Positions 1 to 64,000 of a stretch of 64,000 nucleotides of DNA are shown piece by piece. The notes under the pieces were generated by a model that worked only from the letters and a program-made list of their open reading frames with translations, made no database searches and was not told the origin of the DNA. The position numbers and the translations under genes are program-made. Position 1 is the stretch's first letter, and each line of letters starts with the position of its first letter. This stretch comes from Trichocoleus desertorum NBK24 (lineage in GTDB: Bacteria; Cyanobacteriota; Cyanobacteriia; FACHB-46), in assembly GCF_030409055.1 (NCBI RefSeq), contig NZ_CP116619.1:3697628-3761627 (forward strand). The letters run 5' to 3'.

Positions 1-1524
1 CGAGATATTCGCATTGATGCTGATATTGCAACTGATAAGACCTCCAGCTATGGCTGGAACGGTATTAAAGTCATAGATACACCAGGGCTTTTTACAGAAA
101 GGAAGGATCACGATGACATTACTTACAATGCCATTGAGAAATCAGACCTGTTAGTTTTTTGCCTGACTTATATGCTATTTGACTCAATCACGGTTGAGAA
201 CTTCAAAAAGTTAGCATTTGATAAAGGCTATCGCTGGAAGATTATGCTGCTCGTCAACAAAATGTCTGACGAAGCTGGAACTGAGGACCAAAAGATCGCT
301 AGTTATCGTAAGAGCCTCACTGACGCCCTAAAGCCTTACAACTTAGATGAATTTCCTGTTTGCTTTATTGACGCAAAAGACTATTGCGATGGCGTAGACG
401 ACCAAGAAGATTTCCTGATGGAGATTAGCCGCTTCAATACATTTATTGATGAGCTGAATCAGTTTGCAGAGCGCCGTGCTTCTCTTGCTCGTCTAGATAC
501 TCCCGTTCGGATTGCTCTAGGCTGCATTGATGAAGCTCAGGTTAGTTTTACTCGTAACTCGAAACAAGATTCAGCTTTCCTTGAAGTTCTCACACGCCTC
601 TCTCGCACAGTTCGTAAAGAGCGTGATCGCTTACGGACAAAAGTTCAAGGAATTATTCTTAAGATGTCAGGTGCAGTTGTTCAAGAAGGTTCAATCTTGG
701 CTACAGCGTTGGGAACTACAGCCGAACTCAAGACCTTAGATCAACAAGCTGAAATTAATCTTCGACAACACTATGAACAAGCTGAAGATGCTTTGCAAGA
801 TGCTATTAATTCGGCCATTGAATCAATACAAGTAGAGGTAGAAAAAGTCCTCCAAAACGATTTAACTCAAGCATTCATTGCCCGTCTAGAAAAAGATCAG
901 AAAATATCAACGCAAAATCCAGAGCTTAACACTGATCTGGATTCCCTGAAATGTCAAGTGAAGTTGCTTGAGAAGATCGGAGGAAAGGCTGGTGTTAAAT
1001 TAGCAAGTTCTGCCAGTAGAGGGCTATTGCCAACGGCTAGATCAGGCCCAGTATTTCTTCGATCTATGGATGTGGCGGGAAGTGGTCTCCATCAAGGTGT
1101 TCTAAAGATTGGGGGATTTATAGGATTTAAGTTCAAACCCTGGCAGGCTGTTGGTATTGCTAAAAATATTGGTAACGCAGCCAAATTTCTTGGACCTGCT
1201 ATGGCACTTGTCTCAGTTGGAGCTGACATCTACGCAAGCCGTGAAGAACAGGAAAATGAGAAGAAAATGGCTGATGCTCGCAACGATATTAGAAGTCAAT
1301 TTCAATCGATCGCAAAGAATTTAGAAACTCAGATTGAAAGCCAACTTCGAGAGTTTGAATCTCAAGTTTATGGAGAGATTGATCAGAAGATTGCTGAGGC
1401 TCGTCACACTGAAGAGAGCGTGATCGCTGGCTCAAATGAATGGGTCAAGCAACTGATTGCAATTCGGCAAGAGTTTGAAAGGATTATCCTTGATATTCAT
1501 CAATCCATGCCTCCTATTGTTTAG
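1..1524 (+). CDS. LeoA/HP0731-type dynamin-like GTPase, 3' part (5' end outside window)
   Basis: The reading frame is open from base 1, so the gene begins upstream and 507 codons are visible. Visible residue 26 starts a DTPG motif (G3 switch of dynamin-type GTPases), and NKMSD near residue 86 fits G4; the P-loop lies before the window. The middle is charged and helical. Near the C-terminus a Gly/Ala/Phe-rich stretch (GGFIGFKFKPWQ, then GPAMALVSVGADIY) resembles the paddle or membrane-associated segment of LeoA-type bacterial dynamins, followed by a long amphipathic helix. By family, such proteins bind and remodel membranes using GTP; roles in vesicle or toxin release and stress survival have been proposed. 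Bacterial dynamins often occur as adjacent pairs, so the partner may lie upstream. GTPase identity is solid; the subfamily is from sequence flavour. Confidence 0.8.
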   Translation, partial: RDIRIDADIATDKTSSYGWNGIKVIDTPGLFTERKDHDDITYNAIEKSDLLVFCLTYMLFDSITVENFKKLAFDKGYRWKIMLLVNKMSDEAGTEDQKIASYRKSLTDALKPYNLDEFPVCFIDAKDYCDGVDDQEDFLMEISRFNTFIDELNQFAERRASLARLDTPVRIALGCIDEAQVSFTRNSKQDSAFLEVLTRLSRTVRKERDRLRTKVQGIILKMSGAVVQEGSILATALGTTAELKTLDQQAEINLRQHYEQAEDALQDAINSAIESIQVEVEKVLQNDLTQAFIARLEKDQKISTQNPELNTDLDSLKCQVKLLEKIGGKAGVKLASSASRGLLPTARSGPVFLRSMDVAGSGLHQGVLKIGGFIGFKFKPWQAVGIAKNIGNAAKFLGPAMALVSVGADIYASREEQENEKKMADARNDIRSQFQSIAKNLETQIESQLREFESQVYGEIDQKIAEARHTEESVIAGSNEWVKQLIAIRQEFERIILDIHQSMPPIV

Positions 1525-1526
1525 AT

Positions 1527-1560
1527 TCTAAGGGGGCTTTTCTAATAAAGTCCCCTTAGA
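1527..1560. terminator. Strong hairpin downstream of the dynamin-like gene
   Basis: TCTAAGGGGGCTTT pairs with AAAGTCCCCTTAGA around the loop TCTAAT, a 14-pair stem with one G-U pair. It starts three bases after the stop codon. The sequence after it is A-rich rather than T-rich, so it may work with Rho or as a 3' stabiliser. Confidence 0.6.
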
Positions 1561-1680
1561 AAAATGAGAATAGTGTCCTTGCAGAACTAGAATACTGATT
1601 ACTTGAAATCCTGATACAGATTTGATAGCAAGGATAATTGTTGGCTGCTCAAGCTACAGAAATTTAGTATTTAATACAAC

Positions 1681-2055
1681 CTATTTTGGCTCTGATTGCT
1701 TCGAGCGTTGAATAGTGAAAGAGATAGGCTGCTGGGATTGAGTAGCAGGGGTTGAAGTGTCGAATCTGGGAAGCTCAGGTTTTTGAGCTGATTGGGGATT
1801 ACTGAAGTTTGCTGGGGTGGAGGCTGAAGACTGTAACGAATGAGCGGATTGATTTGCGATCGCCCTTGAGTCCTCGAACTTCAAGGCGAAGGGTAAGCCA
1901 GTCCGTTTGTCATAGTTAGAGGCGATCGCTAAAGCCGCTCCACCCAAAATAAACACAGGCAACGGTAAGGTAATTGTCCAATTGAAATGCTGCACCCATT
2001 GGTACAGTTCCACCAAGCCAAACAAGACCACAAAAGTAGTTGCCCAGATTTTCAT
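1681..2055 (-). CDS. Small membrane protein of unknown function (124 aa)
   Basis: I do not recognise a named family. The first 45-50 residues hold two hydrophobic segments: MKIWATTFVVLFGLVELY and, after a short loop with WVQHFNW, LPLPVFILGGAALAIA. The rest is a polar Ser/Pro/Gln-rich tail with no motif. The likely topology is two membrane helices with a disordered tail. The ATG at 2055 is the only sensible start. It converges on the dynamin-like gene, with the hairpin at 1527-1560 between them. Codon use and HIP1 sites match resident genes. Confidence 0.65.
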   Translation of the reverse strand: MKIWATTFVVLFGLVELYQWVQHFNWTITLPLPVFILGGAALAIASNYDKRTGLPFALKFEDSRAIANQSAHSLQSSASTPANFSNPQSAQKPELPRFDTSTPATQSQQPISFTIQRSKQSEPK

Positions 2056-2208
2056 GGCTCAGCCCCAAGATTCACTCATGTACCAGTACTGTACCAAAGC
2101 CGTACTATACCGCAACGTTTGGAGCTTTACTATCCTTCGTAGTCACAACGGGTAGAGGCATCTCTTGTAGGTGCCTTGACCTAAATTAAGGTACGCAGAA
2201 AACGTGCC

Positions 2209-3147
2209 CTAAGCTGACAATTCCTGGATAAAAGGCGCGATCGCTTGGACAAATTCGGGAGTTGTTTCGTAGGGCATAACGTTTCGGCCTGTCATCTTGA
2301 GGCTACGGCCTTGAGGGAGATGGGCAAGATAGTCAGCAATCCGTTGATCGGGGGTTTCCTGCTTTCCAGAACGACTGATGCTGGATGCAGTTTCTCCCAC
2401 CACAACCAGCGTGGGTTGTTGAATGGCCGCGATCGCTTCCTGATAGTTCTGTCGCCAAAAGCCTGCGAGGAACGCGAACACTGCATGACGACTCGCTGGA
2501 TCTTGAGCGCCTTCCACTAACATGTCTACCCATTCTTGATCCACAGCCTCGGCGCGATCGAACAGTTGTTTGGTAGAGAACGATCGCAAAAACTGAGGAC
2601 GACGAGCATACCGGAAGAAGGCTGCACCTAAGGGAGAGTCAAATAGATTCCAAGAGAGCCGTCGTTGCCAAGGCTTGGAAGCTTTAGTCATCACGGGCCA
2701 AGCTGGAGGGCCAGAGAGCGCTAAACCACGAATCAGATTGGTTTCGGTTTGGAGTTGGGTCAAGGCGATCGCAACTGGAAACAACGCTCCCTGCACCACC
2801 AAAATCACAGGCTGCTGAATCACCGTCTGCAAAAAGTACTGCAACTGCTCCGCCCAATCCTCGGGGGTGTAAGTCAAGTGAGGCATCTCGCTTTCTCCAC
2901 AGCCCAAAAGATCAGGGTTGTAGATGGAGTTGCGATGACCCGCTTGATACCACTCGCGACAAAAGCGCTGCCAAAAATGCCGCGATAAACCTACACCAAT
3001 GGGATGAATCAATAAGAGGGGCGTTCCACTTGCCGTAGATGAATCGGCTGGAGTTTGCACCTCATAAGCGCAACGATATTCTTTCCAGGTATAGAACTGA
3101 GTAGGAGAAACACTTTGATCTTCGGGGGCAGAAATTGGGGATTGCAT
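2209..3147 (-). CDS. Alpha/beta-hydrolase-fold protein lacking the catalytic Ser and His
   Basis: The fold is recognisable: an early strand and oxyanion region (LLLIHPIGVGLSRHFWQRF), then DLLGCGESE, which matches the D-x-x-G-x-G-x-S motif. At the nucleophile elbow, where an active hydrolase has G-x-S-x-G, this protein reads VVQGALFPV with no serine. Near the C-terminus the usual G-H-x-P-H-x-E segment reads GRNVMPYETTPEF, with Tyr where the catalytic His should be. A non-catalytic or altered role is therefore likely. I start at the ATG at 3147; the frame extends to a TTG at 3216, but that part runs towards a dispersed repeat. Cyanobacterial homologues with the same change are plausible but I could not check. 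Confidence 0.75.
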   Translation of the reverse strand: MQSPISAPEDQSVSPTQFYTWKEYRCAYEVQTPADSSTASGTPLLLIHPIGVGLSRHFWQRFCREWYQAGHRNSIYNPDLLGCGESEMPHLTYTPEDWAEQLQYFLQTVIQQPVILVVQGALFPVAIALTQLQTETNLIRGLALSGPPAWPVMTKASKPWQRRLSWNLFDSPLGAAFFRYARRPQFLRSFSTKQLFDRAEAVDQEWVDMLVEGAQDPASRHAVFAFLAGFWRQNYQEAIAAIQQPTLVVVGETASSISRSGKQETPDQRIADYLAHLPQGRSLKMTGRNVMPYETTPEFVQAIAPFIQELSA

Positions 3148-3225
3148 AGAGGTTTGGGATAGGGGGCTTGAAGTTCTCCTGCATAGCTCCCGTGTCCAGT
3201 CATTTGCTGAGTGCAAATTCTCGTG

Positions 3226-3316
3226 AAACCTAACCCCCAGCCCCTTCCCTGCCAGGGAAGGGGAGCTAGATTCAAAGCCCCTCGCCTCGCAGGAGAGGGA
3301 TTTGGGGAGAGGTTTG
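3226..3316. repeat. Dispersed palindromic repeat, double hairpin
   Basis: The segment contains a perfect hairpin at 3241-3263 (CCCCTTCCCT, GCC, AGGGAAGGGG), then a second imperfect hairpin (CCCCTCGCCT..AGGAGAGGG). Outer ends AACCTAACCCCCA and TGGGGAGAGGTTT are roughly inverted. I know this layout from many cyanobacterial genomes as a non-coding REP- or MITE-like repeat. It sits between the hydrolase-fold gene and the ABC-2 permease gene. Confidence 0.75.
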
Positions 3317-3384
3317 TAGGGCGTGTGGACACGGTAGCGACACAGGGAGGGTTTGGAGGGGTTTATTCTTCCCGCATTTTAGGA

Positions 3385-4158
3385 TCAATATCCGCTCAAC
3401 AAACCTCGTTGCTTAGCTCGGCGTTCAGCTTGCCAAAATAGCAGCACCCCAACTACTAGATATACGACTCCGTTAATGAAGGCGATCGCCAACTCGTTCC
3501 AATCTAGGGCTTGCCCTTCTGCCATCAGTTCTCGCAGCACTCCTGCCCCAGGGGTCATGGGTAGAATTCTTGATAACACTTGCAGGGAACCTGTCCAATT
3601 TTCGGTGGGAGTTGCAATTAGGAACAACAGCGCGAATTGAAAGATGCCTAACAGTTGTTGCACCCGTTTCAGCAAGAGGGATAAAGCACCTAGAGCAAAT
3701 GCCAAACCGTAAGCGCCTAACAAAATACTTCCCAAGGGTAGCAACATCGTGAAGCTGAAATTGAGTTGAGCATCCGTGATCACCAAAATAATCAGTAGTA
3801 CCGTGAGGGTCAAAACTAAGCGAAGAGTGAGACTGGCGATCGCCCGCATCAAGAAGACTCGCGCCGCTCCAAAGGGAGACAGGAATAACTGCTCTAGTGT
3901 CCCAGTTTGAGCTTCTGATTGTAAGCCAATGGCGATATCGTTCATGATGAAGATCAACAGCGTCCACAGCACATAATCAACGATGGCTGAATCTAGGCGG
4001 TCGCCAAATTGGATGGTAGGGCCAGCAATGTAACGAACACTGGAAAACAGCCCGTAAAACACCAGTGTGATGATGAAAATTCCGGCGATCGCATCGGCAG
4101 GATAGCGAATGAACTGAATCCAGCTCCGTCGCAGTTCGGCCCAAAACAAATTAAGCAT
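3385..4158 (-). CDS. ABC-2 type transporter permease (257 aa)
   Basis: The protein has about six hydrophobic segments. The N-terminus (FWAELRRSWIQFIRYPAD) is typical of ABC-2 exporters, and the first cytoplasmic loop carries the common E-x-x-T-G-T-L-E-Q-L signature (EAQTGTLEQLFLSPF), which contacts the ATPase. It overlaps the upstream ATPase gene by 8 bp, so the two are translationally coupled and form one exporter. The substrate cannot be told from sequence; relatives export drugs, polysaccharides, lipids or peptides. The stop lies about 70 bases from the repeat at 3226-3316. Confidence 0.88.
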   Translation of the reverse strand: MLNLFWAELRRSWIQFIRYPADAIAGIFIITLVFYGLFSSVRYIAGPTIQFGDRLDSAIVDYVLWTLLIFIMNDIAIGLQSEAQTGTLEQLFLSPFGAARVFLMRAIASLTLRLVLTLTVLLIILVITDAQLNFSFTMLLPLGSILLGAYGLAFALGALSLLLKRVQQLLGIFQFALLFLIATPTENWTGSLQVLSRILPMTPGAGVLRELMAEGQALDWNELAIAFINGVVYLVVGVLLFWQAERRAKQRGLLSGY

Positions 4159-5074
4159 CTCGCCCCTCTCGCACCAGTTTCAAAAAGATGCCTGTCAAAT
4201 CAGCTTGGTCCTTCTTCACGCCCAGAATTGGTAGCGGTTGCAAAATGGCAAACACCTGATACAGCGTGTCGGCACCCTGTACATATACAGTTTGCTCAGC
4301 CTCAACGACTGCACCCAGCGCCGCGATCGCCTGACTCTGCTTGTCATTCAGCGGGCTTTCGAGTTCGATTGTGTAAGCGGAACCAGAAAACTGCCGAATC
4401 AATTCTCGCGTCGGTTCCTCAGCAATAATTTCGCCTGCTTGAATAATTGCCACGCGATCGGAGAGTTGCTCGGCAATGTCGAGTTGATGGGTGGTGAGGA
4501 GAATCGCCCGTCCCTCTTGAGCAATTTCGCGCACCAAAGCTTTGACGTTTTCTGTGGCTTCTACGTCGAGACCGAGAGTGGGTTCATCTAACAGTAAAAG
4601 TTGCGGTTGATGCACCAGAGCTACGGCGATCGCCAGTTTTTGCTGCATCCCGCGAGACAGCGCTTGTACCGGGGTTCGGCGTTTATCCATCAAGCCAAAG
4701 CGCTCTAGCAGCGATCGCCCGTACCGTTTAGCGTGGCGCTGGTCTAATCCCCGCAACATGCCAAAGTATTCCAGATTCTCTTCTGGGCTGAGCCGCCAGT
4801 AGACATTGCGATTGCCTTCCAAGACTGCACCCAGCAGCTTTAAGGCGCGGGGGTCGCAGTGGGGGTCGCTACCAGCTATTTTGACGAAGCCAGAGTCGGG
4901 ACGAATTAAGCCCGCAATCATCTTAATGGTGGTGGTTTTGCCCGCTCCATTCGGCCCTAAAAACGCTAGAACTTCTCCGGTTTTGATGCTTAAGGAAACG
5001 TTGCGCACGGCTTGAATCTGTTTGCCGCGATCACGATAGGTTTTGCTCAGGTTGTCAGCTTCGAGTGCAATCAT
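4151..5074 (-). CDS. ABC transporter ATP-binding protein
   Basis: This is a complete ATPase domain: Walker A GPNGAGKTT, signature LSRGMQQK, Walker B LLLLDEP, and the H-loop His in LLTTHQ. The roughly 80-residue C-terminal extension is typical of ABC-2 exporter ATPases. I chose the ATG at 5074 (MIALEADNLSKTY). A GTG at 5092 is in frame, but that start would overlap the upstream gene's stop. It drives the permease encoded immediately downstream with an 8 bp overlap. Confidence 0.9.
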   Translation of the reverse strand: MIALEADNLSKTYRDRGKQIQAVRNVSLSIKTGEVLAFLGPNGAGKTTTIKMIAGLIRPDSGFVKIAGSDPHCDPRALKLLGAVLEGNRNVYWRLSPEENLEYFGMLRGLDQRHAKRYGRSLLERFGLMDKRRTPVQALSRGMQQKLAIAVALVHQPQLLLLDEPTLGLDVEATENVKALVREIAQEGRAILLTTHQLDIAEQLSDRVAIIQAGEIIAEEPTRELIRQFSGSAYTIELESPLNDKQSQAIAALGAVVEAEQTVYVQGADTLYQVFAILQPLPILGVKKDQADLTGIFLKLVREGRDA

Positions 5075-5079
5075 GTTGC

Positions 5080-5307
5080 CTAAACCAACCACCCTGTTTC
5101 ATCACGTTCGTGGCGTTCATGGCGAGCTTGAGCAAATTGCTGGAGTTGCCCCGCATTTTGTTGTTCGCACCACCAGCGCAAGCCAGCCTCAATCGCTTGG
5201 TCGCGATCGCTGGTTAGTTGGTCTACCTGTTGCACTAGTGCTGCATCTAGGGTGACAGAAATGGTCTGCTGTGAAAAATCCACCGGGGACATGGTCGAGA
5301 ATGCCAA
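5080..5307 (-). CDS. Ribbon-helix-helix-like protein, possible antitoxin (75 aa)
   Basis: Residues 15-50 (SVTLDAALVQQVDQL..AIEAGLRWW) fit the strand-helix-helix pattern of CopG/MazE-like DNA-binding antitoxins. The C-terminal third is rich in Gln, His and Arg (FAQARHERHERDE). No toxin gene adjoins it: downstream lies the ABC ATPase gene, 5 bases away, and upstream a retropepsin-like gene. It may be an orphan antitoxin or a local regulator of the exporter. An alternative start is the Met at residue 6. Assignment is from pattern only. Confidence 0.6.
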   Translation of the reverse strand: MAFSTMSPVDFSQQTISVTLDAALVQQVDQLTSDRDQAIEAGLRWWCEQQNAGQLQQFAQARHERHERDETGWLV

Positions 5308-5322
5308 TAAGGGTCAGGGTTT

Positions 5323-5348
5323 GCGATCGCTTTGTTACTATATCAACC
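5323..5348. repeat. Dispersed 26 bp repeat, copy 1
   Basis: GCGATCGCTTTGTTACTATATCAACC. Copies 2 and 3 are at 6074-6098 and 6737-6762 in the same orientation, sharing an invariant CTTTGTTACTATATCAACC core. Confidence 0.85.
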
Positions 5349-5360
5349 GAGAAAAGTGCT

Positions 5361-5789
5361 TTACTCAGCCTCTTTGTGGCTTGGACTCACCTCAAACTGC
5401 AATTCGGAGCGGTAGAAACAAACGTTAAACTCCATAAAGAAGTTGACTTGCCCTAAAATCAATGGCACGTTTGTAGCCTGCGTCCAAGCAAATACAAGTT
5501 GTACGGGTACAAACTGACCGATTACTGCTTGTACCACAGCAACCCTTGCTTCGTATTGGGCTAAGTTACCTGTCAAGCTTAAAGCAGTAGTTTGGCGCTC
5601 CCATGCATACCCAAGCTCAACGCCTATGGGGTAAGGCAAGACATTGACGCTTGCTCCTGTGTCTAGTAGGCCAGTTGTGACTACAGATTGTTGCTGATGA
5701 ATTAGGGTAATGGGTAGATATGGGCGAAAAGCAGCCGCACCTAAGGCAACGTCAGCCGAGACGAAAGGATACCGCCCCCCGCTATTCAT
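5361..5789 (-). CDS. Retropepsin-like aspartic protease-fold protein (142 aa)
   Basis: The diagnostic motif is GLLDTGASVNVLP, the D-T-G-A-S active site of single-domain retropepsin-like proteases, preceded by a strand run (FRPYLPITLIH). Later LILGQVNFFMEF fits the hydrophobic-hydrophobic-Gly motif before the C-terminal helix (often LGRDFL). One DTG copy implies a homodimer. The ATG at 5789 overlaps the upstream gene's stop by 8 bp, so the two are probably co-translated. I know such pairs as common in cyanobacteria; substrates are unknown. A longer in-frame start at 5849 would lie deep in the upstream gene and is unlikely. Confidence 0.75.
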   Translation of the reverse strand: MNSGGRYPFVSADVALGAAAFRPYLPITLIHQQQSVVTTGLLDTGASVNVLPYPIGVELGYAWERQTTALSLTGNLAQYEARVAVVQAVIGQFVPVQLVFAWTQATNVPLILGQVNFFMEFNVCFYRSELQFEVSPSHKEAE

Positions 5790-5997
5790 GATCTTGATTT
5801 TTAGCTTCTTGTAGAACCTTGAGCATGGTATCTGCCGCTTCAAAGGCATCGTAAGGCGACCACACAGGATACTCTTGGTCAGGTTGAATTAGATCTGTTT
5901 CCTGTTGGGCTAGCTCTGAGAGTAAGACCTGCATAACGTAAAACTTATCTGCACGGTCAAGCCCTCGCAATGTGGCTAGTAAATCCGCCGAAACCAT
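5782..5997 (-). CDS. Small acidic protein paired with the retropepsin-like gene (71 aa)
   Basis: I do not recognise a named domain. The sequence is helical at the N-terminus (LLATLRGLDRADKFYVMQVL), then has a short linker with YPVWSPYDAFEAA and an acidic end. Its stop overlaps the start of the DTGAS protein gene by 8 bp, indicating a two-gene unit. It may be a partner or antitoxin-like regulator of the protease-fold protein; this is inferred only from gene order. Confidence 0.65.
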   Translation of the reverse strand: MVSADLLATLRGLDRADKFYVMQVLLSELAQQETDLIQPDQEYPVWSPYDAFEAADTMLKVLQEAKNQDHE

Positions 5998-6073
5998 CTA
6001 AAGCACTCCAGTAAGGCAGGTACGCCTCTTCATCCTATCGTGGCTCAGTTGGTCTAGCGGTCACGGGAATGTT

Positions 6074-6098
6074 GCATCGCTTTGTTACTATATCAACC
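6074..6098. repeat. Dispersed repeat, copy 2 (25 bp)
   Basis: GCATCGCTTTGTTACTATATCAACC, one base shorter than copy 1. The following CAAAACGCCTCTCTAAGTCA is loosely similar to the bases after copy 3, so the full unit may be about 45 bp. Confidence 0.85.
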
Positions 6099-6205
6099 CA
6101 AAACGCCTCTCTAAGTCAGCTCGCTGAGGGCAGATTATCTCACCTACTGTCCTTGCCGAATACACAATAATAGAAAATAGATTCGTTAGTATTTTCCAGG
6201 CTTAC

Positions 6206-6484
6206 ATGCAGTTTGAGTGGGACGAAGCGAAAAATCTTGAAAATATTCGCAAACATCAAATTGATTTCGTAGATGTCCCGGAAATGTTTGAAAGCCCCAT
6301 GCTAATTGAGCTTGATGATCGCCTGAATTATGGCGAAGACCGCTGGGTCGGCATCGGTTTTTTGCGAAACGGCGTAGCGGTTGTGGTTTGGACAGAGCGA
6401 CAAGGTGATGTCATCCGAATTATTTCAGCACGAAGGGCAAATCGGTATGAACGCAAGCGATTCGAGCAATACCTCTCGTACTAA
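6206..6484 (+). CDS. brnT: BrnT-family ribonuclease toxin (92 aa)
   Basis: The sequence matches BrnT (DUF497): N-terminal FEWDEAKNLENIRKHQIDF, then DVPEMFESP, a central GEDRWVGIG, and the C-terminal IRIISARRANRYERKRFEQY with the conserved Arg/Ala/Glu pattern. Length is normal for the family. BrnT is an mRNA-cleaving toxin with a RelE-like fold that is held inactive by BrnA. The antitoxin gene follows with a 38 bp overlap. The region is AT-rich compared with flanking core genes and lies between two copies of a dispersed repeat, which fits acquisition. Confidence 0.9.
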   Translation: MQFEWDEAKNLENIRKHQIDFVDVPEMFESPMLIELDDRLNYGEDRWVGIGFLRNGVAVVVWTERQGDVIRIISARRANRYERKRFEQYLSY

Positions 6485-6725
6485 CTGGGCAGCTTTAGAG
6501 GCAATGTCAGATGAAGAAATTGATTATTCTGATATTCCGCCTCTTGCAGAAGATTTTTTTGACAAAGCTACTTTACGAGTCCCTTCCCCTCAAGCTCGTA
6601 ATTTGGTTCAAATTGATCCTGATATTATTTCTTGGTTTCAATCTCAAGATGCAGAATACAAAAAACTCATTAATTCAGTCTTGCGTCGTCATATCGAAAG
6701 TGGTGGCGATAGGCAAGCAAGCTAA
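6447..6725 (+). CDS. brnA: BrnA-family antitoxin (92 aa)
   Basis: The ATG at 6447 lies inside brnT, in another frame, preceded by AGGG at a suitable distance. The protein has an N-terminal disordered part with WAALEAMSDEEIDYSDIPPL, typical of BrnA, and a C-terminal ribbon-helix-helix segment (VQIDPDIISWFQSQDAEYKK..INSVLRRHI). In this family the antitoxin binds BrnT and represses the module's promoter. Toxin-first order with overlap is the normal BrnTA arrangement. A longer frame from 6381 exists, but its extra residues are not family-like. Confidence 0.9.
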   Translation: MNASDSSNTSRTNWAALEAMSDEEIDYSDIPPLAEDFFDKATLRVPSPQARNLVQIDPDIISWFQSQDAEYKKLINSVLRRHIESGGDRQAS

Positions 6726-6736
6726 TTTTTTGTTAA

Positions 6737-6762
6737 GCGATCACTTTGTTACTATATCAACC
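6737..6762. repeat. Dispersed 26 bp repeat, copy 3
   Basis: GCGATCACTTTGTTACTATATCAACC lies 11 bases after the brnA stop. It differs from copy 1 by one base within the HIP1-like start. Confidence 0.85.
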
Positions 6763-6990
6763 CCAGATGCCTTTCCGAAGTTGATTTTTAATTCAAGCGA
6801 TTGCTTAGCGTGTCGAGTACAACCATAATGATAAAAAATGAACTTAAGGCTAGGAGTCCTAAAATTTTCAGTATTTGATTGAGAGTCTTTTAAGGATCCA
6901 TAAGTAAATTAGTCTATTGAAGTCTTAATTTTATTGTTTTATAGCCTGCTGTAGTGGGCAGATTGAAACAACATATTTAGGTCTAATTCT

Positions 6991-7611
6991 ATGGTTGCTG
7001 AAATTGAGAGACTAATTCAAGAGTTAACAAAATTATCCAAAGTCTATATTCAAGTGCGAGCGCAAGAAAATATTTACAAAAAAATCTTAATGCATCTGCG
7101 TGAAATTTATATTTCCAATAGAGAAGAGTTTTCGGATGTCATCATAAATCGTATTAAGGAGTTAAAAGGACAGATAGAATCTACTCTTGATCCTGATGTT
7201 AAGCAAAGAATTCAATTAGTTAAACTCTTTCCGGGAAAAAGAATTTGCAAAGCGGAGAGTTACTTCAAGGCAGAAGCTTTTACTCCTCGACGAGGAACAG
7301 TAGTTTTTCATGAAACTGATTATTTTATAGGCATCATTGATGATTGGAAGCCTGTGCGAAAGATATATGAAATCAGAAACTTAAAAGATGGTCTCTATGC
7401 ATGGCATAGGCTAGAGAATTTGGTCGTTTTAGGAACCTGTAATGAAAAAATTTGGAATGAGGATATGTGGAATGAGCTAACTACTGTGAGAGTAACACAT
7501 TGCTGGAATTGCAAAACATACCTGTGTCCGGGTGATAAAGTGTGTGGATCTTGCAATTGGTATGTGTGTCCAGAGTGTAATTCATGCCAATGCGATTTTG
7601 TACCTTCCTAA
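6991..7611 (+). CDS. AT-rich hypothetical protein with C-terminal zinc ribbon (206 aa)
   Basis: No named family is recognised. Residues 1-75 are helical and charged. The middle has strands (RRGTVVFHETDYFIGIIDDW). The last 35 residues carry a dense cysteine cluster, CWNC..CPGDKVCGSC..CPEC..CQC, fitting one or two zinc ribbons. Codon use is much more AT-rich than most of the window and the gene has no HIP1 site, both suggesting recent acquisition. It stands alone after brnTA with about 260 AT-rich bases upstream. Zinc ribbons of this shape can bind nucleic acid or protein, so the function stays open. Confidence 0.65.
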   Translation: MVAEIERLIQELTKLSKVYIQVRAQENIYKKILMHLREIYISNREEFSDVIINRIKELKGQIESTLDPDVKQRIQLVKLFPGKRICKAESYFKAEAFTPRRGTVVFHETDYFIGIIDDWKPVRKIYEIRNLKDGLYAWHRLENLVVLGTCNEKIWNEDMWNELTTVRVTHCWNCKTYLCPGDKVCGSCNWYVCPECNSCQCDFVPS

Positions 7612-7746
7612 GCAAGAAAATTTTCTTATAATTTGATTCTGAACTAAACAATTTTGCAGAAAAGATTTGCAACCACCCACTTTGCCAATCAAAAATTGGA
7701 TTGACACACAATATTAAGTTTCAAGCTAATCATTATAAGTAGAGCC

Positions 7747-8255
7747 ATGAACCTAAAATCTCATTTTGTGATAATGGCAAAATATAACGCTTGGGCGAAT
7801 GCCAGACTCTACAAAATGGCTTGTGAATTACCCGATGAAGCCTATCATAAAAATGTAGGGGCGTATTTTGGCAGCTTGCAAGGAACCCTCAACCACATCC
7901 TCACCGCCGATCGCATTGGATGCGCCGGATAACTGGAACTGGGGAGCATCCGGATAAGTTGAATGCGATCGCCTTTGATGACTTGCCTGCTCTCCAAGCT
8001 GCTAGAGAAACTGAAGACGATCGCATCCTGCAATTTGTTGAAGAGTTGACAGACGCAGACCTCGACCAAGAGTGGAGCTACCAAACCCTCGACGGTACGC
8101 CTCACCGCCAACCTCTCCACGAAATCTTGGCTCACGTCTTCAATCACCAAACCCACCATCGCGGTCAAGCTCACGCCATTTTGACAGCGCTCGGTGTTAG
8201 CGAACCTGACCCCCTCGACCTTTTAATCATGTTTCGTGTGGCTAGAAGTGAGTAG
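7747..8255 (+). pseudogene. DinB-family protein, interrupted by a single-base frameshift near 7914-7920
   Basis: Two overlapping frames together make one DinB/YfiT-type four-helix protein. The first (7747-7932) runs to LNHILTADRI, then goes out of frame to a stop. The second resumes with RRITGTGEHPDKLNAIAFDD and ends with HVFNHQTHHRGQAH, the conserved C-terminal metal-binding H-x3-H region. Adding one T in the ATTGG at about 7914 would restore DRIWMRRITG, the expected family sequence. The gene is therefore a pseudogene by one deletion, or the base is a sequencing error. Family members are metal-binding, sometimes thiol-dependent, enzymes. Confidence 0.8.
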
Positions 8256-8377
8256 ATTAGCGATCGCTATCGGTAGAGCCAGCAGCACGACTAGGACAGA
8301 AATAAACCCAGCCTTTGGTTGGTTAGAACGTGTCCATCGCCATTTATAGTGGAATTGCAGTCAATTCTTAAGCGATT

Positions 8378-9574
8378 GTGAAAGCAATTACTCTCCTCGG
8401 CTCCACTGGCTCGATTGGTACGCAAACGCTAGACATCGTGGCTCAATATCCCGATCAATTTCGGATTGTTGGGTTAGCAGCGGGACGGAATGTCGAACTA
8501 CTGGCGCAACAGATTCGGCAATTTAAGCCAGAAATTGTGGCCCTTTGTGACGAGGAGAAGTTACCTGAGCTGAAAGCGGCGATCGCAGACCTTGACCCCC
8601 AACCGATTCTGCTCACGGGGGATGCAGGGATTGTGGAAGTGGCGCGGTATGGTGACTCAGAAGCTGTCGTAACAGGGATTGTCGGCTGTGCAGGCTTACT
8701 CCCCACGATCGCGGCCATTGAAGCAGGGAAAGATATTGCCCTCGCCAATAAAGAAACTTTGATTGCAGGTGGCCCTGTGGTGCTGCCCTTAGTCGAGAAA
8801 CATGGCATCAAACTATTGCCTGCTGACTCTGAGCACTCCGCCATTTTCCAGTGTTTGCACGGAGTCCCCAAAGGTGGACTGCGACGAATTCTCCTGACTG
8901 CTTCCGGTGGCGCTTTCCGCGATTGGCCTGTGGAGAAACTGCCCCAAGTGACGGTAGCCGATGCCCTCAAGCATCCCAACTGGTCAATGGGTCGGAAGAT
9001 TACGGTAGATTCTGCCACCTTGATGAACAAAGGCTTGGAAGTCATCGAAGCGCACTACCTCTTCGGCATGGACTACGACGACATCGAAATCGTTATCCAT
9101 CCCCAAAGCATCATTCACTCACTGATTGAATTACAAGACACTTCTGTCTTGGCCCAACTCGGTTGGCCCGATATGCGCTTGCCGTTGCTCTACGCCCTTT
9201 CCTGGCCCGATCGCATCTACACCAATTGGGAACGCCTCGACTTGGTGAAAGCAGGCGACCTCACCTTCCGCGCCCCCGATCACCAGAAGTATCCTTGTAT
9301 GCAGTTGGCTTATGCTGCTGGCCGTGCAGGTGGCTCTATGCCTGCTGTCCTCAACGCTGCAAACGAACAAGCAGTCGCTCTGTTCCTCGACGAGAAAATT
9401 CGCTTCTTGGATATCCCTCGCTTAATCGAAACGGCTTGCGATCGCTACCAAACCCAAAACTCAGCCACTCCTTCCTTAGAAGATATTGTGGCTGCTGACC
9501 AGTGGGCGAGACAAGCCGTTCTGCAAGCCACTGAGGAACTGAACCAAGGCGATCGCCTGATTTCTCTGCGCTAA
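8378..9574 (+). CDS. dxr: 1-deoxy-D-xylulose 5-phosphate reductoisomerase
   Basis: Dxr makes 2-C-methyl-D-erythritol 4-phosphate, the committed step of the MEP pathway that feeds carotenoids, phytol and quinones. The N-terminal [12 protein letters not shown] is the NADPH-binding motif. [12 protein letters not shown] and [18 protein letters not shown] hold the metal and substrate residues. The 398-residue length is normal. The start is GTG at 8378, directly before [13 protein letters not shown]. It stands alone on this strand. Its product supports the carotenoid pathway represented later in the window by zds. Confidence 0.97.
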
Positions 9575-9612
9575 TATCGACTCATTCCACTTATTCTTTT
9601 GGCACTTGAGTT

Positions 9613-10311
9613 ATGCAGCGCCCAACCCATCAGCACGTTCCGCAAATTCTAGGAGCGATCGTGTTAGTGGGTGGATTTCTGACTGGTTGTGCCACAACTA
9701 GCTCTCTCGCCAACTCAGCAAACTCAAATCACCAAGCTGAGCAGTTCTATCAAGCTGGATTGGCTCGGCTGGAGGAGAAGGACTATCCAGGAGCACTCGA
9801 AAACTGGGACAAAGCGATCGCGGCTGATCCTAGTTATGGTAATGCTTACTATCACCGGGGCTTGGTACATCGCTTAGCTGGAGACTACGCCAGTGCTTTG
9901 CAAGACTATACCAAAGCGATCCAACTTAACCCTGGCTCTATGATTGCCTATGACAATCGGGGATTTGTGCGCTCAGAGTTAGGAGACAATCAAGGGGCGA
10001 TTGCTGACTATAGCCGAGTGATTCAACTCAATCCCAAGTTCGCAGGTGCTTATCATAGTCGTGGCAAGATTCATCTGAAACTGAAGGATTACTCAAGAGC
10101 TATGCAGGACTTCAACCAAGCGATCCAGCGCGCTCCAAGTTCCGGTCAGGCGTACTACTATCGAGCGAAAACGTATCTGAGTCTAGGCGATCGCTCCAAA
10201 GCACTGACAGATTTACAACAGGCCGTTAAACGGCTGACCCTGCCTGAAGACCAATCAGATCGCCAAGCTGCGATCGCCACTATCCAAGAGTTGCAGCAAT
10301 CGTTAAAGTAG
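9613..10311 (+). CDS. TPR-repeat lipoprotein (232 aa)
   Basis: A signal peptide ends with the lipobox LTGC near residue 26, so the protein is probably lipid-anchored. From about residue 40 there are four to five tetratricopeptide repeats (A-x-x-x-Y..G..A..P pattern, such as GNAYYHRGLVHRLAGDYASA), with a Gln-rich helix at the end. Such proteins act as scaffolds on the periplasmic side of a membrane; no partner is evident. It begins 38 bases after dxr and precedes a small membrane protein gene by 35 bases, so the three may be co-transcribed. Confidence 0.85.
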   Translation: MQRPTHQHVPQILGAIVLVGGFLTGCATTSSLANSANSNHQAEQFYQAGLARLEEKDYPGALENWDKAIAADPSYGNAYYHRGLVHRLAGDYASALQDYTKAIQLNPGSMIAYDNRGFVRSELGDNQGAIADYSRVIQLNPKFAGAYHSRGKIHLKLKDYSRAMQDFNQAIQRAPSSGQAYYYRAKTYLSLGDRSKALTDLQQAVKRLTLPEDQSDRQAAIATIQELQQSLK

Positions 10312-10346
10312 GAACCAATTTTAGCTACATCAAAGTCGGAGGTGAC

Positions 10347-10568
10347 ATGATGGGTGGAGAACTGATCCTGCTCTTAGCTGCCCTGATCGTGGCGGCGTTG
10401 GTCTTTACAGCTTTAGTCAACTTGGTCAAAACCACTGTAAAAACGGCCATCTTGGTCGCCTTAGTGATTTTGGCGCTGCAACTGTTGTTTGGGATTGGTT
10501 TCCAAGAAGTGTGGAATCAAGTTCTCCAAATTGTGCAGGCTGTTTGGCAATTTGTGTTTGGTGGCTAA
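10347..10568 (+). CDS. Small membrane protein (73 aa)
   Basis: Two strongly hydrophobic stretches (LILLLAALIVAALVFTALVN and TAILVALVILALQLLFGIGF) are joined by KTTVKT. GGAGGTGAC just before the ATG at 10347 is a good ribosome binding site; ATG codons at 10347 and 10350 are alternatives. No family is recognised. The position suggests co-transcription with the TPR lipoprotein gene. Confidence 0.65.
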   Translation: MMGGELILLLAALIVAALVFTALVNLVKTTVKTAILVALVILALQLLFGIGFQEVWNQVLQIVQAVWQFVFGG

Positions 10569-10593
10569 CCTTCAGTGGTGAATTGCCAATCCT

Positions 10594-11088
10594 TTAGCTC
10601 ACGCTTACTAGTCGAGCTAAGGCGTCTTTAACAGCGGGTGGAAGCCTCCGCATGATTTTGCCTTTTTCTCGGTCAACTGCTACCAAGATCACCCGCGCTG
10701 TCAGATACAGTTCCTCACCGTCCGGAGATTGAATCTGGTAATCCCAGTTGATTCGCACCCCATCCACATCAGCCATCCGAGCTTTGACGATCGCTGACAT
10801 CCCTAAGCGCAGACCTCGGTGGTAACGCACCGACAGATCCACTACAGGTAAGTCACAACCCAACGCGACTAGGTCAGCATAATCAATGCCGATCGCGCGT
10901 AGGCATTCAATCCGAGCTTCTTCCATCCAAGCCACATAAGCACCGTGCCAAACGGCTCCTGCATAGTCAGTATGGTTAGGATGAACCCGCACCGGGTACT
11001 CAAACCAACTTCCCGATGCAAACAACGGTGGGCTTTGAATGGCTCCCGAAGTAGGGACTTGAGGTTGTATTTGTTTACTTTCCGACAC
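10594..11088 (-). CDS. Hotdog-fold acyl-CoA thioesterase (4HBT/YbgC type, 164 aa)
   Basis: The segment VHPNHTDYAGAVWHGAYVAWMEEAR matches the active-site region of 4-hydroxybenzoyl-CoA thioesterase-like enzymes, with the catalytic Asp (TDYAG) and the helix ending in EEAR. Later strands (DLSVRYHRGLRLGMSAIV) fit the family. An N-terminal extension of about 25 residues is unusual. In cyanobacteria one such enzyme hydrolyses 1,4-dihydroxy-2-naphthoyl-CoA for phylloquinone; whether this is that enzyme cannot be decided here. It faces away from the universal stress gene. Confidence 0.85.
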   Translation of the reverse strand: MSESKQIQPQVPTSGAIQSPPLFASGSWFEYPVRVHPNHTDYAGAVWHGAYVAWMEEARIECLRAIGIDYADLVALGCDLPVVDLSVRYHRGLRLGMSAIVKARMADVDGVRINWDYQIQSPDGEELYLTARVILVAVDREKGKIMRRLPPAVKDALARLVSVS

Positions 11089-11504
11089 GTTGCGATCGCC
11101 TAAAAAATCTAAGTTTTACATTAATTTCTAAACTAATTTTTACACTAATTGTTCACATTATTTAAGTTTGCCTAGACCCAGTTTTGCTCAACTAATTCAA
11201 ACTGTCGCTTTTTGCTTCCCTACTTAGGACAAAAACTGACTTGGATTACTACAAAACCTTTACACAGATACTTTTGGCCTAATAATCGTGACACTTCTTA
11301 ACAAGAAGTTGGAATCACAAATCTTTAAGAGAATGAGACCATTCACTATCAGTAGATATGATGATCCTGTAAGAAGAAGGCTAAAGTTTTTCAGCCAATT
11401 GATCATTCAACGTAATGAATGATTAAAAGGTGTTACTAATCTCACTGAACTGTTCGGGCATTAACTTAAGAAACTAGACAATTTTTTGGGCACGAGGCGA
11501 AACC
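11089..11504. other. AT-rich divergent intergenic region with hairpins
   Basis: It separates the thioesterase (-) and universal stress protein (+) genes and must hold both promoters. An inverted repeat ATCATTCA / TGAATGAT lies at 11402-11423 with a 6-base loop, and a smaller GGCT / AGCC stem just before it. A TTTACA..TAATAA pair occurs near 11263-11286. No coding potential is seen. The long leader suggests post-transcriptional control. Confidence 0.4.
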
Positions 11505-12350
11505 ATGATTGAGAGAATTCTGCTAGCTGACTCCGGAAATGGACACTCTGAAGAGATGCTCAAGGCTTTAATGGCCATTCCGTCCATGCAACGGGCATCC
11601 GTTACAGTTCTCCACGTAGTACAGCCCCAAATTACGGCTGAAGCAATGGCTGCAAAGCGAGAGCAAGGCCAGCAGCTCTTAGAGGCGGCTGTGCAATCCC
11701 TGCACCTTGATTCGGGCCATGTTACGACGATTTTACGGGAAGGCAATCCTAAGGATGAAGTCTGCCGCGTCGCTGATGAGATTGATGCCGATCTCGTGAT
11801 TATGGGTTCCCGTGGCCTCAAGCGCCTAGAGGCAATTTTAGAAGACTCTGTCAGCCAGTATGTGTTCCAAGCTTCTTCTCGTCCCATGTTGTTTGTGAAG
11901 GACGACATTTATGTGAAGCAAATCCATCGTGTCATGGTGGCGATGGATAACTCTGATTCAGCTAAAAAGTCACTTGACTTAGCGACCTTCTTGCTGCGCG
12001 ATGTGAAGGGCGGACAGTTGCTCTTGACTCACGTCAATCCCAAGAAGGAGCGATCAGGCATAACCATGCAAAATCCAGAGCAAGATCCTGTCTTGGCTCC
12101 TGCGGTGGCAGCAGCGAAAAAGTGGGGCATTGCCTACCGTTGCATTTCCACGAGTGGCAAGCCAGGGGAAGAAATTTGCCGCTTAGCCGAAGAGATGAGC
12201 GTTGACCTATTGATGCTCGGCTCTCCCGATCGCCGTCCAATGATTGGCAAAAACTTGCCCGATCTCGATCGTCTCCTCGGTGGCTCCCTATCAGATTATG
12301 TCCGAGTTTATGCCAACTGCCCTGTACTGCTAGAGCGAACAGTCGGCTAA
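11505..12350 (+). CDS. Tandem-domain universal stress protein (281 aa)
   Basis: Two UspA domains are fused: residues about 1-140 (start MIERILLADSGNG, end VIMGSRGLKRLEAILEDSVS..PMLFVK) and 146-281 (HRVMVAMDNSDSAKKS..LLMLGSPDRRP..CPVLLERTV). The first nucleotide-binding loop is G-x2-G-x9-D-S, close to the ATP-binding consensus G-x2-G-x9-G-S/T but with Asp for Gly. The second is degenerate. Family members are cytosolic stress-response proteins that bind ATP or act as regulators. The gene has its own long leader and a strong terminator, so it is monocistronic. Confidence 0.92.
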   Translation: MIERILLADSGNGHSEEMLKALMAIPSMQRASVTVLHVVQPQITAEAMAAKREQGQQLLEAAVQSLHLDSGHVTTILREGNPKDEVCRVADEIDADLVIMGSRGLKRLEAILEDSVSQYVFQASSRPMLFVKDDIYVKQIHRVMVAMDNSDSAKKSLDLATFLLRDVKGGQLLLTHVNPKKERSGITMQNPEQDPVLAPAVAAAKKWGIAYRCISTSGKPGEEICRLAEEMSVDLLMLGSPDRRPMIGKNLPDLDRLLGGSLSDYVRVYANCPVLLERTVG

Positions 12351-12379
12351 GCCTGAAGTTAAATTGAGTTGAGTCAAAT

Positions 12380-12432
12380 AACCTGGGCCAGAAGCAAACA
12401 TTGCTAAGATCTGCCCCAGGTTGTTTCTTTTT
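12380..12432 (+). terminator. Rho-independent terminator of the universal stress gene
   Basis: AACCTGGG pairs with CCCAGGTT, extended inwards by CAGA / TCTG, and is followed by GTTTCTTTTT. Confidence 0.85.
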
Positions 12433-12497
12433 GAACTAACCTCAGAGCTGTTCCGGTGGCGCTATCTTAGAGCAAAGCCTGGTTTGAAGGGTGAAAC

Positions 12498-13472
12498 GTG
12501 GCAGAAAGAATCAGAGCGGCTCGAAATCGTACTCTGACGTTGACAGAGGCAGAGCGATCGCATTACCCATCCCAACTGTTACAGCTATCTGGCCCAGTCA
12601 CCGCTGAGACGATTCTCAATCAAACGATTTGCCAAGATTTGTTTCAAGTTTTGGATTGGCTCCCAGAGCAATTTGTCGATTTGCTGGTTATTGACCCTCC
12701 CTATAACCTCACCAAACAGTTCAATCAACAATGGGTAAAGCAGCGATCGCTCGAAGCATACAGCGATTGGGTGGATAGCTGGTTGTCTCGACTGGTACGG
12801 GTACTCAAGCCCACAGCCTCGGTTTATCTCTGTGGTGACTGGCAATCTTCCTTGGCCCTCTACGCGATCGCCTCGCGCTATTTTACGGTGCGTAATCGCA
12901 TCACTTGGGAACGCGAAAAAGGTCGGGGAGCCAAAGCCAATTGGAAAAACTGTGCCGAAGATATTTGGTTTTGTACCGTCTCCAAAGACTACTACTTCGA
13001 TGCTGAGGCAGTGCAACTGAAGCGCCAAGTGCGTGCTCCCTATACCGACGGGACAGGGCAACCCAAAGATTGGCAAAATACCGCAGAAGGTAACTTTCGG
13101 CTCACAGCTGCTTCTAATCTTTGGACGGATATGACCGTGCCCTTCTGGTCTATGCCCGAAAACACTGACCATCCTACTCAGAAGCCAGAGAAGCTAATTG
13201 CCAAAATCATTCTGGCTAGCTCACCTGTGGGTGCTGTCGTCCTCGATCCATTTCTCGGTTCAGGGACTACTTCGGTTGTTGCCAAGAAGCTAGAGCGACA
13301 GTTTGTCGGCATTGAGCTAGATGAGTACTATGCTTGCCTAGCGCTAAAACGTCTAGCCCTAGCAGAGAGCGATCGCCACATTCAAGGCTACTGCGATCGC
13401 GTTTTCTGGGAGCGCAACACATTGCCCCACCAAAGAACATTGCTCAAACGTAGATTTTTGTCTCAGCCATAG
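12498..13472 (+). CDS. Solitary site-specific DNA methyltransferase, beta class (N4-C or N6-A)
   Basis: The catalytic motif DPPY is at residues 66-69, and the AdoMet-binding motif DPFLGSGTT follows near residue 250. The order IV..I defines a beta-class enzyme. HPTQKPEKL before motif I is the usual motif X-like segment. The reaction is methyl transfer from AdoMet to the exocyclic amino group of cytosine or adenine. No restriction endonuclease gene adjoins it, so it is probably an orphan epigenetic enzyme. Conserved solitary cyanobacterial methyltransferases acting on GGCC are of this general type; that assignment is inference. The start is GTG at 12498. Confidence 0.9.
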   Translation: MAERIRAARNRTLTLTEAERSHYPSQLLQLSGPVTAETILNQTICQDLFQVLDWLPEQFVDLLVIDPPYNLTKQFNQQWVKQRSLEAYSDWVDSWLSRLVRVLKPTASVYLCGDWQSSLALYAIASRYFTVRNRITWEREKGRGAKANWKNCAEDIWFCTVSKDYYFDAEAVQLKRQVRAPYTDGTGQPKDWQNTAEGNFRLTAASNLWTDMTVPFWSMPENTDHPTQKPEKLIAKIILASSPVGAVVLDPFLGSGTTSVVAKKLERQFVGIELDEYYACLALKRLALAESDRHIQGYCDRVFWERNTLPHQRTLLKRRFLSQP

Positions 13473-13475
13473 CAA

Positions 13476-13505
13476 AAGCGCCACACTTTTGAGAAGTAGG
13501 CGCTT
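13476..13505 (-). terminator. Hairpin between the methyltransferase gene and psbM
   Basis: AAGCGCC and GGCGCTT form a stem. On the minus strand it is followed by TTTTGC, so it best serves psbM, though it could also slow the convergent methyltransferase transcript. Confidence 0.5.
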
Positions 13506-13628
13506 AGCAGTATCAATCCAATTCAGTTGTTCAGTTGATTGATCAAAAACGTAAATTAACGCAAGTTTTGAAGCTGTTGGAAGGAGAGTAAAATCACCAA
13601 CTCATAGTTGCTCGGTCTCCTAAGCAAT

Positions 13629-13748
13629 CTACTTGTCTTCGTCTGCTGCTTGGCGGCTAGCAGTTTGGATATAAAGAATCAGCAAAAACACAGTGGGAAC
13701 CAACACAAACAAAATACTTGCGACAAATCCTAGCTCATTAACTTCCAT
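13629..13748 (-). CDS. psbM: Photosystem II protein M (39 aa)
   Basis: The short frame reads [20 protein letters not shown], then [19 protein letters not shown] and a stop. This is the canonical PsbM: a one-helix thylakoid subunit at the PSII dimer interface with a conserved N-terminus and a polar C-terminal tail. It lies on the opposite strand to psbB and in the same orientation as the neighbouring ferredoxin gene. Confidence 0.97.
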
Positions 13749-13924
13749 TACCCAGCCTCAATTTCATTTCAAAGTTACTAGCAGGCCCAGCTTACTCAAG
13801 CAAACAAGTTACCGCTTACTGGCAATGCTGTCGTCAGAACTGGGCTTTGAAAGAGCCTTAAGTGCCCTGTCTATCTTGTATCACAGATGGGCTGTCTACT
13901 AACACCTACTCTTCCGATCTCCCA

Positions 13925-14230
13925 TCAACGGCTCTTGGGCTTAGTGTTTACGCTCACAGGCCCATTCACCAAAGCTTGGCAAGCCAACCGATAGTTGTCA
14001 GGCTTCTTCTTGAGTTTACGATCCTCAACCTCAGTCCGAGGAGAAAGATTATCAAGACCTTCCACAACCTCAACAATGCAGGTGCCACATTGGCCGTACC
14101 CGCCACAGTTCGTCATTTTGCCAATGAGGGTATAAATATCAATCCCATTCTCGATCGCCTTAAACCTCAAGTTGGCCCCATCCGCCGCGATCACCTCTTT
14201 ATCTTCTTTGACGAACTTAATATTTCCCAT
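13925..14230 (-). CDS. 2Fe-2S ferredoxin with C-x5-C-x2-C spacing (101 aa)
   Basis: The cluster motif is [10 protein letters not shown] followed later by YRLACQ. The C-x5-C-x2-C spacing differs from plant-type photosynthetic ferredoxins (C-x4-C-x2-C) and resembles adrenodoxin or xanthine-oxidase-type domains. A basic [10 protein letters not shown] loop precedes the last Cys. The start is ATG at 14230 ([12 protein letters not shown]), with GAGGGG upstream; an in-frame longer version from 14314 is unlikely. Location between psbM and psbB suggests a role linked to photosystem biogenesis or redox supply; this is inference from synteny. Confidence 0.9.
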
Positions 14231-14750
14231 ACCCGTTCCCCTCGTTCTCGCTTCGTTACATTCACCCGTCATCACAAAAGCTGCTTTATCCCAGTGGCAT
14301 AGATGTTGCCGCAAAAATGTAACAGCCTAACCAGTAAGATTCAAGAAACGCAAATTCTTTCTCAGAATCAAAGCTCCCCGTTTCTAAGCTAACAAATGAA
14401 TTGATGCTGACCTGACCCAGAACGTTGTATCCTGCTAGCTTTCAGTCAACAACCGTAAAGATGCCAGGATATTGAAGAGTAATTACAAGTCACAAAGGAC
14501 TATTGCAGAACCATCAACTTTACTTGCATTAGGCTCTAACACTGGTTACACTTCTTTATACATTTCATCTTTATAAGCGCATTGTCAAACTGCTTAAGCT
14601 GTCTTGTTTAGAGACAATTTTGGTAGACAGTGCTAAACGGCAAAAGAGTTACAGCGGTTCCAGATCTGGTAGGTTTATCAGTATCCGGCACCTTAACAAA
14701 ATGCTGAAAGAAGCGTTGAAGTAGGAATATTTAGAGGAGGAGCGTAGTCA
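14231..14750. promoter_or_regulatory. Long divergent promoter region of the ferredoxin gene and psbB
   Basis: About 520 non-coding bases. A possible psbB promoter is TTACAC at 14546-14551 and TTATAA at 14571-14576, with 19 bases between, leaving a leader of about 165 bases. The psbB ribosome site GGAGGAG is at about 14735. No riboswitch is recognised. Confidence 0.4.
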
Positions 14751-16280
14751 ATGGGACTACCCTGGTACCGAGTACACACAGTCGTTCTGAATGATCCAGG
14801 GCGGCTGATTGCTGTACACCTAATGCACACTGCCCTTGTGGCAGGCTGGGCCGGTTCAATGGCGTTGTATGAACTGGCTATTTTCGATCCTAGCGATCCC
14901 GTCCTGAATCCCATGTGGCGTCAGGGCATGTTCGTTCTACCCTTCATGACTCGTTTGGGCGTCACCCAATCTTGGGGTGGCTGGAGCATTGCAGGTGAAG
15001 CAGCTGCCAATCCTGGTATCTGGTCATTTGAAGGTGTTGCAGCTGCTCACATTATCCTTTCCGGTCTATTATTCCTCGCTGCCTGCTGGCACTGGGTTTA
15101 TTGGGATCTAGAACTGTTTAGAGATCCTCGGACTGGCGAGCCTGCCCTCGACTTGCCAAAAATGTTTGGCATTCACTTGTTCTTGTCTGGTCTACTCTGC
15201 TTTGGCTTTGGTGCATTCCACCTGTCAGGCTTGTTTGGACCTGGAATGTGGGTTTCCGACCCCTATGGCTTAACAGGCAGCGTTCAGCCTGTGGCTCCAG
15301 AATGGGGACCCGCCGGATTTAACCCCTTCAACCCTGGTGGGATTGTGGCCCACCACATTGCGGCTGGAACGGTTGGCATTATTGCTGGTTTATTCCACCT
15401 CAGTGTTCGTCCTCCTGAGCGTCTCTATAGAGCGTTGCGGATGGGTAACATTGAGACTGTACTTTCTAGCAGTATTGCGGCTGTTTTCTTTGCTGCCTTT
15501 GTGGTTGCAGGCACGATGTGGTATGGCAACGCTGCTACCCCCATCGAATTGTTTGGCCCCACTCGCTATCAATGGGACCAAGGTTACTTCCAGCAAGAAA
15601 TTAACCGTCGCGTTGAATCGAGCGTTGCTGGAGGCAGCAGCCTACAAGCAGCTTGGTCTGAAATTCCTGAGAAACTTGCGTTCTACGACTATGTCGGCAA
15701 CAACCCTGCGAAGGGTGGTTTGTTCCGTACTGGTCCCATGAACAAAGGTGATGGGATTGCTCAAACTTGGCTAGGCCACCCTGTCTTCAAAGACTCTGAA
15801 GGTCGCGAGCTGTTTGTGCGTCGTATTCCTAACTTCTTTGAGAACTTCCCAGTTGTCTTGACAGACAGCGAAGGCATAGTTCGGGCAGACATTCCCTTCC
15901 GTCGGGCTGAATCTAAATACAGCTTTGAGCAGACTGGAGTGACTGTTAGCCTCTACGGTGGCGAACTCGATGGCAAAACCTTCGACGATCCTGCAACTGT
16001 GAAGCGCTATGCTCGTGCAGCTCAATTGGGTGAGCCCTTCCAGTTCGATCGCGAAACTTTGAACTCTGACGGGGTATTCCGTACCAGCCCTCGTGGTTGG
16101 TTTACCTTTGGACACGCCGTCTTTGCCCTCTTGTTCTTCTTCGGTCACATCTGGCACGGTTCTCGGACTCTGTTCCGCGACGTGTTTGCTGGGGTTGAGG
16201 CTGACCTAGAGGAGCAAGTTGAATGGGGTCTGTTCCAGAAAGTGGGCGACAAGAGCACCCGCCGGAAGGAAGCTGTCTAA
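14751..16280 (+). CDS. psbB: Photosystem II chlorophyll-binding protein CP47 (509 aa)
   Basis: The N-terminus [19 protein letters not shown] is invariant for CP47. The protein has six membrane helices with paired histidines that bind chlorophyll ([65 protein letters not shown]), a large lumenal loop between helices 5 and 6, and a last helix with [17 protein letters not shown]. Length is normal. It is the inner antenna of PSII, passing excitation to the D1-D2 reaction centre. psbT follows 122 bases later and is probably co-transcribed. Confidence 0.99.
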
Positions 16281-16290
16281 ACCTCTGTAT

Positions 16291-16360
16291 GAGAAGGGAG
16301 AATGGTTTGGCGGCATCTCACCCATAGCGGTTAGTTCGTTAGGCCGTTCTTCCCGTTCTC
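16291..16360 (+). other. Imperfect long-range hairpin between psbB and psbT
   Basis: GAGAAGGGAGAA and TTCTTCCCGTTCTC can form an imperfect stem across the spacer. It may stabilise or process the psbB-psbT message; weak evidence. Confidence 0.3.
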
Positions 16361-16402
16361 TTGATAAACTAACAATTAGCTAGATGCTCAGGAATTTCTG
16401 AC

Positions 16403-16498
16403 ATGGAAGCCGTTGCTTACATTTTGATTTTGACTTTGGCGATCGGAGTGCTGTTCTTTGCAATTGCCTTCCGCGAACCTCCTCGGATCGGTAAATAG
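16403..16498 (+). CDS. psbT: Photosystem II protein T (31 aa)
   Basis: The frame encodes [20 protein letters not shown], then [11 protein letters not shown]. This is the standard PsbT: one membrane helix with a conserved FREPPRIGK stromal tail, at the PSII dimer interface. It follows psbB as in most cyanobacteria and chloroplasts. Confidence 0.98.
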
Positions 16499-16504
16499 TC
16501 GCTG

Positions 16505-16523
16505 GTAAATAGTTACTATTTAC
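16505..16523 (+). terminator. Perfect 9-bp hairpin after psbT
   Basis: GTAAATAGT, T, ACTATTTAC, with GTATTTTTC shortly after. A direct copy of GTAAATAGT overlaps the psbT stop. It is AT-rich and weak, but well placed to end the psbB-psbT message. Confidence 0.45.
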
Positions 16524-16747
16524 AGGCAGTATTTTTCACAAAGAACAATTTGTGAGAGGCTGGCGGGACTCGGTAATCTGACATTACTAGGGTAAAATTC
16601 TCCCAAAAGCAACAATTCAAAGTTTTTGATGACCTGAGCCTTGGCGCTGCTCGTAGAGAGTTATATTGCTCTCAATCTGAACAGTCTGCATCCTGAGTGG
16701 CTCAGGTTTTCACCTTTGTTTTTTCCGGCGCAAAGGATTTGGTAAAT

Positions 16748-17311
16748 ATGCGGTGTCCCTTCTGCCAGCACCCCGATAATCGCGTTCTTGAGTCTCGCTC
16801 TGCGGAGGCGAGCCAAAGCGTGCGACGGCGACGGGAATGCTTGAAGTGTAACCGCCGCTTTACCACTTATGAGCGAATTGAGTATGTGCCGATCGCGATC
16901 ATTAAGCGAGATGGCGATCGCGAATCATTTGACCGTTCCAAGCTGCTTCGAGGAATTGTACGGGCTTGCGAAAAAACAGGTATCAGCTCAGACCGATTAG
17001 AAGCCTTAGTTGATGAAATTGAAGCTGAACTACAGCAAAGAGCGGTACGCGAGGTACCAAGCACCGAGATTGGTGAATTAGTATTGCAGCGCCTACAATT
17101 TCTGAGTGAAGTTGCTTATATTCGATTTGCCTCGGTCTACCGTCAGTTTCGTGGCATTCGAGACTTCATTGATACGCTTAATCACCTACAAGGATGTCTT
17201 GACCAAGGAGAGTGTGTGAGTACAGCTGCCGAGGACAGAATAGATGCGGGAGCTAGTGCTGATGCAGAACCTGAGCAGGAAACACCTGCTTCCTTTGTGA
17301 CCTATTCCTAA
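16748..17311 (+). CDS. nrdR: Transcriptional repressor NrdR (187 aa)
   Basis: The start [17 protein letters not shown] with the second pair CLKCNRRF is the NrdR zinc ribbon (C-x2-C..C-x2-C). It is followed by an ATP-cone domain ([23 protein letters not shown]) that senses dATP/ATP. NrdR represses ribonucleotide reductase genes by binding NrdR boxes. The C-terminal extension of about 30 acidic residues is longer than usual. An upstream in-frame start at 16697 would precede the invariant MRCPFC, so I use 16748. It follows psbT and precedes rpsA, an order I know from other cyanobacteria. Confidence 0.95.
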
Positions 17312-17356
17312 GCCCATTCCTAAGAATTAAAAAACTGTCATAGAAAGTCACAAAAA

Positions 17357-17379
17357 CCCCTCTAAAGATATTAGAGGGG
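17357..17379 (-). terminator. Hairpin with the terminator geometry on the minus strand
   Basis: CCCCTCTAA and TTAGAGGGG with a five-base loop. On the minus strand the stem is followed by TTTTTGTG, a textbook terminator, although both flanking genes are on the plus strand. On the plus strand no T-run follows. Confidence 0.55.
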
Positions 17380-17548
17380 GAAGCTATTGCGTTATGATAG
17401 TTCTTCTGAACCCACAAACCATCTAGAGCAAATCTCCTACAATAGTGCTTGGGGGGGATACAGGTGTAGGCTGCACATTAGTAAACGTGCGTGTACATCG
17501 ATAGGAGACGAAACTACCAAATAGATTAGACACTGGGAAACAATTAGC

Positions 17549-18565
17549 ATGGTCAATCAGGAAACAACGGCTAAGGACATTGGCTTTACACACGACGATT
17601 TTGCAGCCCTACTCGACAAATACGATTATCATTTCAGCCCTGGCGATGTGGTCGCCGGCACAGTATTCAGTTTGGAACCGAGGGGCGCTCTGATTGACAT
17701 CGGTGCTAAGACGGCTGCTTATATTCCCATTCAGGAGATGTCAATTAACCGAATTGACGCTCCCGAAGAGGTATTACAGTCGAACGAAACTCGCGAATTT
17801 TTCATTTTGACGGATGAGAATGAAGATGGACAGTTGACTCTGTCTATTCGTCGAATTGAATACATGCGAGCTTGGGAGCGGGTTCGTCAGTTGCAAGCAG
17901 AAGATGCGACGGTTCGCTCTAGCGTATTTGCGACCAACCGGGGTGGTGCGCTGGTCAGAATTGAAGGATTGCGCGGCTTTATTCCTGGTTCTCACATCAG
18001 TACTCGTAAGCCTAAAGAAGAACTGGTTGGCGAAGAGCTACCCTTAAAATTCTTAGAAGTAGACGAAGATCGTAACCGCCTAGTCCTCAGTCACCGGCGG
18101 GCGCTGGTTGAGCGTAAGATGAACCGCCTAGAAGTTGGTGAGGTGGTCATTGGTACTGTGCGCGGTATTAAGCCTTATGGTGCATTTATCGATATCGGTG
18201 GTGTGAGCGGTCTGTTGCACATCTCTGAAATTTCTCACGATCACATTGACACCCCCCACAGCGTCTTCAATGTCAATGATGAAGTGAAGGTCATGATCAT
18301 TGACTTGGATGCTGAGCGCGGTCGGATTTCTCTCTCGACCAAGCAACTGGAGCCAGAACCCGGCGACATGGTGAAGAATCCTCAAGTTGTCTATGAAAAG
18401 GCAGAGGAAATGGCCGCTAAGTATCGTGAGCAGCTCCGAGCTCAGCAAGAGGGCGTGACCATCGAAGAGGTTCCTGCCGCAGTTGAGGAAGTTGAGGAAG
18501 AAGTGGTAGAAGCAGCAGTTCCTGAAGAAGTGGTAGAAGAACAACCTTCGGCTGTAGAAATCTAG
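17549..18565 (+). CDS. rpsA: 30S ribosomal protein S1, three-domain cyanobacterial type (338 aa)
   Basis: Three S1 RNA-binding domains are visible: residues about 34-105 (GDVVAGTVFSLEPRGALIDI), 122-190 (DATVRSSVFATNRGGALVRI) and 204-272 (GEVVIGTVRGIKPYGAFIDI). They are followed by an acidic Glu/Val-rich tail. Cyanobacterial and chloroplast S1 proteins have three domains, against six in E. coli. S1 helps mRNA bind to the 30S subunit. The leader after nrdR is about 240 bases and includes GGAGA at about 17503; long S1 leaders often allow autoregulation, not proven here. Confidence 0.96.
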   Translation: MVNQETTAKDIGFTHDDFAALLDKYDYHFSPGDVVAGTVFSLEPRGALIDIGAKTAAYIPIQEMSINRIDAPEEVLQSNETREFFILTDENEDGQLTLSIRRIEYMRAWERVRQLQAEDATVRSSVFATNRGGALVRIEGLRGFIPGSHISTRKPKEELVGEELPLKFLEVDEDRNRLVLSHRRALVERKMNRLEVGEVVIGTVRGIKPYGAFIDIGGVSGLLHISEISHDHIDTPHSVFNVNDEVKVMIIDLDAERGRISLSTKQLEPEPGDMVKNPQVVYEKAEEMAAKYREQLRAQQEGVTIEEVPAAVEEVEEEVVEAAVPEEVVEEQPSAVEI

Positions 18566-18658
18566 ACTGATCAGCTACTGGGTCTAAGCTACTGGGCTAG
18601 TGCTGCTACAGAGCGTTTCTTCTCTGTAAGTTAGCGATCGATTATCTAAGCGTTTTTG

Positions 18659-18690
18659 AATGAAGAGGGGGCTGACTCCTCTTCATTTTT
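18659..18690 (+). terminator. Rho-independent terminator after rpsA
   Basis: AATGAAGAGG pairs with CCTCTTCATT around a nine-base loop, followed by TTTATTG. Confidence 0.8.
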
Positions 18691-18736
18691 ATTGTCTTAG
18701 TTGTATTGTTTTAACGAGTTTGCAGGAGTGATAGAT

Positions 18737-19483
18737 TTGGCGATCGTGCGCTGCCAGCACTTAACCTTTACTAATATTGAAGCGGTGGTTTTTGACAAAG
18801 ATGGGACGCTGGCGAATTCAGAATCTTTTTTGATCAAGTTAGGTCAGACGCGATCGCACCTCCTCAATCTCGAAGTCCCAGGCATAGAAGCATCACTGTT
18901 GCGAATGTTTGGTTTAGTAGGCGATCGCCTCAACCCCGCTGGAGCTTTAGCCGTGGGCAGTCGCCACGAGAACGAAATTGCTGCTGCCGCTTATGTTGCA
19001 GCTACAGGTCGAGATTGGGTGCAGTCGTTGGCGATCGCTCAAGCAGCCTTCAAAGCAGCAGATCAGCATTTTCAGCGTAAGGCTGACTACACAGCCGTTT
19101 ATCCAGGTGCATTGCCCTGCTTGCGATCGCTCCAAGCAGTTGGTGTGAAAACGGCCATTCTCTCCTCAGATAGCACTGCGAATGTTCAAGACTTTGCTCA
19201 AAGGTATGAGTTGGAGCCGTATTTTGACTTGTTGATGGGTACTGAATCTAGGCTCACAAAACCTGACCCCCAATTGCTTCATCAAGCTTGTGCAGCCCTA
19301 GGAGTAGCACCTGCGGCAACGCTCGTAGTGGGTGATTCTAGTGCAGATTTAATCATGGCACAGGCAGCGGGAGCAGCGGGTGGAATTGGGGTAACCTGGG
19401 GATGGGCTGAATCCTTCGATTTACCAGATGCAGATGTAGCGATCGCGCGGTGGGACGAAATTGAAGTATTAAGCGCAAGCTAA
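18737..19483 (+). CDS. HAD-superfamily phosphatase, phosphoglycolate-phosphatase-like (248 aa)
   Basis: HAD motifs in order: FDKDGTLANS (motif I, nucleophile Asp near residue 20), AILSSDS (motif II), a Lys in RLTKPDP (motif III), and VVGDSSADLIMAQAAG (motif IV). The large cap insertion after motif I fits subclass IA. The start is not certain: TTG at 18737 has AGGAG eight bases upstream and gives LAIVRCQHLTF; the frame extends to 18701, and GTG at 18728 is also possible. The substrate is unknown; phosphoglycolate would be useful in a photorespiring cyanobacterium. Confidence 0.85.
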   Translation: MAIVRCQHLTFTNIEAVVFDKDGTLANSESFLIKLGQTRSHLLNLEVPGIEASLLRMFGLVGDRLNPAGALAVGSRHENEIAAAAYVAATGRDWVQSLAIAQAAFKAADQHFQRKADYTAVYPGALPCLRSLQAVGVKTAILSSDSTANVQDFAQRYELEPYFDLLMGTESRLTKPDPQLLHQACAALGVAPAATLVVGDSSADLIMAQAAGAAGGIGVTWGWAESFDLPDADVAIARWDEIEVLSAS

Positions 19484-19581
19484 AAATTGCTTGCAACTCA
19501 TTCATCTCAGTCTTGATCTCAGTCAGAGAACCGCTTTGCCCGTGGAAGCCTAGATCGAGGGGCTAGGAGCCTAACCACAAG

Positions 19582-19590
19582 TGGTATAAT
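19582..19590 (+). promoter_or_regulatory. Extended -10 promoter element upstream of metK
   Basis: TGGTATAAT at 19582-19590 is an ideal extended -10 (TGN-TATAAT), 54 bases before the metK start. A short palindrome CCACAAGTGG overlaps it at 19575-19584 and could be an operator. No good -35 is seen. Confidence 0.5.
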
Positions 19591-19644
19591 TCCGGAACTT
19601 AACCCCTGAGCGCTAGTTCGTTTAGCTAAAGAGAGGATATTTCC

Positions 19645-20901
19645 TTGTCTCGTCGCTACCTTTTTACATCTGAATCAGTTACAGAAGGCCATCCTGATAA
19701 AATTTGTGATCAAATTTCTGACACCATTTTAGATGCTCTCTTGGCTCAGGACCCCACTAGCCGAGTTGCTGCTGAGGTGGTTGTCAATACGGGTTTGGTT
19801 TTGATTACTGGCGAAATTACTTCCAGAGCCAATGTTAACTACATTGAACTAGCTCGCCAGAAAATTGCCGAGATTGGATACACAGGTGCTGAGAACGGCT
19901 TCTGTTCCAATAGTTGCTCCGTCTTAGTCGCTTTAGACAGGCAATCCCCCGACATCGCTCAGGGTGTGAACGCGGCACAGGAGCGCCGTGAAGAGTCCAG
20001 CACAGAAGACCTGGATGTCACCGGAGCTGGCGACCAAGGCATTATGTTTGGTTTTGCTTGCAACGAAACACCAGAACTGATGCCCTTGCCGATCAGTCTG
20101 GCTCACCGAATTGCTCGTCGCTTAGCAAGCGTTAGAAAAACTGGGCAACTGCCTTACCTACGCCCAGACGGTAAAACTCAGGTTACGGTCGCTTACGAAG
20201 ATGGCCGTCCGGTTGGCATCGATACTATTTTGGTTTCCACACAGCATACGGCGACGATCGGTGATATCACCGATGAAGCTGCGGTACAAGCCAAGATTAA
20301 GGAAGATCTCTGGTCTTTGGTTGTAGAACCAATCTTTGCAGATATTTCTGTGGAACCTGATGAAAACACACGCTTCCTCGTAAATCCTACAGGTAAGTTT
20401 GTCATTGGTGGCCCTCAGGGTGACTCTGGTCTGACGGGACGCAAAATTATTGTGGATACCTATGGAGGTTACTCTCGTCACGGTGGTGGCGCTTTCTCTG
20501 GAAAAGACCCCACAAAAGTAGACCGTAGTGCTGCGTATGCTTGCCGCTATGTCGCTAAAAACATTGTGGCGGCTGGATTGGCGGAGAAGTGTGAAGTGCA
20601 GTTGAGCTACGCGATTGGTGTAGCTCGTCCGGTCAGCATCATGCTGGAGACTTTTGGTACGGGCAAGGTAGATGATGAGAAACTCCTAGAGCTAGTTCAA
20701 CAACACTTTGAGTTGCGTCCAGCGGGTATCATCAAAGCCTTTAACTTGCAAAAACTCCCAAGCGAACGGGGTGGCCGCTTCTATCAGGATGTCGCTGCTT
20801 ATGGTCACTTGGGCCGCACTGACTTAGAGTTGCCTTGGGAGAAAACCGATAAGGCGGAGCTACTAAAGGAAGCTCTGACCCTGTCTAGCGCTTTAGCTTA
20901 A
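19645..20901 (+). CDS. metK: S-adenosylmethionine synthase (418 aa)
   Basis: MetK makes AdoMet from methionine and ATP. Motifs: [20 protein letters not shown] (ATP and Mg), [15 protein letters not shown] (signature 1), [20 protein letters not shown] and [19 protein letters not shown] (signature 2). Length is normal. The start is TTG at 19645 with GAGAGGA upstream; no ATG fits the conserved [15 protein letters not shown]. AdoMet feeds the two methyltransferases in this window and chlorophyll and quinone methylation. No SAM riboswitch is seen in the leader. Confidence 0.97.
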
Positions 20902-20991
20902 TACCTAGGTTGTCTATCAGGCGATCGCCACTCTTCATTGGGTCGCGATCGCTTTGTCTTTTTAGCATTTAAGTTTTGAGCTTTAAACCTG

Positions 20992-21732
20992 CTAATAACG
21001 AACTTGTAGCGTCACAATTGCGGCTACTTCTTGTTCTCCGCCAATTATGGGCGTAGGCACTTTGGCATTTTGAGTTAATTCTCCGGCGATCGCCATTGGC
21101 ATGGGCGGGGGCATTTGGTTATCCCCTGTTACCTGAACATTGACGATTTCTCGTTGTTGGAGATCTAAAGCACCTAAAGCGGCACTCACTTGAGTTTTAG
21201 CTTTGGCAGTGGCTTCCCGGATTGCATCTTGTTGCGCCGTGGCGATCGCTTCATCGGAGGCAGCAAAGGAAACGCTATCAATCCGAGTTGCGCCTGCTTT
21301 GACAGCATCATCTAGTAAGGTGCCAACTTTGTCTGTTGGCATGCGAAAGCTGACCATGTTTGCCCCCGAATAGCCTTTGATGCTTTGTTCTCCATCTTTG
21401 TAGCTGTATTGAGGACTGAGCCGAATGCCAGTGGTTTCTAGCTTTTCGACTTGGCGAGACTGGAGGAGCTTGACTACAGCTTGCGATCGCTGCGCCACTT
21501 GTTGTTGCACAGCCTCAGCCGTCTGATTCTGGACTTCTACTCCCAGTTGTACTTGGGTGAGGGTTGTGGGAATATTGACTTCACCTTTGCCCGAAACTAT
21601 CAAGGTTCTGGTGAGTGAGCTGGTGTTGGATGGAGCTTGACAAGCAGATAGACCGATGACACCCAGTAACAGGAATGCAGCTTTTAAGTAATGATTTCTG
21701 GCTCTAGAACGACTGAGAGGGTCACAGTTCAT
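20992..21732 (-). CDS. SIMPL-domain (DUF541) lipoprotein (246 aa)
   Basis: An N-terminal signal segment (AAFLLLGVIGLSACQAP) has the lipobox LSAC. The mature part starts with TLIVSGKGEVNIPTTLTQVQLGVEVQ, characteristic of SIMPL/DUF541 periplasmic proteins, and ends in VAAIVTLQVRY. Family members form oligomeric rings in the periplasm or outer membrane; roles in oxidative stress have been reported. It converges on metK, with two HIP1 octamers in the 90-base gap (20920-20955). Confidence 0.88.
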   Translation of the reverse strand: MNCDPLSRSRARNHYLKAAFLLLGVIGLSACQAPSNTSSLTRTLIVSGKGEVNIPTTLTQVQLGVEVQNQTAEAVQQQVAQRSQAVVKLLQSRQVEKLETTGIRLSPQYSYKDGEQSIKGYSGANMVSFRMPTDKVGTLLDDAVKAGATRIDSVSFAASDEAIATAQQDAIREATAKAKTQVSAALGALDLQQREIVNVQVTGDNQMPPPMPMAIAGELTQNAKVPTPIIGGEQEVAAIVTLQVRY

Positions 21733-21817
21733 ATATCCTCAACACTTAAATCGAGCGGATATGTCTACTGTGTCACTGGCTCATTAGGCGGGCTGGTAAG
21801 TTACAGTTTTGGAAACC

Positions 21818-22063
21818 TCAAGTTTTGGGGTTCAGTTTTTGCGAAATCCAGCTAACGGCTCCGCTGACTAAAGCTCCTGCCATCAGAATTCCTAGGGCTG
21901 GGGTAAATACAGGTTCCCAGAGCTTGTACCACAAATCTAAGCCTAGAGGAACGCCCGCAGAACGGCCCACCACCGCGATCGCCAGCCAGAAAAAGCTAAA
22001 TAGAACTAAAAATAAATCGACGACCAGCGCCAGATTAATCCACTTTAAAAGATTGTCTTTCAT
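21818..22063 (-). CDS. Small two-helix membrane protein (81 aa)
   Basis: Starting at ATG 22063 (MKDNLLKWINLALVVDLFL), two hydrophobic helices are seen: LALVVDLFLVLFSFFWLAIAV and FTPALGILMAGALVSGAVSWI. The loop has GVPLGLDLWYKLWEPVF. I recall similar short proteins in other cyanobacteria, without a known function. A longer frame from 22102 adds 13 residues with no membrane character. Confidence 0.65.
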   Translation of the reverse strand: MKDNLLKWINLALVVDLFLVLFSFFWLAIAVVGRSAGVPLGLDLWYKLWEPVFTPALGILMAGALVSGAVSWISQKLNPKT

Positions 22064-22188
22064 CAATTGTTTAGGCTCAGAGCCGCAAAAATAGATCAAC
22101 AAAAAAAGATGGCCGTACTTGCAATGAGTACAGCCACAATTGTAGAAGCAGAATTGATAATTTTGGAATTAACTATCTAAAGGTCTGC

Positions 22189-22383
22189 TTAGTCCAGATC
22201 ATTCATCGCTTCTCCGGGCATGCTCAGATCATCTGGGTCTACATAGTGGCAAACTGCATCATCAATACAAATCAAAGCCCAACCTGATTGATCAATCCCA
22301 ACCAGCTTGTAAGAGGTTTCTTGAACAAAAAATCCTTTGTGATTACGAGTTTCTGGCTTAACAGCGACATTTTCAATGATCAT
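22189..22383 (-). CDS. Conserved small hypothetical protein (64 aa)
   Basis: GGAGTTAGG lies just upstream of the ATG at 22383. The protein reads as a small beta-rich domain (FFVQETSYKLVGIDQSGWALICIDD in two parts), with CHYVDPDDL and an acidic end. No named family is recognised. It is probably a genuine gene because of the ribosome site and codon use. Confidence 0.6.
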   Translation of the reverse strand: MIIENVAVKPETRNHKGFFVQETSYKLVGIDQSGWALICIDDAVCHYVDPDDLSMPGEAMNDLD

Positions 22384-22410
22384 GGCGGCCTAACTCCGTG
22401 AATGTTAAAA

Positions 22411-22456
22411 ATGAACCAGCGATAAAGCTAAAAGCTCAGCTTATCGCTTAGTTCAT
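22411..22456 (-). terminator. Hairpin between the TPR gene and the 64-aa gene
   Basis: ATGAAC-c-AGCGATAA pairs with TTATCGCT-ta-GTTCAT. On the minus strand TTTTAAC follows, so it probably ends the TPR gene transcript coming from 22998. Confidence 0.5.
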
Positions 22457-22575
22457 AAAATCTTATCATTAGAGTTTCGGATTTATCGTTAAGTTGTTTG
22501 AGTAATTGTTGAGCGATATAAATAGACAGAGAGTTTTGTCTCTCTAAACGCTCAATCCAAGACTCCATGAGCCTG

Positions 22576-22998
22576 CTAGGACTCAAATAACCACTGCTGA
22601 ACTCGCTTCAAACTCTTCCAATCTGGTTTTCTGCTTAACCCTTCTTCAAGATTTTGTTTAACTTCGTCCTCTAATTCTTGAGCCACCATCATGATCTGTT
22701 GAGCTAACTCCACATGATCACGGACACCTTTTTTAGAAGTTTCCAGCATGGCGATCGCTAGATTTAGCTGAGCCTGCGGATCTTGTGGATTAAGCTTGAC
22801 TGCTTTTTGGGCTGCATTGTAAGCCTGCGTCGGTTTGTCATCTAATAGATACAGCCAAGCCAAGCAAGTCCAAGCAGGGCTACTTTTGCGAGAGCGATCG
22901 CAAATGTCTTTGAACACAGGAATTAAGGTATCTGGCCCTTCGCCTGCCTTGTAGCGTTCAATGCTCGCATCAAAAAGATCTTCAATGGTCTGAGTCAT
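22576..22998 (-). CDS. TPR-repeat protein (140 aa)
   Basis: The helical repeats SSPAWTCLAWLYLLDDKPTQ and AYNAAQKAVKLNPQDPQAQL, then NLAIAMLETS, are TPR units at residues about 38-110. The C-terminus ends with a Trp-rich helix (KPDWKSLKRVQQWLFES). No signal peptide is present, so it is cytosolic. It lies downstream of the A-type Fe-S carrier gene on the same strand, but a hairpin separates them. Its role is likely protein-protein interaction. Confidence 0.8.
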   Translation of the reverse strand: MTQTIEDLFDASIERYKAGEGPDTLIPVFKDICDRSRKSSPAWTCLAWLYLLDDKPTQAYNAAQKAVKLNPQDPQAQLNLAIAMLETSKKGVRDHVELAQQIMMVAQELEDEVKQNLEEGLSRKPDWKSLKRVQQWLFES

Positions 22999-23040
22999 AT
23001 CAGTTCAAAACTTGAATGTTGAGATGGCAGCAATAAATTA

Positions 23041-23064
23041 AACCATGCTGAGGGGAGCATGGTT
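23041..23064 (-). terminator. Terminator after the A-type Fe-S carrier gene
   Basis: AACCATGCT and AGCATGGTT form a perfect 9-bp stem with a six-base loop; on the minus strand TTTAATTTATT follows. Confidence 0.65.
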
Positions 23065-23125
23065 CGTAGTTTTGGGCTAATTTTTGGCTACGGTTCTAAA
23101 CTCAAAGACGGCAAATTAAGGCAAA

Positions 23126-23479
23126 TTAAGCCGAGAATGACTTCCCACAACCACAAGTTTGAGAAGCGTTGGGATTGGTGAATTGGAAGCCACCCCCAAT
23201 TAAGGCATCATTGTAGTCCAGCACTAAGCCATAGAGATAAAGCAAGCTCTTGCGATCGCAGATGACTTTGAAACCGTCATAGTCAAACACATCATCGTCT
23301 TCGCGAATATCTTTGGGATCTGCGAAATCCATCAGGTAGGACATACCCGAACAACCTCCGTTACGGACTCCTACCCGGAGGCAAAGGTCTTTACCTTGCT
23401 TTTCTCGCAGGGAAAGCACTTGACGGAGGCCATTTTCAGTTAGCAAAATTCCTTGTTGAGACTGAGTTGCTTGTGTCAT
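23126..23479 (-). CDS. A-type iron-sulfur carrier, IscA/SufA/HesB family (117 aa)
   Basis: The three cluster-binding cysteines are in place: GGCSGMSY near residue 43 and TCGCGKSF at the C-terminus. The rest fits the HesB-like beta-barrel ([37 protein letters not shown]). Such carriers receive Fe-S clusters from the SUF scaffold and deliver them to apoproteins; a photosystem-rich cell needs many. Whether it is the SufA or IscA paralogue cannot be told here. A strong terminator follows. Confidence 0.93.
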
Positions 23480-23789
23480 TGATCGGTGCGACTCCTTATG
23501 CTTCTTAAACGTAGACTGCTTCAGCTTTTCAGTCTATTTTCTGGAGGGGATTTCAGCTAAATTGGTTGTTACAGGCTAAACCCCTCGAAATAACCGTGAT
23601 GGGTCTACTTTAGATCTTAACTCCGATAGCGGATTGGTCAGCTGACAGAAACCCAGGCTTGACACGATCGCGTTTCAGATTGCGCCCCAGATCGCGTCTA
23701 AGTCAGGTGAGCCCCACGGTTAAGGTTTAATATGGCTACCATTGAGCTTTCCCCCTTGTCCTAGCCTTCTATAATCACTGGTTCGGTCT
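23480..23789. promoter_or_regulatory. Divergent promoter region, Fe-S carrier gene / DUF6930-like gene
   Basis: About 310 non-coding bases. TATAAT at 23770-23775 lies 14 bases before the ATG at 23790, with no convincing -35. TTGACA at 23659-23664 has no -10 at the right spacing. Nothing else is recognised. Confidence 0.35.
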
Positions 23790-25421
23790 ATGACTACTCT
23801 GACTCGCCCCACCTGTCGTCGTCTTCAAAACTTGCAGCAAATTCCTAGCGTGTGGGAGGGCGATCGCCGTCCTTTGACTGGAGAAGCCGCCGCAAGTGTT
23901 GGGGCAGAGCTGAAGGGGGAAGGAGAGTGCATTTTGTGGGTCGATGGTTCGCAGGCAGTGGTGCGGGCGATGGACATTGTAGCCCCCGAAACGGGATCGG
24001 AAGCGGTAGTCCGAGCGCTTTTACAAGCAATGGAGCATCCCCATAGCCCAGCAGCCCCAGGTCGGCCACAAAAAATTGTGGTGCGCGATCGCGAGTTGCA
24101 GTTTTTCCTGCGGGGAGTCTTACAAGACCTAGACATTGTGATTGATTATGTGCCAGACCTGCCGTTGATTGATGAAATTTTTAAGGGCTTTCAAGAATCG
24201 GCCAGTGTACATCCACCCCAACTACCACCAGCCTACGCCAAAACCTTAATTGAAAAAACGTACGCCCTTTGGGAAGGAGAACCGTGGGAAATTTTGGGGG
24301 AGCATCAAATCCTGGCGATCGAGATCAATCAGTGGGATGTCGAAACGCTTTATGCCTGCATCATGGGCATGATGGGGATGGAATATGGCATTCTGCTCTA
24401 TCGCTCGTTAGACTCTCTTAAGCAATTTCGCCAGCAAGTCCTCAACCAAGACTCTGGCGAGGACATGGAATCGGCGTTTCTAAAGCAAGATTGCATGTTT
24501 GTCACCTTCGAGCGCACTGAAGACGCCACTGACGACGAAACGCTTGACTTATCAGAATTGCCCCTCTGCGATGTTCAACCCAATTTTGGCAACCTGCACC
24601 CCCTAGAGCGAATGCGATCGTTCTTGTATGAAGAAGAAGCGATCGCCTGTCTAATTGCCTTAGAAGCCCTCCATCGCTTTTTTAAGCAGCATGGTAAGAA
24701 ACTATCCCTCGATCACTTTCCTGCGATTAAGAGCCGCTATCGAATTCCCTTGGCTGAACTGGGTATAGAAGCCACAGCATCCCAGCTTTCGATTCAAGTT
24801 TCTACCCTGCCTGATGTTGCCAATGAACTGGCCGAGCTGAGCGATGACGAAGATGAAGATGACCTAGATTTCCCAGTGTTACGTGATGATCTAGTTCCTA
24901 GAGACTGTCTACGCTGGCTAGAAATTTTGCCTTGGGAAACAGTTGAATTACTCAGGAAAGGCTCAGGGGTTTACCAGTCTGCCGATACTTCTGTAGAACC
25001 TGTAGGCGAAGGTCTGCCTGTGGTGTTTATTCAAAGCTCGCAGCCCAAAGCCAAAGCGTTAATTCAAGGGTTACAAGCGGCAGAAGGCTTGAGCGCCATC
25101 TGTTTTAACCCTGGCGAAGATCCATTTTCAGGCATGACCTACGATCTAGGCGTTCTGCAAACCAATAACGGCGATCTGCATCTATTTGAAGAATTTATTG
25201 ACGAAAATGCTGCTTACAAAGCTGCCCGCAAAAAGTGGGAACGGGTTTGTAAAAAAACAAAAGGCTATTGCGGTTTAGTGATTGCCAAAGGTGTCACCGG
25301 AGCCTCCCGTGGCAAACCACCCGTCAAAGACATGCTGGCACTGATGGAAGCGCGATCGCTCTCCGCTGAAGAACTAGGCATCGGCCCGATGGAGCTGAAG
25401 TTAGAGATCGATTGGGTCTAG
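23790..25421 (+). CDS. Conserved cyanobacterial protein, DUF6930-like (543 aa)
   Basis: I recognise the type as a long cyanobacterial protein of unknown function. An N-terminal segment ([37 protein letters not shown]) resembles DUF6930. A middle part with [17 protein letters not shown] and [15 protein letters not shown] follows, then an acidic linker ([12 protein letters not shown]). The C-terminal part is basic and has [19 protein letters not shown]. No catalytic motif is clear. It lies 62 bases upstream of zds in the same direction, so co-transcription is possible. Cytosolic, with no signal peptide. Confidence 0.75.
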
Positions 25422-25483
25422 GGTTTGCTCACTTTGCTCCCCACGCCATTAAAATATGTAAAGCAATTATCAGGAAAGGCAGA

Positions 25484-26959
25484 ATGCGAGTTGCGATCGT
25501 TGGGGCGGGGCTTGCTGGCATGGCCGCAGCCGTCGATTTAGTCGATGCAGGGCATGAAGTAGAGATTTTTGAGTCTCGCCCGTTTGTCGGTGGCAAAGTT
25601 GGCAGTTGGGTAGACGCTGACGGCAACCACATCGAGATGGGCCTGCATGTGTTCTTCTTTAACTACGCCAATCTATTTGCGTTGATGAAAAAGATTGGTG
25701 CATTTGAGAATTTGCTGCCCAAGCAACATACGCATACTTTCATCAATCGCGGTGGCGTCGTCAAAGAACTCGATTTTCGCTTTCCCATTGGAGCACCCTT
25801 CAACGGCCTCAAAGCTTTCTTCACCACGGGGCAATTGTCGCTCCTCGATAAGCTGCAAAATGCGATCGCTCTTGGCACCAGCCCGATGATTCGCGGCTTG
25901 ATCGACTACGAAGGCGGCATGAAACAAATCCGGGCGCTCGATCGCGTCAGTTTTGCCGAGTGGTTCCGCAGTCATGGTGGTTCGAATGGCAGTCTGAAGC
26001 GGATGTGGAACCCGATCGCCTACGCTCTGGGCTTCATCGACACGGAAAACATCTCGGCTCGCTGCATGCTGACGATCTTCCAGATGTTTGCTACCAAAAC
26101 TGAAGCCTCTAAGCTGAACATGCTGAAAGGTTCCCCTCACGAATATCTGCTCAAGCCGATTGTGAATTATTTGGAATCGCGCGGCACTAAGATTCATACC
26201 CGTCACGGTGTCCGAAAAGTCCTATTTGAAGATGCAGCAGAGCAAACCAAAGTCACTGGGTTGGTGATTGCCAACGGTGACGCGGAAGAAACCGTTACCG
26301 CTGATGCCTATCTCTGCGCCTGTGATGTGCCGGGGGTTCAACGCCTGTTACCTTCCGAATGGCGGCAATGGTCTGAGTTCGACAATATCTACAAACTGGA
26401 TGCAGTCCCAGTGGCAACGGTGCAACTGCGGTTTGATGGCTGGGTGACAGAACTGCAAGACCCCGAAGCTCGTAAACAACTAGAGCACGCGGCGGGAATT
26501 GATAACCTGCTCTACACCGCTGATGCAGATTTCTCTTGCTTCTCCGATTTGGCGCTGTCTAGCCCTGCTGACTACTACCGTCCAGGCCAAGGGTCGCTGT
26601 TACAGTTAGTGTTGACTCCGGGCGATCCGTTTATCAAGCAAAGTAACGAGGCGATCGCCCAGCACGTCCTCAAGCAAGTGCATGATCTGTTCCCCTCCTC
26701 GCGAGAACTGAACATGACCTGGTATAGTGTCGTCAAATTGGCACAATCGCTGTACCGCGAGGCTCCAGGCATGGACCCCTACCGTCCTCCCCAAAAAACC
26801 CCGATCGCCAACTTCTTCCTGGCAGGCAGCTACACTCAGCAAGACTACATCGACAGTATGGAAGGAGCCACACTGTCTGGGCGGCAAGCTGCTAGAGAAA
26901 TTTTGGCTAATTTTTCTCAAGTAACTGAGAATCGTCAACCTGTAACAATGAACGCTTAA
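25484..26959 (+). CDS. zds: Zeta-carotene desaturase (491 aa)
   Basis: Zds (CrtQ) converts 9,9'-di-cis-zeta-carotene to prolycopene in the plant-type carotenoid pathway, using FAD and plastoquinone. The start [20 protein letters not shown] is the dinucleotide-binding motif. [20 protein letters not shown] and the C-terminal [20 protein letters not shown], then LSGRQAA, match Zds rather than phytoene desaturase. The ATG at 25484 follows GGAAAGG; the frame is open from 25412 but without family sequence. An SRPBCC gene follows 67 bases later, as next to zds in other cyanobacteria. Confidence 0.96.
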
Positions 26960-27026
26960 CTCACTAGCCTCTCTTTATTAAGAGGGTTTGGGGAGATCTA
27001 ACTTACCATCACAGCGAGATCTGAGC

Positions 27027-27479
27027 ATGTCCGATTGGCTAGAACACAGCGTCCAAGTTGAAGTTGATGTCCCTATTGAGTTGGCTTGGAGTCTCTGGTC
27101 TGACCTGGAGCAAATGCCCCGCTGGATGAAGTGGATTGACTCGGTGAAAGTGCAAGAGGACAACCCAGATTTATCCCGCTGGAAGCTCGCCACAGGCGGT
27201 TTGGAGTTTAGCTGGCAATCGCGTATTGTCAAAATTGTGCCGCAGCAAATTATTCAGTGGGAATCGGTGGGTGGTTTGCCCAACAGAGGAGCGATTCGCT
27301 TCTACGATCGCGGCACTAGCAGCATCGTCAAACTCAGTGTCTCCTACGCCATTCCTGGCATCATTGGCAAGCTGATGGACAATCTATTTTTAGGACGAGT
27401 GGTGGAATCCACCATCCAAGCAGATTTGGAACGGTTCAAACAATACGCTCTGCAAGCTAAAACCCAGGTAGAAGCTTAA
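27027..27479 (+). CDS. SRPBCC (START/cyclase-like) protein (150 aa)
   Basis: The N-terminus HSVQVEVDVPIELAWSLWSD, followed by LEQMPRWMKWIDSV, is typical of polyketide-cyclase/START-like lipid-binding folds. Later strands include FSWQSRIVKIVPQQIIQWES and a long C-terminal helix. It has no enzymatic motif. The gene is next to zds, the arrangement of slr0940-slr0941 in Synechocystis as I recall it, so it may bind or deliver a carotenoid intermediate. That is inference. Start is ATG at 27027. Confidence 0.85.
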   Translation: MSDWLEHSVQVEVDVPIELAWSLWSDLEQMPRWMKWIDSVKVQEDNPDLSRWKLATGGLEFSWQSRIVKIVPQQIIQWESVGGLPNRGAIRFYDRGTSSIVKLSVSYAIPGIIGKLMDNLFLGRVVESTIQADLERFKQYALQAKTQVEA

Positions 27480-27564
27480 TCCTGCCGATCTAGAGCTAAG
27501 CAGGTGCGATCGCTCAGAACAACTTGACTCTCTAGCTGAGTGGAGAGTTTAAGATGGCTTCATT

Positions 27565-27580
27565 CTCAGCTCTCGCTGAG
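27565..27580. promoter_or_regulatory. Inverted repeat upstream of the Met-rich secreted protein gene
   Basis: CTCAGC-TCTC-GCTGAG lies 30 bases before the ATG at 27610; TTTAAG occurs on both sides (27548 and 27588). It is a possible operator or leader hairpin. Confidence 0.35.
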
Positions 27581-27609
27581 TCAAGTGATTTAAGAATGGA
27601 GCGTTCAAT

Positions 27610-27945
27610 ATGAGTACGACAAAGTGCAAAGTAGCCATTGTGAGTGGTGCGATCGCGACGCTGAGCCTGTTCACCGTAGCAGTAAGCTCCGCATCAGCGA
27701 ATGAGCACAACTTAAATCAAAAGAAAGCGACGGCTGTAGACACAAAGCGTGAGTCGGTTACTCAGAAACCGCTGAATCAACCTGCTGTTCGGCAACAGCC
27801 AACGATGCAGCCAGCTAACGAGGGTGGGTGTAGCTGCTGTAAGAACATGATGGGCGGCAACATGTCAGGCATGATGAATCACAACAAAAAAGACATGACG
27901 CAACCCATGCCAGGAATGATGAGAATGCCAAAGTCGTCCCAGTAA
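27610..27945 (+). CDS. Secreted Met/Cys-rich protein, possible copper binder (111 aa)
   Basis: A signal peptide (VAIVSGAIATLSLFTVAVSSASA) ends near residue 30. The mature part has a polar, Gln-rich linker and then GGCSCCKNMMGGNMSGMMNH and MTQPMPGMMRMP. Methionine clusters with Cys and His are typical of periplasmic copper-binding proteins such as CopM-like or CusF-like chaperones. No copper pump or regulator gene is adjacent. Metal binding is inferred from composition alone; homology to a named family is not claimed. Confidence 0.65.
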   Translation: MSTTKCKVAIVSGAIATLSLFTVAVSSASANEHNLNQKKATAVDTKRESVTQKPLNQPAVRQQPTMQPANEGGCSCCKNMMGGNMSGMMNHNKKDMTQPMPGMMRMPKSSQ

Positions 27946-28009
27946 TTATCTAGAATGCTTAGGAGCGTGGGCAACCTGTCCGCGCTGAAGTTTTATCTAG
28001 GCAAGACCT

Positions 28010-28867
28010 TTAGCTACTGGCAGGTAGATGCAACAGAGATAAAACACAGGGTTTGTCGCCTAACTGGATGGGCAGTGCTTCTACATAACAGTGAAGCGGG
28101 CCACAGCCAAAGTCTAGGGCTTCTGTACCTGTTTGAGGCTGTCCACTGTGAAACGCCTCGGCAATGAGGGAATCGTGGGGGATTGACTTGTTTTTGGGAA
28201 TGAACCCACTAGTCCAGCCTTGAGCCTTGGCTCGCCACCAAACGCGCAATTTCTTTTTGGGTTGTGGTTTCGTGGGGAGACAGCCTTGTGCTTCTCGACG
28301 GCTTAATGCTCGATGCCACATCACCACAGCGTAGGCTCCCGATTCATGTTGCACCATGCGGAGCAAGGTGGCGAGCAACGAGGTTTGGTAGAGATTTGCC
28401 AGAATTTGTCCGGTGCGGAGGGAGAAGCCGAGACTGCGGAGTTGGGGCAGAAACGAAGAGGTAGGCATTAACAACTCGGCAGCTCCGCGATCGCACAACT
28501 GCTCTTTTTGCTCAGCCTGCCAGGGCATCTGGGTGTTGGTGCCTAGCAATAACCGCTCCTGAGCATCAAACAACAACTCCATCAGCTCATGGCCTTCGGT
28601 GAAGCGTTGCCGCCCCAAGGGGTCATCTTCTTTAATCAGAATTAAGCCTGCATCACTATCGACCAGAATGCCTTGTTGATCAGCTAGCGGTGCCCGCAAA
28701 GGCGTAGGCATCCCGAATTCTTGGTAGATGCGTAAGAGATCGATCGGCGGTTCGTCGCTCAGCCCCACTTCTTGCCGCAGAAATTCGACATAGCGGAACA
28801 CATCTTGCTCAGTTTGCAGTAGTCCATGACGGGACAGGAAAGCTTGCCCAGGATGCCTGTACTGCAT
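28010..28867 (-). CDS. ImmA/IrrE-like protein with altered metal-binding motif (285 aa)
   Basis: Residues 20-150 have the ImmA/IrrE layout: IDLLRIYQEFGMP, GILVDSDAGLILIKEDD, then RQRFTEGHELMELLFD, and CDRGAAELLMP. In active members the helix reads H-E-x-x-H and is followed by E-x-E-A-N. Here the second His is Glu (HELME), and the later E-A-N region is L-C-D. Two of three zinc ligands seem lost, so it may sense or bind rather than cut. The C-terminal 100 residues are a separate domain with Lys-rich and Trp segments. It lies 35 bases downstream of the XRE gene, as in ImmR-ImmA and DdrO-IrrE systems. ATG at 28867 is chosen; GTG at 28885 is possible. Confidence 0.75.
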   Translation of the reverse strand: MQYRHPGQAFLSRHGLLQTEQDVFRYVEFLRQEVGLSDEPPIDLLRIYQEFGMPTPLRAPLADQQGILVDSDAGLILIKEDDPLGRQRFTEGHELMELLFDAQERLLLGTNTQMPWQAEQKEQLCDRGAAELLMPTSSFLPQLRSLGFSLRTGQILANLYQTSLLATLLRMVQHESGAYAVVMWHRALSRREAQGCLPTKPQPKKKLRVWWRAKAQGWTSGFIPKNKSIPHDSLIAEAFHSGQPQTGTEALDFGCGPLHCYVEALPIQLGDKPCVLSLLHLPASS

Positions 28868-28902
28868 GGAACCGTTCTGCCTCACTCACTGGATTACTGG
28901 CG

Positions 28903-29277
28903 CTACTTACCAACGGTCATTTTAATCACGTTATAGAGCAGTTCCCATTTTTCTGGAGTGGTGGGTTGCTGGCCTCGGTATTTGAGCCGCGCCAACATTA
29001 GCACATCATCCGGGGGGAGGTCTGCGGTTTTGGCAAACTCCGCCAAGCTGGACGGCAAATCTGCCATTGCCTCTAAGGTTCGCGTTTGTTCTTGCTTCAG
29101 CCCCAGCATCGAAGTGAGGCGTTCCATTACTTGCCAGGACAGATTGGTCGCCTGCCCACGCTCAATTTGCGACAGGTAGTTGCGGGAAATGCCTACCCGC
29201 TGAGCCAGTTCTTCTTGGCTGAGTTTTTCTTCGCGGCGGCGATCGCGCACCTTCTTGCCAAAGTCATCGGTTTCCAT
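28903..29277 (-). CDS. XRE-family transcriptional regulator (124 aa)
   Basis: The N-terminal helix-turn-helix is clear: FGKKVRDRRREEKLSQEELA, QRVGISRNYLSQIERGQATN. A C-terminal helical part with LPPDDVLMLARLKYRGQQPT, then TPEKWELLYNVIKMTVG, is probably for dimerisation or partner contact. It heads a two-gene unit with the ImmA/IrrE-like gene and is divergent from the coiled-coil cassette. The promoter region between has two palindromes, so it probably represses itself and perhaps the cassette. This is inference from layout. Confidence 0.88.
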   Translation of the reverse strand: METDDFGKKVRDRRREEKLSQEELAQRVGISRNYLSQIERGQATNLSWQVMERLTSMLGLKQEQTRTLEAMADLPSSLAEFAKTADLPPDDVLMLARLKYRGQQPTTPEKWELLYNVIKMTVGK

Positions 29278-29292
29278 TGCATTGACAGTTAG

Positions 29293-29329
29293 GACAAAAT
29301 TTTGACAACTATGGTTTGCAAATTTTGTC
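29293..29329. promoter_or_regulatory. Inverted-repeat operator candidate upstream of the XRE gene
   Basis: GACAAAATTT at 29293-29302 and AAATTTTGTC at 29320-29329 form a perfect 10-bp inverted repeat with 17 bases between. A GTTTGC motif lies inside and recurs at 29331. The distance to the XRE start is 16 bases, fitting autorepression. Confidence 0.55.
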
Positions 29330-29336
29330 TGTTTGC

Positions 29337-29365
29337 TTTACTTTTGCTGAAGTAGATGCCATAAT
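29337..29365 (+). promoter_or_regulatory. Candidate promoter of the coiled-coil cassette
   Basis: TTTACT at 29337-29342 and CATAAT at 29360-29365 with a 17-base spacer. The palindrome GTTTGCAAAC (29390-29399) and AAACTGCAGTTT (29382-29393) lie just downstream, where a bound repressor would block initiation or early elongation. Confidence 0.5.
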
Positions 29366-29381
29366 AGTGTTCAGGAAATGT

Positions 29382-29399
29382 AAACTGCAGTTTGCAAAC
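29382..29399. promoter_or_regulatory. Two overlapping palindromes, operator candidate 2
   Basis: AAACTGCAGTTT and GTTTGCAAAC overlap here. The GTTTGCAAA half-site also occurs at 29314-29322, within the first operator. Confidence 0.5.
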
Positions 29400-29577
29400 C
29401 TGATTCCACTCTAGCAGAAATTCCCCCAAAACATCCCCCGCCGCGAGTTCGAGTTAGTTCAAAACAAGTTCTTTCCAGATTCAGTGATTCACGAAGAAGG
29501 TTTATGTGGAGCGGGCAAAGCCTGCTTCATATAAACCCCACCACCAAGATTCAAGTTCTAGTTCCAGGAGATGTTTC

Positions 29578-30570
29578 ATGACCTCAGGTGCCGTCAAAGA
29601 CAGCAAAGCCAAGATTTTAGAAGCATTTCAACAGATTTTGATGGAGCGGCAAACCCGTGAGTCCAAGGTCGCCACCAAGGAAGAAGAAGCCGAGAAAGCC
29701 CAGAATCAACAAATTCTAGAAACCGCCTCGCAATACACTTCTGACAGCATTGTGCGGGGTTTGGCAGATCTGCAAATCGAATTTGGCAGCATCATCACTA
29801 ACTTATCCAGTCGCTTAAGCAGCGAAACGACCAAATTCGACGAGTTGAAGCGAGCGATCGCCTTTGAAACCCAACATTTCCAAGAACTTCAGCAAACTCG
29901 TGTCGTTGCCGATGCGCTGCACATCCTGACCCAAGAGCATCAAGAAAAACTCAAAGACCTAGAGCAGCAAGCCACCCGCGATCGCGAAACCCTTGAAAAA
30001 GAAATTACTGAAGCTCACAAAGCTTGGCAACAGGAGCAAGAAGAATTTGCAACGGCTCAAACCGAAAGCCAAGAACTGCTGACTCGCGAACGCCAACGCC
30101 AGGAAGAAGAGTACCAGTACGAGACCGAGCGATCGCGCACCATTGCCACTGACGATTACGAAGCCAAGCAACGCCAAATTGAGCGAGAACTGCGAGAAAC
30201 GGCTCAAGCCAAAGAAAATGATTGGTCAGAACGGGAACGCGTCTTGCAGGCAAACCAAACCCAGTTAGAAACCTATCGCCAAAAAGTCGAATCTTTCCCC
30301 ACAGAGCTAGAGGAAGCGATTAAGAAAGCGAGAGAAGAAGGCATTCGTGAAGTCAACCAAGACGCGAAAGTGAAAGCTGATTTGTTCGAGAAAGAATGGG
30401 AAGCAATCAAGCAATCCTACGAACTACAAATCCAATCGCTGGAAGCCAAAATTCAAAAACAAACGGAGCAAATTACCGAGATCTCTAATCAACTACAAGC
30501 CGCTATGCGCCAAGCTCAAGACCTCGCGATGCGTGCGTTTGAAAACTCCTCCAATCGCATGACTGCCTAA
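29578..30570 (+). CDS. Coiled-coil protein A of the paralogous pair (330 aa)
   Basis: AGGAG seven bases upstream selects the ATG at 29578 (MTSGAVKDSKAKILEAFQQI). The protein has no signal or membrane segment. Residues about 1-50 hold a short helix (KILEAFQQILMERQ), residues 55-120 a helical block (SIVRGLADLQIEFGSIITNL), and residues 120-320 a nearly uninterrupted charged coiled coil rich in Glu, Gln, Arg and Lys. ESFPTELEEAIKKAREEG and DAKVKADLFEKEW are repeated in the paralogue at 31438. Function unknown; it could form filaments or a scaffold. First gene of the cassette opposite the XRE regulator. Confidence 0.8.
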   Translation: MTSGAVKDSKAKILEAFQQILMERQTRESKVATKEEEAEKAQNQQILETASQYTSDSIVRGLADLQIEFGSIITNLSSRLSSETTKFDELKRAIAFETQHFQELQQTRVVADALHILTQEHQEKLKDLEQQATRDRETLEKEITEAHKAWQQEQEEFATAQTESQELLTRERQRQEEEYQYETERSRTIATDDYEAKQRQIERELRETAQAKENDWSERERVLQANQTQLETYRQKVESFPTELEEAIKKAREEGIREVNQDAKVKADLFEKEWEAIKQSYELQIQSLEAKIQKQTEQITEISNQLQAAMRQAQDLAMRAFENSSNRMTA

Positions 30571-30582
30571 GTATTACGCACC

Positions 30583-30654
30583 GTAGGGGCGAAGCATTCG
30601 ATAGCAGCATTGACTCAACGACCAAAGAATTGTGGTTGAATGCTTCGCCCCTAC
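30583..30654. repeat. MITE-like element with 17-bp terminal inverted repeats
   Basis: GTAGGGGCGAAGCATTC at 30583-30599 is perfectly inverted as GAATGCTTCGCCCCTAC at 30638-30654, with 38 bases between. I know GTAGGGGCGAAGCATTC ends as a common dispersed element in cyanobacterial genomes. It sits between coiled-coil gene A and the next gene. Confidence 0.8.
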
Positions 30655-30692
30655 ACAGATTTCTCCACAAGCCATTAATTTTGGTTCAATTC

Positions 30693-31265
30693 ATGAAGCA
30701 ATTACTTTGCGGTCATACCTCACATCGCAATGAGGCGATCGTAGAACATACCTTTTATGTTGGTGATGAACACCGTACTTATGCTTGGAATGGTCAATCT
30801 TCTTTGGATGTTCGCATTGATGCCGTAATTGACATAGCATCTGCCTATATTCATCGGGTGATCCACCAAAAACCAAAATTCCAAAAGCTTGAACTTTCCT
30901 CTCAAATGCTCAGAAATGGCGAAAAGTATTACTACTTTCTTGTAATGTTTGAGCCTCCCCGGTGGGACGATCCAGACGCAGAATTTTCTGGAATAACAGA
31001 GGCGATCGTGACTCTAGATTACAAAGTCATTGAGCCAGAAATCCATCAATTTACAACTGAAGCAGAGTACCAACAACATCGAGTTCTGCAACGGTTACAT
31101 CATCAGCTTGGAAGCCTTGAATCAGCTTTAGAACAGCAAGTTTCTCGTCTTTCCACGAACGTACTCTGGAGTTTAGAAACTGCTCTTTGGGATTTCAGTA
31201 GTGATGCTGATTTGACAGAGTGGCTAGAAACTTACACCACACAGGGCCGTAAGAGAAAGAAATAA
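30693..31265 (+). CDS. Unknown protein within the coiled-coil cassette (190 aa)
   Basis: Start at ATG 30693 (MKQLLCGHTSHRNEAIVEHT); the open frame before it runs through the MITE-like repeat and is not real. Residues 1-130 look alpha/beta (TFYVGDEHRTYAWNGQSSLD, YYYFLVMFEPPRWDDPD, EAIVTLDYKVI), and residues 130-190 are helical (HQLGSLESALEQQVSRL), ending in a basic GRKRKK tail. No family is recognised. Codon use is slightly more AT-rich than the neighbours. Its place between two paralogous coiled-coil genes suggests a linked function or an insertion. Confidence 0.6.
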   Translation: MKQLLCGHTSHRNEAIVEHTFYVGDEHRTYAWNGQSSLDVRIDAVIDIASAYIHRVIHQKPKFQKLELSSQMLRNGEKYYYFLVMFEPPRWDDPDAEFSGITEAIVTLDYKVIEPEIHQFTTEAEYQQHRVLQRLHHQLGSLESALEQQVSRLSTNVLWSLETALWDFSSDADLTEWLETYTTQGRKRKK

Positions 31266-31437
31266 GCGTCAGCGATCGCATCAACTCTTTGCTACAAATC
31301 ATTGGGCAGTTTCTGGAACTGAATGTGTAGCCTGTTGCAGGCACTCTCCACACGACAACACGCATCATTCAGCTCACAGTTAAGTTCCTAGGCATTGCCC
31401 TCACACTATCCAGTTTTTTTTACATTTAGAGGTTTTT

Positions 31438-32502
31438 ATGGTCCGCAGACCGAGTGAAAAGAACACGAAGGCGGAAATTCTTGCAGCTTTTGATGAATTG
31501 CTGAAAGAGAAGAAAGTATTGGAAACTCACGCGGCACAGGCAACAAAAGAGCGATCGCCAGAATCGAACCAGAAACCTGCGCTGAAAGTAACGGTCGTGC
31601 AACCAGAGTCACCGACGATGGCCTCAGTGTTGGAAGGATTGAGCAAACTGCAACTCAACTTTGGTGGGGCGGTCAGCGATCTCTCAGAAAAGCTGACGTT
31701 AGAAGCGGTGAAACTGCAAGAAGTTCGACAGGCTGTGACAACCGAAGTGCAGCAATTAGAAACGTTGCATGGCTTACGAGCTGATGATTCCAGTTTAGAA
31801 ACGCTGATTGAGCAGTATGGTACTAGCTTCAAAACCTTCAATGAAGAACTGGGTCAACGTCGCGAAACCCTAGAGCAGGAATTCTCGCAGGCGAAAAAGG
31901 TTTGGTTCAAGGAACAGGAAGAACATCGCCGCACCCTGAAAGAGCGGAATGAGACGCTGACCAAAACTCGCCAACGCGATACCAAAGAGTACACCTATAA
32001 CCTGACGCTGCAACGCAAGCTCGACACTGACGCCTATGAGCAAGCCCAAAAAGCGCTGTACCAAGAATTAGAAGAACTCCAGCGATCGCACGAAAAACAG
32101 TGGACTGAGCGAGAAACGGTGATCGCGGAACGGGAGAAACAGTTTGCCGAGCTGAGAGAAAAGGTGGAAGGCTTCCCGAAAGAGTTGGAGTCGGCGATCA
32201 AACGCGCCAAGGAAGAGGGCAAGGGCATCGCTCATCACCAAGCCAAGGTCAAAGCAGATTTGTATGCCAAAGACGTGGAAGGGAACAAGCGCAACTATGA
32301 ATTACGCATCCAATCCCTACAGGAGACCCTACAAAATCAGGAGACCCGGATTCATGCTCTCTCACAACAGCTTAGTGCTGCCCTCAAACAGGTTCAGGAT
32401 TTGGCAGTCAAAGCGATCGAAGGGGCCGCTAATGTCAGTTCCTTCCAAGCCATGCGCGAAATCGCGATCGAGCAAGCGAAGACTCAGACCAAGAACAAGT
32501 AA
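31438..32502 (+). CDS. Coiled-coil protein B of the paralogous pair (354 aa)
   Basis: AGAGG precedes the ATG at 31438. It has the same layout as the protein at 29578: an N-terminal AEILAAFDELLKEKK helix, SVLEGLSKLQLNFGGAVSDL block, a 200-residue coiled coil, and near-identical EGFPKELESAIKRAKEEG, QAKVKADLYAKD and YELRIQSL segments. The C-terminal 25 residues (AMREIAIEQAKTQTKNK) are extra. The two are clear paralogues from an old duplication and may form a heteromer. No signal peptide or membrane helix. Function unknown. Confidence 0.8.
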   Translation: MVRRPSEKNTKAEILAAFDELLKEKKVLETHAAQATKERSPESNQKPALKVTVVQPESPTMASVLEGLSKLQLNFGGAVSDLSEKLTLEAVKLQEVRQAVTTEVQQLETLHGLRADDSSLETLIEQYGTSFKTFNEELGQRRETLEQEFSQAKKVWFKEQEEHRRTLKERNETLTKTRQRDTKEYTYNLTLQRKLDTDAYEQAQKALYQELEELQRSHEKQWTERETVIAEREKQFAELREKVEGFPKELESAIKRAKEEGKGIAHHQAKVKADLYAKDVEGNKRNYELRIQSLQETLQNQETRIHALSQQLSAALKQVQDLAVKAIEGAANVSSFQAMREIAIEQAKTQTKNK

Positions 32503-32624
32503 CCACACCTCCATGTTCTACACGCTGTTGCTCCGTTGTTTGCGATCGCTCGCTAGTCAGTTTCCCGCTTCCTAACCCTGCGTCCCTGAGTGATTCAAGT
32601 TCTATCTCTAAAAAGGAGTTCACT

Positions 32625-32936
32625 ATGCAACCCATTCGTCAAGGCGATGTCATTCTGATTCCCGTTGAGTCTGCTGCTGAGATGGCAACCCAAGACGGGC
32701 AAAAACTGCCCCACCTCACCCTCGCCGAAGGAGAAGTCACTGGACACAGCCACCGGATCAGCACTGGAGAAGCCGAACTACGCGATCGCGAAGGCACACT
32801 GTATCTTTCGATCACCTCTGACTCTGCTACCCTCACCCACGAAGAACACAAACCCATTCAGGTTCCTCAAGGTAATTGGATTGTTCGCATTCAACGCCAA
32901 CACGAACCAGGCGATTGGAGATATGTAGAAGATTAA
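32625..32936 (+). CDS. Small protein with GHSH and HEEH motifs (103 aa)
   Basis: AAAAGGAG precedes the ATG. The protein is beta-rich: RQGDVILIPV, then LAEGEVTGHSHRIS, LYLSITSDSATLTHEEHKPI, and QVPQGNWIVRIQRQHEPGDW. I recall a widespread uncharacterised family with this pattern (Q-G-D-V..G-E-V-T-G-H-x-H..H-E-E-H-x-P-I), often beside DUF6745 genes, also in actinobacteria. The conserved His and Glu could bind a metal in a cupin-like fold; this is inference. The partner DUF6745-type gene follows 94 bases later. Confidence 0.72.
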   Translation: MQPIRQGDVILIPVESAAEMATQDGQKLPHLTLAEGEVTGHSHRISTGEAELRDREGTLYLSITSDSATLTHEEHKPIQVPQGNWIVRIQRQHEPGDWRYVED

Positions 32937-33030
32937 GGTTCTACTCCCCCTGATCTTTCTCACCTGGATTAGGGGCAGCGCTAGAACTTTGGGATTGATC
33001 AAAAAGGGCGATTGCCTATCTACTAAACTC

Positions 33031-34128
33031 ATGACGACCAAAATAGGCAAACTTACACCCGAACAAGAAACATTAATTCCGGTCTGTCGAGATAAGTGGC
33101 GACAAGTTGCGTTGTCTACCGAGAGAATCGATCGCGCGGTTGCCACAGAAGCAATTAAGACAGTTTATGCGGCAACCGCTCAACCCGCACCCCAGGTTTT
33201 GTTTTGCGAGAGTCCGTTGGCCGTACCGCAGGTTTTGACCCGTCTGTTGCAACAACAATTAAGTTCTGGCTTAGCTTGGGTGGTGGAGAGCTACAGCCCA
33301 GAACAACAGCGAGCAAAATTGCGATCGCGGCTTGGCAATCCACTGACTCGCCAACTGGAAGAACAACTACATTGGTTGGTGCGGCGACAGGTGGAAGAAC
33401 AGTTGAGTTGGCAAGTGCGATCGCAACTAGAGAGCCAACTTTGGCCCGAATCCTATGAACTGCAACTCTGGGAACAACTGCAACTCACCCCCCAATTGCA
33501 AGACTATTGGCATGATGGCCTGCGGCTAGAAACTTGGATGCGCAATGCCATCTGGCTGGATTTAGCAATTTCGGCTTTGGATAGTTCTTACGATCGCCAC
33601 AAGTGGTTGTCCTTCCAGATGTTGATCGAAGAGTGCGGTTGGTTGCTGCCTTACGAGAATGTTTGTATTGTCTGCGATCGCCCCCTAACTGTCAGCTTTG
33701 ACGACCTGGGCCGACTCCATGCCGAAGGAGAACCTGCGATCGCGTTTGCCGATGGGTTTAATGTCTATGCATATCAAGGGGTGCGTTTGCCAGAAGCATA
33801 TGGACAACTGCCTCCTGTTCTCTGGCGATCGCAGTGGTTGCTAGAAGAATTCAACTTTGAGCTGCGGCAAGTGTTGTTGCAAGGAATTGGGTATGAGCGA
33901 GTCAGCCAAGAACTAGAGGCGATCGCGATCGATACTTGGCGCGAATACACCTTGTTGGGGGTGGATGCCGAGATTGATGATGAGCCGATGTTGTTGCTCA
34001 AGATGACCTGTCCCAGTACGGGGTTAACTCACGTTGCCCGTGTGCCACCCGACTTTGATTCCGCTCAGGAAGCGATTCAATGGGTCAACTGGGATATTGA
34101 TCCAGCAGAATTTGCCGTCCAAACCTGA
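33031..34128 (+). CDS. DUF6745-type protein (365 aa)
   Basis: Start at ATG 33031 (MTTKIGKLTPEQETLIPVCR); the frame before it lacks family sequence. The N-terminal part has KWRQVALSTERIDRAVATEA and VLFCESPLAVPQVL. A middle part is rich in repeated QLEEQLHWLVRRQVEEQLSW-type units. GEPAIAFADGFNVYAYQGVR with LPE is the DUF6745 hallmark as I remember it (H-x-x-G-P-A-x-x-x-x-D-G-x-x-x-Y). The C-terminus has LLKMTCPSTGLTHVARVPP. No catalytic motif is evident. Last gene of the cassette, ending one base from a convergent secreted-protein gene. Confidence 0.72.
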   Translation: MTTKIGKLTPEQETLIPVCRDKWRQVALSTERIDRAVATEAIKTVYAATAQPAPQVLFCESPLAVPQVLTRLLQQQLSSGLAWVVESYSPEQQRAKLRSRLGNPLTRQLEEQLHWLVRRQVEEQLSWQVRSQLESQLWPESYELQLWEQLQLTPQLQDYWHDGLRLETWMRNAIWLDLAISALDSSYDRHKWLSFQMLIEECGWLLPYENVCIVCDRPLTVSFDDLGRLHAEGEPAIAFADGFNVYAYQGVRLPEAYGQLPPVLWRSQWLLEEFNFELRQVLLQGIGYERVSQELEAIAIDTWREYTLLGVDAEIDDEPMLLLKMTCPSTGLTHVARVPPDFDSAQEAIQWVNWDIDPAEFAVQT

Positions 34129-34129
34129 G

Positions 34130-34543
34130 TTATTGGTTTTCGCGCAATAGTTGATACTGCACTCGCAACTCAGGTGCTTCAGTAGCAGGGGCATCTTGAA
34201 CCAACAGAGGTGTGGTTTTGACCGCTGTGCCAGAGGAGCGATCGAGGATCACATCCACGCGATCGCCTACGGTCCAACTTCTGGGCACTGGTTCTAGGGC
34301 CAAGTCAGCGGGTGGGGTAGAAGGGATGGAAGCACTGGAGCGAGTCGGCGAGACGAGTAGTCTATTTGCTTGCCCCACGGGAAAATCTTGGCTGATGCTA
34401 CGCCCCTCCACACCGCGCAGTGATTCTCCTGACAATGTAAAGTTACCAGTCGCAACTCGTTGAGGCGTTTGGGCAGAGGCAGCAGGCAAAAAGCTGAGGC
34501 TCAGTAAACCTGCCCCCAAAATGGCAAAACCCTTGGGAATCAT
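34130..34543 (-). CDS. Hypothetical secreted protein (137 aa)
   Basis: AGGAG precedes the ATG at 34543. A signal peptide (GFAILGAGLLSLSFLPAASA) ends near residue 24 with an A-S-A cleavage site. The mature part is Ser/Pro/Val-rich with RVATGNFTLSGESLRG and WTVGDRVDVILDRSSG and has no cysteine. It ends one base from the cassette's last gene on the other strand. No family is recognised. Confidence 0.65.
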   Translation of the reverse strand: MIPKGFAILGAGLLSLSFLPAASAQTPQRVATGNFTLSGESLRGVEGRSISQDFPVGQANRLLVSPTRSSASIPSTPPADLALEPVPRSWTVGDRVDVILDRSSGTAVKTTPLLVQDAPATEAPELRVQYQLLRENQ

Positions 34544-34675
34544 GAATCGGATCTCCTGATTAGTGCTGCTACTGATCAGGGTACGAATCAAAAAATATCC
34601 TGACGTCTCTCAGGGGAAGCAAGTCATTGTCAGCTTGACATCTATCCAGCGAGAGACTTACTCTGACCAAAGAAT

Positions 34676-34915
34676 TTACCAACTCGGATCGGAGAACAGT
34701 TGAATCGTCAATTGCGATCGCCCTGGAGGAACTGCCGAGATACAGCTACGCACCGTTTCTCCGCCTTCAATTTCTACTTCACAAGCGTGACAAGACCCCA
34801 TCAGGCAACCCGTTGGAATATCAACTCCCGCTCTGTCAGCGACTTCCAGCAAGGATTCTCCTGGCTCTGCCTCAACTGTGACATCGTCTGGCAGAAAGCG
34901 AATGCAAACACTCAT
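34676..34915 (-). CDS. Short 2Fe-2S ferredoxin domain protein (79 aa)
   Basis: The motif CLMGSCHACEVEIEGGETVR with a following Cys (SC) gives C-x4-C-x2-C..C spacing of a plant-type 2Fe-2S domain. The fold is shortened to 79 residues. An N-terminal VTVEAEPGESLLEVADRAGV matches ferredoxins. It is downstream of cobQ by 156 bases on the same strand. It is likely an electron carrier with a dedicated partner, unknown. Confidence 0.85.
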   Translation of the reverse strand: MSVCIRFLPDDVTVEAEPGESLLEVADRAGVDIPTGCLMGSCHACEVEIEGGETVRSCISAVPPGRSQLTIQLFSDPSW

Positions 34916-35024
34916 GACAAAACCCTAAAATAAAGCTAAATCTAACGGCATTCTGACGCGCAAGCCTTTACTGTATAGCTTAAGGACAAATGGGTATGTT
35001 GCACCCAAAGGGTTAGGGACATTT

Positions 35025-35056
35025 AGCGCACCTTGAATAGCGGGTGCGCTTATTTT
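35025..35056 (+). terminator. Hairpin with a T-tract between cobQ and the ferredoxin gene
   Basis: AGCGCACC and GGTGCGCT form an 8-bp stem with a ten-base loop, followed on the plus strand by TATTTTTT. Both neighbours are on the minus strand, so it may stop antisense transcripts; on the minus strand the stem lies after the cobQ stop. Confidence 0.5.
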
Positions 35057-35071
35057 TTGGGTAAGTTTTCT

Positions 35072-36541
35072 TTAGGGAAGAATTGGACCTAAATCTAAGT
35101 GTGACTCCACTTGGGTCGCCAGAGCATCTAAAAGAGCTTCTCGTTGTTCGCGGTAATTAGAGATTCCGGTTGGCAGAGATTTGAGACCGCGCTGCTGGCG
35201 TAGACGATTGAGCCAAGCACGTCGCCAAGGGCCGTTGTCAAACAGGCCATGCAGATAGGTACCCCAAACAGAAAAACTCTTGTCTACTACGCCTAGATTG
35301 GCATCCTCAAACAAAAGCTCTACGCTTTCTCCTTCCATTACCTGTGTCCGCCCCTGATGGATTTCATAACCCGACACAGGCAACCCAGTTTGCGGAAAGT
35401 TAGAGCTGACTAAACGCTGACGCGCTACTTTTTGGCCTGTAATTACCGTTCTCAGAGGCAACAAACCCAGTCCTTTGTAGCGGCCTTCGTGTCCTTCTAA
35501 GCCTTCTGGGTCAGCGAGAATCTTACCCAACATTTGGAAGCCGCCACAAATTCCTAGCACAGTCCCGCCAGCGGCTGCATAGTTTTGAATTTCTTCCGCC
35601 ATGCCAGTTTTTTGCAGTGCCAGCAGGTCAGCGATCGTGGCTTTAGATCCCGGAATAATCACTGCATCAGGATAACCCAAGGAATCTTTGGGGCCGACAT
35701 ATTTCACAGATACGGTAGATTCTGACTCCAACGGGTCAAAATCAGTGAAGTTAGAAATTCGGGGGAGACGAACCACGGCGATCGCGAGGTCACGATTGCT
35801 CTGGCTAGTACGGCGCTCAAATAAATCTAGCGAGTCTTCGGCGGGAAAACCAGAGTCTTCCATCCAGGGAATCACGCCAATGACAGGAATACCTGTGCGT
35901 TCTTGCAGCCAATCAATTCCGGATTGCAGAAGCGATCGCTGTCCCCGGAACTTGTTGATCACAATGCCACGAATCAATGCTCTTTCGTCGGGGTCTAGCA
36001 GTTCTAAAGTCCCAATCACATGGGCAAAAGCCCCACCGCGCTCAATATCGACGACTAAAATGGTGGAAGCATTCAAATGTTTGGCGACCCGCATGTTGGT
36101 TAGGTCACGGTGTTTCAGGTTGATCTCGGCTGGACTTCCCGCCCCTTCACACACCAACAAGTCAAATTCTTCGCCCAAGCGCCGCACAGATTCTTCGATC
36201 GCCTGCCAACCGACATCAAAATAATTCTCGTAATACTCGGTAGCACTGACCTTGCCGACTGCCCTGCCCTTGAGAATGACCTGAGATGTCATGTCTCCTT
36301 GTGGTTTCAACAAGATGGGGTTCATTTCAATCCGAGGTGTGACCCCTGCGGCCCAAGCTTGCACTGCTTGTGCATAGCCAATCTCTCCGCCACTCGGCGT
36401 CACATAAGAATTGAGAGCCATATTTTGGCCCTTAAAGGGCGCAACTCGCCACCCTCGACGGCTTAGAATTCGGCACAGAGCCGCAGTTAGTAGCGATTTT
36501 CCAGCGTGGGACGTAGTGCCCACAATCATAATGGCTTTCAT
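35072..36541 (-). CDS. cobQ: Cobyric acid synthase (489 aa)
   Basis: CobQ amidates four carboxylates of adenosylcobyrinic a,c-diamide using glutamine and ATP. The N-terminal GTTSHAGKSLLTAALCRIL is the P-loop-like ATP-binding part; KGQNMALNSYVTPSGGEIG is family-specific. The C-terminal glutamine amidotransferase has the nucleophile Cys in GICGGFQMLG and the catalytic His in YLHGLFDN. Length is normal. Upstream, the Npun_F0494-like gene ends 47 bases away; there is no cobalamin riboswitch in the short gap. Only this one gene of the B12 pathway is present here. Confidence 0.96.
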   Translation of the reverse strand: MKAIMIVGTTSHAGKSLLTAALCRILSRRGWRVAPFKGQNMALNSYVTPSGGEIGYAQAVQAWAAGVTPRIEMNPILLKPQGDMTSQVILKGRAVGKVSATEYYENYFDVGWQAIEESVRRLGEEFDLLVCEGAGSPAEINLKHRDLTNMRVAKHLNASTILVVDIERGGAFAHVIGTLELLDPDERALIRGIVINKFRGQRSLLQSGIDWLQERTGIPVIGVIPWMEDSGFPAEDSLDLFERRTSQSNRDLAIAVVRLPRISNFTDFDPLESESTVSVKYVGPKDSLGYPDAVIIPGSKATIADLLALQKTGMAEEIQNYAAAGGTVLGICGGFQMLGKILADPEGLEGHEGRYKGLGLLPLRTVITGQKVARQRLVSSNFPQTGLPVSGYEIHQGRTQVMEGESVELLFEDANLGVVDKSFSVWGTYLHGLFDNGPWRRAWLNRLRQQRGLKSLPTGISNYREQREALLDALATQVESHLDLGPILP

Positions 36542-36588
36542 CCGAGATCCTCGCTGGCTATCCCATCCAAATTATTCATCAGCACCGC

Positions 36589-36999
36589 CTAGAACGGTAA
36601 TCTCACCCAACGGTTCAAGGCGTTAGAAAGGTGATCCCAGAACGTGGCAGCAGGCCAGATCCCTCCTTGCAACTGCCACTGCTCCACAATCTGGCGACCC
36701 AGTGGGGTGAGCCGAAAGCTATCTGTCAGACCTTGACCATCGACTTCTCGCCGCAGCACGCCTACCTGGATCAGCCATAGCAAGGCACTCTCAGCCGTCA
36801 ATTCGGGCAATGGCTGACGGGTATATTGCTGCTGCACTCCAGAATGCCCCGCGATCGCTTGCAAAGAGACACTTTGCTGGCGCATGGCCACATATAAGGA
36901 ACCCCGAAACGGAGAACAACGCATGGCCCGTTTGGCCCGCTTGACTGTTCGACTGGGATACTGAATGGTTTTAGAAAGGTTGGGATTGACTACAGTCAT
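36589..36999 (-). CDS. Conserved cyanobacterial protein, Npun_F0494-like (136 aa)
   Basis: The segment VNPNLSKTIQYPSRTVKRAK, followed by RAMRCSPFRGSLYVAMRQQS, is familiar as a cyanobacteria-specific family of unknown function. The C-terminal part (ALLWLIQVGVLRREVDGQGL, FRLTPLGRQIVEQW) looks like a winged helix, so DNA binding is possible. Start ATG at 36999 (MTVVN). It is 47 bases upstream of cobQ on the same strand and probably shares its transcript. Confidence 0.7.
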   Translation of the reverse strand: MTVVNPNLSKTIQYPSRTVKRAKRAMRCSPFRGSLYVAMRQQSVSLQAIAGHSGVQQQYTRQPLPELTAESALLWLIQVGVLRREVDGQGLTDSFRLTPLGRQIVEQWQLQGGIWPAATFWDHLSNALNRWVRLPF

Positions 37000-37337
37000 T
37001 AAGCAGCACAAAGATGTTGAGTCAAAGATCAGGCTGTAATGCAGCTATCTGAAAATTACAGTTGCTTGCATTATCTCCTAATCTTAGATTCTCAGCGATA
37101 TAGCCACCAGTCCGGAATGTGCCTAAGATTACTCCGAGATTTAGAGAGCCTGAGGTTGAGCGGACACAGTGGGAGAAAGTGTTTTTGCAAGTTTTTTGCA
37201 AGCAGATTAGAACTTTCCAGCTTAGATTACGTGGAAAGTATCAGGTGTGACATCGCCCATTGAGGCGAACTCATGAGGACAGTTAGACGCATTGACTGAG
37301 AGAAAGCAAAACTGATGGCAGGCGATCGCAGCAGTTT

Positions 37338-37380
37338 GTAGTTTTCGATACATAATTGCTTTTGAGCTGTTGCTAGAACT
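37338..37380 (+). promoter_or_regulatory. NtcA-type site and candidate class II promoter of the guanidine operon
   Basis: GTAGTTTTCGATAC at 37338-37351 is exactly GTA-N8-TAC, the NtcA consensus. A weak -10 (TAGAAC, near TA-N3-T) begins 22 bases later at 37374, the spacing of NtcA class II promoters, and would start RNA near 37386, just ahead of the riboswitch. The motif is short, so chance is possible. Confidence 0.5.
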
Positions 37381-37394
37381 ATGACAACAATTCA

Positions 37395-37526
37395 ATTGCT
37401 TCTAGGGTTCCGGTTACAGCTTTAGCGGCTGCAACGTCTGGTCCGAGAGAGGCAACCAGTCTTTAAGTATTTCGACAATTTTGTAGAAACACTAGCTGGT
37501 CACACGGCGGGAAAAAAGCCCGGGAG
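37395..37526 (+). ncRNA. Guanidine-I (ykkC) riboswitch aptamer
   Basis: The conserved pieces of the ykkC RNA are present in order: CTAGGGTTCCGG at 37402, a GTTACAGC..GCTGCAAC hairpin, CTGGTCCGAGAG at 37438, an ACCAG..CTGGT variable stem, and ACACGGCGGGAAAAAAGCCC with GGGAG at the 3' end. It binds free guanidinium. Its 3' strand overlaps the terminator at 37514-37568, so guanidine binding should prevent termination and turn on the downstream guanidine hydrolase operon. Confidence 0.93.
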
Positions 37527-37568
37527 GTACTTAGCAGAGTTGGGCTGCTATGTTTCTCCTGGGCTTTT
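37514..37568 (+). terminator. Riboswitch-controlled terminator
   Basis: AAAAGCCCGGGAG pairs with CTCCTGGGCTTTT (13 pairs, one G-U), with an inner AGCAG / CTGCT stem. The 5' arm is the 3' strand of the aptamer, so the two folds exclude each other. Confidence 0.9.
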
Positions 37569-37616
37569 GTGTTGCAATTTTTTCTGTTTTTTAATCCATT
37601 CGCATCGCCATAAACC

Positions 37617-38813
37617 ATGACTGAAGATTCTCTCTTTCGCAGCCCGAATGGTGATTCACCACAGCGCCAAACCGAAGCCAACCGTGCCCTCGAACTAGAG
37701 ACGCATTTGCCCCTGACGGGCTGGCAACAAGAAGTTTCCAAAGGCTTGGAGTATGGCTTGGAAGCGGCTGAAAGCATTCGCGATCGCACCATCCCCACTT
37801 TTTCTCGCGGAGAATTGCCGCACTATGCAGGTATTAATACTTTTCTCAAAGCGCCTTATTTAGAAGATGTGAGAAGAGTTGGAGAATATGATGTCGCGAT
37901 CGTGGGAGTGCCCCATGATTCGGGTACTACCTATCGCCCCGGAACTCGCTTTGGCCCCCAGGGAATTCGCCGGATTTCAGCGCTCTATACCCCTTACAAC
38001 TTTGAACTGGGCATTGACTTGAGAGAGCAGATTACCCTCTGTGATGTAGGGGATATTTTCACGATTCCGGCGAATAACGAAAAATCATTTGATCAGATTT
38101 CTAAGGGCATTGCCCACGTTTTTAGTTCGGGTGCTTTTCCCATCATCATGGGCGGCGATCATTCGATTGGGTATCCCACTGTTCGCGGAATTTGCCGCCA
38201 TCTGGGAGATAAGAAAGTTGGCATTATCCACTTCGATCGCCATGTAGACACTCAAGAGACTGACTTAGACGAGCGCATGCATACCTGCCCTTGGTTCCAT
38301 GCCAACAACATCAAGAACGCACCCCCCAAAAACTTGGTGCAGTTAGGCATTGGGGGCTGGCAAGTGCCTCGGCAAGGGGTCAAAGTTTGTCGCGAGCGAA
38401 ACACCAACATCTTGACCGTCACAGACATCATGGAAATGGGCCTAGATGCAGCCGTAGAGTTTGCTCTAGAGCGGGCTATGGATGGCACTGACTGCGTATA
38501 CATTAGCTTTGACATTGACTGCATTGACGCTGGCTTTGTCCCCGGCACAGGCTGGCCCGAACCCGGTGGCCTGATGCCGCGTGAAGCCCTCTATCTCCTC
38601 GGCAAAATTGTCCAGCGTGCCCCCGTTTGCGGCCTTGAAATCGTAGAAGTTTCGCCTCCCTACGACATCAGCGACATCACCTCCCTGATGGCCACCCGTG
38701 TCATCTGCGACACGATGGCTCATCTGGTCTTGTCTGGTCAACTGCCGCGCAAAGAAAAGGCTAGTTTCATTCATCCAGAAGCAACCCCAGAATTAGTCGC
38801 AGAGTGGAGCTAA
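37617..38813 (+). CDS. gdmH: Guanidine hydrolase GdmH (ureohydrolase family, often called agmatinase; 398 aa)
   Basis: Ureohydrolase motifs: GGDHSIGYPT, HFDRHVDTQE and SFDIDCIDAGFVPGTG, which supply the His and Asp residues of the dinuclear metal site. The N-terminal extension of about 80 residues and the HFDRHVD variant match the Synechocystis Sll1077 type, now known to be a nickel-dependent guanidine hydrolase giving urea and ammonia. Context is decisive: a guanidine-I riboswitch lies in the leader, and hypA- and hypB-like nickel-insertion genes follow at once. An agmatinase activity is therefore less likely. No guanidine transporter gene is adjacent. Confidence 0.93.
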   Translation: MTEDSLFRSPNGDSPQRQTEANRALELETHLPLTGWQQEVSKGLEYGLEAAESIRDRTIPTFSRGELPHYAGINTFLKAPYLEDVRRVGEYDVAIVGVPHDSGTTYRPGTRFGPQGIRRISALYTPYNFELGIDLREQITLCDVGDIFTIPANNEKSFDQISKGIAHVFSSGAFPIIMGGDHSIGYPTVRGICRHLGDKKVGIIHFDRHVDTQETDLDERMHTCPWFHANNIKNAPPKNLVQLGIGGWQVPRQGVKVCRERNTNILTVTDIMEMGLDAAVEFALERAMDGTDCVYISFDIDCIDAGFVPGTGWPEPGGLMPREALYLLGKIVQRAPVCGLEIVEVSPPYDISDITSLMATRVICDTMAHLVLSGQLPRKEKASFIHPEATPELVAEWS

Positions 38814-38816
38814 GAG

Positions 38817-39227
38817 ATGCACGAAACTGACATGACCAAGGCGCTCATTCTCACGGTGAAGGACTGGTGGGAAGCGCAGCCAGAGCAACCCAAGGTGAGC
38901 CGAGTTCATTTGACGGTGGGCAAATGCACTTGTGTAGAACCCGTTAGTCTGCAATTTGCCTTTGAAGTGCAGACTCGCAATACCTTTCTCGAAGGCGCAG
39001 AACTGGCGATCGCAGAAACGCCTCTGATTGCCTTCTGTCATCGTTGCCAATCGGAATATGCCCCTGAGATTGGCTTGCAATACGCCTGCCCCCAATGCCA
39101 ATCCCCAATGGAGGACATCCGTTCAGGCCGCGAACTCAAAATTGACCGCATCGAATACTCTTCTGATGTGGTTTCTGACGCGGCTAACGTAGCTGATTCT
39201 GATGCAGCTAACGTAGCGATCGCCTAA
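38817..39227 (+). CDS. hypA: HypA-like nickel chaperone of the guanidine hydrolase operon (136 aa)
   Basis: It starts MHETDMTKAL, and the N-terminal Met-His-Glu is the nickel site of HypA. The zinc-binding pairs are CHRC and CPQC. It begins four bases after the gdmH stop, so translation is coupled. No hydrogenase genes are near; the protein probably loads nickel on GdmH. The C-terminal tail is about 20 residues longer than usual and holds a direct repeat (SDAANVAD, SDAANVAI) encoded by a duplicated 24-base unit. Confidence 0.92.
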   Translation: MHETDMTKALILTVKDWWEAQPEQPKVSRVHLTVGKCTCVEPVSLQFAFEVQTRNTFLEGAELAIAETPLIAFCHRCQSEYAPEIGLQYACPQCQSPMEDIRSGRELKIDRIEYSSDVVSDAANVADSDAANVAIA

Positions 39228-39270
39228 CCCTTCCTTCTGACCCCTCACTCCTAACCCCTCACTGAAACTC

Positions 39271-39999
39271 ATGCACCAAACCTTCGACGCTGCCCTCGGC
39301 ATTAACCTGCTCCACGCCAACCAAGCTGGAGCTGACCACAATCGGGCTCATTTTGATCAGTGGGGTATCACCTGCTTCAACTTAATGAGCAGTCCTGGTG
39401 CTGGCAAAACAGCTTTACTAGAGCGCACTCTAGCCGCTTTAACTAGTGAACTCAAAATTGCCGTGATTGAAGGCGACATGACCACCGAACTCGATGCCGA
39501 TCGCTTGCGGCAATATGGGGTTCCGGTAATTGCCATTAATACAGGGCGATCGTGCCACCTCGATTCCAAAATGGTAGCAGGGGGCTTGCATCAGTTTTCT
39601 CACCAATACAACCCCACCGAATTCGATTTGGTCTTAGTGGAGAACGTGGGAAATCTAGTTTGCCCAGCCGAGTTTGAAGTGGGGGAACATGCCAAGGTCG
39701 CGTTGCTCAGCCTCACTGAGGGCGAAGACAAGCCACTGAAATATCCCGTGATGTTCCAAGAAGCTGACTGCCTGCTGATTACCAAGATGGACTTAGCACC
39801 CTACTTGGACGTGGATATTCAGCAGATTGTGGCTAACGTGCGGCAAATGAATCCTCACGCCACGATCATTCCGGTTTCTACCAAAACTGGAGAAGGCTTA
39901 GAAGCTTGGTTTGAGTGGGTACGCACCCAAGTTGTGCTCCCTAAACCCGATGATAGTGATAATGATTTGGAGAGTGTAGAGCTAGCCGCTACTCATTAG
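39271..39999 (+). CDS. hypB: HypB-like nickel-insertion GTPase (242 aa)
   Basis: P-loop [14 protein letters not shown], Mg-binding [13 protein letters not shown], nickel/zinc region [13 protein letters not shown], then the GTPase motifs [16 protein letters not shown] and TKMD. The N-terminus is short and lacks the His-rich nickel store found in many HypB proteins. HypB hydrolyses GTP to drive nickel transfer with HypA. Third gene of the operon, 43 bases after hypA. Specialised for GdmH by context. Confidence 0.93.
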
Positions 40000-40086
40000 C
40001 ATCGGATTAACGTCGGATTAGCATTGGCTGAGGCGATCGCGTCGCTTCAATCCAACTGAAAGCACTCCCAATAAACCCTGAACGAA

Positions 40087-40338
40087 TTAAGCAGCGCGAT
40101 AAAACTGATTGACGTGCAGCACTACTTCACCGTGCTCAGGTACCCAAGCCAGCCACTCATCTTCAGACTGCTGACAAATTAGCAAAGCTTCGTCATAGCT
40201 AAAAGTGCTAGGAGGCTGGAGCAAATGCACCCAAGTAGAAGCTTCGGCTTCAGTGGGGGCAGGAGCCAGACCAGGGAGCCAGCAAAAGTTAGCAGTCTGA
40301 GCAAAAGCAGTTTGGGAGTATTGCATTTGAGCTTTCAT
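40087..40338 (-). CDS. Small hypothetical protein (83 aa)
   Basis: The protein is Ala/Gln/Trp-rich, with WLPGLAPAPTEAEASTWVHL, YDEALLICQQSEDEWLAWVP and HVNQFYRAA. No family is recognised. It converges on hypB with 87 bases between. The start ATG at 40338 has GGAAACTGACTT upstream. Probably a real resident gene by composition. Confidence 0.55.
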   Translation of the reverse strand: MKAQMQYSQTAFAQTANFCWLPGLAPAPTEAEASTWVHLLQPPSTFSYDEALLICQQSEDEWLAWVPEHGEVVLHVNQFYRAA

Positions 40339-40690
40339 AAGTCAGTTTCCTTAATTTGAGTCTTAACCTAAGCCTTAGTCTGAGATTGAGTTGCAACTGC
40401 TAAATCAACTGGCAGATTGCCATCAGTCAAGTGACTTTGCTGCTAAGAACTAAAAAATATTTCTGTAACAAAGACTACAGAATGTCGAAGTGCTAGATCA
40501 AGCACCTGAAGTATAACTTTACGTTTTGCGGCTCAGTCTCAAGGGGTAGGCACCAATAATAGGCAGCAGTAATAAGCGGCAGTAATAGGCAGCGATCGCC
40601 TCCTTCTGGAATCAATCCCGCTAGCGTTCTAAAAAACTCGGTAAGTTACAATCTGGAACTGAACCTAGAAACTAGAAGGAAGCCGAATCT
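40339..40690. other. Intergenic region with short tandem repeats
   Basis: About 350 bases between divergent genes. Near 40556-40593 an imperfect 12-13 base unit (like AGTAATAGGCAGC) occurs three times. The prxQ ribosome site AAGGAAG is at about 40675. No clear promoter motif is seen. Confidence 0.4.
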
Positions 40691-41128
40691 ATGCCTTTAT
40701 CTGTTGGCGATACTGCCCCCGCATTTACAGCCAAAGACACCAACGGTAATACTGTTTCGCTGTCTGACTTTGCAGGCAAAGCGGTTGTGCTGTACTTCTA
40801 CCCCAAAGACGATACGCCCGGTTGCACCAAAGAAGCTTGCAGCTTCCGAGACAACTACAGCCAGTATCAAGGCAAAGACATTGTGGTGCTGGGTGTCAGC
40901 ATTGATGACGAAGCTTCCCACCAGAAGTTTACAGAGAAGTTTAATCTCCCCTTTCCTCTCCTCGCCGATGTCAACGGTACCATCACGAAAGCCTACGATG
41001 TCGATGGCGGCGGTTATGCTAAGCGCGTCACCTATGTCATTGGCAGCAACGGCACCATCAGCAATGTTTACGCCACTGTGAAGACCGACACCCACGCAAC
41101 TGATATTTTGGCTGACTTGGGTGTGTAG
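40691..41128 (+). CDS. Peroxiredoxin of the PrxQ/BCP type (145 aa)
   Basis: The active site is YPKDDTPGCTKEACSFRDN: peroxidatic Cys in TPGCT and resolving Cys five residues later, the PrxQ arrangement. The thioredoxin-fold N-terminus DTAPAFTAKDTNGNTVSLSD fits. It reduces peroxides using thioredoxin and protects against photo-oxidative stress. Monocistronic, with a strong terminator. Confidence 0.95.
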   Translation: MPLSVGDTAPAFTAKDTNGNTVSLSDFAGKAVVLYFYPKDDTPGCTKEACSFRDNYSQYQGKDIVVLGVSIDDEASHQKFTEKFNLPFPLLADVNGTITKAYDVDGGGYAKRVTYVIGSNGTISNVYATVKTDTHATDILADLGV

Positions 41129-41175
41129 TTCCGAGAGCAGCATTTACCCTGTTCAATTGCATTAATTTCATCAAG

Positions 41176-41210
41176 TCCCAAGGTGACCATCATCTTGGGA
41201 TTTTTCTTTT
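41176..41210 (+). terminator. Terminator of prxQ
   Basis: TCCCAAG and CTTGGGA form a stem with an 11-base loop, followed by TTTTTCTTTT. Confidence 0.85.
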
Positions 41211-41468
41211 CAACCTTCTGCTAGATGGGAGTTGAAGCCTCAACTAGTAGCTTAGCTCTAGAGTGTTAGCCTGATTTTTGCACTGTGTCGGAAAGTATTT
41301 CTTTTCGGCTGTAGTTGCCTTGAGTGCTTTGCTTTTGCCCCCTGCTCTCAGTGAGTCGATCAGAAGCGAGCCATGCAAATTAAAGCTTAAGGGTGCCACT
41401 TCCATCGGATGAAGTCGCCACTCTAGAGATCAAAACTAGACAAGAGTCATCCACAGTCTGAGGACACT

Positions 41469-43097
41469 ATGACCAACCCCCAAGCCCAGAATCCCCCCAG
41501 TACTCCAGCAGTTGCTTCAGCCCCACCCGCACTCACCTACAGTGGCCCCAGAGAAGTTCTGATCAATCAGGCTGTGGTTCTGAAGGGAACCTATGACTCG
41601 TTGCGAATTGCCAAAGTCTCGATCGCCGCAGAAGACAAGTATCCCTTGGAAGTGACGGTGGATGCTCAAAAACGCACTTGGCAGGTGAACTTAAACCAAG
41701 GTTTTAAGGCAGCAGGCTCTCGCTGGCTAAAACTCAAAGGCACCGACAGCGCTGGCAAATTGGTTGACGATGAAGTTATTTACCTGACTGTCAGCACTGA
41801 CCCGATGACCGTGGGCCAGTCGTTAACCTTGAAAGTTCTGCGAGATACCTTATTTAAGTTTCGGGCCATTGACTCAGCTCGTCTCAATGCTCAGCAGAAG
41901 GTAGCTGTAAAGGCAGGCCAAACTTTTACAGTTAGTCGCTATGGCTCAGTGGATGGACATCTCAAAGTGGTACTCGATCCACCGATCGCCCCGATTGGGG
42001 AATTTGGCTATTTCTTTGAGGAGCATGTGCAGCTCAGCAAGGGAGCCCAGGTTTTCAAGTTTAATATCAGCGATGTTCCTAACACGCCTTTAAGTGCTCA
42101 GGTTCTCGTCACCCAAACCACCTTAATTAAGGCTCAACCCGCTGACTCCGCCTCGCTTGCGGCAAACCAGAAAGCCGAGTTGCTACAAGGCCAAACCCTA
42201 CAAATCACTGGATACGCTGCGATTAAGGGCCATTTTCGAGTATCTCTGGCTGCTCCTATTCAGGGTTTTGGGCAAACAGGCTATATCTATTGGGAGCACA
42301 TTCAGATCAAGCACAACAATAAAGTGGTGTCCTTTGACCCAGATGCCCTCACTGTGACGGTGCTTAAAACCACTGTGTTTAAAAAACGTCCGGTTGATTC
42401 TGCGAGTTTGCAAGCTCAAGAAAAGTTCGCGCTAACGGCAGGCAGTATCTATGGGGTGGCGGGTTACGCGATCGCCGATGGCCATATCAAAGCCTCCCTC
42501 ACCGAAGAACTGCCTCAGTTTGGTAACACGGGTTATCTCTTCCCCGACTTTATCCAGATGAAGCGGGGTACCAAGCCCTTTAACCCGATGCCACCCCAGG
42601 TGGAACTCAATGTTCCTTACTTCTCCCAGCGAGACAACCCCCGCTATTCCTGGGCAACTTGCAATGTCACCTCGATCGCGATGATTTTTTACTATTACGG
42701 GCGGCGATCGCGGGGTGGTCAATTGGAAGATGAACTCTTGCAATGGTGCCTCAGTCGCTATGGAGAAGGATCGCAAACTGATAATGCGATTCTCTCAGAA
42801 ATGATTAAAGCTTATGGTTTCAAAACCAGCTTTAGCACCACTCGCAACTGGGCAGCAGTCAAGGACGAGCTGATCAATGGTCGCCCTGTGGTCATGGGAG
42901 GTGACTTTACAGCAAGTGGTCACATCGTTTGCGTAGTAGGCTATACCCCTCAAGGCTTTATCGTGAATGATCCTTGGGGCGATGCGCTTTCTGGCTACTA
43001 CGACACCGAAGGCCGCAAGTTGCTTTATCCCTACAGCTACATGGATCGCGTCGCTGGCCCAGACGGCAATGTTTGGGCACATTTCATTGCTCGATAA
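41469..43097 (+). CDS. C39-like peptidase with three SH3-like repeats (542 aa)
   Basis: The C-terminal 165 residues form a papain-like C39-type domain: nucleophile Cys398 in WATCNVTSIAM, catalytic His in GHIVCVVGY and NDPWG. Before it come three repeats of about 70 residues (about 120-190, 210-281, 294-365), each with LK-x-T-x-FK, a D-S-A-x-L motif, a GY/RYGS..DGH turn and an aromatic end (YFFEEHVQL, YIYWEHIQI, YLFPDFIQM). The N-terminus is a Pro/Gln/Ala-rich leader plus an Ig-like segment. No signal peptide is seen. Paralogue of the gene at 61103. The substrate is unknown. About 260 bases separate it from the prxQ terminator; nothing is recognised there. Confidence 0.85.
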   Translation: MTNPQAQNPPSTPAVASAPPALTYSGPREVLINQAVVLKGTYDSLRIAKVSIAAEDKYPLEVTVDAQKRTWQVNLNQGFKAAGSRWLKLKGTDSAGKLVDDEVIYLTVSTDPMTVGQSLTLKVLRDTLFKFRAIDSARLNAQQKVAVKAGQTFTVSRYGSVDGHLKVVLDPPIAPIGEFGYFFEEHVQLSKGAQVFKFNISDVPNTPLSAQVLVTQTTLIKAQPADSASLAANQKAELLQGQTLQITGYAAIKGHFRVSLAAPIQGFGQTGYIYWEHIQIKHNNKVVSFDPDALTVTVLKTTVFKKRPVDSASLQAQEKFALTAGSIYGVAGYAIADGHIKASLTEELPQFGNTGYLFPDFIQMKRGTKPFNPMPPQVELNVPYFSQRDNPRYSWATCNVTSIAMIFYYYGRRSRGGQLEDELLQWCLSRYGEGSQTDNAILSEMIKAYGFKTSFSTTRNWAAVKDELINGRPVVMGGDFTASGHIVCVVGYTPQGFIVNDPWGDALSGYYDTEGRKLLYPYSYMDRVAGPDGNVWAHFIAR

Positions 43098-43104
43098 GGA
43101 GTAG

Positions 43105-43185
43105 TGGTTGGCGGTTGGCCTTTAGACTTTTGGCTTTTGACTAACCGCTAACTGCTAACCATCAACCGCTAATTGCGAACTGCCG
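43105..43185. repeat. Short interspersed repeat motif of the GGTTAGCGGTT type
   Basis: GGTTGGCGGTTGGC at 43107 and CTAACCGCTAACTGCTAACC at 43139 are mutually complementary in part, with a third near-copy (CAACCGCTAATTGCG) after. Similar spacer motifs are common in cyanobacteria. It lies between the C39 gene and the 86-aa gene. Confidence 0.5.
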
Positions 43186-43235
43186 ATCGCTTCCCAAGCT
43201 AAAATCTGGGTACTGTTCAGTGATCGGAGCCAGCG

Positions 43236-43496
43236 ATGCCTCGGTACAATCCCTATACCCTGCAAATGCAAATTACGCGCATGTTTGAGCAGGGGCAATC
43301 GCTATTTGCCACGATGAAGGTGCAAGATTGGCTACGGGAGCGCAACGAAGATCCTGCGGCCTACGAGATTTTGTTTCACCAAAAACCTGCCCCTCCGGGT
43401 TCTCAAGAAGTTTTGGTTGTCGAAATCGAGCTAAAGCGGCGAGACGGTCAACCTGTAGATGAGTGGCTGCAACAGCAGGTGAACGAACATGGCTAA
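43236..43496 (+). CDS. Small hypothetical protein (86 aa)
   Basis: YNPYTLQMQITRMFEQGQSL, FATMKVQDWLRERNEDPAAY and VLVVEIELKRRDGQPVDEWL make a helical N-terminus and a basic/acidic alternating end. No family is recognised. It is 65 bases upstream of the PD-(D/E)XK gene in the same direction and may be co-transcribed. GGAG lies ahead of the ATG (about 43226). Confidence 0.6.
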   Translation: MPRYNPYTLQMQITRMFEQGQSLFATMKVQDWLRERNEDPAAYEILFHQKPAPPGSQEVLVVEIELKRRDGQPVDEWLQQQVNEHG

Positions 43497-43561
43497 TCGC
43501 TCTAGATTCAAGAGGCGATCGCTGATTATCGCTGAGATCGTTACGCTCAGGAGAGACAGTC

Positions 43562-44188
43562 ATGGTACAGACAATTCGAGCTGAAAGCCTTAATCTCCAT
43601 GACGTAGAAGCAAAATTTGGGTTACAGCTCACGGTAGATCCGCAATTTTTTGTCGAGTGGTCAGAGGAGCTTCTAGAAATTTCGGCTTCAGAAAAACAGG
43701 CTTTAGACCGGGTAAAGGCAAGCTATCTCAATTTGGCTAAATACCCGATGTTAGAAAATACCGTCAAAATGGTCGTGCTGTCTCCATTACTGGACTTAGC
43801 TGGTTTCTATCTACCACCTTTTCGCGTTACCTCAGAGGAGTCGATCCAAGTAACCGCTGAAGATGAAGGAGTGCTGGTTCAGGGACGCATTGATGTATTG
43901 GTGTTGCAAGAACAGTTGTGGGTGCTAGCGATTGAGTCCAAACGAACTACCTTTTCTGTTTCCCTAGCTCTGCCTCAGCTCCTCGCTTATCTGCTGAGCA
44001 ACCCAAGCTCTACTAAGCCTGCTTTTGGCTTAATTACCAATGGCAGCGACTTCATCTTTGTCAAACTGACTCAACAACCCACACCTCAGTACGCTCTATC
44101 TAAAATCTTTTCTTTGCTAAATCCTGGAAATGATTTATATGGAGTCTTGAGCAATTTGAAACGGCTGGCTCAACTGGTTACTCAGTGA
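43562..44188 (+). CDS. PD-(D/E)XK nuclease-fold protein, HSDR_N-like (208 aa)
   Basis: The core is QGRIDVLVLQEQLWVLAIES followed by KRTTF: Asp, then Glu-Ser-Lys 14-16 residues later, the D..E-x-K metal-binding site of restriction-endonuclease-like folds. Two helices before the core (MLENTVKMVVLSPLLDLAGF) and GLITNGSDFIFVKL after it match the N-terminal domain of type I restriction R subunits. There is no helicase or methylase gene alongside, so it is a stand-alone domain protein frequent in cyanobacteria. Nuclease activity is not proven. Confidence 0.8.
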   Translation: MVQTIRAESLNLHDVEAKFGLQLTVDPQFFVEWSEELLEISASEKQALDRVKASYLNLAKYPMLENTVKMVVLSPLLDLAGFYLPPFRVTSEESIQVTAEDEGVLVQGRIDVLVLQEQLWVLAIESKRTTFSVSLALPQLLAYLLSNPSSTKPAFGLITNGSDFIFVKLTQQPTPQYALSKIFSLLNPGNDLYGVLSNLKRLAQLVTQ

Positions 44189-44298
44189 AGGCAGACTTCT
44201 CCATATTCCTGATTTTGTCGCTATCAGATGAAGTTAAGCTGATTCAACAAAGAGCTAGTTACCTATGATGGATAGATAACGGTTCAGTTTTCATCCCC

Positions 44299-45387
44299 AT
44301 GCAATTCATTGATCAGGCAGAAATTCAAGTTCAAGCTGGTAACGGCGGTGATGGTTTAGTCGCCTTCCGGCGTGAAAAGTATGTGCCCGCAGGGGGACCA
44401 TCGGGCGGCAACGGTGGCAGAGGCGGTTCCGTGATTCTAAAGGCAGACCCAAACTTGCAAACTCTGCTTGACTTCAGATATGCGCACATCTTTAAAGCGG
44501 AAGATGGGGAACGGGGTGGCCGCAGCAACCGAACTGGAGCATCGGGAGAGGACAGGATCATTGAAGTACCTTGCGGTACGGTGATTTACGATGCTGTGAC
44601 GGACGAAGTATTAGGCGACTTGATTACCCCTGGGCAAACCTTTTGTGCTGCCCAAGGTGGCAAAGGGGGGCTAGGTAACAAGCACTTTCTCAGCAACCAT
44701 AACCGTGCTCCCGAACGCGCTTTACCGGGTTTACCTGGTGAATCCCGCTTGTTACGGTTGGAGTTAAAGCTGCTAGCGGAAGTTGGAATCATTGGCTTAC
44801 CCAATGCAGGCAAGTCTACTTTGATTTCGGTTTTATCTGCTGCTCGACCCAAAATTGCCAATTATCCCTTTACTACTTTGGTGCCTAACTTAGGAGTCGT
44901 CCGCAAACCAACGGGAGATGGCACTGTGTTTGCTGATATCCCTGGGTTGATTGAAGGAGCGCATCTCGGCACAGGTTTGGGCCACGACTTCTTACGCCAT
45001 ATTGAGCGGACTCGACTTTTGTTACACCTAATTGACAGCACCGCCGAAGATCCGATCGTGACTTACCAGACTATTCAAGATGAGTTGCACGCCTACGGTC
45101 GAGGGTTAGGCGATCGCCTACAAATCATTGCTCTCAATAAGATCGACGCCATCCAAAACCAGGAAGAAGCTACACAAACTTTAGAGGGAGTTGCAGCTCA
45201 GTTAAGAGAAATCAGTCAAGCCCCTGTGTTTCTAATTTCTGCCGTAGCTCATATTGGTCTAGAGCCGTTATTGCAGGAGATTTGGCAAACCCTAGACCAA
45301 ATGGCAGCGATCGAAGCTGAAAGTCTGACTGAGGAGCTATCAGAGAACTTGTCTGAGAGACTCCCTGAAAGCCTCATTGCTGATTGA
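44299..45387 (+). CDS. obgE: Obg-family GTPase (362 aa)
   Basis: The N-terminal Gly-rich Obg domain ([35 protein letters not shown]) is followed by a GTPase domain with G1 [12 protein letters not shown]2/switch [12 protein letters not shown]3 DIPGLIEG, G4 NKID and G5 SAVA. The C-terminal OCT domain is replaced by a short acidic tail. Obg binds the 50S subunit and acts in ribosome maturation and stress response. The last 14 bases overlap the convergent beta-lactamase-fold gene. Confidence 0.96.
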
Positions 45388-47206
45388 ACTGCGGGGGTTG
45401 ATTAAGGTTGGTTTGGGGCGCAGGAACGTTGGGGCGAGTTTGTCCGGTGGGGCTAGTCGGAGCCCCTGGCGGTACATTGAAAGTAGGACTTGTCATCCTC
45501 GCTCCAGGCGCAGGAGCAGCATTAGGGCTGAGGGGAAGTCCATTTGTGGCACTACCGACTTGGCTCAAGTTGTTGTAAGCCACCCGTGACATTTGGCGAA
45601 TCAGCTCTGCCCCCTGCTCATCGTTGAAAGGCCGTTTTACTAAAGCAGCCATGACGTAGCGCTTGCCATTCGGCATGTCAATTAAACCGACATCTCCAAT
45701 CAGGGAACCAATGTCCCCGGTTTTGTGGGCGATCGTCGCGCCTTCTCCCAAGCCACGAGGTAGGAGTGTATCCGTTACGGTGCGACGCATAATATCCAGC
45801 AAGCGATCGCGCGATCGCATCGATACCAAATCTCCTTGGTTTACCCAAGCCATTAGGGTTGCCAAATCTCTGGGGCTAGTGGTGTTCGTGCCCTGAAGAT
45901 CTGGTAAAGGATTCCGAATTGCCGTGGCGGTGAGTCCCCAAGATTGAAACCGTTGATTCAGAGCCGCAGATCCACCCAGGCGAGCAATCAGCATATTGGT
46001 TGCGGTGTTGTCGCTGATTGCAATCATTCTGTACGCCGTTTCTAGCGCACTAAATTTTGTCCCTGGCGGCTGGTACTGCATATCGCCCGACCCTGAGCCA
46101 ATCAGCTCTGGCCTCATGGTTAGAAGTTCGTCAAGACGAATTTTGCCAGCATCTACATCTTGAAAGAAGGCCACTAAAACTGGAACTTTGATCGTGCTAG
46201 CGGCTGGAAAAATTGCCGTTCCACTCAAATCTACGTAAGCTGTCGTGTCTAAATCGATCAGAAACATTCCTGGCGTTAAACCAGATGTTTGTCGAGTTAA
46301 CGTTTGAATCTCGGCCTTGAGTGGAGCTGCTTCTTGGCTTAACTTCAAAGGCGTGGGGACTTTAGCTAAGGTACTCCGTCCTGCTGCCTGCTGTTCAGTC
46401 TGATTCTTCGGATTAATAGCGCTTTGAGAAGCTCCAGCCATAAATCGGCTGGGATCTAAGGTGGAGAGTAAGGTTCCAGCAATCACGCCGATGCCTAAGC
46501 CCAAAATCAAGAGTCGGGTGCCATACAACAAAGGCGACACCGAGCGCCGCAACTGCGATCGCTGAGTAGCTTTACGCTTCAACTCAGCCATTGACTGAGC
46601 TGGCGGTTGGGGACGGTGGGGTGTAGGGTTGCGCTGTCTGGTTCGCTTGCCTGATCGAGTTCTGGTAGGTGAGTTGTCAGGAATGGAGCTGTTGGCTTGA
46701 GTGCGTCGCTCAGAAGGTGACAGATTTTTTGTGCCTAACCCCTTGGCGGTTTCTCTAGTTGTTTCTTTTGGGGTCAGTGGCAGGAGGCGATCGCGCCAGA
46801 GGCTATCGTCGATTGAGTGGGCATCTCGCGATCCGGAGAGACGCTGAGCAGTGCTAGAGGAGCGTAAGGCACTCTCTCTAGCTGGACGGCGGGTTGTAGG
46901 GGCGATCGCACTGCTTCTGGATGGCGAAACAACCAATTTTCCAGTTGCTGTGGCGGGAGGCAATAAACGGTGATCTGTTTGGCCTGACAAGAGCTGTTTT
47001 AAATTGAGGCGCAAGTGTGGCTGAGATCCAGCTCGATGGCTAGCCCGATGCCGCGATTGCGCAGGAGCATTAGGAATAGAGTTCTGGGCGGAGAGCAAAG
47101 TTTCGGGTTGGCTAGAGGGTCTTTTCGTACCTTCTTGTTGCTGTGATGCTTGCAACATTTGGCGACGACGGTGCCGACGGCTCATAGTGCTACCTTGATC
47201 TGTCAT
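45374..47206 (-). CDS. Class A beta-lactamase-fold serine hydrolase with long N-terminal region (610 aa)
   Basis: Catalytic motifs in order: S-x-x-K in [13 protein letters not shown] (near residue 337), SDN in [11 protein letters not shown], and K-T-G in [10 protein letters not shown]. An N-terminal cytosolic region of about 225 residues is basic and Ser/Pro/Arg-rich with no motif. One membrane helix ([19 protein letters not shown]) near residue 235 puts the enzyme domain outside the plasma membrane. The tail is Pro/Asn/Gln-rich. It may act on peptidoglycan or as a beta-lactamase. ATG at 47206 has GGGAGG seven bases upstream; a GTG at 47224 is in frame but weaker. Confidence 0.87.
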
Positions 47207-47387
47207 CAGCGAGCCTCCCGACACAACAAATTAAACTGTACACCTCTAGTCACACCGATTCCCCTCACTTCTCACCGATCTTCCTCGCTTCTCATTGTTG
47301 GCGTTGAGCAACGCTGCCGTTAGGTTAGTCGTATTTGCAGTTAATCACACAAATTTGGATGAATTTTAACCTTGTTCTGTGGTTAAT

Positions 47388-48284
47388 TCATACCTCTTCG
47401 TATTTCTGGCTCTGTTGCAATGCCCACTCTATTTGACTGAGAATACCCCGCAACATTGCCACCTCAGCAACCGAAAGTTCAGCTCGATTAAATAAGCGTC
47501 TAAACTTTTCCATGCGGCTGGTTGCAGTATGCGGGTAAAGATAACCAATTTTCAAGAGCAAAGTTTCTAGCTGTTGATAATACGCTTCTAAGGACTCTAG
47601 AGGAGCGCTCAAAGTTGGAGCAGCCGAAGGCTGAGGAGTTGCTAGGGAAGTCTGTCTAGGGGCAATTTGAGGTATTACCATTGCTTCTGCACCCATCTGA
47701 ACAAATTGATATAGCTCATAGCAACAGACTGCGACTGCTTGAGCTAAGTTCAGCGAAGGATAGGTTGGGCTGGAAGGAATGCGAATGAACCGCTGCGCGT
47801 AGTTCAGCTCCTCGTTACTCAATCCTCGATCTTCTGGGCCGAAAATTAAGGCTGATTGCCAATTATCGGTGGTCGTTACATCTGAGTTAGCATCTGGGTT
47901 ATTCCCCGTTTCTGTTGTCTCAACTGCTTTCTCAACGGCGATGGCTCCTGGTAATAGCCAAGCTGGTAATAGCCAAGGCAGAGCGGTTCGGGGATGCTCT
48001 AGTTCAGTTTCTAGGGTGCGAGTTCGGGCTGTGGTTGCGATCGCCCGTTGGCATCCCTGTAAGGCAGTGGGAAGGTCTGGTGCCAAACGTGCCGTGGTCA
48101 GCAAATCCACAGCATGAACTGCCATCTGGCGTGCTTCTGGCCCTAGAGGATCGCAATGGGGATTCACCAAAACCAACTGGTGCAGACCCATGTTTTTCAT
48201 CACACGGGCGATCGCACCTATATTGAGCGGCCCTGCGGGTTCTACTAAGACAATTCGCACGTTAGCTAGAGCAGTTTCAGACAT
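47388..48284 (-). CDS. trmJ: TrmJ-type tRNA 2'-O-methyltransferase (SPOUT family, 298 aa)
   Basis: The N-terminus VRIVLVEPAGPLNIGAIARV followed by MKNMG is the TrmJ/TrmH start (P-x-N-I-G-A-I-A-R). The SAM-binding knot has ALIFGPEDRGLSNEEL and PSLNLAQAVAVCCYEL. An extra segment of about 30 residues (EKAVETTETGNNPDANSDVT) interrupts the fold before the knot, a low-complexity insertion. The C-terminal extension is helical, as in TrmJ. Substrate: position 32 of tRNA by analogy. Confidence 0.9.
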   Translation of the reverse strand: MSETALANVRIVLVEPAGPLNIGAIARVMKNMGLHQLVLVNPHCDPLGPEARQMAVHAVDLLTTARLAPDLPTALQGCQRAIATTARTRTLETELEHPRTALPWLLPAWLLPGAIAVEKAVETTETGNNPDANSDVTTTDNWQSALIFGPEDRGLSNEELNYAQRFIRIPSSPTYPSLNLAQAVAVCCYELYQFVQMGAEAMVIPQIAPRQTSLATPQPSAAPTLSAPLESLEAYYQQLETLLLKIGYLYPHTATSRMEKFRRLFNRAELSVAEVAMLRGILSQIEWALQQSQKYEEV

Positions 48285-48416
48285 GTAAAACCAGGAATAG
48301 AAGGTAAGCCAGCTAAAGTTTTAGTAAACTGAGCCTGGAGTCGTGGTTATGGCCTTATTACAACCTAATTTTCCACCATACCCTACACTCACCGTTAGTC
48401 TTTGCAGCTTTTCCCT

Positions 48417-48581
48417 ATGGGACGTGCTCGTTCTAAATCAGATTTACCCACCAAAATTTGTCCCGTTTGCCAACGCCCCTTTGCTTGGCGGAAAAAATGG
48501 GAGGACTGCTGGGACGAAGTCAAGTACTGCTCAGAGCGCTGCCGCCGTCGTCGTAGCCAAGCTCAGTCTTCAGATGGATAG
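48417..48581 (+). CDS. DUF2256 zinc-finger-like protein (54 aa)
   Basis: A short gene in the 350-base gap between trmJ and the peptidase gene. It reads MGRARSKSDLPTKICPVCQR and then PFAWRKKWEDCWDEVKYCSE, RCRRRRSQ. The pattern C-P-V-C-x-R-P-F-x-W-R-K-K-W..C-S-E-R-C-R matches DUF2256, with four cysteines that probably bind zinc. The basic tail suggests nucleic-acid binding. Function unknown. Confidence 0.9.
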   Translation: MGRARSKSDLPTKICPVCQRPFAWRKKWEDCWDEVKYCSERCRRRRSQAQSSDG

Positions 48582-48665
48582 AGTGTGGTGTTGTAGGGTG
48601 GGCTAGCGATCGCGTCAGTTTCAGCCAGTTGAGTTTTGACTATTTATTTACTAAAGGTGCTAGTT

Positions 48666-49613
48666 ATGTCACGGGTGCAGCCAAAGCTAATTATTCATGG
48701 AGGGGCGGGTAGCTCCTTGAAAGGCAAAGGGGGAGCTGAAGTATTACGACAAATCCTTTACAGCATTGTGGAAGAAGTCTACGCCCTCCTCAAGCAAGGA
48801 GCCAGCGCTCAAACTGCGGTTGTGCGGGGTTGCCAGCTTCTAGAAAACCATCCCCGTTTTAATGCTGGCACGGGGTCAGTGCTGCAATCCGATGGTCAAA
48901 TTCGCATGAGTGCAGCGCTCATGGATGGCGCAACTCAACGCTTTAGTGGCGTGATCAACGTTTCCCGTGTGAAAAATCCGATCAATCTGGCTGAAACCTT
49001 GCAAAGCTCAGCCGATCGCGTGCTTTCTGATCATGGAGCGGCTGAATTACTGCGCGAACTGCAAATTCCTCCTCATGAGCCTTTAACCGAGCTACGGCTA
49101 CAAGAGTGGATTCAGGAGCGGCAAGGCAACTTTTCCAGAACAATGGCGGGTGTCGTTGCCGAAGAACTCGCTGCCGATAGCAATGCTGGGCGCGGCACAA
49201 TCGGAGTGGTAGCTCTCGACGACCAAGGTCATTTGGTGGCTGGCACCTCAACGGGAGGCAAAGGCTTTGAGCGTGTGGGCCGAGTCAGCGATTCCGCTAT
49301 GCCTGCGGGCAACTACGCCACAACGCATGCAGCCATTAGCTGTACTGGCATTGGGGAAGACATTATTGATGAGTGTCTAGCCGCGCGGATTGTTGTGCGC
49401 GTCACCGATGGCATGCCTTTGCAAGCTGCCTTCGAGCGCTCCTTTCGTGAGTCTCAGCAAAGTCAGCGCGACCTAGGTGCTATTGGGATTGATGCCAATG
49501 GCGCGATCGCTTGGGGCAAAACTAGTGACGTACTCCTCGCTGCCTATCACAACGGCGATCGCCTGGGTGACACCTTAGAGTTAGCGTCTGGAATGGTGGT
49601 AGGTACAGCGTGA
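48666..49613 (+). CDS. iaaA: Isoaspartyl peptidase / L-asparaginase, Ntn-hydrolase type (315 aa)
   Basis: The ATG at 48666 starts MSRVQPKLIIHGGAGS. The Ntn-hydrolase cleavage site and nucleophilic Thr are in GRGTIGVVALDDQGHLVAGT, then STGG. The N-terminal subunit has NPRFNAGTGSVLQSDGQIRM (as HPRFNAGTGS). The enzyme cleaves itself before the Thr and hydrolyses isoaspartyl dipeptides or asparagine; cyanobacteria use it in cyanophycin breakdown (beta-Asp-Arg). The in-frame start at 48636 lacks family sequence. Confidence 0.94.
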   Translation: MSRVQPKLIIHGGAGSSLKGKGGAEVLRQILYSIVEEVYALLKQGASAQTAVVRGCQLLENHPRFNAGTGSVLQSDGQIRMSAALMDGATQRFSGVINVSRVKNPINLAETLQSSADRVLSDHGAAELLRELQIPPHEPLTELRLQEWIQERQGNFSRTMAGVVAEELAADSNAGRGTIGVVALDDQGHLVAGTSTGGKGFERVGRVSDSAMPAGNYATTHAAISCTGIGEDIIDECLAARIVVRVTDGMPLQAAFERSFRESQQSQRDLGAIGIDANGAIAWGKTSDVLLAAYHNGDRLGDTLELASGMVVGTA

Positions 49614-49638
49614 GGAAAAGGATGGGTAACGAAATCCA

Positions 49639-50949
49639 TTACCAAGGGCTGCCCACCACCGTAAATGCCGCCCAATAATAAGGATGCGACAAATCCTCAC
49701 TAACCCCAGCTAACTCTGGAGGCAGCGAAAACGGTCCCCTAGAACTACGTAACTGACCATTTTCGATCCGCACCTGCTTCCGCAATAGCGAAATTTGCGA
49801 TCGCCTGAGAGCCTCTGCCTTAATCGGAGCTGTTTGCAGTTGGCGATAAAACTCACTCATCAAGCTCAACGTTCCCTGATCGCTGACGTACCACAAACTC
49901 GCGATCGCCGACTTCACTCCCGCCTGCACCGCCAACCCCGCAAACCCCAACTCTGCTTTGCGATCGCCAATCGCTGTTTTGCAGGCACTCAGCACCAACA
50001 GCTCCACTGAAGGATTTTGCCAACGCAACTGCTGCATTTCATTCAGCTGCAACTTGTCATCCCATAACTGAATGTAAGAATGGCGAGGAGCTCCTGGTTG
50101 AAAGTCAGCGTGAGTCGCCAAATGAATGATTTTGAACGCTTGGCTGGTACGTTGACGTTGCAAATTCGCCAAAGTGAAGTCTTGATTGAGAAAAAACTGC
50201 CGAGCTTCGGTATTGCGAGCGACCAAAAATAACTCCATAGGTACGCTCGGTAAAGGACTTTGCTCCTTAAAGCTAGAAGCACCCATTGCTAAAACAGGTG
50301 CCCTGCGAATGTCAGCGTAGAGAGTATCCGTCAAAGTAAAGGCGGGAATTCGAGCCAGACTGTACTTTTCGACTAAAAATTGCCGCCCGTCATGTAGCGC
50401 TGATAAAGGAAGTGTACGCAGTCCTACTCCTAAGCAAAAGATCAAGGTGTCGATTTTTTGAGCAGCCAACTCTGCTTCTAACGGCGAAACGATCCATTCA
50501 TAGAGTTGCTGTGCGGCTGGTAAATATTGATTGCTAGGCTGGAGGCGAGGATCGGCGATCGCTTGGCTAAACTGCTTCACCTGGGGCAACAAAGCAGAAT
50601 TAGGAGCTGCTGCAATTCTTTTCTGTACTGGCGGTTGTCCAGGGGTAATGAGCACCAGTTCTAGCTGTTTAGCACGAGGTACTACATAGATCAGAGCTGG
50701 CTTTTTGCCCGTTTGGGTTGCTAGTTGGCCAAGGGTTTTGGATACGTCTGCCGCAGTGGTATCTGGATTGGGAAAGTTGACACGAAAGTAATCTTCGTAT
50801 TGCTTTTCCCAAGTTTGTTCAATCAGAGGGACTGCCTCTGTCACCCTTCCTTGGTCAAGCGCAGTGTCTAGTGGGGCGGCATGAGCGACAGATGCGAAGA
50901 AAGGAGGGAGTGCCAGCCATAAACCAATGCAGCGAATCACTTGTTTCAT
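49639..50949 (-). CDS. Secreted CHAT-domain (caspase-like) protein (436 aa)
   Basis: A signal peptide (VIRCIGLWLALPPFFASVAHA) is followed by a short helical region and the CHAT domain. The catalytic dyad is His280 in KIIHLATHADF and Cys323 in LLVLSACKTAIGD. Additional CHAT features are GLRTLPLSALHDGRQFLVEK and GFAGLAVQAGVKSAIASLWY. Secreted CHAT proteins with TPR domains are abundant in filamentous cyanobacteria; here the TPR part is very short. Substrates are not known. It lies 24 bases downstream of the DUF1838 gene. Confidence 0.92.
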   Translation of the reverse strand: MKQVIRCIGLWLALPPFFASVAHAAPLDTALDQGRVTEAVPLIEQTWEKQYEDYFRVNFPNPDTTAADVSKTLGQLATQTGKKPALIYVVPRAKQLELVLITPGQPPVQKRIAAAPNSALLPQVKQFSQAIADPRLQPSNQYLPAAQQLYEWIVSPLEAELAAQKIDTLIFCLGVGLRTLPLSALHDGRQFLVEKYSLARIPAFTLTDTLYADIRRAPVLAMGASSFKEQSPLPSVPMELFLVARNTEARQFFLNQDFTLANLQRQRTSQAFKIIHLATHADFQPGAPRHSYIQLWDDKLQLNEMQQLRWQNPSVELLVLSACKTAIGDRKAELGFAGLAVQAGVKSAIASLWYVSDQGTLSLMSEFYRQLQTAPIKAEALRRSQISLLRKQVRIENGQLRSSRGPFSLPPELAGVSEDLSHPYYWAAFTVVGSPW

Positions 50950-50973
50950 GATGATTAAACCAGGTACAGGTTC

Positions 50974-51780
50974 TCATTCTGAAATTGGAAAGGTGGCTCC
51001 TGCTAGATAGGCGGCAAAATGCTGTTTGAAGTACAGCCAAGAAGTTACATCTGACTCATCTTGAGGAGATTGAGGAGCTGATTGGTAAGCCGGAACTCTA
51101 GTCTTGATCTCTGAGTGTAGCTGCGGTGGTAAGTCAGCTAAGCCATTCACCTTGCTACCGTAAGCACTGTAAATAAGTTGTCCAGGGCGATCGCCCATCT
51201 TCATCCAGGGTAGCCAAGGCCCAATGCGATCCCACCCGAGGTGCAATCTAGAAACCGAGTTGAGTTCAGGATTGAGGAGATCTGCGACAGGCACCGTGAG
51301 TTTGAATAGTTCCGCCGCTTGATAAATAGCTTGAGGGCTATACTCCCGAAACTGCTCATCTCCCGCCAAGGGGTTAGGGTAAGTGGGAAATAGATCAAAT
51401 ATAAAGGTGGCAATTTCACCATCCACCTGAGCTGGAAACTGACCCTGAAAGTAAGCTTGCACTGGGTTGTTGGCGACATGCATCACGGGCAACATCTCAC
51501 CAGTCCAAGGATTGTGCCACTGATACAAAATCTCGTTGGTGTTGTGGTCAAGGTAGTAGGTCAGTTCTCGCGAGACGAAGTCCCAAACACCCTCTTGCTC
51601 TGCGGGGAGACAGCGGCTGACGCTCATACCTACCATTTTGAACAAGCGTTGCCGTTTTTCTCCAGGGATGAAGGCATAAATTGAACCTGCCCAGGTTAAC
51701 CAGCTTTGTTCCCTCGCATCCAGAGAGGCCCGTACTTTGACAAAAGTCTTAGCATCAAACTCTTGAACGACAGCAACCAT
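50974..51780 (-). CDS. DUF1838-family protein (268 aa)
   Basis: I recognise the DUF1838 pattern: AREQSWLTWAGSIYAFIPGE, YYLDHNTNEILYQWHNPWTG and LHLGWDRIGPWLPWMKMGDR. Family function is unknown; relatives occur in cyanobacteria and proteobacteria. No signal peptide when started at ATG 51780 (MVAVVQEFDAKTF); an in-frame start at 51810 adds a basic leader. GGAGAA lies upstream of the ATG. Likely in one transcript with the CHAT gene downstream. Confidence 0.8.
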   Translation of the reverse strand: MVAVVQEFDAKTFVKVRASLDAREQSWLTWAGSIYAFIPGEKRQRLFKMVGMSVSRCLPAEQEGVWDFVSRELTYYLDHNTNEILYQWHNPWTGEMLPVMHVANNPVQAYFQGQFPAQVDGEIATFIFDLFPTYPNPLAGDEQFREYSPQAIYQAAELFKLTVPVADLLNPELNSVSRLHLGWDRIGPWLPWMKMGDRPGQLIYSAYGSKVNGLADLPPQLHSEIKTRVPAYQSAPQSPQDESDVTSWLYFKQHFAAYLAGATFPISE

Positions 51781-51838
51781 GAATTTTCTCCTGGAATGCT
51801 TTAGTCTCAAGTTAGCTCATGCTTGGGCGATCGCTTGT

Positions 51839-52582
51839 CTACATTTCTGAAGGATCTACACCTAATTCTCGTAATTTTTCAGCTAAGCGATCGGCTCTTT
51901 GCCGTTCTTGCTCAGCTCTTTGCTGTTCTTGCTCGGCTCTTTGCCACGCTTGTCCTGCTCGCTGCTGTTCCGCTTCGGCTGATTCCTCTGGGGTGGGAAC
52001 TAGCTGACCTTCAGCCGTAAAGAAGCGCAACTGAGCCTCATGAATGCCCAAAAATAGCTGTAATTGCTGGCTCCAGAGTAGACCTTGAGGATTAGGTTCT
52101 AGAGGCTCGTAGCGACCATCTACTAGGTGAAACCCAGCAAATTCAAGGCGATCGGGGTCGAACCAGAAATAGTCTGGGGTGCGGAAAATATCTTGATAGA
52201 TTTGCTTTTTCAAGCCTCGGTCAGTATCAGCGGTAGAAGGAGACAGCAGTTCCACAATGATGTTGGGATATTTGCCTTCTTCCTCCCAAACCACCCAACT
52301 TTTTCGAGGCTTCCGCTCTGTGCCAAGCACCACAAAAAAATCTGGTCCCCGAAATTGCTCAGACTTGCGCTGTCGCGGGCTGTAATAAATGGTGAGATTG
52401 CCTGCCGCGAAATAGTCGTTACGCTCCCTCCAGCACCAGTCCAGGCACTTCAGCAGCAGCAGAAGTTGTTGCAAATGCAGATAGCTTTCCAAAGGTGGCT
52501 CATCACTCAGCAAGTCACTGGGAGGAAATATAACATCCTCCCAGGTGTCTTCTGACATACCTAAATTGGGTGCGTAAGTCAT
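51839..52582 (-). CDS. Uma2-family (DUF820) PD-(D/E)XK protein (247 aa)
   Basis: The core RGPDFFVVLGTERKPRKSWV followed by NIIVELLSPSTADTDRGLKK is the typical Uma2 site: D in PDFF, E in VELLSPST. Uma2 proteins are very numerous in cyanobacteria, with a nuclease fold but no known role. The C-terminus has a repeated coiled coil (AEQEQQRAEQERQRAD), encoded by tandemly repeated DNA at about 51893-51960, and ends with LAEKLRELGVDPSEM, common in the family. Confidence 0.93.
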   Translation of the reverse strand: MTYAPNLGMSEDTWEDVIFPPSDLLSDEPPLESYLHLQQLLLLLKCLDWCWRERNDYFAAGNLTIYYSPRQRKSEQFRGPDFFVVLGTERKPRKSWVVWEEEGKYPNIIVELLSPSTADTDRGLKKQIYQDIFRTPDYFWFDPDRLEFAGFHLVDGRYEPLEPNPQGLLWSQQLQLFLGIHEAQLRFFTAEGQLVPTPEESAEAEQQRAGQAWQRAEQEQQRAEQERQRADRLAEKLRELGVDPSEM

Positions 52583-52761
52583 GGCAACGGTGGCAACTCT
52601 AAGCTTAGTTTAGCCAAGTTTCCGATGGGTTCCAGCTCAGCGTCAATGAGTCGTGTTTGCCCCTAGGCGATCGCCTGTTTTATTGGAGACAATAGAAATT
52701 AGAGATTTTGATTCAAGTTCCAGCCTCACCTAAGGCATCTAGTTATTGCACCCAACGACCT

Positions 52762-53460
52762 ATGAAACTCGAAGAGATTCTGCCGCACCTGCAAGCGTGG
52801 TTTCTGCCAGAGGAGCATAAAGAGCGAGACTTACCCGGAGGCGGGCGCTGGTTCTTTGTGCCGCACCAAATTATTACCCAACGGCTCAATGCTGTCTGCC
52901 CTGGGGAGTGGAGTAGCCAATATAGTGACCCGATTACGACGGGCGACTATACGGTGATTCGCTGCGAACTCACCATTTGTGGGGTCACGCGCACAGGCAT
53001 CGGCGATGACAAAACCTTTCCAGAAGTGAACGATCGCGGCAAAGCTAAAATCATTGGGACACCCCCTGTGCGGGCTTTTCGCAATGCCTTCAAAGATGCG
53101 GCAGAACAATTTGGCCTGTGTGCTTACCTAGATGAGCAAAAGGGGCGGCAAGGCAAAGAAGCCTTTATCCGCTATATGCAAGGCAAAGGAGATGGCAGAG
53201 CGGCTAAATTTGCCCTAGAGAATGGCTGGAGCGGTGAACCCACCCCGATCGCCGAGGGTCCAATCGGGCGCGAGCGGTTGATGCACGAAACCACTCAAGA
53301 GATGAAGCGCTTAGGCTGGACGGAGATCCAAGGCCGTAACTACCTGAAGCAGCAGTTTGCAGGTAAGGAAACTCGCTCTAAGTTGACTAACAACGAATTG
53401 AGCCAATTCCTGGCCTACCTCAAGTCTCAAAACTCAGTTGCGATCGCTAAAACAGCGTAG
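52762..53460 (+). CDS. Rad52/Rad22-like DNA repair protein (232 aa)
   Basis: The segment GRWFFVPHQIITQRLNAVCP, then EWSSQYSDPITTGDYTVIRC, and VRAFRNAFKDAAEQFGLCAY match the Rad52/Rad22 single-strand annealing fold, with the conserved A-F..D-A-A-E-x-F-G. The C-terminal part with LGWTEIQGRNYLKQQFAGK is shared with many phage and cyanobacterial versions. It would promote annealing of complementary single strands. Start ATG 52762 (MKLEEILPHLQAWF); the longer TTG at 52708 is less likely. It abuts the convergent glucosidase gene with no gap. Confidence 0.85.
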   Translation: MKLEEILPHLQAWFLPEEHKERDLPGGGRWFFVPHQIITQRLNAVCPGEWSSQYSDPITTGDYTVIRCELTICGVTRTGIGDDKTFPEVNDRGKAKIIGTPPVRAFRNAFKDAAEQFGLCAYLDEQKGRQGKEAFIRYMQGKGDGRAAKFALENGWSGEPTPIAEGPIGRERLMHETTQEMKRLGWTEIQGRNYLKQQFAGKETRSKLTNNELSQFLAYLKSQNSVAIAKTA

Positions 53461-55593
53461 CTATTCTTGATCTGGCCAGTGGCGGATCACTTCTGCCACT
53501 GACCAAGCCTGAGCGATCGCCCCTTGAGGTTGGTGAGGTGCATCCCCATCAAAAATCTCCGAAATTGAACCAAGACAGGCTTGCTGTTGCAGATGATCGA
53601 GCAACGGTTGCCAGTCAAAGGGTAGAGGTTCGCTGTCCTGGGCATCAAAGAAGCGTTCCCAAGCTCGCACGAAAGGCCCAATCAACCAGCTCCAAACGGT
53701 GCCTTGGTGGTAAGCGCGATCGCGAATCGGTTGGGGTGTCACACCTCCTGGTTGGCCCAGATAAAACCCGATGTACTCAGGATCAGCGGGATCGAGGCTA
53801 CGCAGGCCATAGGGAGTGAGCAGGCGATCGCGAGCGACTTGCAACACTTGACGTGCCTGATCTGCGGGGAAGCCACAATGGCGTAGAGACAACGCTAAAA
53901 CCGCATTGGGACGAATCTTAGGGTCTGGGCGATCGTCCGGTTGGATGGTGTCGTAAAAGTATTGCTGTTCGTGGTTCCAAAACTGCTGGAGTGAAGCTTG
54001 GACTTGATCGGCATGTTGACGGTAGCGGCGGGCTTGGTTTACCAAACTAGCTGGGTTCGTCACCGCCTCTCTGTCTAACCTTTCGGCCCATTGGCTAGCC
54101 CAACGCAAAGCCGAGTACCACAACGCATTAATCTCGATCGGTTTGCCTCGGCGAGGGGTAATCGGTCTACCATCGACTACCGCATCCATCCAGGTGAGGG
54201 CCACTCCCGGAGCATCCCAAGTAACCAGACCATCTGCCGCATCTACCCGAATGTTGTAGAGTGTGCCGACCGTAAAAGCTTTGTAGATTTTCTGCACCAC
54301 CGGGTATTGTTGCGCCAAGAATTCCCAGTCTGCGGTTGCTTCTAGGTAAAGACCCAGAATTTCAATCCACCACAGAGCCGCATCAATGCTGTTGTAAGAG
54401 GGCTGCACACCCACGTCTGGAAAGGCATTAGGAATCAGTCCTAAGTGGCAGTAGTGCCCAAAAGTTTGCAGTAGGCCTTTGGCTAGGTCAAATCGTTGAG
54501 TTGCCAAAGCCAATCCTGGTAGAGCAATCAGCGTGTCACGCCCCCAATCGTTAAACCAGGGATACCCCGCGATCACGGTGGGTCCTGCGATCGAAGCGCG
54601 ATATACCAAAAATTGATCACCCGCTCGTAGGAGTTGCTGCCACAAATGGCTCCCATGAGTAGGTTCGGTCTCAGGTTGCTTTTTTGCAGGAGTGAGGCTG
54701 ATGGCTTGAGGAGACGGAGGGAGAACCGCCGCAAAGTCACGGGCTAGGCGCTGTTGCTCGGCTCGGATTGCCGCTGTAAATAGGGAGTTGTGGAGCAAAG
54801 GCAGCTCTGATTTTGTCCAACCAACTTCTGTCCAACCAACGCTAGCTTCCAGGGTTAGCTGCTCACCAGGTTGCAGAACGGCAGTCAAATATCCAGGGCT
54901 GTAGAGGTCTTCATAGTCGGCGAGACCTCGCTGAGTTTCGGCTGGGTAGTGGTAGTTCCAATACCACATCCCATCTGGTTCATACTTACCTTGAGTCCAG
55001 CGCAGATGCCAGGGTGTACCTGCAACACCCGGACGAATGGCTTGCAACAACAGTTGTTGTGGCCCCACAATTTGGGAGAAATGTAGCTCTGGGTCGGCTT
55101 GTTGTTGATGGTGGAAGTCGCGATCGCAAATCAAGGGCCGTAGCCTTAGGGTTGCCGCTTCACTACCTTCATAGCTGTATTGAATTAGAGTTTGGTGCCT
55201 GAAACGGGGTGATGTATCGTCACTACCAAGGGATGTAGGAGTAGCATCGGCAACATAGCCGTAGGGCAAGATGAGGCGACGGGTAAACTGCCAAGGAAAG
55301 TCGGCCCAAACCCAAGTGGGCACAGGATCAACCTCAAAAGATTGCAGCAGTTGGAAGCCTTGGGGGGAAACTGCTCCGTTTAACCAGAAATGAGTGCCTA
55401 AAGAAAAAACTTGTCCTGAAATTTCTAGGCTGGCCTCAATGTGAGACAGCAGGAGGGTGCGTTGACTGGGAGGATCAAGGGCGGCAAATAACCAGCCGTG
55501 ATAGGTGCGAGTATGAGCATCACAAACAGTACCGCTGGCAAAACTACCTAACCCATTGGTAAGTAGCCACTCCCGTGTATCTAAATCATCCAT
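53461..55593 (-). CDS. Amylo-alpha-1,6-glucosidase-type glycogen debranching enzyme (710 aa)
   Basis: The N-terminal GDE_N-like part starts REWLLTNGLGSFASGTVCDA (typical for the archaeal-type debranching family), and the C-terminal GDE_C (alpha/alpha)6 part has AGYPWFNDWGRDTLIALPGL, LVTWDAPGVALTWMDAVVDG and IRPNAVLALSLRH. The catalytic acids of the family fall in these W-x-D-x-G-R-D and W-M-D segments. It cleaves alpha-1,6 branches in glycogen. glgC and a GH13 amylase gene occur later in the window, on other transcripts. Confidence 0.93.
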   Translation of the reverse strand: MDDLDTREWLLTNGLGSFASGTVCDAHTRTYHGWLFAALDPPSQRTLLLSHIEASLEISGQVFSLGTHFWLNGAVSPQGFQLLQSFEVDPVPTWVWADFPWQFTRRLILPYGYVADATPTSLGSDDTSPRFRHQTLIQYSYEGSEAATLRLRPLICDRDFHHQQQADPELHFSQIVGPQQLLLQAIRPGVAGTPWHLRWTQGKYEPDGMWYWNYHYPAETQRGLADYEDLYSPGYLTAVLQPGEQLTLEASVGWTEVGWTKSELPLLHNSLFTAAIRAEQQRLARDFAAVLPPSPQAISLTPAKKQPETEPTHGSHLWQQLLRAGDQFLVYRASIAGPTVIAGYPWFNDWGRDTLIALPGLALATQRFDLAKGLLQTFGHYCHLGLIPNAFPDVGVQPSYNSIDAALWWIEILGLYLEATADWEFLAQQYPVVQKIYKAFTVGTLYNIRVDAADGLVTWDAPGVALTWMDAVVDGRPITPRRGKPIEINALWYSALRWASQWAERLDREAVTNPASLVNQARRYRQHADQVQASLQQFWNHEQQYFYDTIQPDDRPDPKIRPNAVLALSLRHCGFPADQARQVLQVARDRLLTPYGLRSLDPADPEYIGFYLGQPGGVTPQPIRDRAYHQGTVWSWLIGPFVRAWERFFDAQDSEPLPFDWQPLLDHLQQQACLGSISEIFDGDAPHQPQGAIAQAWSVAEVIRHWPDQE

Positions 55594-55909
55594 GCTACGT
55601 AGATTTTTATGCTTAGTCTACGGCTTTGCTTCAGGATTGTCTGCTGCCTAGTGATAAGACCATGACTAAATTTTGGAACAGTCCAGATTTCTATCCTGCG
55701 ATCGCCGATTCAGCTCGGTCTGATTCAGCTCGGCATGAATACGGATAACCCGCCACTAGCCTCTACTCAAAATCGTTATGACTATGATATATTACGTAAC
55801 AGTTCGTAAATAATCAGTCGTTGCCTGCATAGGAAAGAGTAAGTTTTGCGCTGCTTGACCTATGACTCCGCAAACCTAGAGCTGTAGATTCTTCAAGGAG
55901 AATAAGTAC
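55594..55909. promoter_or_regulatory. Divergent intergenic region before the 2-Cys peroxiredoxin gene
   Basis: About 315 non-coding bases. A direct repeat GATTCAGCTCGG occurs twice near 55707 and 55721. An AT-rich ATGATATATTACGTAA around 55782-55797 could hold the peroxiredoxin promoter. A strong AAGGAG lies before the ATG. Confidence 0.4.
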
Positions 55910-56521
55910 ATGACCTTGACCTACAATACCGAAGGCTGCCTCCGGGTTGGTCGCCCTGCCCCTGACTTCACTGCAACGGCTGTGGTCGATCAAGAGTTCA
56001 AGACCATCAAGCTGTCTGACTATCGAGGCAAATACGTTGTCTTGTTCTTCTATCCCCTAGACTTTACCTTCGTTTGCCCCACTGAAATTACTGCTTTCAG
56101 CGATCGCTACGACGAATTTAAGCAAATTGGGACTGAAATCCTAGGCGTGTCTGTAGACAGTGAATTCTCTCACCTCGCTTGGACTCAAAGCGATCGCAAA
56201 CAAGGTGGAGTTGGCGACCTCAACTATCCCCTCGTTTCCGACATCAAGAAAGAAATTAGCGCTGCTTACAACGTGCTCGATCCAGAAGCAGGTGTAGCCC
56301 TCCGTGGTCTTTTCATCATCGACAAAGATGGTGTGATCCAACATTCCACCATCAACAACCTGTCCTTTGGCCGCAGTGTGGACGAAACCCTCCGGACTTT
56401 GCAGGCCATCCAGTACGTGCAGTCTCACCCCGATGAAGTCTGCCCTGCTGGTTGGAAGCCCGGTGATGCCACCATGAATCCTGACCCTGTGAAGTCCAAA
56501 GAATACTTCGCGGCGGTATAG
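55910..56521 (+). CDS. Typical 2-Cys peroxiredoxin (203 aa)
   Basis: The peroxidatic Cys is in [16 protein letters not shown] and the resolving Cys in [11 protein letters not shown], as in AhpC/Prx1 enzymes and the chloroplast 2-Cys Prx. [20 protein letters not shown] is characteristic. It reduces hydrogen peroxide via thioredoxin or NTRC. Strong ribosome site AAGGAGAATAAG and a strong terminator: a highly expressed single gene. Confidence 0.97.
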
Positions 56522-56567
56522 TTGCTAGCGATTAGCAATCTAGCAATTAGTTGGTAATTTATTGGTA

Positions 56568-56593
56568 GGGTGGGCAATGCTCACCCTTTTTTT
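56568..56593 (+). terminator. Terminator of the 2-Cys peroxiredoxin gene
   Basis: GGGTGGGC pairs with GCTCACCC around AAT, followed by TTTTTTT. Confidence 0.9.
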
Positions 56594-56646
56594 GTATTGC
56601 CATCAGTTCACAGACCCTAGTTTACAAACATCAGGCATAGCTAGCG

Positions 56647-57183
56647 ATGCTAACCTCGACAGACTTCAGTGGCTTGTTGAATCAGCGCTTCTTTAATAAC
56701 TTCTTTCCCATTCCAGCAACGAGTTCTTTAGAGTTAGGCCAGAGAACTCCAGATTTTGAGTTGCCAAATATCACTCATGGTCAGCGGCTTAACTTAGCGG
56801 CTTATCGCAGTCAGCAGCCTGTAATTCTGGCTTTCACGCGCATTTTCACTGAAAAACAGTACTGTCCTTTTTGCTTTCCCCACATCAAAGCGCTGAACGA
56901 GAACTACGAGAAGTTTACGAGCCGTGGGGTGGAGATCTTGATGATTACCAGTACCGATGAGCGCCAAAGCAAGATCGTGGTGCGAGATTTAGGTTTAAAG
57001 ATGCCACTGCTCAGTGACGCTAGTTGTCGAGTGTTCCGCGCTTACAACGTTGGGCAGGCTCTAGGCGCACCCCTGCCAGCCCAGTTTGTTTTAGATGCTC
57101 AAGGCAACCTGCGCTTTAAACACTTGTTCTCGTTTCTATCCCACAATGCCAGTATTGAAGAGCTGTTAGCTGCTGTTAAGTAA
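56647..57183 (+). CDS. Redoxin-domain protein with CPFC motif (178 aa)
   Basis: A thioredoxin-like AhpC/TSA fold: LELGQRTPDFELPNITHGQR, then IFTEKQYCPFCFPHIKALNE. The active site reads T-E-K-Q-Y-C-P-F-C where typical peroxiredoxins have P-x-x-x-T/S-x-x-C. Two Cys in C-x-x-C spacing resemble thioredoxin or PrxQ variants. It has no signal peptide. The gene follows the 2-Cys peroxiredoxin by 125 bases but lies after its terminator. Function is probably thiol redox, partner unknown. Confidence 0.85.
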   Translation: MLTSTDFSGLLNQRFFNNFFPIPATSSLELGQRTPDFELPNITHGQRLNLAAYRSQQPVILAFTRIFTEKQYCPFCFPHIKALNENYEKFTSRGVEILMITSTDERQSKIVVRDLGLKMPLLSDASCRVFRAYNVGQALGAPLPAQFVLDAQGNLRFKHLFSFLSHNASIEELLAAVK

Positions 57184-57218
57184 GAGCATAGCCAGGACTG
57201 GTCTGGCTGAAAAGCTGC

Positions 57219-58232
57219 CTAAAGCTGCATCCCTTGTAAGTGGCTGCGAGGGTTAAAGCTGCGGATAGAACGAATTTTCTCGTAGTACTCGCGCTCTTGA
57301 GGGCTGAGTTCTTTGGGAGAGGCGATCGCGATCTTCACGATTTGGTCACTGCGCCCACCCTTAGGGTTAGGCCAACCTTTGCCACGCAACCGTAGAGATT
57401 GCCCTGCCCGCACACCAGCAGGTACATTCATCGTGACGCTACCATCGGGAGTGGGAATTTCAATTTGTGCGCCTAACACTGCTTCGTCGGGTGCGATCGC
57501 CACTTCGCAGACTAGGTTGTCGCCCTCAAACTGGAAGAAGGGATGGGGTTGAATGTTGACGACCAGGTATAGATCACCCCGTTGTGGGCTGTAGGGACTC
57601 GCTGGCCCTTTACCTTTGACTCGGATGCGGCTACCGGGTTTAGCACCCGGAGGAATGCGGACATCAATGACTTCGCTGCCTAGATTGAGGCGCTTTTGCA
57701 CGCCTTGGAAAGCTTCTCTCAGGCTTAGAGCGATCGCGGCCTCGCTGTCTTGAGGTGGAGCGGTAGCGGCGTCGCCAAAGCCCCCAAAGCCGCCGAAGTC
57801 CCCAAAGCCTGGGCCACCCGGAGTGGTGCGATAACTATAGGCTTGGCGTCCCGTTCCAGGGCTAGGGCCAGCGCCGGGGCTACCAAAGCGACCTAACAAC
57901 TCATTGATAAAGTCGTCAAAGCTGCCGTACTGACTAAAGTCGAAGTTGCCAAAATCAACGTTGGGGCTAGCTCCTCCACCGGGCCAACCACCACCCGCTT
58001 GCTTCCAGTACTGGCCAAACTGGTCGTACTTCTGGCGTTTCTCTGGGTCAGATAGCACTTCGTAAGCTTCGTTGACTTCTTTGAAACGGGCTTCCGCGTC
58101 TTGATTGTTGGGATTAACGTCTGGATGGTACTTGCGCGCTAGTTTACGGAACGCTTTTTTAATGTCGTCGGCAGTGGCGGTTTTATTCACTCCCAAAACG
58201 GCATAGTAATCTTTATAGTCGGTTGCAGCCAT
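57219..58232 (-). CDS. DnaJ/CbpA-type co-chaperone without zinc finger (337 aa)
   Basis: An N-terminal J domain ([30 protein letters not shown] with the HPD motif) is followed by a long Gly/Pro/Phe-rich linker (about 75-165) and the C-terminal substrate-binding domain ([20 protein letters not shown]). The CxxCxGxG zinc finger of class I DnaJ is missing, so it is a class II DnaJ (CbpA/DnaJ2-like). It stimulates Hsp70 ATPase. An Hsp20 gene lies upstream on the same strand, with 250 bases between. Confidence 0.95.
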
Positions 58233-58483
58233 CCACCTACCTCCTTTAATAGTTTCAGTTTATGTCTTTATTTCTATAATCGTCTGCCCTAGCAATGCCG
58301 TCGCTGGATGCTGTCAGCGTTAAAGCTGTCTAGTAGCTTATCCTTCAGTAGCTTATACATAGCTTCAGGGCAGAGCGATGTTGACTAACGCCCTCCCCTG
58401 AACCGTTCGCTAAATTAAGTGCTGATTTGAGCCAACAACTTGGCTCAGATCTGGTCTGTTGGAAGCGCGATCGCAACAACCGA

Positions 58484-58912
58484 TCATCCCGCCAGATTCA
58501 CCTTGACGACCTTGTTGCGTTCTTCTTCAGCTTTGGGTAGGTTGAGATGCAAAAGGCCATTTTTGAACTCGGCTTCCACCTGCGTATTCTGAATCCGAGC
58601 GGGGAGCGGGATAATGCGTTGGAAGCGACCGTAACGAAACTCGGAACGGAACACACCTCTCTCTTCAGCTTGAACGGTGGCCTTACGTTCTCCACTAATA
58701 GAAACGGCTTCTGCGGTGACTTGCACGTCCAGATCTTTGGCTTCAATTCCAGGCACTTCAATTTTTAGCTGAATCGACTCTGGTGTTTCCTGCATTTCTG
58801 CGGCAGGAACAAAGGTGTTGTTGACTTCGGGAGTGAGGCTATCGAACAACCGATTCATTTCCCGTTGTAGGGTGTCAACTTCACGGAACGGTTCCCAACG
58901 AATGAGTGCCAT
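58484..58912 (-). CDS. hspA: Small heat-shock protein, Hsp20 family (142 aa)
   Basis: ALIRWEPFREVDTLQREMNR is the typical cyanobacterial HspA start. The alpha-crystallin domain has ESIQLKIEVPGIEAKDLDVQ, and FRSEFRYGRFQRIIPLPARI, ending FKNGLLHLNLPKAEE. It binds unfolding proteins and membranes under heat and light stress. No CIRCE element was seen upstream. Length is typical. Confidence 0.96.
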   Translation of the reverse strand: MALIRWEPFREVDTLQREMNRLFDSLTPEVNNTFVPAAEMQETPESIQLKIEVPGIEAKDLDVQVTAEAVSISGERKATVQAEERGVFRSEFRYGRFQRIIPLPARIQNTQVEAEFKNGLLHLNLPKAEEERNKVVKVNLAG

Positions 58913-59055
58913 AACTCTAACCTCTTAAAACCTCTCAATGTTTATCTAGTCCCTTGCTGTGGGCCTTTCAACTAGATTTAAGGTATCAGAGGTTGCACCA
59001 GAGAGAAGTTCGGTTCTTGCGCGAAGGGCGATCGCAATTTCCCCCATTGCTTGGT

Positions 59056-59547
59056 TCAGGGATACCAAGACTGACGAATTAAGCTAGTAAATCCTTCTTC
59101 TAAAGCGGGTGGTGCGCCTAAAAGTTGTCGGTGCATTCGCAGCATCACGGCTTCTGGAACCACACGATCGCGCTGATGATTTCTGGCTAAACAGACCTCC
59201 AGAGGCAAATCTAACCAAAAACCAATAATCTCCCTAAAGCCCAGCGATCGCGCTAAAGTTAACACCCGCCGCCGTTGTTTCCGAGCCGTATTAGTAGCGT
59301 CGTAAATCGCATCAGGAGTTTGCCTTTGGGAGATGTGTCCAACTGCCTGCTGCAATTGATGTTGGACTTCGCGCCATACCTGCAACCATGGCCCCTGCAC
59401 AGCTTCATCTCCAAACAACTGAGCCCGGATGGCATCAGTAGAGATCCACCGACGCTCCGGGCTAGCTGTGAGTAAATGTTGAGCCAGAGTAGTTTTGCCA
59501 CTTCCTGGCAGCCCAATCAAAATAATTAGGCGAGTAGCAGTTGGCAT
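59056..59547 (-). CDS. AAA_33-type P-loop kinase (163 aa)
   Basis: P-loop LIGLPGSGKTTLAQHLL; WISTDAIRAQLFGDEAVQGP is the switch and NTP-binding area of the zeta-toxin/polynucleotide-kinase-like family; DATNTARKQRRRVL and CLARNHQRDRVVPEAVM follow. Probably phosphorylates a small molecule or nucleic acid end. I chose ATG 59547 (MPTATRLIIL); a start at 59619 overlaps glgC by 17 bases and would add a non-conserved 24 residues. It follows glgC on the same strand. Confidence 0.85.
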   Translation of the reverse strand: MPTATRLIILIGLPGSGKTTLAQHLLTASPERRWISTDAIRAQLFGDEAVQGPWLQVWREVQHQLQQAVGHISQRQTPDAIYDATNTARKQRRRVLTLARSLGFREIIGFWLDLPLEVCLARNHQRDRVVPEAVMLRMHRQLLGAPPALEEGFTSLIRQSWYP

Positions 59548-59602
59548 GGAATGTGAAGTTGATAGGTGATCGTCCCCCAACTCCACACCCCTAGCTTCTT
59601 GC

Positions 59603-60892
59603 CTAGATGATGGTTCCATCCGGAATCACGGCATTCTTCATGATCACGATAATGCCGTTGCGGATGTAGAATCCTTGATCTTCGCGCTCCGCTTCTTCCA
59701 CTCGGTCTTTGTTGATGATTTGCACATCACAACCGATATGGGCATTTTTGTCCACGATCGCTCGTCGGATGGTGGTGTTGGCTCCAATTCCCATTGGTAC
59801 TGTGCGAGTTTCGCAGTTGGTATTGCGCTCAGCAAAGGGTTGATAGAAGTCAGCACCCATTAACAGGGAGTTGTCGATGACGCATCCGGATTCTACGCGC
59901 GATCGCACACCCAAGACAGAGTGTTGAATCTGGCAATTTTTCAGAATGCACCCTTCCCCAATGATTGACTCGGTGACGTGGCAATCGAGCAACTTACTAG
60001 GAGGCAAATAACGGGCACGGGTGTAAATCGGTGCTTTCTCGTCGTAGAAGCTAAAGCGGGGCTGTGGCTGTTGGGTTAGCGACAAATTGGCTTCGTAGAA
60101 AGCTTCAATTGTTCCGATGTCTTCCCAATAGTCATCGAACAAGTAAGCCTGGACGTTGTGGTCAGCGGCGCAAGCGGGAATGATCTCCTTGCCGAAGTCA
60201 GTGCGATCAGGTGACTGCTTCAGCAGGTTCATCAAGACATCGCGCTTAAAGACATAAATGCCCATAGAGGCAATATAAGGCCGCTCTTGAGCTTGCTTGG
60301 CATCCAATCCCAAAATGCTGGTATCTACCTGCATTTGTTTCAGGGCGTCACCTTTGGGCTTCTCGCTGAAGTCTATCACTCGGCCAGAGTCGTCAATCTT
60401 CATCAAGCCGAAGTCAGACGCTCGTCGCTCATCCATTGGCACGACTGAGATGGTGATGTCGGCTCCTGTATCCCGGTGGCGCTGCACAAACTGGCGGTAG
60501 TCCATGCGGTAGAGGTGATCACCAGAGAGAATCAAGTACTCATCGACCTCCCACTCTTCGAACAACCACATGTACTGACGAACTGCGTCAGCCGTACCTT
60601 GAAACCAGTTGGGGTTTTCGGGGGTTTGTTGAGCCGCTAGTACTTCAACAAATCCTTCAGTAAAGCCAGCAAAGTTATAAGCGCGGGCAATGTGGCGGTT
60701 GAGGGAGGCTGAGTTGAACTGAGTAAGAACGTAAATCTTGAATATTTCAGAATTAATGCAATTACTAACAGGAATGTCGATTAAGCGATATTTGCCTGCC
60801 AGGGGCACAGCAGGCTTTGCACGGGGCTTAGTTAGTGGATATAGGCGGGTTCCGGCTCCCCCACCGAGGATAATCGATAATACTCTTTTCAC
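59603..60892 (-). CDS. glgC: Glucose-1-phosphate adenylyltransferase (429 aa)
   Basis: The N-terminus [20 protein letters not shown] with [20 protein letters not shown] is the catalytic nucleotide-binding site; [20 protein letters not shown] and [14 protein letters not shown] follow. The C-terminal left-handed beta-helix has [20 protein letters not shown]. The enzyme makes ADP-glucose for glycogen; in cyanobacteria it is activated by 3-phosphoglycerate and inhibited by phosphate through the Lys in the C-terminal region. Confidence 0.98.
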
Positions 60893-61102
60893 AAAAGACC
60901 TCTAAACTGCCAGTCAACTCCCAAGATAAGTGTCGGTCTGAGCGTGGCAGTTTGCAAGAGGGGATCGGAAGATAACAAAGGATTTTGTCGATCTGCCCAA
61001 AGGAAGAGGGTGTTCAGCTTAAGGAGAGATTAAGAGAATAAGCGATCGCTCCTCTCTTCCCAAATCTTGAGGAATGCGATCGCCTTTTGTCCCAAACAAT
61101 AG

Positions 61103-61915
61103 CTACTTAGAAATAAAGTGGCACCACATGTTGCCTGGGCCTTCGGGGGAGCAGGTGCGCTCAATTAAGCTGTAGGAATAAACCAAGCCTTTGCCTTTAG
61201 TTTTATCCCAATCAGTATTCATGTCGTAGCCACTATCCCAATACTCACCGTAGGGATCGTGGACGATGAAACCTTCGGAGTTATAGCCCACCACAACAAT
61301 GATGTGACCAAAGCGAGTGAAGTACCCATGCAAAATCACGGGTTTGTCTTGAGCAATCCACTTCTTCACATCTTGAATCGAAGCAGTTTCGCGGAAGTCA
61401 TCTTTATAGCCTTTTTGCTCCACTAACCACTTCAAGTCGTAGGGATCATGCCTGGAGCGACCTTGCTCGATCAAGAAATCGTAGTACTCATCTTCGAGTT
61501 GGGCTTCTCTAGTGGGTTTAGCACCAAAGAAAGAGAGACACATTGCTACGCTGGTGACATTGCAGGAGCCGCCTGGATTGTAGCGATTATCAGTTTGGGC
61601 GAAATAGGGAAAGTCTTTAATGCGGTGTTGGCGGGGCAGTTCGCCCGGTGTCGGGGGTGAAAGCTGCTGTTGCGTAGCGACCACGTCTTCTTGAGAAGTC
61701 ACTAAGCGGACATGATCGGCAAAGGCGTACCAAGTATTGCGCCCTTTGAACTCAACATTTTTAAAGGAAACTTTGATGAGCTTGCCTTCAATTTTGTAGG
61801 AGTGTAGATCGAGTAATTGGCCAGCGGTGATTTCTTCTTTTTGGTCAGCGGGTAGATCGGACGCCTGAGCAGTTTGTAATTTGAAAACAGTATTTTGCAG
61901 GATTTTGAGCTTCAT
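61103..61915 (-). CDS. C39-like peptidase, one SH3-like repeat (270 aa)
   Basis: One SH3-like repeat (residues 1-75, KLKILQNTVFKLQTAQASDL) precedes a C39-like domain: Cys118 in GGSCNVTSVAM, His in GHIIVVVGYNSEGF, then HDPYGEYWDSGYD. It is the short version of the gene at 41469 (one repeat against three), with the same N-V-T-S after Cys and the same C-terminal MWCHFISK / VWAHFIAR end. No signal peptide. Function unknown; possible peptidoglycan or bacteriocin processing. Confidence 0.85.
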   Translation of the reverse strand: MKLKILQNTVFKLQTAQASDLPADQKEEITAGQLLDLHSYKIEGKLIKVSFKNVEFKGRNTWYAFADHVRLVTSQEDVVATQQQLSPPTPGELPRQHRIKDFPYFAQTDNRYNPGGSCNVTSVAMCLSFFGAKPTREAQLEDEYYDFLIEQGRSRHDPYDLKWLVEQKGYKDDFRETASIQDVKKWIAQDKPVILHGYFTRFGHIIVVVGYNSEGFIVHDPYGEYWDSGYDMNTDWDKTKGKGLVYSYSLIERTCSPEGPGNMWCHFISK

Positions 61916-62108
61916 AACAAATCACCTAAAGATACATGGTTCCAACTGGGAGAGAAGGAACCTCTAGATTGGTCTGAGTTATATCAACAAGGCCAGGAGT
62001 CAAGTTTTCGTCATCGAATCACGATTAATCGCTGACTTTCTACCAGGGGAAAGAATTGCGAAACGGCTTGTGCCTGTACCTTGTCAGTGGAGGCTTAGAG
62101 AGCTACTT

Positions 62109-63572
62109 ATGCAGATTTATACGCCAGACTGGGTCAAGCACGCAGTTTTCTACCAAATTTTCCCCGATCGCTTTGCCAAAAGCCACCATCCGCACAAAAA
62201 ATTGTTAAAGAATGCCAGTTGGGAAGCCTGGGACGAGATGCCAACGCTACAAGGCTACAAAGGTGGCGACTTGTGGGGGGTAATAGAGAAGTTGGACTAT
62301 CTCAAAGATCTGGGGATTAATGCTATCTACTTCACCCCGATTTTTCAATCTGCGAGTAACCACCGCTATCACACCCACGATTACTACCAAGTGGACCCAA
62401 TGCTGGGGGGAAACACAGCTTTTCGCGATCTACTAGAAGCGGCTCACGAGCGCGATATTCGGGTGGTGCTAGATGGTGTGTTCAACCACGCGAGTCGAGG
62501 CTTTTTCTTCTTTCACGATGTGCTAGAAAACGGGCCGCATTCTCCTTGGGTGGATTGGTTCAAGATTCATGATTGGCCTGTGTCCCCCTATAACGGCGAG
62601 TACCCAGCGAACTACGAAGGCTGGGACAATAACCGAGCTTTGCCCGTGTTCAACCACGACAATCCAGAAGTACGGGAGTACATCATGGAGGTGGCGGAAT
62701 ATTGGATCAAATTCGGCATTGATGGTTGGCGCTTGGATGTGCCTTTTGAGGTGAAAGCGCCCGGATTTTGGCAAGAGTTTCGCGATCGCGTCAAAGCGAT
62801 CAATCCAGAAGCCTACATTGTGGGAGAAGTCTGGGAAGATTCTCGCGAGTGGCTAGATGGTACGCAGTTCGATGGCGTGATGAATTATCTGTTTGCTGCC
62901 CCTACGATCGCATTTGCCGCAGGCGATCGCGTGGTGATGGAACAGGTGCAAGGCCGCTCCTATCATCCTTATCCACCGCTGTTTGCCAAGGAATACGCCG
63001 AGAAAATTCAGGAAGTGTTAGCGCTGTATCCTTGGGAAATTCAGTTGACTCAGTTGAATTTGTTGGCAAGTCACGATACGGCTCGTTTGCTCTCGATTGC
63101 GGGGGGCGATCGCGCCAGTGTAGAACTCGCCACCATTCTGCTGATGACTTATCCCGGTGCTCCTAGTATCTACTATGGTGATGAAGTGGGCTTGCCAGGG
63201 GCACTCGACCCGGATTCCCGACGAGCTTTCCCGATGGAAGACAAGTGGGAGCGGGATGTCCTCAACTACCACCGCTATCTGATTGATTTGCGGAACCGCT
63301 ATGCTGCTTTGCGGACGGGCGCTTATCAGGTGTTGTTTGCCGAAAGCACTGTTTATGTGTTCGCCAGAGTTCTGGGTGGCGAAGAGGTGATTGTCGCTGT
63401 GAATGTGGGAACCGCTTCCGGAAAAGCCCAGATTAATTGGGAGGAGACAGGATTGCGATCGCGTCCTAGTGAGATCCTCTATGGCTCCGCCGAATTGGAA
63501 TGGGATGGAGCGAATGCTTCACAACTGAACTTGACTATTCCCGCTCGAACAGGTTGTATTCTGACCCACTGA
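62109..63572 (+). CDS. GH13 alpha-amylase family enzyme, neopullulanase-like (487 aa)
   Basis: The (beta/alpha)8 catalytic residues are visible: DGWRLDVPFEV (nucleophile Asp), YIVGEVWEDS (acid Glu) and NLLASHDTARLL (transition-state Asp). KHAVFYQIFPDRFAKS and GVIEKLDYLKDLGINAIYFT support a maltogenic or neopullulanase-type member (GH13_20/21). The ATG at 62109 begins MQIYTPDWVKHAVFYQ. It acts on alpha-glucans or cyclodextrins, complementing the debranching-type enzyme and GlgC. Cytosolic, with no signal peptide. Confidence 0.94.
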   Translation: MQIYTPDWVKHAVFYQIFPDRFAKSHHPHKKLLKNASWEAWDEMPTLQGYKGGDLWGVIEKLDYLKDLGINAIYFTPIFQSASNHRYHTHDYYQVDPMLGGNTAFRDLLEAAHERDIRVVLDGVFNHASRGFFFFHDVLENGPHSPWVDWFKIHDWPVSPYNGEYPANYEGWDNNRALPVFNHDNPEVREYIMEVAEYWIKFGIDGWRLDVPFEVKAPGFWQEFRDRVKAINPEAYIVGEVWEDSREWLDGTQFDGVMNYLFAAPTIAFAAGDRVVMEQVQGRSYHPYPPLFAKEYAEKIQEVLALYPWEIQLTQLNLLASHDTARLLSIAGGDRASVELATILLMTYPGAPSIYYGDEVGLPGALDPDSRRAFPMEDKWERDVLNYHRYLIDLRNRYAALRTGAYQVLFAESTVYVFARVLGGEEVIVAVNVGTASGKAQINWEETGLRSRPSEILYGSAELEWDGANASQLNLTIPARTGCILTH

Positions 63573-63771
63573 TTCAGACTTCTTTCCTACGTGGGTTGAT
63601 ATTTGAACTCAGGTTAGGTTTCAGTCATAAACTCATAGATAAGAGGCGGCTGAGTTTCGGTTGCCTCATTCTGTGATTCATACTGTTATTCACGACAAAG
63701 CTACGTCGGCTAATATGCATTCATTTAAAAATTAGATTAGTTTAAAGATTGGTAATAACCAGGAGTTCGGT

Positions 63772-64000
63772 GTGGATTTGCATCGTTTCGAGCAGCGAAT
63801 GAAGATAATTCAGGAAAGAATTTCTTCTCTAGCCCAATTTGCTGAGCAACTCTCTACCGATCAAGCAGCTACTTTAAAGGAATCACTAGAGGAGCTTTCA
63901 ATCCTCACAAAAGGGATTTCTCTCTCTTCAAATAATGACTTAGATAATAATAAAGACGCGCAATTCCTAATTGGTCAATCAGAGAAAAAGCTCTCGAAAA
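63772..64000 (+). CDS. Start of a larger protein, possibly a PAS/sensor kinase (3' end outside window)
   Basis: GTG at 63772 with AGGAG six bases upstream opens a frame to the window end (76 codons) with no stop. The start MDLHRFEQRMKIIQERISSL and helical AATLKESLEELSIL resemble the N-terminal helix of cyanobacterial PAS-containing histidine kinases (R-F-E-x-R-M). The visible part is too short for a family call. Confidence 0.6.
   Translation, partial: MDLHRFEQRMKIIQERISSLAQFAEQLSTDQAATLKESLEELSILTKGISLSSNNDLDNNKDAQFLIGQSEKKLSK

What the first reader, a model, noticed from the sequence alone, without database searches (positions are those of the whole stretch)
28010..34128. Candidate undescribed cassette: XRE / ImmA-like regulators opposite two coiled-coil paralogues and a DUF6745 pair
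Five same-strand genes of unknown function (coiled-coil A, a unique 190-aa protein, coiled-coil B, a GHSH/HEEH small protein, a DUF6745-type protein) diverge from a regulatory XRE plus ImmA/IrrE-like pair. XRE-ImmA pairs typically control mobile, phage-defence or damage-inducible genes by sensing and proteolysis. Filament-forming coiled coils with a dedicated partner set suggest a structural or stress system. Function is inferred from layout only.
Basis: partly seen in the sequence, partly recalled or inferred. Interest (0 to 1): 0.85.

Follow-up and report, generated by a model that had tools for sequence, protein, structure and literature searches.

The report
Damage-switch control of cyanobacterial filament proteins
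Two tandem genes for filament-forming coiled-coil proteins, relatives of the Anabaena pair ZicK and ZacK, sit behind a repressor and peptidase-like pair resembling the DNA-damage switch of Deinococcus, and in most other cyanobacteria the same promoter carries an SOS (LexA)-type site instead, so these cell-shape filaments may be built in response to DNA damage.

Summary
The genes are real, but the cassette is a composite. (1) Core: coiled-coil A and B are an ancient tandem pair, adjacent in 76 of 77 usable cyanobacterial loci. In Nostocales they lie between phoU-sphS-sphR and hisA, the position of Anabaena alr4504/alr4505 (ZicK/ZacK, heteropolymer-forming proteins). (2) Switch: the divergent XRE/M78 pair is closest to DdrO/PprI(IrrE) and CapH/CapP. 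The XRE keeps DdrO's Arg-Gly cleavage-loop motif; the M78 protein has an invariant HExxE instead of HExxH. (3) A dyad operator, TGCAAACTRYAGTTTGCA, occurs in two copies around the pair's promoter. It persists in Pantanalinema, where the XRE/M78 pair is about 100 kb or more away, so regulation is strongly supported. (4) In lineages without the switch, 62 of 70 pair promoters carry a LexA-box-like site (at most 1 mismatch; about 6 expected). (5) GHSH-DUF6745 is a separate two-gene unit, also in Microcystis phages; the 190-aa DUF4351 gene is a genus-level insertion. Best reading: a stress, probably DNA-damage, inducible ZicK/ZacK-type heteropolymer whose LexA control was replaced by a PprI/DdrO-like switch. 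The damage signal and the chemistry of HExxE are untested. New variant of a known kind.

The parts
28010..28867 (-). M78 (ImmA/IrrE-like) protein, PprI/CapP-like, with HELME in place of HExxH
   Evidence: Pfam PF06114 3.2e-9; PADLOC capP 2.7e-23; only PDB sequence relatives with E < 0.05 are IrrE/PprI and CapP; model aligns to PprI, Z 8.7; HExxE invariant in homologues
28903..29277 (-). XRE repressor, DdrO/CapH-like, with the RGQQP loop aligned to the DdrO cleavage-site loop
29303..29320 (.). Operator O1, TGACAACTATGGTTTGCA
   Evidence: shared motif of the intergenic regions
29337..29365 (+). Predicted sigma-70-type promoter of the coiled-coil pair: -35 TTTACT, 17-bp spacer, -10 CATAAT
   Evidence: read from sequence and from aligned promoters in homologous loci; not measured
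29379..29396 (.). Operator O2, TGTAAACTGCAGTTTGCA, 1 mismatch from the dyad consensus
   Evidence: the best genome-wide match
29578..30570 (+). Coiled-coil A, ZicK-like (first gene of the conserved pair)
30581..30654 (.). Inverted repeat (GTAGGGGCGAAGCATTCG ... TGAATGCTTCGCCCCTAC), mobile-repeat-like
   Evidence: sequence, coordinates
30693..31265 (+). DUF4351-domain protein, insertion between A and B found only in the genus
   Evidence: Pfam PF14261; seen in L017 and L021, absent from other pair loci
31438..32502 (+). Coiled-coil B, ZacK-like (second gene of the conserved pair)
32625..32936 (+). GHSH/HEEH small protein, accessory, partner of DUF6745
   Evidence: phrog_27831 2.2e-12; next to DUF6745 in many genomes and in Microcystis phages
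33031..34128 (+). DUF6745 protein, accessory
   Evidence: Pfam PF20530; phrog_31813 1.7e-32

Best explanation
The locus is a stress-inducible operon for a ZicK/ZacK-type heteropolymer. The XRE protein represses the promoter of the coiled-coil pair by binding two copies of an 18-bp dyad, one upstream of the -35 and one just after the -10. The M78 protein, built like PprI/IrrE and CapP (peptidase-like domain, HTH, GAF-like sensor), senses a signal that by homology is single-stranded DNA from DNA damage, and removes the XRE repressor by cleaving it at the conserved R-G loop or by blocking its dimerisation. The two coiled coils are then made together and co-assemble into filaments that support cell or trichome shape. 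In most other cyanobacteria the same promoter position holds a LexA-box-like site, so the switch probably took over an SOS-controlled gene pair. GHSH-DUF6745, or in other lineages a KTSC gene, is accessory cargo downstream. Shown from sequence: the pair, the shared operator, XRE/M78 linkage, the unlinked operator, the LexA-like boxes. Inferred: repressor binding, the damage signal, cleavage despite HExxE, filament formation in this species, the role of the accessory genes.
For: A-B pair adjacent in 76 of 77 usable loci and in all 19 strongly matching class genomes; synteny phoU-sphS-sphR / A-B / hisA in Nostocales and all4501-all4503 in Anabaena; ZicK/ZacK form interdependent heteropolymers. 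Operator shared far above shuffles, kept at the pair's promoter when XRE/M78 is unlinked, best genome-wide match at this locus. Co-occurrence of pair and M78: 8 genomes against 1.6 expected, 7 of 8 divergent neighbours. XRE closest to DdrO with the R-G loop invariant; M78 closest to PprI and CapP, both activated by ssDNA. LexA-like boxes in 62 of 70 switch-less promoters against about 6 expected. Anabaena Alr4505 and Alr4504 rise 20-fold and 4.35-fold under BMAA stress.
Against: HExxE replaces the HExxH metal motif in all homologues, so protease activity is not assured. Zick/zacK mutants are described under normal growth, not damage. The common Nostocales box ends in ATACT and differs from lexA's own box. 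In the window the LexA box is no longer recognisable. Some XRE/M78 pairs exist without coiled coils. Equating A/B with Alr4504/Alr4505 rests on synteny and memory, not on a direct sequence comparison.
Confidence: 0.62

Rival explanations
1. The switch controls the coiled-coil pair, but the signal is not DNA damage (for example redox, metal, nitrogen status or a metabolite bound by the GAF-like domain), and the M78 protein is a non-proteolytic anti-repressor.
For: HExxE is invariant; repressor release without cleavage has been proposed for XRE-IrrE pairs, and the Anabaena XRE NsrX, paired with an IrrE-like protein, acts on nitrogen genes; BMAA induction of Alr4505 was read as NtcA-linked.
Against: The only PDB relatives of the M78 protein with E < 0.05 are the ssDNA-activated PprI and CapP; the cleavage-loop R-G is invariant in XRE; LexA-like boxes stand at the same promoter elsewhere.
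Confidence: 0.25
2. The XRE/M78 pair regulates only itself; its position opposite the coiled coils is inherited hitch-hiking.
For: Dyads or partial dyads also lie upstream of solitary XRE/M78 pairs, and the coiled coils decay next to intact XRE/M78 in G001 and G151.
Against: In Pantanalinema the operator stays at the coiled-coil promoter although XRE/M78 is on another contig; two copies bracket a promoter that faces A.
Confidence: 0.06
3. An anti-phage or abortive-infection cassette in which CapH/CapP-like regulators control a filament-forming effector.
For: PADLOC capP 2.7e-23 and capH 5.4e-11; GHSH, DUF6745 and a distant coiled-coil relative occur in phages.
Against: No known effector or defence gene among the seven; in Nostocales the pair sits in a conserved housekeeping context between sphSR-phoU and hisA; ZicK/ZacK are shape proteins.
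Confidence: 0.05

Closest known systems
ZicK/ZacK (Alr4504/Alr4505, locus tags from memory) of Anabaena sp. PCC 7120
   Same: Tandem pair of coiled-coil-rich proteins; Nostocales homologues of A and B lie beside sphR-sphS-phoU as alr4504/alr4505 do; ZicK/ZacK are interdependent heteropolymers
   Different: In the window the pair stands behind an XRE/M78 switch with operators, has a DUF4351 gene between A and B and GHSH-DUF6745 behind; polymerisation untested here
PprI(IrrE)/DdrO radiation-response switch of Deinococcus
   Same: XRE profile aligns to DdrO over nearly full length, with the cleavage-loop R-G conserved; M78 protein has the PprI domain order and best structural match
   Different: HExxE instead of HExxH; local operator TGCAAACTRYAGTTTGCA rather than the RDRM regulon; the target is a coiled-coil pair, not DNA-repair genes
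CapH/CapP controllers of CBASS and other immune operons
   Same: Repressor plus M78 pair opposite one adjacent operon; PADLOC capP 2.7e-23, capH 5.4e-11
   Different: No CBASS or other immune gene here; HExxE; weaker match to the CapP structure than to PprI
NsrX (Alr1976)-Alr1977 of Anabaena
   Same: Cyanobacterial XRE followed by an IrrE-like protein
   Different: Reported targets are nitrogen-metabolism and heterocyst genes; not compared by sequence here
LexA (SOS) regulon of cyanobacteria
   Same: Promoters of the pair in switch-less lineages carry LexA-box-like sites
   Different: No recognisable LexA box at the window's own promoter; binding untested

Membership tests
ZicK/ZacK pair | Two adjacent coiled-coil-rich genes of separate A and B clades | tested here: met
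   76 of 77 usable loci; A clade 0.993, B clade 0.673
ZicK/ZacK pair | Locus equivalent to alr4504/alr4505 (beside all4501-all4503) | tested here: met
   Met for Nostocales homologues by gene order; the window itself lies in another context; no direct comparison with the Anabaena proteins was made
ZicK/ZacK pair | Interdependent heteropolymer formation | not testable with these tools
   needs co-expression or purified proteins
PprI/IrrE and CapP peptidases | HExxH metal motif | tested here: not met
   HEL[MLIV]E in all strong homologues; therefore called PprI/CapP-like, not filed as a member
PprI/IrrE and CapP peptidases | Peptidase-like, HTH and GAF-like domains in this order | tested here: met
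   Sequence alignment to IrrE over residues 65-273; low-confidence model, Z 8.7 to PprI with 4.1 A over 167 residues
PprI/IrrE and CapP peptidases | Activation by ssDNA | not testable with these tools
   known for PprI and CapP
DdrO repressors | N-terminal HTH plus C-terminal domain with the cleavage-site loop R-G | tested here: met
   6jq1 2.8e-10 over positions 5-116; R101-G102 invariant
DdrO repressors | Control of a DNA-repair regulon through RDRM sites | tested here: not met
   The shared operator is a different dyad, and the genome scan at up to 2 mismatches gave only this promoter and one other place
CapH/CapP controllers | Adjacent CBASS or other known immune operon | tested here: not met
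   No known immune effector among the seven proteins in the PADLOC scan
LexA regulon (pair promoters of switch-less lineages) | RGTACNNNDGTWCB box at the promoter | tested here: met
   Strict consensus in 27 of 70; symmetric form in 30 of 70 and with 1 mismatch in 32 more; background about 1 and 5 of 70; LexA binding untested
LexA regulon (window promoter) | RGTACNNNDGTWCB box at the promoter | tested here: not met
   Best match in the window's intergenic region has 3 mismatches

The most novel reading that the evidence does not exclude
Cyanobacteria carry a DNA-damage-inducible, intermediate-filament-like heteropolymer. Its promoter is ancestrally a LexA/SOS target, and in one lineage LexA was replaced by a PprI/DdrO-like switch whose peptidase-like sensor works with an unusual HExxE site.
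Probability: 0.45. Interest if true: 0.75.

Novelty: new variant of a known kind. Interest (0 to 1): 0.62.

Why it matters
ZicK/ZacK are known as shape proteins. A damage-responsive promoter would link a bacterial intermediate-filament-like system to genome stress and make its function directly testable (mitomycin C or UV induction, shape under damage). It would also be a concrete case of one ssDNA-sensing repressor system replacing another at the same promoter, and a PprI-like family in which a metal ligand has changed and yet stays conserved. DUF6745 and GHSH gain a genomic context and a phage link.

Tried and rejected
A viral-contig scan with the coiled-coil alignment found no relative, though Bacillus phage G gp268 is a distant full-length one. 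The GHSH fold search gave no PDB match with E <= 0.001. No PDB sequence relative of the coiled coils. No paper in the held library mentions DUF6745, and the primary ZicK/ZacK paper is not held. NtcA as reader of the LexA-like box was set aside because the half-sites are 6 bases apart, not the 8 of GTAN8TAC (own knowledge). The phage-defence reading was set aside for lack of effectors and because of the conserved housekeeping context. Pair loci of G024, G183 and G051 carry neither box but a third dyad type; not pursued.

Full report
What is there. All seven reported genes exist, with corrected starts: an M78 peptidase-like gene (28010-28867, minus), an XRE repressor gene (28903-29277, minus), coiled-coil A (29578-30570), a DUF4351 gene (30693-31265), coiled-coil B (31438-32502), a small GHSH/HEEH gene (32625-32936) and a DUF6745 gene (33031-34128). 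The window lies in a single-contig 5.46-Mb genome; the named-genome relatives of the pair are all cyanobacterial.

The core is the coiled-coil pair. Of 80 named-genome loci fetched with an alignment of both proteins, three are cut short by the contig end; 76 of the other 77 have A directly before B. The 80 are the best of 308 matches, so they lean towards close relatives. In 194 evenly drawn genomes of the class, 19 have strong matches, and every one has exactly two adjacent copies (in G001 they are broken). A and B form separate clades when rooted with phage G gp268 (A 0.993, B 0.673), so the duplication predates the sampled lineages. In Nostocales the order is phoU, sphS, sphR on one strand, A and B on the other, then hisA. 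In Anabaena PCC 7120 all4501-all4503 are phoU/sphS/sphR, which places alr4504/alr4505 exactly where A and B lie. From memory these are ZicK and ZacK; the library confirms that ZicK and ZacK are interdependent heteropolymer-forming proteins linked to trichome shape and the elongasome, but not the locus tags.

The switch. The XRE profile's best PDB match is 6jq1 (2.8e-10), which by sequence and own knowledge is the DdrO of D. geothermalis; two DdrOC structures also align over nearly full length. The aligned loop reads ELRGKRP in 6jq1 and KYRGQQP here. Arg118 of that DdrO loop is required for ssDNA-dependent cleavage by PprI; the matching R101 and the following G102 are invariant in nine homologues. 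The M78 protein's only PDB relatives with E < 0.05 are IrrE/PprI and CapP. Its model is of low confidence (pLDDT 63.7) but aligns best to PprI at Z 8.7 and to CapP at Z 6.0. It differs from both in one strict way: HEL[MLIV]E replaces HExxH in all 16 genomes with a strong match, while a distant M78 protein read by the same pattern has HELGH. It is therefore described as PprI/CapP-like and not filed as a member.

The operator. Intergenic regions of 16 XRE/M78 loci (two near-identical genus copies left out) share TGCAAACTRYAGTTTGCA far above shuffles: the 10-mer AACTACAGTT is in 10 of 16, against a shuffled maximum of 2 for any 10-mer. Two copies bracket a promoter that faces coiled-coil A. In this genome only two places lie within two mismatches of the dyad, the better one being O2, so the switch looks local. 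The strongest test is Pantanalinema (G072/L026): its XRE/M78 pair lies on another contig, about 100 kb or more from the coiled-coil pair, yet the coiled-coil promoter keeps O1 and a degenerate O2. In Microseira both half-sites changed together (TGCCAACT...AGTTGGCA). Across 194 genomes the pair occurs in 19, the M78 protein in 16 and both in 8, against 1.6 expected if independent (not corrected for phylogeny); seven of the eight are divergent neighbours.

LexA. In 70 pair promoters from loci without the switch, the best match to the symmetric LexA-box form has no mismatch in 30 and one in 32; random windows of the same loci give about 1 and 5. In most promoters examined the box sits just after the -10. 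Among 11 pair-bearing class genomes without the switch, 5 of 6 with a full LexA have the box and 0 of 5 without one have it; a one-sided exact test by hand gives 0.013, but five of the six are one family. Several switch-type promoters keep AGTACACATGAACT or a close form at the same position, which suggests that the XRE operator was added beside a decaying LexA box. In the window itself the box is no longer recognisable. The caveat is that the common Nostocales form ends in ATACT and differs from the lexA gene's own AGTACTAATGTTCT.

Accessory genes. GHSH and DUF6745 occur together in many cyanobacterial loci without coiled coils and as neighbours in Microcystis phage Ma-LMM01, near DNA polymerase and uracil-DNA glycosylase genes. 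They follow the pair in the window, in its genus-mate G002 (where DUF6745 is split) and in Pantanalinema; in family f11 DUF6745 follows the pair (G012) or stands alone opposite XRE/M78 (G069, G080). Elsewhere a KTSC-domain gene takes this place. The downstream slot is variable cargo. The DUF4351 gene between A and B was seen only in the genus.

Decay. In G001 the coiled coils are broken while XRE and M78 remain intact; G151 has only fragments. The pair can therefore be lost while the switch stays.

Mechanism and certainty. Repression of the pair by XRE is strongly supported by sequence. A ZicK/ZacK-type heteropolymer product is likely. A DNA-damage signal is inferred from three hints: homology to PprI and CapP, which ssDNA activates; LexA-like boxes at the same promoter in other lineages; and strong induction of the Anabaena proteins under BMAA stress. 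Whether the HExxE protein cleaves its repressor or only displaces it is open; release without cleavage has been proposed for XRE-IrrE pairs.

Noticed in passing
L023:5995-7023 (Bacillus phage G gp268): Full-length distant relative (28% identity) of the coiled-coil pair in a jumbo Bacillus phage, next to an SASP-like gene and near an RNA ligase gene.
   Followed up: partly
L022:9300-9600 and L019:8900-9200: Pair promoters with a third dyad type (GTTGATTTTTAAATCAAC-like) in lineages with neither the XRE/M78 switch nor a full LexA; a different XRE gene lies opposite in L022.
   Followed up: no
L211:3968-5499 (Microcystis phage Ma-LMM01 gp175-gp174): GHSH and DUF6745 homologues side by side in a phage replication region, beside a uracil-DNA glycosylase gene.
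   Followed up: partly
L018:6914-7369, L024:11015-11452 and similar loci: A KTSC-domain protein of about 145 aa with an extra N-terminal region follows the pair in most switch-type loci and was not found in LexA-type loci.
   Followed up: partly
L102: Fischerella muscicola PCC 7414 locus with coiled-coil B but no adjacent A, the only exception among usable loci.
   Followed up: no
window 27610-27945: Small secreted-looking protein with a CSCC motif and a Met/His-rich tail (possible metal binder) beside the M78 gene, conserved in the genus.
   Followed up: no
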